DNA from: Coemansia sp. RSA 487
Lineage: Eukaryota > Kickxellomycota > Kickxellomycetes > Kickxellales > Kickxellaceae
Reading direction: 5' to 3'
DNA length: 30,387 nt
Assembly: GCA_027577595.1 (NCBI GenBank)
Contig: JANBRJ010000137.1
Span: forward strand, 1 to 30,387
In this document: one piece after another, positions 1-30,387 of the stretch
Layout of the letters: every line of letters starts with the position of its first letter
Position numbering within the stretch: the stretch's first letter is position 1
The notes under the pieces: generated by a model
What the model saw: the letters and a program-made list of their open reading frames with translations, nothing else
Database searches by the model: none
What the model was told of the DNA's origin: nothing
Translations under genes and position numbers: made by a program

Positions 1-605
1 TTATAATATGCGAGTCAAACTATTGAGATTGTTTGTCAAGAGTAAGCTACAGTGGTCAATGTATGTTTTTCTTGTGAGACCGTAGTGAGCCAGTGTTTTT
101 TTTCGTTTATAATATGTAAACCGTGTTTGAACCCGCAATATAGTGACCAAAGCAGTCGATTGGCGTGTAAGCGTCGCAAATGTTGTTTGTGATCATGGTT
201 TGGCGAAAAAACGGCAAGTAGCATAGGTGCGAGCGATAGGAAATAGCGCAAATGTTATTGCACAAAGTCAAAGACCACAAAAAAGATAGGAAGCCCAAAG
301 CAAACAATCTGGCAGCGTCTACACAGGACAACCACACAAACACTACAACTGTATTTGTTAAAATGTGCGATAAAGAAAGAAGCATCTACAAAGCACAGCT
401 ACTGAGCTAGCATATGTTTGTGGATGGTATTGCTGGATAGGAAAGCTGGTGGACTTTCTATATGAGCGATAGTACAGTGAATAGCCCGTGTTTATTCTGT
501 TTAACCTTTAAATATTGGTCCATTCTCTAGTTTTTTATTTTATAAAACAACAAAGCATTGGCTCAACACTGTAGCAGAAAGTCGATCAACATTAATCATG
601 TATCC
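1..605. other. gene-free left edge
   Basis: No open frame here resembles a known protein, and the two short minus-strand frames (36-251 and 107-385) are hydrophobic but featureless. The sequence is AT-rich. It holds a repeated TTATAATATG (1-10 and about 110-119) and a repeated CGCAAATGTT (about 175 and 246). It may be the downstream flank of the minus-strand gene at 606-1144 plus the flank of a gene outside the window. No RNA gene could be recognised. Confidence 0.5.
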
Positions 606-1144
606 TTACCAAAGTGTCTTTGGATCCTTTACATATTGTTCATAGGCACCTTTGTTGAAAAGTGAGAGTTCCGTTTCGTGTTTCACACCAACAAACTCAA
701 GCATATCATTGTTGTTGTTTAAAAGCTCCTTGTCCTCCTTATTGATGATGAGATCTTGAGATTTGTGGCCAAATGCGTGCGTGTATATCTTGAGTGTGTC
801 GAATTCGACGTTGCGGAAGGGCTTGTACTTGGACTCCTCATTAATATCTATACGTGTGCGAGAATAATATACGATGTATCTTAGGTTGATGTATGAGCAT
901 TAGTCCAACGATATGCCGAATGATGGTTAAACGATTCTTTTAGAAACCACATATAAACAATGCCTTCCTTTTGGATGTACTTACGCTTTTGGCATATATT
1001 TTTCAGCTCGCCGACAGTCGTTACGGAGGGATCGACTTGAATAATAAGGTTTCTGCTGGTGCGGTACTCAAAGCTTTTGATAATTCTAACTGTTATTGTG
1101 ACTTGGCCACCAAAGGTGGAAGGTGTTTCATGGCTTTCTTGCAT
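606..1144 (-). CDS. UPF0538/C2orf76-like small protein, two exons
   Basis: This is a spliced minus-strand gene. Exon 1 is 1144-985 (start ATG at 1144) and exon 2 is 847-606 (stop TAA). The intron, 984-848, begins GTAAGT, ends TATAG and is phase 1. The joined product is 133 residues. Its N-terminal half has a ubiquitin-like strand pattern (VTITVRIIKSFEYR...TVGELKN). Its C-terminal half carries the family signature PFRNVEFDTLKIYTHAFG, then ETELSLFNKGAYEQYVKDP and a terminal Trp. These match the pattern I know for the human C2orf76 (UPF0538) family, which has no established biochemical role. Length and domain order are normal for that family. Because neither exon is long, the gene is easy to miss. 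It is divergent from the uL3m gene, and the two share about 315 bp of upstream DNA. The family call is from recall, but the exon junction restores a continuous match. Confidence 0.85.
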
Positions 1145-1459
1145 TTTTATTTGGCAAAAGCGTGCTTTACTCGTAGGCTTTGAGGTACTGCGATTGCTTT
1201 AGTATGAAGCTACGTGTGGAGGACAAAAACTGAATTGTTAAATAATATTTATAACAGCAAAAAAGAGAATGGTATTCAACAGCTAGAGTGCAAAAACAAG
1301 GGTTCTGATTTTTTTGCGAACCTCTAACGTTTAACATTCGCTGATTGATTAGTGTTACTTGATTAACATTTTTTCCTTGTGTTATCATGTCTTTTAAAGA
1401 TAATTTCATTCTGTTTTGTCCTTTTCCTTTACTCTTGTGCTTATTCGATTTTTAAGGAA
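1145..1459. promoter_or_regulatory. divergent intergenic region, C2orf76-like / uL3m
   Basis: This stretch separates two divergently transcribed genes and must hold both core promoters, but no clear TATA box was found. On the plus strand an ATG at 1387 opens a 22-codon frame that closes at 1453-1455, five bases before the uL3m start. It would act as an upstream ORF if transcription begins before it. Confidence 0.5.
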
Positions 1460-2404
1460 ATGATTTCCAGTAGCGGATTCGTAGATAGGTTACTGGCTGG
1501 TATTACGCGTTCGTCCTTATTGCAGCCACGCTCTCTGTTCAGTACGACTTCGTCGTCACTGAAGGCCAAATTACCACATGAGAAGATCCGTTATGTACCA
1601 AATGTCAAGGAATTGAAGCTTGGATCATATACTCCAGAGTCACAGCGTACTGGCGTGATTGCACGCAAGAAGGGGATGACTGGAATGTGGGACGAATGGG
1701 GCGTGCGGGTTCCGGTTACAGTCTTGCAGCTGGATCGTGTCAAAGTAGTCAGCTTGATCAAGACAAGCAATCCGTCATATGCTCGGATACAGGTAGGCTG
1801 TGGAATTCGCAAGGACAAGCATATGACAAAGCCATTGCTCGGCCACTTCAAGTCTCAGGGCGTGGAGCCAAAGGCAAAGCTATTCGAGTTTCCGATCACT
1901 CCCGACGCTGCTCTGCCTGTTGGCACAGAGATTACCGCTGCTCACTTTGTTTCAGGGCAATTAGTTGATGTAACGGCACCCAGTCTTGGTAAAGGGTTCC
2001 AAGGTGTAATGAAGCGCTGGGGATTCGCTGGTGGTCGTGCTAGCCATGGTAACTCTCTTGCCCATCGCACCCCAGGATCTACGGGCAACATTAACCCTGG
2101 TCGTGTTTACCCTGGAAAGAAAATGCCTGGCCGAATGGGTGGGAAGAATGTCACGGTGCTTCGTCTTCCGGTAATGAAAGTTGACACTGCTTTGAACTGT
2201 ATTTGGGTCAAGGGATCTGTTCCTGGATATGATGGACAGTTTATCAAAGTGCGTGACTCTATTAAGCTATCCAGACACCGTCTTTTCCCCGAAGGCGTAG
2301 ATGTGCCTTTCCCGACCTATGTCCCTGGAGAGAGCCCTTTGCTTCCTCGGGAGACCGTTGCAAAAGTTGGTGGCCGCGATCCGCTGGTTCCTACGTCCGA
2401 CTAA
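1460..2404 (+). CDS. mrpl3: mitochondrial large-subunit ribosomal protein uL3m
   Basis: Predicted mitochondrial homologue of bacterial L3 (yeast MRPL9, human MRPL3), which binds 23S-type rRNA near the peptidyl-transferase centre. The frame is open upstream from a GTG at 1379, but the first in-frame ATG is 1460, giving 314 residues, so that start is used. Residues 1 to about 40 are rich in Ser, Arg and Leu with almost no acidic residues, as in a mitochondrial import presequence. The L3 core follows: TGVIARKKGMTGMWDEWG, then the conserved GKGFQGVMKRWGFAGGRASH loop, SLAHRTPGSTG and PGRVYPGKKMPGRMGG. The C-terminus keeps a short extension (about 30 residues) typical of mitochondrial forms. There is no intron. 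It is divergent from the C2orf76-like gene and lies head-to-tail with CCT4. The family call is secure. Confidence 0.95.
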   Translation: MISSSGFVDRLLAGITRSSLLQPRSLFSTTSSSLKAKLPHEKIRYVPNVKELKLGSYTPESQRTGVIARKKGMTGMWDEWGVRVPVTVLQLDRVKVVSLIKTSNPSYARIQVGCGIRKDKHMTKPLLGHFKSQGVEPKAKLFEFPITPDAALPVGTEITAAHFVSGQLVDVTAPSLGKGFQGVMKRWGFAGGRASHGNSLAHRTPGSTGNINPGRVYPGKKMPGRMGGKNVTVLRLPVMKVDTALNCIWVKGSVPGYDGQFIKVRDSIKLSRHRLFPEGVDVPFPTYVPGESPLLPRETVAKVGGRDPLVPTSD

Positions 2405-2955
2405 ATTTTGGCGATGCTGCTTTAGGTGCCTTTAGGTGCAGTACTCAAGGCTATTTTCAACTTTAAACTATTTTTCAACCGTCCTTCTTTTGCTTGATAG
2501 CTCCTTCTCTGTGACAAAAATAGCCCAAATGGGATACAACAACAAAAAGAGACTAATGTTCGGACAGGACTTACCTCTGACAATATAGCCAAAGCTATTG
2601 TGTTTAATTTACAGCACCAACACCATATAAAAATATAAAAACAAATGAGCGCAGGCATGTGTTTTGAGGCATCATAATATTTCGAACGAGCTGATGAATG
2701 TTTGCTTTTGCTTTCAAACGGCTCGACTCGCTGCAGAAAAAGATTCCGTTTCCTTCTTTTTCGATCCACACAAGAGTTTCCAAAAATTATTGTTTGCTTA
2801 GCTCAATTTAATTTGTCAACAAATTCGACAACTCGTAGTAATTGCTTCATCTTTCTTTGTTTAGCTTTTCTCTTAACCCATTGACGCATTTTCTTCTTAG
2901 ACTATACTTTATTCTTTAAGACCTCCTCCTAGTCTAATCATAAAAACAAAAAGTC
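2405..2955. other. intergenic region before CCT4
   Basis: This holds the 3' flank of uL3m and the promoter of CCT4. The last 90 bases before the CCT4 start are pyrimidine-rich (TTTCTTTG, CCTCCTCC), as is common upstream of fungal genes. A minus-strand frame at 2422-2769 shows no family features and is regarded as chance. No RNA gene or repeat was seen. Confidence 0.5.
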
Positions 2956-4783
2956 ATGGCTTCTGCTGCTACGGTTGTTCCATCAAAGGCCAGTGGGTCT
3001 TCTGGGCCGAAAAAACAAAACGATACATTCAATCAAAAGGACAAACCTACGCAGGTTCGCCTGAGCAACATCACTGCTGCTAAAGGTAAGCTCTATGGTT
3101 TTGTGCATGTTATGAAACTCGTCATTTAATCTTTATTTACTGGTCGTACGACACTCGAATGAGTGAGTGCTGATATATTTATTTCTGTGCGTTTTTTAAT
3201 CCAGCCTGTGTAATTCTTTTTGCAGCAAGTCACTAAACCGTTTTTTTCGTATTTGGTTTAAATGATATCGTGTTTGCTGAATTGTAGCTGTTGCTGATGC
3301 TATACGCACAAGCCTTGGTCCGCGTGGAATGGATAAAATGATTGAAACCGGAAAAAAAGAGGTTGTGATCTCTAACGATGGTGCGACGATTCTCAAGTAC
3401 ATGTCTGTGCTTCATCCAGCCGCTCGTATGCTTGTTGATTTGTCTGCCGCGCAAGATGTTGAGGCCGGCGATGGAACTACTTCTGTTGTTGTGCTCGCCG
3501 GAAGCATGCTTGTTGCCGCAGAAAAGCTTCTTAAAAAGGGCATCCACCCCACGCAGATCGCTGAAGGATTCCAGTATGCTGCTGTCGAGGCTGTTAAAAT
3601 ACTCGAGGATATTTCCATTCCTATCGATCTAAACGACCGCGAATTCTTGCTGAAGAGTGCCACCACTTCCCTGAGCTCAAAGGTTGTGTCGCAGTATTCG
3701 AATGTCCTTGCACCGATTGTTGTCGACTCTGTCCTTCGAATTGTCAACACTTCTGTTGATACAAATGTTGACTTGAACGATATTCGTGTTGTGAAGAAGA
3801 TTGGCGGAACAATTGATGATGCAGAGCTTATCCCAGGACTTGTGCTTAACCAGACTGTTATAACCTCTGCTGGCGGTCCTTCGCGGATCGAGAAAGCCAA
3901 GATTGGTCTTATCCAGTTCCAGCTTTCACCTCCAAAGCCTGATATGGATAACCAGGTCGTTGTCAACGACTACCGCCAGATGGACCGTATCCTCAAAGAA
4001 GAACGCACGTATCTTCTTAATCTTGTCAAGAAGATCAAGAAGACGGGATGCAACGTTTTGCTGATTCAAAAATCCATTCTGCGCGACGCAGTGAACAGCC
4101 TTTCGCTGCACTTTCTGGCGAAGCTAAAGATCATGGCGATCAAAGAGATCGAGCGCGACGAGATCGAGTTTGTGTGCAAGGCCACTGGCTGCAAGCCAAT
4201 TGCCGATATTGACTCATTTACAGAGGACAAGCTTGGCACAGCTGAGCTCATTGAAGAGGTCAACTCTAACGGATCACGCATTGTTCAGATCAGCGGCGTC
4301 AAGAACGCAGGCAAAACCGCCTCCATTATCCTCCGTGGAGCAAACCAGTATGTTCTTGACGAAGCAGATCGTTCTATCCACGATGCACTTTGCGTCATCC
4401 GTTGTCTTGTAAAGAAGCGCGCGCTGGTTGTTGGGGGCGGTGCTCCAGAAATCGAGATCTCGCAGCGCTTGTCTGAAATGGCCAAGGCACAAACGGGCTT
4501 CCAGGCCATTTGCTTCCAGGCATTTGCCGAGGCTGTCGAGGTCATCCCTACTACGCTTGCTGAAAACTCTGGCTTGAGCCCTATTTCTATTGTGACTGAA
4601 TTGCGCAACCGCCACGCCAACGGTGAAAAGTCTGTGGGGATCAATGTGCGCAAGGGTGTTATCTCGGACATGCTCAAGGAAAATGTCATTCAGCCACTTC
4701 TCGTTTCTACTAGCGCGATCGAGCTATCGACGGAGACTGTTCGTATGCTGATGAAGATTGACGATATTCTTGCATCTCGTTAA
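2956..4783 (+). CDS. cct4: T-complex protein 1 subunit delta (CCT4), two exons
   Basis: One of the eight subunits of the cytosolic CCT/TRiC chaperonin, which folds actin, tubulin and other proteins using ATP. Exon 1 is 2956-3085 and exon 2 is 3288-4783. The intron, 3086-3287 (202 nt), begins GTAAGC, ends TTGTAG and is phase 1 in codon 44. The product has 541 residues, normal for the family. Visible group II chaperonin motifs are [19 protein letters not shown] spanning the splice junction, [10 protein letters not shown], the ATP-site GDGTTS at about 104-109, and the later [15 protein letters not shown]. Asn-Asp-Gly and Gly-Asp-Gly-Thr-Thr are intact. Assignment to delta rather than another subunit rests on the [13 protein letters not shown] and [14 protein letters not shown] segments. 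A truncated relative with the same splice position lies at 11140-11456. Confidence 0.96.
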
Positions 4784-4830
4784 ATTTTAGGAATTGAGCT
4801 CATCCTTTCTTACGACAATGTTGGTCCTTT

Positions 4831-4860
4831 CGTATTGCGTAGCAATAAAAGCGAAATACG
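4831..4860 (+). promoter_or_regulatory. 3' hairpin displaying AATAAA
   Basis: About 48 bases after the CCT4 stop, CGTATTGCG and CGAAATACG can pair (six pairs, one mismatch, two pairs). They enclose a 12-base loop that contains AATAAA at 4844-4849. This is a plausible polyadenylation signal held in a loop. Only the pairing and hexamer are seen; the function is inferred. Confidence 0.4.
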
Positions 4861-5035
4861 CCTTTTAACTTTCAACTGCAAGTGGTCTGCTTCGTGAAAA
4901 GTAATTTGTAACTGGCAATTAATATGAACATGGCGTGAAATCAATGCAATATCAACTTAGAAATGCTAATTTAAACTGGCTTTATCATATACTAGTGCTT
5001 CACATTGCGTAAATGTTGAAAGCATGGTATACTCT

Positions 5036-5962
5036 TCATAGCTGATGTTTGTTTGTGAGTCGACGTCTGGTCCACAGTCCTGGTGACGATTCATCTTGAT
5101 TGTTGGCAAAATCTCTACCATCAGATGCTTGGTCTAGGTGCTTGCGAGCAATTGGATATCTTTCTGATGTGCATCTAGGAGTAGCACTGACATCAGATGT
5201 GTCTGCAGTATTCGGCGAATCCAAGAATGGGATATCTGTATAAGGTACACTGGTGCTGACGTTACTGCTGGCCGATGATTGGAAAATGTTTGATACCAAA
5301 GCACTTATCCACCCGAACGTGCCTCCGATAACTGTCCCAGTAACAGTTGTGGCTATCACAAAGGCAAGAAGAGGTAGAATCCACAGAAATAAAGATAGCA
5401 TAGCCTTGAACGGCTTCTCTAGAAACAATAGATATATAAAGACTGCAGGCTTGTATATCATAACACGCGCGACCCAGCAGCTGACTAGCCAAGCTGGAAT
5501 GGCAATGTAGGACAAGAAGGCAGAAACAATGGCTTTTACTATCTGAAAGGGCTTGGATATTAATGACCACATTCCTGTGCTAGCCCGTTTATAAGCAGCT
5601 TCCTGGTTCCTTTTGATGTCTTGCTTACTGGGACCGACATCAAGTCCTATCTTAGGAGCAGAACATGAAGATTCTGGAGTGCTTTGGGGCTGGTCTATAA
5701 ATATTACCCGTGTAACGGTTGTAACGGCTATTGTTTTATGATGATGCAATTCTTCTAGAGACACTTTGGTCGGGTTGACTTGGTGTTTATATTCGGCATA
5801 GTTGAAAGCAGAATCACCATAAAGCACCATTGAATTGTCTTCGCTACTGCAAATGCGTTTCTGTTGTCGATTTTCCGCATCGTAGCAGACTTCCTCGCTT
5901 GCGGTATCCAGCGCTACAACTATACAGGCCATTGTAAGCCTAAGCAGATTGGCTGACCACAT
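5036..5962 (-). CDS. hypothetical membrane protein, possible signal peptide
   Basis: I do not recognise this 308-residue protein. The start ATG at 5962 is followed by a hydrophobic stretch (LLRLTMACIVVAL, residues 6-18) that could be a signal peptide or anchor. A polar Cys-containing region of about 120 residues follows. Residues about 138-225 form a hydrophobic block with two to four membrane segments. It contains two similar units that each begin Ser/Glu-Lys-Pro-Phe (SKPFQIVKAIVSAFL and EKPFKAMLSLFLWIL), and its last part is rich in Gly and Thr. The tail (about 230-308) is Ser/Asp-rich and ends in a basic segment. There is no intron. It runs in the same direction as the siderophore synthetase upstream of it, 257 bp away, but nothing shows cotranscription. 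Fungal proteins with similar proline-bounded hydrophobic hairpins exist; no function is claimed. Confidence 0.65.
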   Translation of the reverse strand: MWSANLLRLTMACIVVALDTASEEVCYDAENRQQKRICSSEDNSMVLYGDSAFNYAEYKHQVNPTKVSLEELHHHKTIAVTTVTRVIFIDQPQSTPESSCSAPKIGLDVGPSKQDIKRNQEAAYKRASTGMWSLISKPFQIVKAIVSAFLSYIAIPAWLVSCWVARVMIYKPAVFIYLLFLEKPFKAMLSLFLWILPLLAFVIATTVTGTVIGGTFGWISALVSNIFQSSASSNVSTSVPYTDIPFLDSPNTADTSDVSATPRCTSERYPIARKHLDQASDGRDFANNQDESSPGLWTRRRLTNKHQL

Positions 5963-6037
5963 TTCTCTATGACTAGCGATAGCTACTGTATCGCAGATAT
6001 CTCTCCCTTCACAAAAAACACCGCCAACGTAAGGAAA

Positions 6038-6061
6038 GTAAAAGTAAAAGTAAAAGTAAAA
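6038..6061 (-). repeat. hexanucleotide repeat (GTAAAA)4
   Basis: Four perfect copies of GTAAAA lie 76-99 bases upstream of the membrane-protein start at 5962. On that gene's coding strand they read TTTTAC. A single AGATAA follows at 6065-6070. The pyrimidine tract may be part of the promoter or simply a microsatellite. Confidence 0.85.
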
Positions 6062-6219
6062 GAGAGATAATTATAATTAAATATATTGCTAAATAGTGTC
6101 TTTTGGTTTGAAGTTGCTTGTACTAATATTTAAGCAAGGTCTGGTTATGGCGCAATGGCACACACTATTGTAAACTAGTTACGAATGGGCCAGATACAGT
6201 ACCGCCAGATGTATCCATA

Positions 6220-8148
6220 TTAAGCGGCAGGCGAGAACACTATTCCTCTGTCTTCGTCTTCATAGAACAGCACATTTGGGACCTTTTTGTAGACAAAGTC
6301 GCGATAAAGCCCATCAACCTTCATTGTGATGAAGCATTTGAGGTCAAAGCTCTCCTGATACCAAGCACAGCGCAGTGCGTGTGATTTGGGAACGCGTTGC
6401 TCAAAGGCTTTGCGCACGATCGCCCATCCATTTCCCTGATAGTGCAAATTTAAAGCACGTACCAAGCGATGCAGCTGGCACTGAATGAGGGTGTGGTAGG
6501 CAAGATCATAGACCTCGTACATTGACTGGGCGTCAGTGCACGAGTCTGGCAGCATGTCGATATAAGCACCCGTTGACTTTCTAAAAGTTTCTCTGTGGAT
6601 CTTGACACCACCAAAATCACGTACAATAAATCCGCGAATCTCTCCCGATGTTGCATCGACGCGAAGCAAGCTGTTTTGAGGATGCGATTCAAAGGCAAAT
6701 CCGTGGTTCATAATCGGTGGCAGGAATGCATCAAAAAGTTTTTCAGCGTAATTTTTCAAAAATGCACAACGCTTTTCTCGAGTATCCAGCTTCCACTGTT
6801 GTATCACAGTGCTCGTTCCGTCATCGTTAAAGTTTGTTAGTGCGGCTGCTAGAATTGCACGCTGTCCGCGCAAACGACAGATGTGATCTGGGTCTTCACG
6901 AATTACACATGAAAGGTACTTGGCGATATCAAAGTCGGGGTTTGTTGAAACAGCACTTGCCGGTTCGCCGGCAATAAGCAGAGGCTCGCTAGCGTCCATC
7001 TCACGTAGAATATCAGGGATGACATGTGTGATTCGTGGACCGACATATGTTGACCAGGGAGTGATTGTACGCAGGGCTGAAGACACCTTGATTCCAAGGG
7101 GTAGTTTTATATCGTAACCAAGCGGCACAAGGACACTTGGGCACACCGTCCTAAGTGACGCCTGAGCCTCTGCTGAGACTGCAAACGGGAGCTGGCGCGC
7201 AAACGCAAACATTTCTAATACTGCGGGCATGTGGAATGGATGCACAGGCAGCACAAGCTCTGTTTCCCTATTGATATAATCAAGAATATACTGGCTGCGC
7301 TGTTCGCCCTTGCCTTCCAGCTCTGCATTGCGGTAAAGAGTATCCAAAAGCTCTTCAAGGCGTCCTTCAACCCTCACTTCGCTGCGTGGGACTGCAACAA
7401 AGGCGAGCTTTAGATGGAAAAAGTCAGTGTTCTTGGATATAGACCTGAGTGGCGGGACAGCAAACCTTGCACGATGCATCGGGTGAGTAGCATGGCCTTC
7501 GACAATGCTCTGCTCCCATTCAATTGCCGTTGAGGCTACTATATCTGGAACTGGCTGTCTATGCTCGTAAGCATACGCTTGGTTAGCAACAGAATTGGCA
7601 AGCTCACAGCAAATGCCGCTCACAACATCCTTATCATACGAGTTCCACTCAGCAACAAGCTTCATAATCGGGCCCGGGTCTAGCACTGGAGATGCGACAG
7701 AACAGTCCCCGTGTTGTATCCATTGATGAGCACCAATATCCTCCGGGTCTAGAAACTTCACATTGAACGCATTTAGAGACTCGCTGCAAGTATGCTTGCC
7801 AACCACTGGTTTGTGGCACATCTGGGACACAACGGAACGGCGCATCCATTTGTTCAGGTGCTGACCACGAGGCAGGATTAGGAGGTAGCTTGTTGCAGAT
7901 AAACCGCGGTCAACGTAGTAGGAATCGACGATACGCTCATTGACTAGACACGCAATAAGGCGCGAGACTGTTGCGAACAGAGCACGCTGCGCATATCCGG
8001 CAGGCGTTGTCGGCAGCGAAAAGGGGTGGCTTGTAACTGAATCAACGAGCTCTTCAACAGAATTGGCCTGACCATCACAGTCGTTGCTCTGCTGAGCATG
8101 GCGCGACTGCAAAGATAAGAAAGTCTTGGGCTGTGTATGGATACCCAT
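6220..8148 (-). CDS. IucA/IucC family NIS siderophore synthetase
   Basis: Predicted NRPS-independent siderophore synthetase. It would join a carboxylate such as citrate to an amine or alcohol through an acyl-adenylate. Fungal members include the rhizoferrin synthetase of Rhizopus. The open frame extends to a TTG, but the first ATG is at 8148, giving 642 residues (family usual about 580-650). Visible family features are EGHATHPMHRAR (about 217-228, the nucleotide-binding GHPxHP-like motif), VLPVHPFH (about 300), IKLPLGIKVSSALRTITPWS (about 347), and the C-terminal active-site pair FESHPQNSLLR and FIVRDFGG (about 486-514). There is no intron, no targeting sequence and no sign of damage. Two exact iron-GATA sites lie 216-277 bases upstream of the start. 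The actual substrates cannot be read from the sequence, so rhizoferrin is a guess from known fungal members. A bacterial origin for fungal members is plausible but not shown here. Confidence 0.92.
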   Translation of the reverse strand: MGIHTQPKTFLSLQSRHAQQSNDCDGQANSVEELVDSVTSHPFSLPTTPAGYAQRALFATVSRLIACLVNERIVDSYYVDRGLSATSYLLILPRGQHLNKWMRRSVVSQMCHKPVVGKHTCSESLNAFNVKFLDPEDIGAHQWIQHGDCSVASPVLDPGPIMKLVAEWNSYDKDVVSGICCELANSVANQAYAYEHRQPVPDIVASTAIEWEQSIVEGHATHPMHRARFAVPPLRSISKNTDFFHLKLAFVAVPRSEVRVEGRLEELLDTLYRNAELEGKGEQRSQYILDYINRETELVLPVHPFHMPAVLEMFAFARQLPFAVSAEAQASLRTVCPSVLVPLGYDIKLPLGIKVSSALRTITPWSTYVGPRITHVIPDILREMDASEPLLIAGEPASAVSTNPDFDIAKYLSCVIREDPDHICRLRGQRAILAAALTNFNDDGTSTVIQQWKLDTREKRCAFLKNYAEKLFDAFLPPIMNHGFAFESHPQNSLLRVDATSGEIRGFIVRDFGGVKIHRETFRKSTGAYIDMLPDSCTDAQSMYEVYDLAYHTLIQCQLHRLVRALNLHYQGNGWAIVRKAFEQRVPKSHALRCAWYQESFDLKCFITMKVDGLYRDFVYKKVPNVLFYEDEDRGIVFSPAA

Positions 8149-8215
8149 GACAAAACACAATAGGAAAATTAAACAAAAGTGTCAAAAACACGCTGAGTTG
8201 AAGGTGATGCTGAGA

Positions 8216-8222
8216 CTGATAA
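8216..8222 (+). promoter_or_regulatory. GATA-type site, partial match
   Basis: CTGATAA lies 68 bases upstream of the synthetase start. It contains the HGATAR core but lacks the leading AT of the full iron-GATA consensus ATCWGATAA. Confidence 0.35.
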
Positions 8223-8363
8223 GGAGTTGGCAAAAAAACAAAAGAAAGCATAGAGGAAGAGCATGTAGAATTTATAGCCGCTGGGTCTGATGTTTTGAAA
8301 GCCTCTTTCTTGTCATGTCTTGGAGTTTGCAATTGTATCACATCTTTTGTGTCAAAGAAAGGC

Positions 8364-8372
8364 TTATCTGAT
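8364..8372 (-). promoter_or_regulatory. iron-GATA site ATCAGATAA (copy 1)
   Basis: The plus strand reads TTATCTGAT, the exact complement of ATCAGATAA. This matches ATCWGATAA, the consensus bound by the fungal iron repressors Urbs1, SreA and Fep1. It lies 216 bases upstream of the siderophore synthetase ATG. Its location makes an iron-response role likely, but regulation is inferred. Confidence 0.7.
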
Positions 8373-8416
8373 TTATATTGATTGTACACCTCCAAATCCG
8401 CGAGAGAAGGAGGTTT

Positions 8417-8425
8417 TTATCTGAT
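8417..8425 (-). promoter_or_regulatory. iron-GATA site ATCAGATAA (copy 2)
   Basis: This is a second exact TTATCTGAT in the same orientation, 53 bases from copy 1 and 269 bases upstream of the synthetase ATG. Paired sites are typical of fungal siderophore promoters repressed by iron-sensing GATA factors. Confidence 0.7.
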
Positions 8426-9054
8426 TGTGGATCTTTCTCGGACTTGCCGATATCGAAAAAAGCAGCAAACAAAATAAACAATTGCCGCAAAGGTGCAAGT
8501 ATTGTTGTATGCGTGATTTGATGAAATAGACAGCAGCGTTGGTTGCAAAGAGATGCTGTATAACGCAAGTGAAAGAGACGGCGTAAACGTTGTTGTGTAA
8601 TGTCGATGACCAGCAAAAAATGATACACAATCCTAAGTAATTTGTACTGTAAAACGTGTCAGCAAGATACGCTTAACATGCCAAGTATATATTATTTGAG
8701 GAGGTGGATATCCGCTGTCATGTGTGTTTTATGTAAAATGGAAGTTATCTTGCATCCAATCACAGTTCCCCCCAGACGAAACCTCTTTCTGCTTTCTCTT
8801 TTCTGCTTCTTTTTACAAACAAATTGTGTACTTCCGTTTTGTTTGTCCTCATTTAAATCGTACATTAGAACATATTTCCCAAGAACAGAAACCAGTCGTA
8901 TTTTGTTGCCATTTAGCTACTCCGACTACATACAAATCAACAACTATACATATTTCTTGTTAGCTTTCTTTTTAAACTCAAAGCGCCAATTTATTCGATA
9001 TATACTTTTTCTTTGACTTTTCATAACTATTCCACGCTTCCACTTCCAGAGAGA

Positions 9055-10467
9055 ATGACACACTCCTCTCAGAATAGCGATTCGCAGGCCATGGCGCAAG
9101 AGCCGCGTCCGCACTCCACCCATGAGGCTTTGCTAAACCAGCAAGAATATGCTTCAGAGGAAAACGTGGAGGAGCCAACTGGCACTATTCTATCATCATC
9201 GATCAACTTGGCGAATACAATACTTGGATCTGGCATGCTGAGCATGCCGAATGCGATGGCCGCTCTAGGGCTTGCTCTTGGCTCGGCTGTAATTATCTTT
9301 TCCGCATGCGCATCTGGAATGGGCCTGTATCTTCTCTCACGCTGTGCACGTCGTACTTCTGGACGAGATGCTTCATTTTTTGCCGTCTCCAAGCTTACAT
9401 ATCCTGGTGCAGCAGTGTTTTTTGACGCTGCTATTGCGATCAAATGCTTTGGTGTCTCCATTTCATATCTGATTATTTTCGGCGATCTGATGCCTGAGAT
9501 TATAGAGGGCTTTGGGATTGAGACCAAGATTCTGCTGTCCCGCCAGTTCTGGATCACATTTTCCATAATCTCCTTGATTCCTCTTGCCTTCCAACGACGC
9601 CTCGATGCGTTAAAATATACAAGCGCCGCTGCTCTGCTAGCTGTGGCATATTTGTTTGTCGTGGTAGCAATGTTTTATTTCAACCCATTACGGGAGCCGC
9701 TACCCAAAGGAGACATTATTTTTGTTAGATTGTCCAAGGACTTTTTCACACATCTGCCCGTCTTTGTCTTTGCCTTTACCTGCCATCAAAACATATTCTC
9801 TGTTTACAACGAGCTGCGCGACAATAGTTCCAAGCAGGTCAACGGCGTAATATCCCTTAGCATTGGCAGTGCCTGTGCCATATACCAGTGGGTTGCCATT
9901 CTTGGATACTTGACATTCGGTAGCAAGGTCGCGCCCAACCTGCTTACCATGTATGGAAACAACATGGTTATCACGCTATGTCGACTCTCTGTGGCTATAC
10001 TTGTTTTGTTTTCGTACCCGCTGCAGTGCCATCCTGCACGCAGCTGCCTCGACAAGGTGTTTTCTAGTATTCATCGTGCATGGACAAAGGTACCTGAATT
10101 CGAAGCAGTTTCGAATGACGATGATGCCGTATTAGACGAGCCCCCAAACGACGCTACCACCTCAGCACCGGTAGTGCATGTCATGTCCCCGGTAAGGCAT
10201 ATAGCAATCACAGCAGGTCTCATGCTTTTGTCTTACCTTGTGTCAATGAGTGTCACCAGCCTTGACCTCGTCTTGTCGTTTGTTGGCTCGACAGGATCCA
10301 CCTCCATCTCGTTTATTCTTCCGGGCGTATTCTACTACAAGATGCATAGCCATTCTAGATGGACTCGCATGAAGATCGTCTCTGTAATTCTAATATTCTA
10401 TGGTGCGTTTGTGCTTGTCTTTTGCCTTGGTGCAAACATCCTACGTGTAATTAATGGCGACTACTGA
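9055..10467 (+). CDS. AVT5/6/7-like amino-acid transporter (AAAP/SLC38 family)
   Basis: Predicted amino-acid/proton transporter, most like the fungal AVT5-AVT7 group that exports amino acids from the vacuole. The open frame begins at a TTG, but the first ATG is at 9055, giving 470 residues. A polar N-terminal tail of about 40 residues precedes the family signature SSSINLANTILGSGMLSMP at the first membrane segment. About ten more hydrophobic segments follow, including the CHQNIFSVYNEL segment characteristic of SLC38-type carriers (about residue 243). An acidic loop near residues 350-375 splits the last segments. There is no intron. It is divergent from the siderophore synthetase. A shared iron response is possible but the GATA sites are more than 600 bp from this gene, and amino-acid substrates are only assumed from the family. 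Confidence 0.9.
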   Translation: MTHSSQNSDSQAMAQEPRPHSTHEALLNQQEYASEENVEEPTGTILSSSINLANTILGSGMLSMPNAMAALGLALGSAVIIFSACASGMGLYLLSRCARRTSGRDASFFAVSKLTYPGAAVFFDAAIAIKCFGVSISYLIIFGDLMPEIIEGFGIETKILLSRQFWITFSIISLIPLAFQRRLDALKYTSAAALLAVAYLFVVVAMFYFNPLREPLPKGDIIFVRLSKDFFTHLPVFVFAFTCHQNIFSVYNELRDNSSKQVNGVISLSIGSACAIYQWVAILGYLTFGSKVAPNLLTMYGNNMVITLCRLSVAILVLFSYPLQCHPARSCLDKVFSSIHRAWTKVPEFEAVSNDDDAVLDEPPNDATTSAPVVHVMSPVRHIAITAGLMLLSYLVSMSVTSLDLVLSFVGSTGSTSISFILPGVFYYKMHSHSRWTRMKIVSVILIFYGAFVLVFCLGANILRVINGDY

Positions 10468-11139
10468 ACACGGTGCAAAAATATACCTGGCATTTATCTT
10501 GTCAAAGGAGGTATGTTTGTATAAATACAACCTCCCAAACTGTATTTGGCTTTTTGGTAAACTTTGGATTAGGTAGTAGTAATAGTGTAAAAATCCATAC
10601 AATATAGTGATAATAGCTTTTGAAAGAATATAATTTATGTGTGAACTGGGCTGCATATTCCTGGAATTCTGTAAAAAAAAGTGCATAAATCGTCTTCACG
10701 GGACTGTTTTCCTGTATACGTTTAGTTGATATAATCCTACCACTTAGACTCCATCACAAAGTCTTTGAGATATTCTAATTTTGAAAGAGGTTAGACAAGA
10801 GGGAAACCCTAAGCAAAAGCTAAGGCGTTTCTGTTCCCAGCCTCAAAGTCCTAATTTTGATGCTTGGATGAAATTTTATTTATTATTTTAAAACAATGCT
10901 CCCTCCGCCTGCAACAAACGACCAAATATACTCACCTTTTCGTAATAGTTTAATAATTTAATGGCATTTATCACACCAATCTCCTTTTCTATGGCCTGCA
11001 ATTTACTATGCATCACATTTTTAGGTAGCCTAATCGAGCTCTAGCAGTTCTTTGTATGTACACTGATGATTTAAAGTCAAGCAAAGTTTCTAAGCTTCTT
11101 GGTCGGCCCTGATCAAAGAGAATTTAGAGCCGTGAGGAG
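10468..11139. other. gene-free stretch with a possible structured RNA
   Basis: No protein gene is seen. The AT-rich part up to 10740 holds only short frames. At 10787-10844 nested pairing is possible: GAGG with CCTC, GGGAA with TTCCC, and CCTAAGC with GCTAAGG around an AAAA loop. An imperfect direct repeat brackets this: CAAAGTC...CTAATTTTGA at 10757-10784 and again, shorter, at 10844-10860. AATTTTGA resembles an Sm-protein site. No known snRNA was recognised. Confidence 0.4.
10757..10860 (+). repeat. direct repeats flanking a predicted stem-loop
   Basis: CAAAGTC followed by CTAATTTTGA occurs twice, with an 11-base spacer in the first copy and none in the second. A nested stem-loop (10787-10844) lies between them. 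An snRNA-like or other noncoding RNA is one possible reading; a local duplication with chance pairing is another. Confidence 0.3.
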
Positions 11140-11456
11140 ATGGCAGGAAAACAGACAAAAATATCTCACAACACCAAAAAATCGCAGACATTTGAACCTC
11201 AATCTACAGCTTCTGCTGCTACAGCCTTAACGTCTGCTGCAGCTACACCGAAGCAGCAACAGACTGCCAGGCGTAAGCGTGCTGACCAGCAGTAAAAACA
11301 AACTTTTATGTATCGTGTCGTATCGTATCAGCTATTGCTGATGCCATAAGCGGCCTTGCACCTTTATTCCTGGCGATGGACACCTCTCAGGAGAGCCCCT
11401 TGCGAAAGACTTCTTTTCGAGCTGTTCTAGGGAGGGAGTCGTTTCTAGGGAAATAA
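11140..11456 (+). pseudogene. truncated CCT4-like gene fragment, two exons
   Basis: ATG at 11140 opens a frame that stops after 51 codons if unspliced. However, GTAAGC at 11273 and TATCAG at 11326-11331 bound a 59-base intron with a GCTGAC branch-like sequence. Splicing gives exons 11140-11272 and 11332-11456 and an 85-residue product. The intron falls in phase 1 after 44 codons, against phase 1 after 43 codons in CCT4. Exon 2 begins CTATTGCTGATGCCATA where CCT4 exon 2 begins CTGTTGCTGATGCTATA, giving PIADAI against AVADAI, with GCCTTG and an ATGGA further on. The N-terminal exon shares only GCTTCTGCTGCTAC and a Ser/Ala/Gln/Lys-rich composition. After about 15 residues of exon 2 the likeness fades, and the chaperonin ATP site is absent. 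It could be a decayed duplicate of the CCT4 5' end or a small gene built from it. It has no chaperonin activity on this evidence. Confidence 0.55.
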
Positions 11457-11476
11457 GACGTGTAAATAGGCTTTTG

Positions 11477-11493
11477 GGGGGTTCGAATCCTCC
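11477..11493 (+). other. isolated tRNA T-arm / Pol III B-box-like motif
   Basis: GGGGG and CCTCC can pair (one G-T) around the loop TTCGAAT, so the segment looks like a T-arm and contains an exact GGTTCGAATCC B box. No acceptor partner, D-arm or anticodon arm could be fitted within 130 bases upstream, so it is not a complete tRNA. It may be a tRNA remnant, a Pol III internal promoter of an unknown RNA, or chance. Confidence 0.3.
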
Positions 11494-11846
11494 AGTGAGA
11501 AGCTAGAAATTGAATATTTCACTAACGCATACTTTTGATTTTCTGGTTTCGTTTGTATAGACTTTCATATGTTGTGAAAACGCTGCCTTATACAAACCTC
11601 CCTTTCCCCAAATAGCATTTCAATCAAGTCGATCAGGAATCACAAAACATCAGCAAATCAAATTAAAGCCAAAATGGGACGAGGTCAACCCCACACAAAT
11701 GGAAAACGCGTTCTCTCTTATGATTTTCACATTTTAATTTATCGTATACTTGAGTATCGTGTCATTATTTTTCTTCTGATTCAATAGTGTCTACTTTGTA
11801 ATATTCAGTTATTTTTACTCGAACGTCTTTTGTTCTCTTTTGGAAA
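11494..11846. promoter_or_regulatory. upstream region of the acinus-like gene
   Basis: This AT-rich sequence has a T-rich run shortly before the start codon at 11847 (TTTTGTTCTCTTTTGG). The word GTATCGTGTC occurs near 11755 and also inside the small intron at about 11311. No gene was seen. Confidence 0.4.
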
Positions 11847-13073
11847 ATGTCACAGCTCGAGCCAAGCAAACTTAAGGTGACCGAATTGCGCACAGAGCTG
11901 ACGGCTAGGAATCTTCCCACCAATGGGCTGAAAAAGGACCTCGTCAAGCGCCTAGAGGATGCTCTCATGGGAGTTGAGTCTGATAAGCATGCTCAGCACG
12001 AAGCAGATGATGGCATCGAACTTTTACCCGCGAGTGGGGACGCAGAAGCCTTTGCAGCAGCGAGTTCAGACAACGAGATCAAAAGCAGCGAGCATGTTTC
12101 AGAGAAACGTACTGATAGAAGAGAAGCCCACATGGCCAACAAGGACGACGCAGAAGACGATTTTACAATGGATGCCGAGGAGCCTTTGCCAACGACATCC
12201 GATGGTGATAGCCATAAAAGGAAGCTGCCTGTCGATAAAGACAATGAGGATAGAGCTGATGGTGCACCTATGGACACAGACGAGCCAGAAGCGAGTATGC
12301 CGTTGAATTCGTCAGGTGTGAATGAAAATGATTTGGGTTCAAAGACTGAGGTAGCCGACTCGTTTTTCATAAAAAATTTGGAGCGTCCATTGACGATTTT
12401 TAGGATCAAAGAGTTTCTTGCGGCGTTTGGGACAGTTGAGGATGCCTGGCTAAACTCGATAAAAACCCGAGGATATGTAAGCTTTGCGACAAAGGAGGAA
12501 TCTGAGGCTGCTTTTAATGGAATCAACGGAACGCGGTTCCCGCCAGAGCATGGAAAGATCCTTGAATGTGGTTTTATCACCAAAAAGCGTATGAAGCAAC
12601 TTGTTTCGGATGAAGAGCGCATGAGCGATTCGGTGCGCGACACTGATCTTGTAGCGGTTCAGAACGATGGCAGCAACTGCGGCATCTCGCTAGTAAACAA
12701 AAGATCAAAGGCCAAAAATACGGCCAAGAAGCACCGCGGCGACGACAAGCCAGGAGAGGCTGGTGACAACAAAGATATACAAATTGGTGGAAAAGGCGCC
12801 AACAAGTCGGCTGCAGTGAATGCTGTTTCTATTGCGGCCACTGCAGCCGCAGATGATGCAAAGCACTCGAGCAAAAACAAAGCGCCCAATGGAAAGAATG
12901 TAGCGCCCAGCCAGACCGATAATATCTCAGAAGATGTTTGCATTTTGATGCCAGTTGAGGCAGATGCACTGACGCGCAAAACCAAAACGCAGCCATCGAT
13001 CGTGTATAGGCCACTCACTGACGAGGAAGTTGCCGCCAAAAGGGCAGCCGCGTCTGCCGGATCCACGAGATAG
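11847..13073 (+). CDS. acinus-like SAP/RRM protein with RSB motif
   Basis: Predicted nuclear RNA-processing factor of the acinus type, the scaffold of the ASAP complex with RNPS1 and SAP18 at spliced mRNAs. The 408 residues contain a SAP DNA/RNA-binding helix pair (about 5-40; LKVTELRTELTARNLP, then GLKKDLVKRLEDAL). An acidic low-complexity linker follows (about 45-165). An RRM-like fold comes next (about 170-250; SFFIKNLERPLTIFRIKEFL, RGYVSFATKEESEAAFNGING). A Lys/Ala-rich linker leads to a C-terminal PSIVYRPLTDEEVAAKRA, which fits the RNPS1-SAP18-binding (RSB) motif. This domain order is that of acinus, although the animal protein is much longer. No Arg-Ser repeats are present. There is no intron. 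The alternative is a Tho1/SARNP-type SAP protein, but those lack the RRM and RSB motif. Confidence 0.8.
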   Translation: MSQLEPSKLKVTELRTELTARNLPTNGLKKDLVKRLEDALMGVESDKHAQHEADDGIELLPASGDAEAFAAASSDNEIKSSEHVSEKRTDRREAHMANKDDAEDDFTMDAEEPLPTTSDGDSHKRKLPVDKDNEDRADGAPMDTDEPEASMPLNSSGVNENDLGSKTEVADSFFIKNLERPLTIFRIKEFLAAFGTVEDAWLNSIKTRGYVSFATKEESEAAFNGINGTRFPPEHGKILECGFITKKRMKQLVSDEERMSDSVRDTDLVAVQNDGSNCGISLVNKRSKAKNTAKKHRGDDKPGEAGDNKDIQIGGKGANKSAAVNAVSIAATAAADDAKHSSKNKAPNGKNVAPSQTDNISEDVCILMPVEADALTRKTKTQPSIVYRPLTDEEVAAKRAAASAGSTR

Positions 13074-13406
13074 CAAGCTTTTTCTACTCTATAACTCGAT
13101 CTGATAAAGTTCTTTTTCATCTCACTCATCAACTCCAACCATCAAGCGTGTTTTTATTTAGAAAAGAAAGCATGGACAAGAGCGGGATTTTTATCCCAAA
13201 AAAATTAAAGGACCAGGGTTATGATTTTTAATGCCAAGACTTTCTCTTCTTTTGAATGTATTTTCCATTAAAGCTTTATTTCTTTTTTTTTTTTCCTCTA
13301 TAATAATTAAGAATTTGCTATTAGGCTCTAGTCTTGTAAAAAAACACTCTGGAAGAGTAAACAGTAGCATTCATAGTCTATTTAGCAAGCGTTGCAGAAG
13401 CAGCTA
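13074..13406. promoter_or_regulatory. upstream region of SCAMP
   Basis: This contains a run of 16 T from about 13280 and an isolated exact ATCTGATAA at 13099-13107, about 300 bases before the SCAMP start. That GATA site is single and not next to an iron gene, so it is treated as background. No gene was seen. Confidence 0.4.
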
Positions 13407-14468
13407 ATGTCGCGCAATCCATTCGATGACAACAGTGATGGCGATCCCTTTGAGGATGACCCCTTCGGAGATTCGAGTATATCTTCTGCTCTGAAAGAAG
13501 GCAAAACGAACCAACGACTTAATGACGACACACGGGATGCAATTCCACTTCATTCGGTGCGCCGCAGCGAAGATGCAGGAGGGAACTTCCTTTCGAATGT
13601 CGGGTTTAGCGGAGGCAGAAGCGGATCATACAAACCTCTCGACATTGACACCGATGCAAATACCGGATACTCTGGAGGCATGTCCAAGACCGACAGCTAC
13701 TCGATGGACAGCCGCGAGGCAGAGCTGAGGCGACGGGAAGAAGCACTGGAATCCCGCGAACAAGAGCTTCGTACTCGCGAAGCCAATGTGAACAATATGG
13801 CTAACGGTGCTCGACCCCCGCTCAATTTCCCACCGCTATATCCGATCATGTACCACAACATTGATCTTGAAGTGCCCATCGGCGACAGACGCACTGTGCG
13901 CATCATTTTCTACACGTGGCTTGCTTTGGAGGCTATTCTCGTGTTCAACTGCGTGGCATGCCTGATTGTAATGATATCCAATGCATCAGATGTGTCCAAT
14001 TCCGGTGCTATGTTTGGGTCGAGCTTTGTGTATCTATTTACAATAACCCTCGGCAGCTTCTTTTTGTGGTATCGTCCCGTATACAATGCTTACATGAAGG
14101 ATTCGAGCATGTTCTTTTATCTCTTTTTCATTTTTAACGGCTTCCATCTCCTGTTTGATGCGTATATGGCCATAGGTGTCCCAAGCGCCGGGTCTGCTGG
14201 AATGATCATCATGCTGCAGTGCTTGTCAAGCGGCAAAACCGCAGGCGCTGCATTGAGCGGAATCACATTTTCATTCTGGGTTCTCCACTTTCTGGTATCG
14301 TCGTTCATGTATATCAAAGTGCGCCGCCATTATAAAGCTCGTGGCCACACATTCACAGAAGCCAAACAGCAGGCGTACATGGGCTTTGCTCAAAGCGGCG
14401 CCGGGCAGGCCGCAGTTAGTTCTGCCACAAACGCCTACATTCGCTCAAACACTGGGAATTTTGTGTGA
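13407..14468 (+). CDS. secretory carrier-associated membrane protein (SCAMP)
   Basis: Predicted four-span protein of post-Golgi and endosomal membranes that acts in vesicle trafficking. The open frame starts at a TTG, but the first ATG is at 13407, giving 353 residues. The N-terminus has NPF and DPF endocytic-adaptor motifs (SRNPFDDN, DPFEDDPFGD; residues 2-22). A charged coiled coil follows at about 101-130 (EAELRRREEALESREQELR). The SCAMP core starts at about 137 with PPLNFPPLYPIMYHNIDLEVP, and membrane segments lie at about 166-190, 203-222, 234-255 and 284-303. The conserved WYRPVYNAYMKDSS loop joins segments 2 and 3. The tail has KARGHTFTEAKQQAYMGFAQ. Domain order and length are normal. 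There is no intron. It converges on glucosidase II with 140 bp between stops. Confidence 0.95.
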   Translation: MSRNPFDDNSDGDPFEDDPFGDSSISSALKEGKTNQRLNDDTRDAIPLHSVRRSEDAGGNFLSNVGFSGGRSGSYKPLDIDTDANTGYSGGMSKTDSYSMDSREAELRRREEALESREQELRTREANVNNMANGARPPLNFPPLYPIMYHNIDLEVPIGDRRTVRIIFYTWLALEAILVFNCVACLIVMISNASDVSNSGAMFGSSFVYLFTITLGSFFLWYRPVYNAYMKDSSMFFYLFFIFNGFHLLFDAYMAIGVPSAGSAGMIIMLQCLSSGKTAGAALSGITFSFWVLHFLVSSFMYIKVRRHYKARGHTFTEAKQQAYMGFAQSGAGQAAVSSATNAYIRSNTGNFV

Positions 14469-14561
14469 GGATTAGGCAACGAAGCACGATAATAGTGGCT
14501 GTCCACCTATCTTGTAACATTTTGATTGAATATTTCTTTGGCTTTCCTTTTCTATATATTA

Positions 14562-14597
14562 CAACAGCAACAGCAATCGCAATCGCAGTCGCAATAT
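14562..14597. repeat. degenerate CAATCG-like hexanucleotide array
   Basis: Six 6-base units (CAACAG twice, CAATCG twice, CAGTCG, CAATAT) lie between the convergent stops of SCAMP and glucosidase II. TATATT (14555-14560) and AATATA (14593-14598) bracket them as an inverted repeat. It may lie in both 3' untranslated regions. Confidence 0.6.
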
Positions 14598-14608
14598 AAA
14601 TAACCATC

Positions 14609-17500
14609 TTAGCTAAAGGTGATGTCCCAGTCGTTGCCAATGAGAACAGCAGGATCGCGAACAACACATTCACGATCAGCACTCGATCCGCGATACTCTA
14701 GCTCAACTTCACGCTGTTTGCCATTTTCTGACACAACAGCTTTGGTAAGCTGGTTGCGAAGCCCAACAATAACTAGCCGCTCAACACGCACGCTCTTCAT
14801 ATTCTCCAGGAATGCCTTTTGTTCTGGGCTCTCAATTGTTTGGGGCGATGCACGCGAAGTAAGCTTTGCATTCGCAAACGACAGTTTGCGCTCAATAAAA
14901 GCACCATTCTCATAGTCAAAGGACTCGCCATCATCTACATATAGCTTGCCGGCTGCAGTACCATTGCGACTCATGTACACATAGAGCGTGAAAGGGTCGT
15001 GCTTCATAAGAACAGACGATCTGCGCTGACGTTCGCGTGTGGGGATGATCGAGCCACCACGCGCAAATACAAGGGTGTGTTCCAGGTCAACTGTGAACTG
15101 GCGCTTCAAGGGGGCGAGGTAGAGCGAGTGAGTGTGGATATCGTACCAGTTCTCCTGCAAAGGGAATGAAACGTCCAAGGGCTTGCTCATGTCAGAGTCC
15201 ATAGCCGGAACAACCATGATGGACGATCCAACCATAAAAATGCTTTGCTCGGCAAACAGGTCTGTCTGCTTCGGGAACTCCACCCACATCGGACGGACAA
15301 TAGGCATTCCTGTCAGACTTGCCTCGCGGAACAGGGTGTACCAGTATGGAAGCATGCGGTAGCGCTCTCTGACTGCATCGCGCATGATCGACAGGTACGG
15401 CTCGCCGAACACCCATGGCTCGCGGCGCTTTGTGTCAATATGGGCGTGTGCACGGAAGAACGGGTGCCAGATCCCAAGCTGGTACCAGCGCACCAAGAGC
15501 TCTTTTTCCGGGTTCCCAAAAAAGCCGCCAACGTCAGCACCAGCAAAATGCATACCAGCAATGTTATTGCTCAAAACCATTGGTACTGACACGCGCAGGC
15601 TCTCCCAATTTGCAGCGTTGTCGCCTGTCCAAATGGCACCATAGCGCTGCGAGCCAGCATAGTATGAGCGCGATAAAATGAATGGGCGTTTGCTGGGCGA
15701 CTCACGCGTGCAGAGTCCATCGTAGGTCGCCTTATTATACAGCATTCCGTTGATGTTGTGTAGGTCACGATGCTCCCAGTCACCATAGTGCTTGATATCC
15801 TTTTCCATCGTGATCTCGGGTCCGTTGAATATAGACGGTTCGTTCATATCATTCCATATAAACAAGTCTGTTGTTGATCCATTAAACTTATCCAAATGGT
15901 ACTGCTTGGCAGTCCAGTCCATCGCTCCGGGTTTTAAGTAGTCAACCCAGCTGGACTCTCCTGGCCAGCACCAACCTTGGAAATTTCCTGTCCTGTCCTT
16001 GTTCTTGACAAAGTATCCCAGCTCATTGCCCTCCTTCCACACGCTGTATGCAGTGTCGTGTTTTATGTGGGGGTCTATCACGGTCACTAGCTTGTGGCCG
16101 TCATGCGAGAGCTGATTCTGCATGGAAACTGGATCAGGGAACTTGCTAGAGTCCCACGTAAAGTAGCGTTTTCCGTCAGTGTACTCAATGTCAAGCCAAA
16201 TAGAGTCATATGGAATATCATGCTCATGCATTTTCTCGCTTACGGCCAAAACGTCGTCCTGGTCGATATAGTTCCAACGGCATTGATGGTAGCCAAGCGC
16301 AAAGTCGCGAGGCAAGCGCGTAGGCTCAACAAGTGTAGAGTACTGCTTGTACAGATCGGCAACCGATTTCCCTGGTAAGAGGAATATGTCCATGAGCCCG
16401 GATTCGCTGATCCAATGGGTATTGACTGCGTGCTCTTTGCTCGATCCGCCGGCCAAGCGCAAAAGGTTACTAAATGCATTGCTCTTGTCGCGTGTGACGT
16501 CTACCCACGTCTCGGCGGCATTCATCCAGAAGACGCCAACGGTGGAGTCGGGGTTGTGGGCCACCATAAAAGGGACAGATCCATAAAGAGCCATTGGGCT
16601 ATCAAGCTCGTACTCAAAGACATCCAAATTCCACATACGGTATGGCTCACTGTATCCTTCCTTATCATCGCGGGTTGTCTTTAGGGACAGCGACGACGAG
16701 TGTTCTGGAATGCCATACACGTGCTCAAATCCACTAAAGCGTATGTCCATGCCAAACGACTCGGGACCGCGGGGCTTGGTGTCTGTCCACGAACGGAAGG
16801 TCTCTTCCCATCCACCATCAACATCGCTAGGTTCGTCAGCGCTTGGTTTCTGACGCAGGTGTTCAAAGCGGAAGAAGCCGTTATGGTTGAGCTCAATAAC
16901 CGGCTTGCTGCCGTGCAGATAGGCCAGCGACCAGGGATTTTCGACTATTCGCACACCAAATTCAGAGCCATTATTGTTATAGCGAACTGTATGCACAGTT
17001 GTTCCATCCACAGTTTCGGATGTGTGCTCAATAGCATCAGGCGATGCGTATTCCAGCGCGCTTCCTTCGTCGCGAAGCACATGCTTTTGTGTTTCGTCAA
17101 AGCGCGCCAAAAAAGGCGTTTCCTCTTGCATGCGCATACGCACTATGCCGTTAGCCAAAAACAAGATCTCCAGTTTAAGCGGCACCTTCTCGGTATCGTG
17201 CGATACCGTAGCTCGAAGCGTGTGCCCGTCAAGATGCACAGTGTTGTTGGATACAGAATACAGAGATGCCGGCTGTGGTATAGACATGTTATTGCTGCTA
17301 TCAGTCTTGGGCAGCACTTGCGATGACTGGACCACTGCATCAGCAAACGCCCGATGGCGCCGACAGAAGGCTGCTTGCTCGCACGTTTTAAAGTCCTCCC
17401 GCTTAACTGCAAGAGCACCTCCCTGTATGAGCAATGCCACGGTCATGCCGAGGTAAAACAAGGCAGTGCCGCGTGTACAAAAAGGTGAATTGAGTTTCAT
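14609..17500 (-). CDS. gls2: ER glucosidase II alpha subunit (GH31)
   Basis: Predicted catalytic subunit of glucosidase II, which trims the two inner alpha-1,3-glucoses from N-glycans in the ER during calnexin-cycle folding. The frame extends to a TTG, but the first ATG is at 17500, giving 963 residues, normal for the family. Residues 1-31 form a signal peptide with hydrophobic core ALFYLGMTVALLIQGGALA. The mature N-terminus VKREDFKTCEQAAFCRR is the family hallmark. The GH31 core has WNDMNEPS with the nucleophile Asp at about 551, HRDLHNINGM soon after, and WTGDNAANWESL with the general acid Asp. The C-terminal beta domain ends in LYVDDGESFDYENGAF. There is no ER-retention tetrapeptide, as expected, since the beta subunit supplies retention. 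There is no intron in 2.9 kb. It is divergent from Dre2. Confidence 0.97.
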   Translation of the reverse strand: MKLNSPFCTRGTALFYLGMTVALLIQGGALAVKREDFKTCEQAAFCRRHRAFADAVVQSSQVLPKTDSSNNMSIPQPASLYSVSNNTVHLDGHTLRATVSHDTEKVPLKLEILFLANGIVRMRMQEETPFLARFDETQKHVLRDEGSALEYASPDAIEHTSETVDGTTVHTVRYNNNGSEFGVRIVENPWSLAYLHGSKPVIELNHNGFFRFEHLRQKPSADEPSDVDGGWEETFRSWTDTKPRGPESFGMDIRFSGFEHVYGIPEHSSSLSLKTTRDDKEGYSEPYRMWNLDVFEYELDSPMALYGSVPFMVAHNPDSTVGVFWMNAAETWVDVTRDKSNAFSNLLRLAGGSSKEHAVNTHWISESGLMDIFLLPGKSVADLYKQYSTLVEPTRLPRDFALGYHQCRWNYIDQDDVLAVSEKMHEHDIPYDSIWLDIEYTDGKRYFTWDSSKFPDPVSMQNQLSHDGHKLVTVIDPHIKHDTAYSVWKEGNELGYFVKNKDRTGNFQGWCWPGESSWVDYLKPGAMDWTAKQYHLDKFNGSTTDLFIWNDMNEPSIFNGPEITMEKDIKHYGDWEHRDLHNINGMLYNKATYDGLCTRESPSKRPFILSRSYYAGSQRYGAIWTGDNAANWESLRVSVPMVLSNNIAGMHFAGADVGGFFGNPEKELLVRWYQLGIWHPFFRAHAHIDTKRREPWVFGEPYLSIMRDAVRERYRMLPYWYTLFREASLTGMPIVRPMWVEFPKQTDLFAEQSIFMVGSSIMVVPAMDSDMSKPLDVSFPLQENWYDIHTHSLYLAPLKRQFTVDLEHTLVFARGGSIIPTRERQRRSSVLMKHDPFTLYVYMSRNGTAAGKLYVDDGESFDYENGAFIERKLSFANAKLTSRASPQTIESPEQKAFLENMKSVRVERLVIVGLRNQLTKAVVSENGKQREVELEYRGSSADRECVVRDPAVLIGNDWDITFS

Positions 17501-17889
17501 CTTGCGTAGATGATGCAGAGCCAAAAGTGTCGTTGCTTTTTTAAACTCCTAGCTTTCTTTTAACAAGTGGTTCAATCCTGAATTATGGAAGAGGAATAAA
17601 AAAGTAAGCTTTTGCAAATCGAATGACAAAAGAAGGGAAGGATTGTTGTTGTTTTTCTTTTGCTTTGTGTGAGCTGCTTGAAGCTCGCAGATCTGAGCCT
17701 TTGTTTGGATCTTTAAAAATATTTAATCTTGGCACCAATAGATTATTTTCTGATTAAAATGCAATTTGTCAGCATACTTTTCCAGCTGCTTCTGCTTTTG
17801 CTTTTGCTTTTGCTTTTGCTTTCATTCACATTTTGTCACTACTTATTTGCATTGAATTATCTACTTTTTTTTTTACAAAACCTTTGAGA
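17501..17889. promoter_or_regulatory. divergent promoter, glucosidase II / Dre2
   Basis: This 389 bp region serves both genes. On the Dre2 side it contains the GCTTTT hexamer array listed separately and a run of T shortly before the start. A GGTTCAATCC near 17571 resembles a tRNA T-loop but has no paired stem, so it is not a tRNA. Confidence 0.5.
17788..17823 (+). repeat. hexanucleotide repeat (GCTTTT)n, six units
   Basis: Six 6-base units (GCTTCT, four perfect GCTTTT, GCTTTC) end 66 bases before the Dre2 ATG. The array resembles the TTTTAC hexamers upstream of the membrane-protein gene at 5962, at a similar distance and on the same relative strand. Confidence 0.85.
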
Positions 17890-18936
17890 ATGAGTCTAAC
17901 AATGCACAACCCCGAAGCAGGGCAAGCCGTTTTGCTGGTAGCCCGTGCTAGAGCCGAGGCGAATAATCTTGATGCTCTCCAGCAGCTGCGCAATTCGCTT
18001 CTGTCACAAGTCGGATCCTCTGGCAGAGTGGATTTTGAGCAGGTTGATCGCATCGAGGAGGGCGCAGTGAAGCTGGCCAGTGCAAGCTATGACCTTGTCC
18101 TTGTCAGTCCAGTCGAACCACGGCTGGTGGAGCATAGCAGCAAGGTTTTGGGTAAGCTTCTTTTGGCAGTAAAGCCAAAAGGAAAATTGGTTGTTCATGA
18201 GCTTGCACTAGATGCAGACAGCATGCTTGAAACGTCTCCTGTAACACGCACAAAGGAAGATATTATCCAACAGCTAAAATTTGCAGGCTTTGTTGACACT
18301 GAGATCGATTCTACCGAAGATCTTTCGGAACAGGCGCTCAGGGACCTCGCGGAGACACATTGGAATCTTGCAAATGTCAGTCATTTTGTGTCGCAGGCAA
18401 GGGGCCACTTGCGGACGGTTATGGCATCTGCAAAGAAGCCTGCATATAATGTAGGCGCGGCAGCAGCACTTTCATTTGGCAACAAGGCAAAGAAGGCCCA
18501 GAGCAGCAGCGACAGCGACACTGGCAAAACGCAGGAGAAGAAGGTATGGATGCTCAACGTCGAGTCGGACGATGAAGCCGAAATTGAGGACCAAGACGGG
18601 TTGCTAGAGGAAGAGGACCTGATCAAGCCTAACGCAAAAGCCCTTGCGCGGCCTGACGGCATCAAGCCGAGGCGGAAGCCGTGCAAGAACTGCACGTGCG
18701 GACTGGCAGAGGGCGGCGATGTCGATGAGAGCGCTGCATGTGCGCCGGAGGATAGCAAGCCTAAGATGCCGAGGAAGCCTGTGGATGTTGTCAACGTCAA
18801 GTCGTCGTGCGGTAGCTGCAGCCTGGGTGACGCATTTAGGTGCACTGCATGTCCGTACCTTGGAATGCCGGCCTTCAAGCCAGGCGAAAAGGTTACACTT
18901 GGCGGAAGCATGCTTCACGACGACCTCTTGCCATAA
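17890..18936 (+). CDS. dre2: Dre2/anamorsin (CIAPIN1) Fe-S assembly protein
   Basis: Predicted electron carrier of the cytosolic iron-sulfur assembly pathway, which takes electrons from the diflavin reductase Tah18. The open frame begins at a TTG; the first ATG is at 17890, giving 348 residues, close to the family size. Residues 1 to about 165 form the methyltransferase-like domain (YDLVLVSP, GKLLLAVKPKGKLVVHE). An acidic linker follows, then KPCKNCTCGLAEG and the second motif CGSCSLGDAFRCTACPYLGMPAF, which is CX2CX7CX2C and intact. The first motif is normally CX8-11CX2CXC. Here the three downstream cysteines are present, but the expected upstream Cys is Asp (GAC at 18655-18657, in RPDGIKPRRKPC). 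No other Cys lies N-terminal to it. There is no intron. It converges on cyanase with 172 bp between stops. The family call is secure; the ligand change is discussed as a finding. Confidence 0.95.
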   Translation: MSLTMHNPEAGQAVLLVARARAEANNLDALQQLRNSLLSQVGSSGRVDFEQVDRIEEGAVKLASASYDLVLVSPVEPRLVEHSSKVLGKLLLAVKPKGKLVVHELALDADSMLETSPVTRTKEDIIQQLKFAGFVDTEIDSTEDLSEQALRDLAETHWNLANVSHFVSQARGHLRTVMASAKKPAYNVGAAAALSFGNKAKKAQSSSDSDTGKTQEKKVWMLNVESDDEAEIEDQDGLLEEEDLIKPNAKALARPDGIKPRRKPCKNCTCGLAEGGDVDESAACAPEDSKPKMPRKPVDVVNVKSSCGSCSLGDAFRCTACPYLGMPAFKPGEKVTLGGSMLHDDLLP

Positions 18937-19108
18937 ACACAGTTTATCTTCCTCTTGAACAAGCCTTGGTCCGTCCGTATAGATATTTTTTACCACATAA
19001 AAGCCATGCAAAAGGGCACAATTGCAAAAAAAAATACTCTGGAAAATACAGTTGTTGTGACAAGGAGTCTACAAGCACCCCTTCGGTTCATTGGCTGGGG
19101 GGCCAACC

Positions 19109-19709
19109 CTACCAGCTGTGGTATGGAATGTACTTTGATTCAAGGACCAGCTTAACGTCGGCCCCTTTGGCGGTCGTGTTCTTTTCAATGCGAACCTTCA
19201 TGTTTGGAGCACTCACTGCACCGTCGCCCAGCTTTTCGGTTATCACAGAACGGATGGCGGGCTTGTAGAGCTCAAGCGCTTCTTGGAACGGATACACGAC
19301 CGGATCCGTTGTACGCGATGCTGCTGTCTCGCGCAGAGGCGGACCGGAAATCCGGAAATCCTCTTCCAGAGTTTCTGCAGAAAGATTGAGAAGATCTGCA
19401 AGTAGCTGGATATCTTTGACAGAGGGTGCTGCACGGCCATAGAATAGCGCTGCCGTCCATACCTCATCGTGCGAGATATGCCTTGCTATATGGGCAAACC
19501 TACAGCATCCATCCATAAAGGTGCATCAGCGCAGAGCCTTGGCAGTGATACATCATTCTTTTTATTTTTAGAAAAGCTCAGTTCCAGTAAATTCAGCAAA
19601 CATGCAAAAAAAAAAACACATGCTATACTGAGGCTTACGTGAGCTTCTGACGTGTCTTTTCATGGAGCAGCTTTGCACAAGCAAGTGGCAGAGACTCGAT
19701 ATCGTTCAT
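19109..19709 (-). CDS. cyanate hydratase (cyanase)-like protein, two exons
   Basis: Cyanase converts cyanate and bicarbonate to ammonia and CO2. Exon 1 is 19709-19639 and exon 2 is 19499-19109. The intron, 19638-19500 (139 nt), begins GTAAGC, ends CTGTAG and is phase 2. Splicing gives 153 residues (E. coli enzyme 156). It joins the N-terminal helical domain CAKLLHEKTRQKLTFAHIAR to SHDEVWTAALFYGRAAPS. The C-terminal dimer domain has TEKLGDGAVSAPNM and SKYIPYHSW. Of the E. coli catalytic triad Arg96, Glu99 and Ser122, the Glu (97 here) and Ser (120) are kept. The Arg position is Pro94 (VYPFQE against the usual YRFYE; codon at 19291-19289). The usual GIMSAI is also GAVSAP. The protein is therefore a cyanase by fold, but its activity is uncertain. 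Confidence 0.88.
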
Positions 19710-20167
19710 CGGTGCAGCAGTTGTTGTGGTTTATAAAAAGAGATGATAATGCAAAGTGTTGGCAGAGGAAAGCAAAGATGCTGGCTAGCATTGTATAGAG
19801 CTCAAAAAGTCGATTTCAAGCTCTGTTTACACAAGCGATGATTCGCTGGAATGATCAGGTAATTGAAGCATGGTCAAAATTCTTTGTGTATTTTTAGATT
19901 TTCATGTTGAGTCCCACTTTTTTTTAAGAGCACAGGAACTGCAGCTCCTAGGTAGCCTTCTTTCAGTCCTAAAAGCCCTTTCTTTCTCTCTCTTTTTACT
20001 GCTTTTCTGGCCTTTTTCGTTTACTGTTTTGCCATCGACCACTTTTTTATTGTTGGCACAAGACAAGCTATATATACTAGGCTTGCACGTTAAAAAGGGT
20101 CTCTTTTCCTCACACGCCTATTACTTCACAAGCACGACTCAGAACACAGCGCACCTGAAAGCACACA
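19710..20167. promoter_or_regulatory. divergent region, cyanase / first DUF7137-type gene
   Basis: This is pyrimidine-rich from 19910 (CTTTCTCTCTCTTTTTACTGC). A TATATATA box at 20069-20076 lies 92 bases before the ATG at 20168. A plus-strand frame across 19870-20256 reads through the next gene's exon in another register and is not regarded as real. Confidence 0.55.
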
Positions 20168-21218
20168 ATGCGGGGTGCTACATTGTATCGGTTCCTTGCT
20201 GTGGCGCTGCTTGCGCTGCTTTGTCTGGCCAACCCGTCGCTCGCTCAGAACGGTAAGTTGTTTTGAACTGGCTCTGACAAAAAACATCCTAGCTCGTTTG
20301 TCTGAACAAGCGAAGCAGAAGAAATGGCCATCAGTGCTCAGTGATTGTCTGCTATCGTGTACAATGGTGTTATAAAAGCACATTTACTAACTGCGAGCCC
20401 CAACAAAAGCTGTGCCTGGTGTTACCTCAGTAGATAACAGCGGAGGCAACACTGACGCGTCTACAGAAAGCACCGCGACAAAGACCGACAATGAGAACAC
20501 GAGCACGCCGACACCGTCGAAATCGAGATCTTCCGGGGACGCTTCAGAGGACGGAAGCAAATCGGGCGACAGTGGAAGCACCTCATCAGAAAACAACAAA
20601 TCTAGGGGAAACTCTAGCGACGAGCCCACATCTGCCGACGATAACAACTCTGACGAGGACCCTAGTGAGTCGTTTGACGAGAGTTATGAGGAAACGGGCA
20701 TGCCTGGGACTGTCTCGCTGCAAACGCCCAACCTGATGACAATACCCACTCCGATGTTTGCCATCGGGGATCAAGTCGTTCTCGGCTGGAACTACAGCTC
20801 AGATACATTGCGTCCCCCGGAAAAGCTGTCCATCTGCGGCAGCTTCCCCACTGGAAGCAGCGCATCGACAGACTCAACACAGCCTTGCAACTGGTACATC
20901 GCCCAGGACATTCCGGGCAACTCGCGCAACTATACCTGGGACACTGTAACCCAGGGAGCGCCAGGCGTCGCTTTTTCTGAGGGTTCCGGCTACCGGCTGT
21001 ACTTCTTTGACAGCGCATATGGCGTCAGCAACTCATCGCCAGGTGCTGGACGAATCACGCCTACGCCGTTCTGGTTTAACATGTACCGCTCGCGCTATGG
21101 ACTGACGAACGATGGCGTTCCTGCTGGATACAACCCCAGTGCTGCAACCGCTGTAGCCATCCACGCGTGGACTGTTGTTGTTGGTATTGCGCTGAGCATC
21201 GTATGCGTAATGGCGTAG
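20168..21218 (+). CDS. secreted DUF7137-type protein, probable GPI anchor (copy 1)
   Basis: Exon 1 is 20168-20252 and exon 2 is 20410-21218. The intron, 20253-20409, begins GTAAGT, has a perfect TACTAAC branch site, ends AAAAG and is phase 1. The 297-residue product starts with a signal peptide (MRGATLYRFLAVALLALLCL, cleavage near SLA-QN). A Ser/Thr/Asp/Asn-rich stalk follows (about 35-125). A compact domain of about 140 residues comes next (FAIGDQVVLGWNYSS, NYTWDTVTQGAPG, EGSGYRLYFFDSAYG, MYRSRYGLTNDGVP), then a C-terminal hydrophobic tail, as in GPI-anchored wall proteins. The core resembles the fungal DUF7137 domain, of unknown function. Two cysteines (SICGSF and QPCNWY) may form a disulfide; copy 2 lacks them. 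It is paralogous to the next gene. Confidence 0.8.
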
Positions 21219-22088
21219 CTGTAGCATCTTCAACTCCAATCTACACTTTTGCCTGCGCCAACGGGGTAGAAAGCACCGCAATAGCAGCCAGCACGCTTCA
21301 GCATCAACACCTAACTCTTCCAATGTCCAGGGTTTCCCTTTCTTTCTTTTACTTTTCGTTTATGTTACATGGGAATGCAGCTGGACCACAACATATCAAC
21401 ATCGCATACGTATGATATTTCAGAAACCAATGTTCTTGAAAAAAAAAAAGAAAAGCTCTTACACTACCTCTTTATTAGCTTCTTGTACGAAATTGGAACT
21501 GAGCAAAGCCACACAGATGTGCTTTTGGTTGCCAGTTCAGATCTGAGCCATTTCAAGAAAGAGAAAATATGCCTACTATTGTGTTTGTGGCTTCCCTCTC
21601 CTGCGGTGCCAGACACAAACCGTGATTGTGCCTCCTTCCTCAGACAACCAGTATAACCAACAAAAGAAAACAAAGGGGCCCAGTTTACTGCTTATTTTCC
21701 CATCAGCCCAAGCAACACACCTTCCCTTTTGTTGTTTGGACACACGCTGTTTTGGTTCTTCTCAGGCTTTGCACACCAGGCGCGGTTGAGCTTCTTGCCG
21801 ACAGAACTGGGAAAGAAATGGCAAAGCTTTTTCCTGGTTGTGTAGTAAAGCTGCTTTTTTGCTGGCTATTTCTCTTTTCTGCTGTCCATATTATACTATA
21901 TTAGGCTCATTTTCTTTTACAAAATACCGTTCGCTTTGCGCGTACTTTATAAAGCTAGTGGTGTTTATTTTCTTTGTTAGCATTTTTATAAGTGCCATCA
22001 TAGGGCTATATTCCTTTCTAATTTTGCATATATCTGGAGATCCTTGTTGTTGGCGTGTAAACAGAATATACGTAATACAGCCATTGCG
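21219..22088. promoter_or_regulatory. intergenic region between the DUF7137-type paralogues
   Basis: This 870 bp AT-rich, T-tract-rich stretch has no recognisable gene. A TATAAA at 21948-21953 lies 141 bases before the second paralogue's ATG. The short plus-strand frames at 21369-21656 and 21838-22140 show no family features. Confidence 0.5.
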
Positions 22089-23132
22089 ATGCTACTTGGT
22101 GTACCTCACAGATTGGTACTTGTTACCTTGGCACTTCTAGTGCTGTTGTCGCTGCTCCAGCACAGCGTATCTGCAGATGGTAAGCATACAAAATCTTCAG
22201 ACATACGGCAGATTGGCTTTTTGTAATCATGTTGTAGCTTTTAGAGAGTAAGAGCAAAGCAAAGAGCTAACAACTCTCGTGTCGTGATAATCATGGATAT
22301 ACGTCTAACAATCATTAGTATTGCTGTTTATCTTGTATCCATAGGCGCAAAGGACTCGGGCGCTACCAATAAAGCCAGCGAGAACGGAGACAGCCAGGTA
22401 GGCGATAGTGATGATAAAAACGACCGCGACCTGACTCTAAATGTTGGTGGCAACAGTAACAGTCCAACAGCAACCACCGGTAACAGCAATAGCAATAGCG
22501 ACAACGGATTTGGAATTTCACTGAATAATAGCAACAACTCTGATTCTCCCTCAAAGACAAGTGATTCCAAATCACCGTCAAGCACCAGCAGCGGCACCAG
22601 CAACGGCCAGCCCGGTCGCATTGTTATGAAAACTCCGCCTCGGTCTGTAGAGTCCCCGCTGTTCGAAATCAACTCCAAGGTAAAACTGCAGTGGGACTAT
22701 GACAACAATATGAAGAAGGCGCCGTCCCGGATCACGCTTCGTGGCCAGATGCCTGATGGGTTCTATCAGCCTGGAACGACAAAGCCGCTGTACTGGTATA
22801 TTGGCCAGAACGTCAGCGCAGCAAACATGGCATACACGTGGGACACAATCACCGAAAGCCCGCCTGGATACACGCTTAGAGAGGGTAACGGCTACAAGCT
22901 GTTCATCTACGACAGTGACATTGGCTGGGATAACAGCACCCATGTGTATCCAGGACGGCTGTTCCAGTTCATGCTGCCGTTTTCCATGTACAATTCGCGC
23001 TATGACCAGACCAACGACGGCGTGCCAAGGAACTACAATCCCAATGCTGGATCACATTTTGCATCAACGGCTGTAGCTCTTTGGACTGCGGCGCTTGTAT
23101 CTGTGCTAGTGACATTTGGTGCCTTGGGATAA
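22089..23132 (+). CDS. secreted DUF7137-type protein, probable GPI anchor (copy 2)
   Basis: Exon 1 is 22089-22179 and exon 2 is 22345-23132. The intron, 22180-22344, begins GTAAGC, has a CTAAC branch, ends CATAG and is phase 1, just after the signal peptide exactly as in copy 1. The 292-residue product has a signal peptide (LVLVTLALLVLLSLLQHSVSA), a Ser/Asn/Gly/Asp-rich stalk (about 35-110), and the same core as copy 1 (VKLQWDYDN, YTWDTITESPPG, EGNGYKLFIYDSDIG, MYNSRYDQTNDGVPRNYNP). A hydrophobic tail consistent with GPI attachment ends it. The two cysteines of copy 1 are Arg and Leu here (TLRGQM, KPLYWY), so a disulfide is missing. The tandem position, shared intron and shared core show a local duplication, not recent given the divergence of the stalks. 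A cell-wall location is inferred. Confidence 0.8.
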
Positions 23133-23390
23133 AGTCCCGCTGGGTTTAGATTATAATCCACCTTTCTAGCAACGTTCCTTTTTTAATCCAGCTGTTTCCT
23201 TCTCCGCAAATGGAGGCGGGAGGTGCACATACAGTAAAGCGATGGTAAATGCAAAAGGACATAGATAGATGAAATGTATTATAAGGTGATCAGACATTGC
23301 CTTTATCGTCTCAAAAAGCATAGTAATTGAGAATTTAAAGAAAAAATAAAGGGAGTGGTTTGCAGCTCTTTCCACAAAGATACAAGACCA

Positions 23391-24169
23391 TCAAGCATAG
23401 TTGAGACGGAAAACATCGTTGTAAATAAAGTATCCGTTATCCTCGACAAGTTGGAACATCTGCGTGTATTGCTGGGGCTTTGTCTCCTCGTCCACAAGAA
23501 GCTGCCCAGTCACTACAATGACAACCGACTTGACGTTGGGAAGCGAAGGCTGAACGTCAATGGTGGTTATCTTGTGTGCAACTCGCTGGAACGGTAATGA
23601 CGATATTTTTTCCATAATGTTCTCCGCGCCCTGGTATGGAGAACCCTCCCAGGTCATCATCGACACGCTCCTCTACATAGTTCAATATCCATAAACACAG
23701 CTTGAAATGGAATTTGGTTAGATAGGAGGTGAGCATGAGAGTTAGCAGGACAATGTACACGGGATGGCTAAATACAAGGTGGTGCTTGCTAAGCACATAA
23801 TTTTGCCATTCTACAGCCGTTCCTGAAACGAGACAGTCAAAAAAACAGTGGTGTGTTTGGTGGTAGCGCAAGTCATGCAAAGCTATATTGGCTTCACAGT
23901 ACACATTGCATACGGTTTTCGCGCTCCTTTTCTGGGATTTTGCCAGACAGATGAGGTGTTTCTGTTACACTTTATGTTGACTGGGTTAAGTGTCGGTAGT
24001 ATCTATCCCGCTCATTTCACCTCACAAGTAGGCAGTTTTGTAGCTGCCAAAGATGACTCATGCAACTGAATCAACGTACATAAAGAGATGCCAGTCCGCT
24101 GCGTTCCGAGTCGAATGTCTGGTAGTAGAATTCGACAAACTGCTTGCCAATAGCCTCAAGGTCGCTCAT
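23391..24169 (-). CDS. ntf2: nuclear transport factor 2 (NTF2), two exons
   Basis: NTF2 carries Ran-GDP into the nucleus as a homodimer. Exon 1 is 24169-24080 (30 codons, MSDLEAIGKQFVEFYYQTFD to ASLY) and exon 2 is 23672-23391. The intron, 24079-23673, is phase 0 and 407 nt long, the longest in the window, with a less usual GTACGT donor and an ATGTAG acceptor. The 123-residue product continues RSVSMMTWEGSPYQGAENI, SSLPFQRVAHKITTIDVQPS, VTGQLLVDEE and ends in FRLNYA, a full-length normal NTF2. The acidic Ran-binding region near YNDVFRLNYA is kept. The splice call rests on the join restoring the family sequence (SLY then R...SMMTWEG). It is divergent from UPF1, with 505 bp between starts. Confidence 0.93.
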
Positions 24170-24674
24170 TGTCGCTGCGTTGGTTGGAGTTTGGTGATTA
24201 ACAAGAAAGGAAAAGGAAATAAATGGGCAAATATGAAAGATTAAAGTAAAAAGGCTCAGCTAAATCAGGTTTAGAAAATGAAGAATAGAAAGGAAAAGCT
24301 CAGGAACTAGGGTTTTTGGCCTGTCAATTTATATTTGATTGGACGCTGAAGCTGTGAGCCCCAATTGGCGGTTGAGCTGGCTTTAGAACCTGAAATTTTT
24401 CGCTCCTTTTTTTTGCCAAGTGCTAGTGGCTTCAATTCACAAAAGTTTTCTTTCTGCTTCATATTATTTAGTTTTCGGCTTTTTTTTTTTTTTAGAATCT
24501 CTCTAGATTGCACTTGCAGATTCAGCTAAATGTCAGAGTAGAAGGACGCTGTGCTCTTTCAAGCTCACTTTTTTCCTGGCTGCCTTCTATATTTTATTCA
24601 TTTATTTATTTTGGCAGCAACAGTTTGACGCAGACCACGGACTGTCCTGCTTCTTTTATACCCTCTTCCTACCA
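24170..24674. promoter_or_regulatory. divergent promoter, NTF2 / UPF1
   Basis: This has a run of T near 24480-24495 and an AT-rich block before UPF1 (TTTTATTCATTTATTTATTTT around 24590). An ATG at 24530 opens a four-codon frame (ATG TCA GAG TAG) that closes at 24541, a minimal upstream ORF if the transcript starts before it. Confidence 0.5.
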
Positions 24675-27600
24675 ATGTATGAGAAAGAGCCACTTTCTGT
24701 AGACGCTGTTTCAACCCCGGTCGAACAGAGGCAAGATCAAGAAAGTACCACTATCAACGAGCATGCCTGCGCTCTGGACAAAACTGCTGGTGTCAGCGAC
24801 GTCGATGACTTGCAGCTCTCGCAACTTTCCCTAGCTGATAGCCGGGGCATGGAACACGCCGACTGCAGCGAATCCCCTCCCGAGCACGCCTGTGCTTACT
24901 GCGGCGTGCACGACCAAAGCTGCGTCATAAAATGCCTGGCGTGCAAGAAATGGTTTTGCAACGCGCGTGGAGACACCTCCAGCTCCCACATTATATGGCA
25001 CTTGGTCAGGGCCCATCACAAGGAGGTGCAGCTTCATCCAGGTAGCCAGCTCGGTGACACGATCCTCGAGTGTTACAACTGTGGCGTGCGCAACGTGTTT
25101 TCGCTTGGGTTCATTCCTGCAAAGGGTGACACTGTTGTGGTTATTCTTTGCAGGCCGTGTGCCTCTGCGCCATCGTCAAAGGATGTGATGTGGGACACCA
25201 CCCAATGGCAGCCCCTTATCCACGAGCGCCAGCTGATTAGCTGGCTGGTTAGGGTGCCGTCTGCCAAGGCGCTTAGGGACGCAAAGAAAATGAGCTCCCA
25301 GCAGATCAGCAGCATTGAAGACATGTGGGCTCGGAGTATTGGTCCAACCAGTAACGATGCTGGCAAGACTGAGGCTGAGATGGGGATGAACAAGGTTCTG
25401 CTTCGCTATGAGGATGCATACCAGTACCAGAACATATTTGGGCCGCTTGTCAAGGTGGAAGCGGACTATGATCGCCGCATGAAGGAGGCGCAGACAGAAG
25501 ACGGGATTACAGTGCGTTGGGACTCTGGATTGAACCGCCGTAGACTAGCCTACTTCAAGCTGCCAAAGTACGAGCTTGGCGAGGTTCGCTTAGCAGTTGG
25601 AGACGAGCTTCGCCTCTCCCACTCTGGTGCTTTCCTAAACGAGCCCTGGAGCGGCAGTGGCAACGTCATCAAGCTACCAAACAGTACCAGTGATGAAATA
25701 TGCGTCGAGATGGCATCTATAGATGTGCCGGCTAATATCTCCAGCGACTTTTCTGTCGACTTTGTATGGAAGTCAACCACATTTGACCGCATGCAAAGTG
25801 CCATGAAAAGGTTTGCGGTCATGGAGTCGTCTGTTAGCGAGTATATATACCATAAGCTTCTGGGCCACGACATACAGAAGGTTGAGCTCGACACAAAGTA
25901 TCCCAGGCAGTTCAATGCGCCGGGGCTACCAGAACTCAATGCGTCGCAAATTGACGCAATAAAATCGGCACTCAAAAGCCCGCTTAGTCTGATCCAGGGC
26001 CCTCCAGGCACTGGCAAAACAGTCACCTCGGCAACGCTGGTCTACCATTTGGCCAAGGCAAATACCGGAAAGGTGCTTGTGTGCGCGCCAAGCAATGTTG
26101 CAGTGGACCAGCTAACAGAAAAAATCCACAGCACCGGACTGCGTGTTGTGCGTGTAACTGCTCGCAGCCGCGAGGAACTAGAGTCCCGTATTTCCAATCT
26201 TGAGCTGCACACGCAAGCACTGATGAACGACACCATCCCCGAGCTCCAGAAGCTTCATCGTCTCAAAATGACCGTTGGCGAACTGAGCATCAAAGATCAG
26301 GCCCAGCATCGCAGACTGCGTCTAGAATCGGAGATGGAAATTCTCAAGCATGCCGATGTCATCCTGTGTACTTGCGCTGGTGCTGGTGATAAGCGCCTGT
26401 CAAAGTTTCAATTCCGCACTGTCCTGATCGATGAGAGCACGCAGGCTTCCGAGCCTGAGAGCTTGATTCCATTGGTGATGGGTGCACGCCAGGTCGTGCT
26501 TATCGGCGATCATCAGCAACTTGGCCCAGTGATAGTTAGCAAAACAGCAGCTAGCGCCGGTCTGAGCCAGTCGTTGTTTGAGCGGCTTGTGCTCCTTGGT
26601 TTGCGTCCGCATCGCCTGGTTGTGCAGTATCGCATGCACCCTTGTTTGTCCGAGTTCCCAAGCAACTTCTTCTACGAGGGCTCGCTGCAGAACGGTGTCA
26701 CTGCCCAGGAAAGAACGCGCAATGGTATTGGGTTCCCGTGGCCCAACCCGGACAAGCCAATGATGCTCCTTGCTTGCGGCGGCGCAGAAGAGATAGCCTC
26801 AAGCGGAACATCGTATATCAATCGGTTCGAAGCTAGCGCTTGCGAGAAAATCGTCACTTGCATGCTAAAGGCGAATTTGGACCCTGAGCAGATCGGCGTC
26901 ATCACGCCTTACGAGGGACAGCGGAGCTGGATTGTGCACCACATGTCGCAGGTTGGCTCTTTGGTCGGCAGCCTTTACAAGGATGTGGAGGTCGCAAGCG
27001 TCGACGCGTTCCAAGGCCGTGAGAAGGACTATATCATTGTCAGCTGTGTGCGCAATAATGACCACCATGGCATTGGTTTTCTGAGCGACCCCAGGCGTCT
27101 GAACGTTGCGCTCACTCGTGCCAAATACGGTATCATAGTCCTTGGTAGCCCCAGAGCGCTCAGCCGAAACCCACTCTGGCATGAGCTTCTTTCCTACTAT
27201 AAGGCACATAGCGTGCTGGTCGAGGGGCAGCTCGACAGCCTTGTTCAGAGCACTGCTCGGCTTAGCAAACCCCGCATGCCGAGAGGAAGCCAGCCGCTGG
27301 CCGCAAGGAGCATGGCCATCCAAGCCAACACTGCCCCAGGTGCTGCAAGCAGCAATCGTCTGGCTCAACTTGTTGGTCGCAGCACAATGCGCTACATCCC
27401 GCCAGATCTGGAGCCTTCAGTTGGCCAGCCTGCATCCGCGGGCACGAACAATAACCTCGTCGGAAACGATTCGTTGGTCGCGTTGAACAACTCGCTTTAC
27501 AGGAACAACATTGTTGGCGGGGCCACAGCATCACTGCTCACTCAAGCTTCCTACATGGACCAGCTATCGTCGCAGTTCTTTTCGCAAGACTTTGACCTTC

Positions 27601-28115
27601 AATCACAACACCTGACTCAGCACGACACTGTGCTGCTTGGTGGCTCTTCTGGAAGCAGAAGTGGCAATGGCGCACCATATACACAGTCAATAAGCGAAAC
27701 CCAAACATCATCACCTTCCACCTCTGCGACTGCTGTTGCCGATGGCCAGGCGTCTGGTGATGCACAGTATGGCAAGATAGGAAACACATTCAACCCACGG
27801 ATGCATGCCTCTATAATGTTCAGCCAGAGCGATCGCGTATTCATTGCAAATGCGTCGAATTCCAGCACTGGCGGATCGACAGCAGCTTCTGAAAACATGA
27901 ATTCGCTACGCAATATTTCTGCCAGAGCTGGAAAGGGTCCTGCTCCTTTGAACGCACGAATGCCATACGTCAGCGGTAACAGCAGCCATATGCAATCGCA
28001 GCAGTTCCTGACGCAAGAGTCCGCAATGTATGATGGCATATCGCAATTTACAATGGCTGACGGTGCATCTCAGTTCACACAAGAGTTTAGCACTCAGAAC
28101 TTTACGCAGTACTAA
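24675..28115 (+). CDS. upf1: UPF1 RNA helicase (nonsense-mediated decay)
   Basis: Predicted ATP-dependent SF1 RNA helicase, the central factor of nonsense-mediated mRNA decay. The 1146 residues start at ATG 24675 with no intron. The N-terminus has an acidic segment, then the UPF2-binding CH zinc domain (about 71-165; [20 protein letters not shown], then [12 protein letters not shown] and ECYNCGVRN). Two RecA-like domains follow with the Walker A GPPGTGKT at 442-449, DEST at 587-590, GDHQQLGP at 611-618, QYRMHP at 651-656, [10 protein letters not shown] at about 777 and [10 protein letters not shown] at about 810. The C-terminal 290 residues are low complexity with 16 Ser-Gln or Thr-Gln pairs by my count, ending FTQY, like the SQ domain phosphorylated by SMG1/ATM-type kinases in animals. 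Budding-yeast Upf1 has a much shorter tail. Confidence 0.97.
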
Positions 28116-28606
28116 AAGCTCCAGTGTATCTCTTCCTCTCCCTCTCTGGCTGTTGCAAAGTGAAACACAGCTTGGTTTTTCTATTTTTCTATTTCTGTCA
28201 ACGAAAAAAAGACACAGTCAAGCAAGGGTATATACTACTCACTACGTATCGTTGGTGCATTGGTGGAGCTCTTTCTAGCTCAGCGCAAAGTTTATGCTGT
28301 GGAAAAGATGTGTATCAGAAATTGATGATCAACTCAATATGCAGGGCACATGCTGCATAAAGTTTCTCACCTGCCACAAACCCCCATGTGACTGTTGCGA
28401 AAAGCATATATAAAGCGAGGTTTCTGCTTTTTAACAGCAGATGTTTCTTATCTTTCTCCTTTTACTGCAGACACACTGCGATATCTATCTTTTACACCTG
28501 AAACGTCTTTGCTTTGCTATCCTTTTTTCTTTCTGCAAGCTTTCTCCATTGAGTATATTACTACTATTAAAAATAGCAACCCTTTTTTGCCAAACATACG
28601 TTAGTA
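28116..28606. promoter_or_regulatory. upstream region of the F-box gene
   Basis: This contains the 3' flank of UPF1 and the F-box promoter. TATATAAA at 28407-28414 lies 193-200 bases before the ATG at 28607, followed by a pyrimidine-rich leader (CTTATCTTTCTCCTTTTACTG). No gene or repeat was seen. Confidence 0.5.
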
Positions 28607-30325
28607 ATGGCACACAAAATACATATGCGACGTCTGCCGCTGGAGATATTGCTTCATATAAGTCGGTTTATAGACAAGGGCACTTTACGTAGGCTTCAGC
28701 ATGTCAATGCGCTATGGCGCCATATTTGCTTGCCATTGGTATGGAGAAGGATCGAAATTAGCGACTGGGAAAGTGTTACCAGCCCGCAACTACTACATGA
28801 GAGATACGGAAAGTACGTAAAATCTGTGCAATACCGTCGGTACCGTCGGCGGCGGGGAAACTCACACAATACCACGTCCCAGCACACCTCACCAACTACT
28901 ACATCCGACGGGAGAACAAAGACGGAAAGCATCTGTGAATGGCTTGGCATGCACTGGGACAACGTTCGACAGGTTGCAATCGGCGCATGGCCGCCGTATA
29001 ATGTACATCGTATTCAGGCTGCTGTTTCTGCTGCTTGCCCCCAGCTTCAAGTGCTTATTTTAGAAGGCTCCGCGGATGCTTGGGTCGATACGTTGCAACG
29101 CTCAGTTGCAGCACACCTGCAACTACGTTGTCTCCATATTACTGAGGATACACGCGCTTTGCTTCCACCTGCGCCAGACAGCCCCTACAGGAAGCTTTCC
29201 TCATGTAGCAATTTCCTTGCTAACACCGCTGCGACGCATCTAACACATATCACTGTCCCTTGTCTGGCAGACTCGGTTGACTATCTCCTCGAGAGGCTAC
29301 CTGACTTACTTCCTGCACTAAAATCGCTCGATCTTCGCCAGGTCGACGCTGGAATTGCAAATAGGCTTTATATTAACGTTCCACAGGGGCTGAGTGAACT
29401 AAAAACCAGCGGTCGATATCCACTTAGCTCCCGCATGTTCTGTCCATGCCACATTCCGATAACCCAGACACCTTGGACTACTGGTTTTAAACATCAATGT
29501 GACAATAGTCCTCAACTACAAATGCTATCACAGTCGCTACACTCCCTTAGCATAACGGGGCATCGTACTGAGGAAGCAGCACAACGTGAAGCGCGCCAAT
29601 TCTGGGCTGCCATGTTTCAGCGCAAGTGGAGAGTGCTTGTGAACCTAGTTATGCCAGTCGCTTGTCCAGAGTTTAGCAAGCTCATTAAACAGAACTGTCC
29701 AGAGCTGGAAACACTACGCATTTTGCATACTGGAAGCTTCATTATACCGCAGGAAAACGATGAATGGGTTGGCCAGCTAGTAGAGCTGCATCGTCTTCGC
29801 TTTCTCAATATCGCGAGTTCAAATAATGAATATGAAGGATGCTGTCTTACTTCACGACTGGTGACCGGCTTTTCATGGAATACGCCATGGCTGCACACAC
29901 TTTATACATCTCGCCTCACATTGTCAACAGATAATTTGCAGTGTTTGCTAAAATCACTGCCATATTTGCATACGCTGTGGTTTACATTCGATACTGAAAG
30001 GCATACCACATTTAAAGACGAAATGCCATCGGATGAGACACCAGCGAGATTTTCAGATCGTATAAAGTATCTTATCATAAACGATATTTATACAGGGTCT
30101 GAAAATGACGTTGATATGTTTTTGAGCGGCTCGGAATCGGCTGGTGGAATGTGCGCTAGTTATACATTGCAGGATGCGACCATGGCTCTTCTTGGCTGTC
30201 TGGCACATCTTCCAACACTAAGGCGGTGTCGCCTACCAATGTTTACATTCCCAGATGACCAGCGTTGGCAACTGCAGTCCCGACTTCCGCATATAGAGTT
30301 TAGCAGGTATGCACCACCCTATTAA
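28607..30325 (+). CDS. F-box protein with degenerate leucine-rich repeats
   Basis: Probable SCF ubiquitin-ligase substrate adaptor. The 572 residues start at ATG 28607 with an F-box at about 8-50 (RRLPLEILLHISRFIDKGTLRRLQHVNALWRHI split across it). A basic patch comes next (RRYRRRRGN, about 77-86) and a Ser/Thr-rich linker. The rest (about 110-570) is mostly irregular leucine-rich segments of the LQVLILEG, LRCLHI, LKSLDLRQ and LETLRILH kind, about every 25-40 residues, so an LRR fold is likely. There is no intron. The substrate cannot be inferred. F-box genes of this type are numerous and fast-evolving in fungi. Confidence 0.8.
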   Translation: MAHKIHMRRLPLEILLHISRFIDKGTLRRLQHVNALWRHICLPLVWRRIEISDWESVTSPQLLHERYGKYVKSVQYRRYRRRRGNSHNTTSQHTSPTTTSDGRTKTESICEWLGMHWDNVRQVAIGAWPPYNVHRIQAAVSAACPQLQVLILEGSADAWVDTLQRSVAAHLQLRCLHITEDTRALLPPAPDSPYRKLSSCSNFLANTAATHLTHITVPCLADSVDYLLERLPDLLPALKSLDLRQVDAGIANRLYINVPQGLSELKTSGRYPLSSRMFCPCHIPITQTPWTTGFKHQCDNSPQLQMLSQSLHSLSITGHRTEEAAQREARQFWAAMFQRKWRVLVNLVMPVACPEFSKLIKQNCPELETLRILHTGSFIIPQENDEWVGQLVELHRLRFLNIASSNNEYEGCCLTSRLVTGFSWNTPWLHTLYTSRLTLSTDNLQCLLKSLPYLHTLWFTFDTERHTTFKDEMPSDETPARFSDRIKYLIINDIYTGSENDVDMFLSGSESAGGMCASYTLQDATMALLGCLAHLPTLRRCRLPMFTFPDDQRWQLQSRLPHIEFSRYAPPY

Positions 30326-30387
30326 AATTAGACATGTGTTACATTCTTCAATATATATCGTTTTATTATATTTCAAGAGATTTGTAT

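What the first reader, a model, noticed from the sequence alone, without database searches (positions are those of the whole stretch)
6220..8148. NIS siderophore synthetase in an otherwise ordinary fungal neighbourhood
The sequence shows an intact IucA/IucC-type protein with both active-site regions (GHATHP motif and the HPQN...RDFGG pair). Most fungi make hydroxamate siderophores by NRPS; NIS enzymes are known mainly from bacteria and from rhizoferrin-making Mucoromycota. An intact copy among housekeeping genes of an intron-poor early-diverging fungus bears on how widely this pathway spread, and horizontal transfer is possible. No transporter or other pathway gene for it is evident beside it, so the product would have to be exported and taken up by proteins encoded elsewhere.
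Basis: partly seen in the sequence, partly recalled or inferred. Interest (0 to 1): 0.7.

Follow-up and report, generated by a model that had tools for sequence, protein, structure and literature searches.

The report
Fungal rhizoferrin-type siderophore synthetase gene
A fungus, probably an early-diverging one, carries an intact gene for an iron-scavenging enzyme of a kind already known to be widespread in such fungi; the less expected points are a second, diverged copy elsewhere in its genome and likely iron-control sites in front of this one.

Summary
An intact 642-codon gene without introns lies at 8148-6220, minus strand. It has the IucA_IucC and FhuF-like domains, the NIS active-site residues and the NIS fold. 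A tree puts it in the A' group, with a Ralstonia enzyme and staphylococcal pairs.

Rarity or recent transfer is not supported. A published survey (PMC8070225, passages) reports single-gene NIS synthetases as conserved and vertically inherited in early-diverging fungi, citing predicted Kickxellales members. The 80 bacterial loci kept are at 22-29% identity; codon usage is host-like.

(2) Two exact ATCWGATAA iron-GATA sites, 53 bp apart, in the promoter (2 of 2000 shuffles reach two); one such site between FTR1 and a FET3-like gene; an SreA/Fep1-like GATA protein. The C28 promoter lacks the site. (3) No convincing SidA or siderophore NRPS. (4) One ornithine decarboxylase, a putrescine source.

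Best reading: an iron-repressed A' synthetase making rhizoferrin or a close citrate-amine siderophore.

The parts
6220..8148 (-). NIS siderophore synthetase gene, 642 codons plus stop, single exon
   Evidence: Open frame and translation; Pfam PF04183 and PF06276; fold match to NIS synthetases; A' clade in tree
6835..7527 (-). IucA_IucC domain (GHATHP, SLRT, K348, R360 motifs)
   Evidence: PF04183 genome match at these coordinates, 97.5 bits; conserved columns
6400..6765 (-). C-terminal FhuF-like Pfam domain (residues 462-583), with E487-x-H489-x-Q491-N492 and R510-D511; the Pfam name does not imply ferric reductase activity
   Evidence: PF06276 E=8.9e-11; coordinates computed by hand from residue numbers; conserved columns
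8364..8372 (-). ATCAGATAA, iron-GATA (SreA/Fep1-type) consensus site in the promoter, about 216 bp upstream of the NIS ATG
   Evidence: Exact match; shuffle test; consensus from PMC2610380 (passages)
8417..8425 (-). Second ATCAGATAA site, about 269 bp upstream of the NIS ATG
   Evidence: Exact match; two sites are reached by 2 of 2000 shuffles of the 906-bp intergenic region
9055..10467 (+). Divergently transcribed amino-acid transporter (Aa_trans) sharing the intergenic region; probably not part of the pathway
   Evidence: PF01490 E=7.8e-78 for the frame 9013-10467; start taken at the internal ATG, an inference

Best explanation
The gene encodes a type A' NIS synthetase. It activates a primary carboxyl of citrate as citryl-AMP with ATP and passes it to an amine, most likely both ends of putrescine, giving rhizoferrin or a close polycarboxylate. 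One enzyme suffices, so no gene cluster is needed. Transcription is probably repressed by an SreA/Fep1-type GATA factor when iron is plentiful, through the two ATCAGATAA sites, together with the reductive uptake pair FTR1/FET3. Shown here: intact gene, family, most conserved residues, fold, clade, sites, presence of a candidate GATA factor, the FTR1/FET3-like pair and one ornithine decarboxylase. Inferred: substrate, product, regulation, export and uptake.
For: Both Pfam domains. NIS fold. Of 17 columns invariant in the 55 non-fungal NIS rows, the window protein keeps 14 (counted): E71, G218, H219, H303, S331, R333, K348, R360, R417, G483, H489, Q491, N492, D511; E487 is invariant in the 45 A' rows. 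By motif spacing (my inference) E487 and R360 correspond to AcsD E442 and R305, which PMC3323832 gives as general base and as crucial for adenylation. Tree: inside a 47-row clade (97/96) with eight staphylococcal and 37 Pseudomonadota rows, a Ralstonia one (L033) among them; the clade stands at SH-aLRT 94 in a quick tree without the two long L009 rows. Grouping with IucA-type rows is rejected at p-AU 0.031 (groups named after the tree was seen). Best NCBIfam match is FslA, rhizoferrin biosynthesis, E=1.1e-17. One ornithine decarboxylase, 6.7e-80. PF13434 (SidA) gives three partial matches of at most 31.7 bits, the best of them an FMO-like protein, against 370.6 bits for a real member. The only Condensation match is in a 1439-aa aminoadipate-reductase-like protein. 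Iron sites. GATA protein with two fingers and C-X5-C-X8-C-X2-C between them. PMC9226013 (passages) reports the same SreA element in the Mucor lusitanicus rfs promoter and rfs downregulation by excess iron.
Against: NCBIfam FslA scores 63.6 bits against a curated cut-off of 1000, so membership of that narrow model is not met. K226, E242 and T356, invariant in my 55 non-fungal rows, are R, D and S here; K226R and T356S are shared by the C28 copy, and DesD and DfoC have N at the K226 site, so this need not abolish activity. The window copy has the longer end branch (0.91 against 0.49). Loops 218-230, 238-242 and 355-357 at the active site are modelled at pLDDT under 50. No ATCWGATAA site lies in the stretches around ornithine decarboxylase or the best TRI12-type MFS gene; of the eight TRI12-type loci fetched (L100-L107), one has a site (L105). 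The sites also lie upstream of the divergent transporter. No fungal Rfs sequence was available to place it beside.
Confidence: 0.72

Rival explanations
1. The two NIS copies have split the work: the window copy is the iron-regulated producer and the C28 copy makes a different citrate-derived product, or the two act in sequence on an asymmetric acceptor as in staphyloferrin A.
For: Two intact copies at 48-50% identity. Only the window copy has ATCWGATAA sites; the 10-kb C28 stretch has none, though its 1455-bp promoter region is rich in plain HGATAR (10, shuffle mean 3.35, reached by 8 of 2000). Two-enzyme use is known for staphyloferrin A (recalled). PMC10700112 predicts different products for two NIS clusters in Armillaria (section 25 part 1).
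Against: Rhizoferrin needs one enzyme in Rhizopus delemar and in Ralstonia (PMC7857480, passages). The copies are each other's nearest relatives, 100/100, so they could be redundant.
Confidence: 0.3
2. The window copy is a weakened or repurposed paralogue that no longer makes a siderophore efficiently, and the C28 copy is the main rhizoferrin synthetase.
For: Longer end branch (0.91 against 0.49); E242D and A488S in the window copy only; weaker FhuF-domain score (43 against 64.2 bits).
Against: Open frame intact, 14 of 17 invariant residues kept against 15 of 17 in C28, iron-GATA sites in front of this copy only.
Confidence: 0.13
3. Recent horizontal transfer from a bacterium.
For: The family is mostly bacterial; the gene has no intron.
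Confidence: 0.03
4. Bacterial contamination of the assembly.
For: None beyond the bacterial abundance of the family.
Against: The gene sits in a 30-kb contig with eukaryote-type genes such as UPF1, SCAMP and F-box, has host-like codon usage and iron-GATA sites in front of it.
Confidence: 0.01

Closest known systems
Rhizopus delemar / Mucor lusitanicus Rfs, rhizoferrin synthetase (type A' NIS)
   Same: Single stand-alone fungal gene, IucA_IucC plus FhuF-like architecture, as described for early-diverging fungi (PMC8070225); SreA element ATCWGATAA in the Mucor rfs promoter (PMC9226013); R. delemar Rfs placed in A' by PMC10700112.
   Different: No Rfs sequence was available, so orthology is not tested. 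This genome has two copies.
Ralstonia pickettii rhizoferrin NIS synthetase
   Same: A Ralstonia enzyme (L033) is in the same clade; the R. pickettii locus L034 was dropped from the tree as a near-duplicate. One enzyme makes rhizoferrin from citrate and putrescine (PMC7857480, passages). That L033/L034 are that very enzyme is my inference.
   Different: 27-28% identity over the best segment; an MFS exporter gene goes with the bacterial one and the product is the opposite enantiomer (PMC7857480, passages).
Staphylococcal NIS pairs (staphyloferrin A type by recall)
   Same: Same clade.
   Different: Two genes in one locus in each of four staphylococci; the fungal copies lie on different contigs. 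The name rests on recall and on PMC10700112 (SfaB, SfaD in A').
AsbB, AcsD, IucA, IucC, DesD/DfoC (NIS types A, B, C)
   Same: Same fold and most invariant residues.
   Different: IucA-type, AsbB-like and IucC-type rows fall outside the clade that holds the fungal pair; AcsD, DesD and DfoC were not in the tree.
NIS clusters 1 and 2 of Armillaria (PMC10700112)
   Same: Two NIS genes per fungal genome, A' type.
   Different: There each gene is put in a cluster with transporter or reductase genes; here no such neighbour was seen, by Pfam scan in the window and by eye on C28.

Membership tests
NIS synthetase superfamily (IucA/IucC) | IucA_IucC domain followed by FhuF-like domain | tested here: met
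   PF04183 95 bits (cut-off 25), PF06276 43 bits (cut-off 25.2)
NIS synthetase superfamily (IucA/IucC) | ATP/citrate-site residues conserved across types | tested here: met
   14 of 17 columns invariant in 55 non-fungal rows kept; exceptions K226R, E242D, T356S
NIS synthetase superfamily (IucA/IucC) | NIS fold | tested here: met
NIS synthetase superfamily (IucA/IucC) | ATP-dependent carboxylate-amine condensation | not testable with these tools
   Needs enzyme assay
Type A' NIS synthetase | Groups with rhizoferrin/staphyloferrin A synthetases rather than IucA, AsbB-like or IucC types | tested here: met
   47-row clade 97/96, 94 without the L009 rows; IucA-type grouping rejected p-AU 0.031. Caveats: long branches, groups named after seeing the tree, type labels from annotation, PMC10700112 and recall
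Fungal Rfs (rhizoferrin synthetase) | Orthology with R. delemar Rfs | not testable with these tools
   The collections offered here are of prokaryotes, phages and plasmids, apart from the window's own genome
Fungal Rfs (rhizoferrin synthetase) | Source of putrescine in the genome | tested here: met
   One ornithine-decarboxylase-type gene, both Pfam domains
Fungal Rfs (rhizoferrin synthetase) | SreA-type iron element in the promoter | tested here: met
   Two exact ATCWGATAA, 2 of 2000 shuffles; same element in Mucor rfs (PMC9226013). An element is not shown to be used
Fungal Rfs (rhizoferrin synthetase) | Makes rhizoferrin | not testable with these tools
   Needs LC-MS or heterologous expression
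NCBIfam NF041038 FslA | Score above the curated cut-off (1000 bits) | tested here: not met
   63.6 bits
Recent horizontal transfer from bacteria | Close bacterial relative or foreign codon usage | tested here: not met
   Relatives kept 22-29%; codon distance 0.133, host range 0.084-0.277

The most novel reading that the evidence does not exclude
Two anciently duplicated NIS synthetases in one small fungal genome have divided their work: one under iron-GATA control, one without the iron site and perhaps under another GATA regime. They would make two different citrate siderophores, or one asymmetric siderophore in sequence, as the fungus's only siderophore route.
Probability: 0.25. Interest if true: 0.5.

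Novelty: new member of a known kind. Interest (0 to 1): 0.27.

Why it matters
If the regulation holds, iron-GATA control of rhizoferrin-type synthesis extends from Mucor to this lineage. The genome, with no convincing SidA and no siderophore NRPS found, would be a simple case where a one-enzyme citrate pathway is the only siderophore route seen, and the duplicate pair gives a natural test of specialisation in fungal NIS enzymes. The presence of the gene by itself adds little to what is in print.

Tried and rejected
Clustered transporter or pathway genes beside either copy: none seen. The window ORFs of at least 120 aa were listed; 12 besides the NIS gene were scanned in Pfam (10, 2). The C28 ORFs of at least 170 aa in about 30 kb were looked at by eye only (a G6PD-like frame is next to the NIS paralogue); of that stretch only the paralogue itself was scanned.

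Recent transfer and contamination: rejected as above.

Viral copies: a scan of viral contigs with the two-copy alignment gave 51 pattern matches and no relative. Three records named as Staphylococcus phages matched the protein and were not followed up.

First genome-contig scan with the single protein: 36 pattern matches, no relative. Closer relatives missed by the patterns are therefore possible.

Weak SidA matches: three partial ones; the best is FMO-like (34.6 bits to PF13434 over the whole protein). The other two were not resolved (see below).

Sister group of the fungal pair: not resolved. Fungi plus staphylococci cannot be rejected (p-AU 0.399), nor fungi plus Pseudomonadota (p-AU 0.461; unfinished, finished). 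Bacteria without fungi have support 72/23 only. In a quick tree without the two long L009 rows fungi plus staphylococci have SH-aLRT 50. The tree program warns of long branches and uneven letter make-up.

Species identity: not established. A 17.8-Mb genome and seven open frames of 3368-3824 aa with ketoacyl-synthase domains, among 12 matches, fit Kickxellales, for which PMC7466969 gives several KS domains per genome (passages). This is an inference.

Rows dropped before counts: of 101 NIS frames found, the six repeats in L126-L131 and near-duplicates were removed, leaving 49, plus 6 references and 2 fungal rows. Of 38 bacterial references listed, 35 went into A3; L076, L059 and L063 were left out.

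Full report

Which kind. In a 57-row IQ-TREE tree the window protein and its paralogue pair at 100/100. They sit in a 47-row clade (97/96) with eight staphylococcal and 37 Pseudomonadota enzymes, Ralstonia L033 among them (L034, R. pickettii, had been dropped as a near-duplicate). IucA-type, AsbB-like and IucC-type rows fall outside. The clade stands at SH-aLRT 94 when the two long L009 rows are left out. Holding the fungi with the IucA-type rows is rejected (p-AU 0.031), but I named the groups after seeing the tree. The sister group inside the clade is open: fungi with staphylococci p-AU 0.399, fungi with Pseudomonadota 0.461. Several branches are long and the tree program warns of it. PMC10700112 (abstract, outline and sections 8, 19 and 25 part 1 read) calls this group type A' and places Rhizopus Rfs, FslA, LbtA and SfaB/SfaD in it; that my staphylococcal and Ralstonia rows are those enzymes is by recall. 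The nearest curated name is FslA at 63.6 bits, far under its cut-off of 1000; all 36 members of alignment A3 match that model at E up to 0.001.

Genome context. The window is all of contig C137 in a 17.8-Mb, 184-contig genome. Two PF04183 places were found in it: the window gene and an intact 657-codon gene on C28, about 49% identical and also without intron; its neighbours look ordinary by eye. The genome has one ornithine decarboxylase match, one FTR1 and, divergently beside it, a FET3-like multicopper oxidase. PF13434 gives three partial matches of at most 31.7 bits, the best being FMO-like, against 370.6 bits for an annotated SidA/IucD/PvdA-family control. The only Condensation match lies in a 1439-aa protein with the domains of an aminoadipate reductase. 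A hydroxamate/NRPS siderophore route is therefore not evident, with the limit that the six-frame search ignores introns and the assembly may be incomplete. Fifteen TRI12-type MFS matches exist, 14 of them over the cut-off; which of them, if any, moves siderophores is unknown.

Regulation. The site ATCWGATAA was found over-represented upstream of SreA-regulated genes in Aspergillus fumigatus, and in vivo binding sites of its Ustilago and fission-yeast orthologues fit it (PMC2610380, passages). The window has three exact sites, two of them, at 8364-8372 and 8417-8425, in front of the NIS gene (1 of 100 shuffles of the whole window reaches three). Shuffles of the 906-bp intergenic region reach two sites in 2 of 2000 (mean 0.021). 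I noticed the sites while reading the sequence and then tested them, with a motif defined beforehand in the literature. In the whole genome the site occurs 299 times on both strands, against 159 for the reversed pattern. One site lies in the FTR1/FET3-like intergenic region (33 of 2000 shuffles reach one). Against this: the C28 stretch of 10 kb has none, nor do the stretches around ornithine decarboxylase and the best TRI12-type transporter; of eight TRI12-type loci fetched one, L105, has a site, and so has the FMO-like locus L096. In the plainer patterns WGATAA and HGATAR the NIS promoter is not remarkable (129 and 518 of 2000), while the C28 promoter is rich in HGATAR (10 against 3.35; 8 of 2000). 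The divergent amino-acid transporter shares the region, so the sites could serve it as well. The genome has 17 GATA-finger matches. [quoted passage not shown] the exact spacing is recalled). PMC9226013 (passages) reports the same site in the Mucor lusitanicus rfs promoter and lower rfs transcript with excess iron, so this control has been proposed for a relative.

Is it new? [quoted passage not shown] Production of rhizoferrin by Mucorales and Entomophthorales is the title of a 1992 paper (reference list of PMC7857480; paper itself not read). Two searches aimed at this group: 'Kickxellomycotina' with 'siderophore' gave 8 papers, three of which I searched for passages without finding an NIS gene of that group described and five of which I did not open; 'NI-siderophore' with 'Zoopagomycota' gave none. 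Only an open-licence library was searched.

Origin. Codon distance to host genes is 0.133, inside the 0.084-0.277 of 16 host genes. The 80 bacterial loci kept, of 328 confirmed, are at 22-29%. Recent transfer is therefore unlikely; an ancient one before the fungal radiation is not excluded and cannot be tested here without fungal sequences.

How it likely works. Citrate is adenylated and coupled to an amine; the same enzyme does it at both ends of putrescine to give rhizoferrin, as reported for the Ralstonia and Rhizopus enzymes (PMC7857480, passages). A stand-alone gene is thus what one expects, and the absence of a cluster is no anomaly. Product, exporter and uptake route are inferred. The window copy has the longer end branch (0.91 against 0.49) and alone has the iron sites, so a division of work between the two is the most interesting reading left open.

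Noticed in passing
G000 contig C28:160120-161976 (L094:2106-4079, minus): Second intact NIS synthetase, about 49% identical, next to a G6PD-like frame (by eye); promoter rich in HGATAR but without ATCWGATAA.
   Followed up: yes
G000 contig C17:9081-9818 (L112:400-2676, minus): Two-finger GATA protein with a cysteine-rich region between the fingers, the SreA/Fep1/Urbs1 layout; candidate iron regulator.
   Followed up: partly
G000 contig C1:313151-313159 and 313793-314269 (L113, L118): Another two-finger GATA protein, without the cysteine-rich spacer by my pattern; an ATCAGATAA site lies about 640 bp before its first finger.
   Followed up: no
window 20412-21218 and 22284-23132, plus strand: Tandem pair of frames with DUF7137 (37% identical over 166 columns), possibly secreted or surface proteins; function unknown.
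   Followed up: partly
window 5036-5962, minus strand: 308-aa frame with hydrophobic stretches by eye and no Pfam match, just downstream of the NIS gene.
   Followed up: no
window 17833-18936, plus strand: DRE2/anamorsin-like Fe-S assembly gene about 10 kb from the NIS gene; probably chance neighbourhood.
   Followed up: no
window about 6036-6065: Short run of a repeated AAAAGT unit between the 308-aa frame and the NIS gene.
   Followed up: no
G000, seven places (for example C89:14314-15003, C45:19008-19622): Seven very long open frames (3368-3824 aa) with ketoacyl-synthase domains, suggesting several large PKS or FAS genes in a small genome.
   Followed up: no
L095:7819-8604, minus (C28): Frame that looks by eye like a retroelement protease/polymerase fragment; not searched.
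   Followed up: no
phage records OR844994.1, OR850016.1, OR844989.1: Records named as Staphylococcus phages hold NIS synthetase-like stretches, perhaps host DNA in the deposited records.
   Followed up: no
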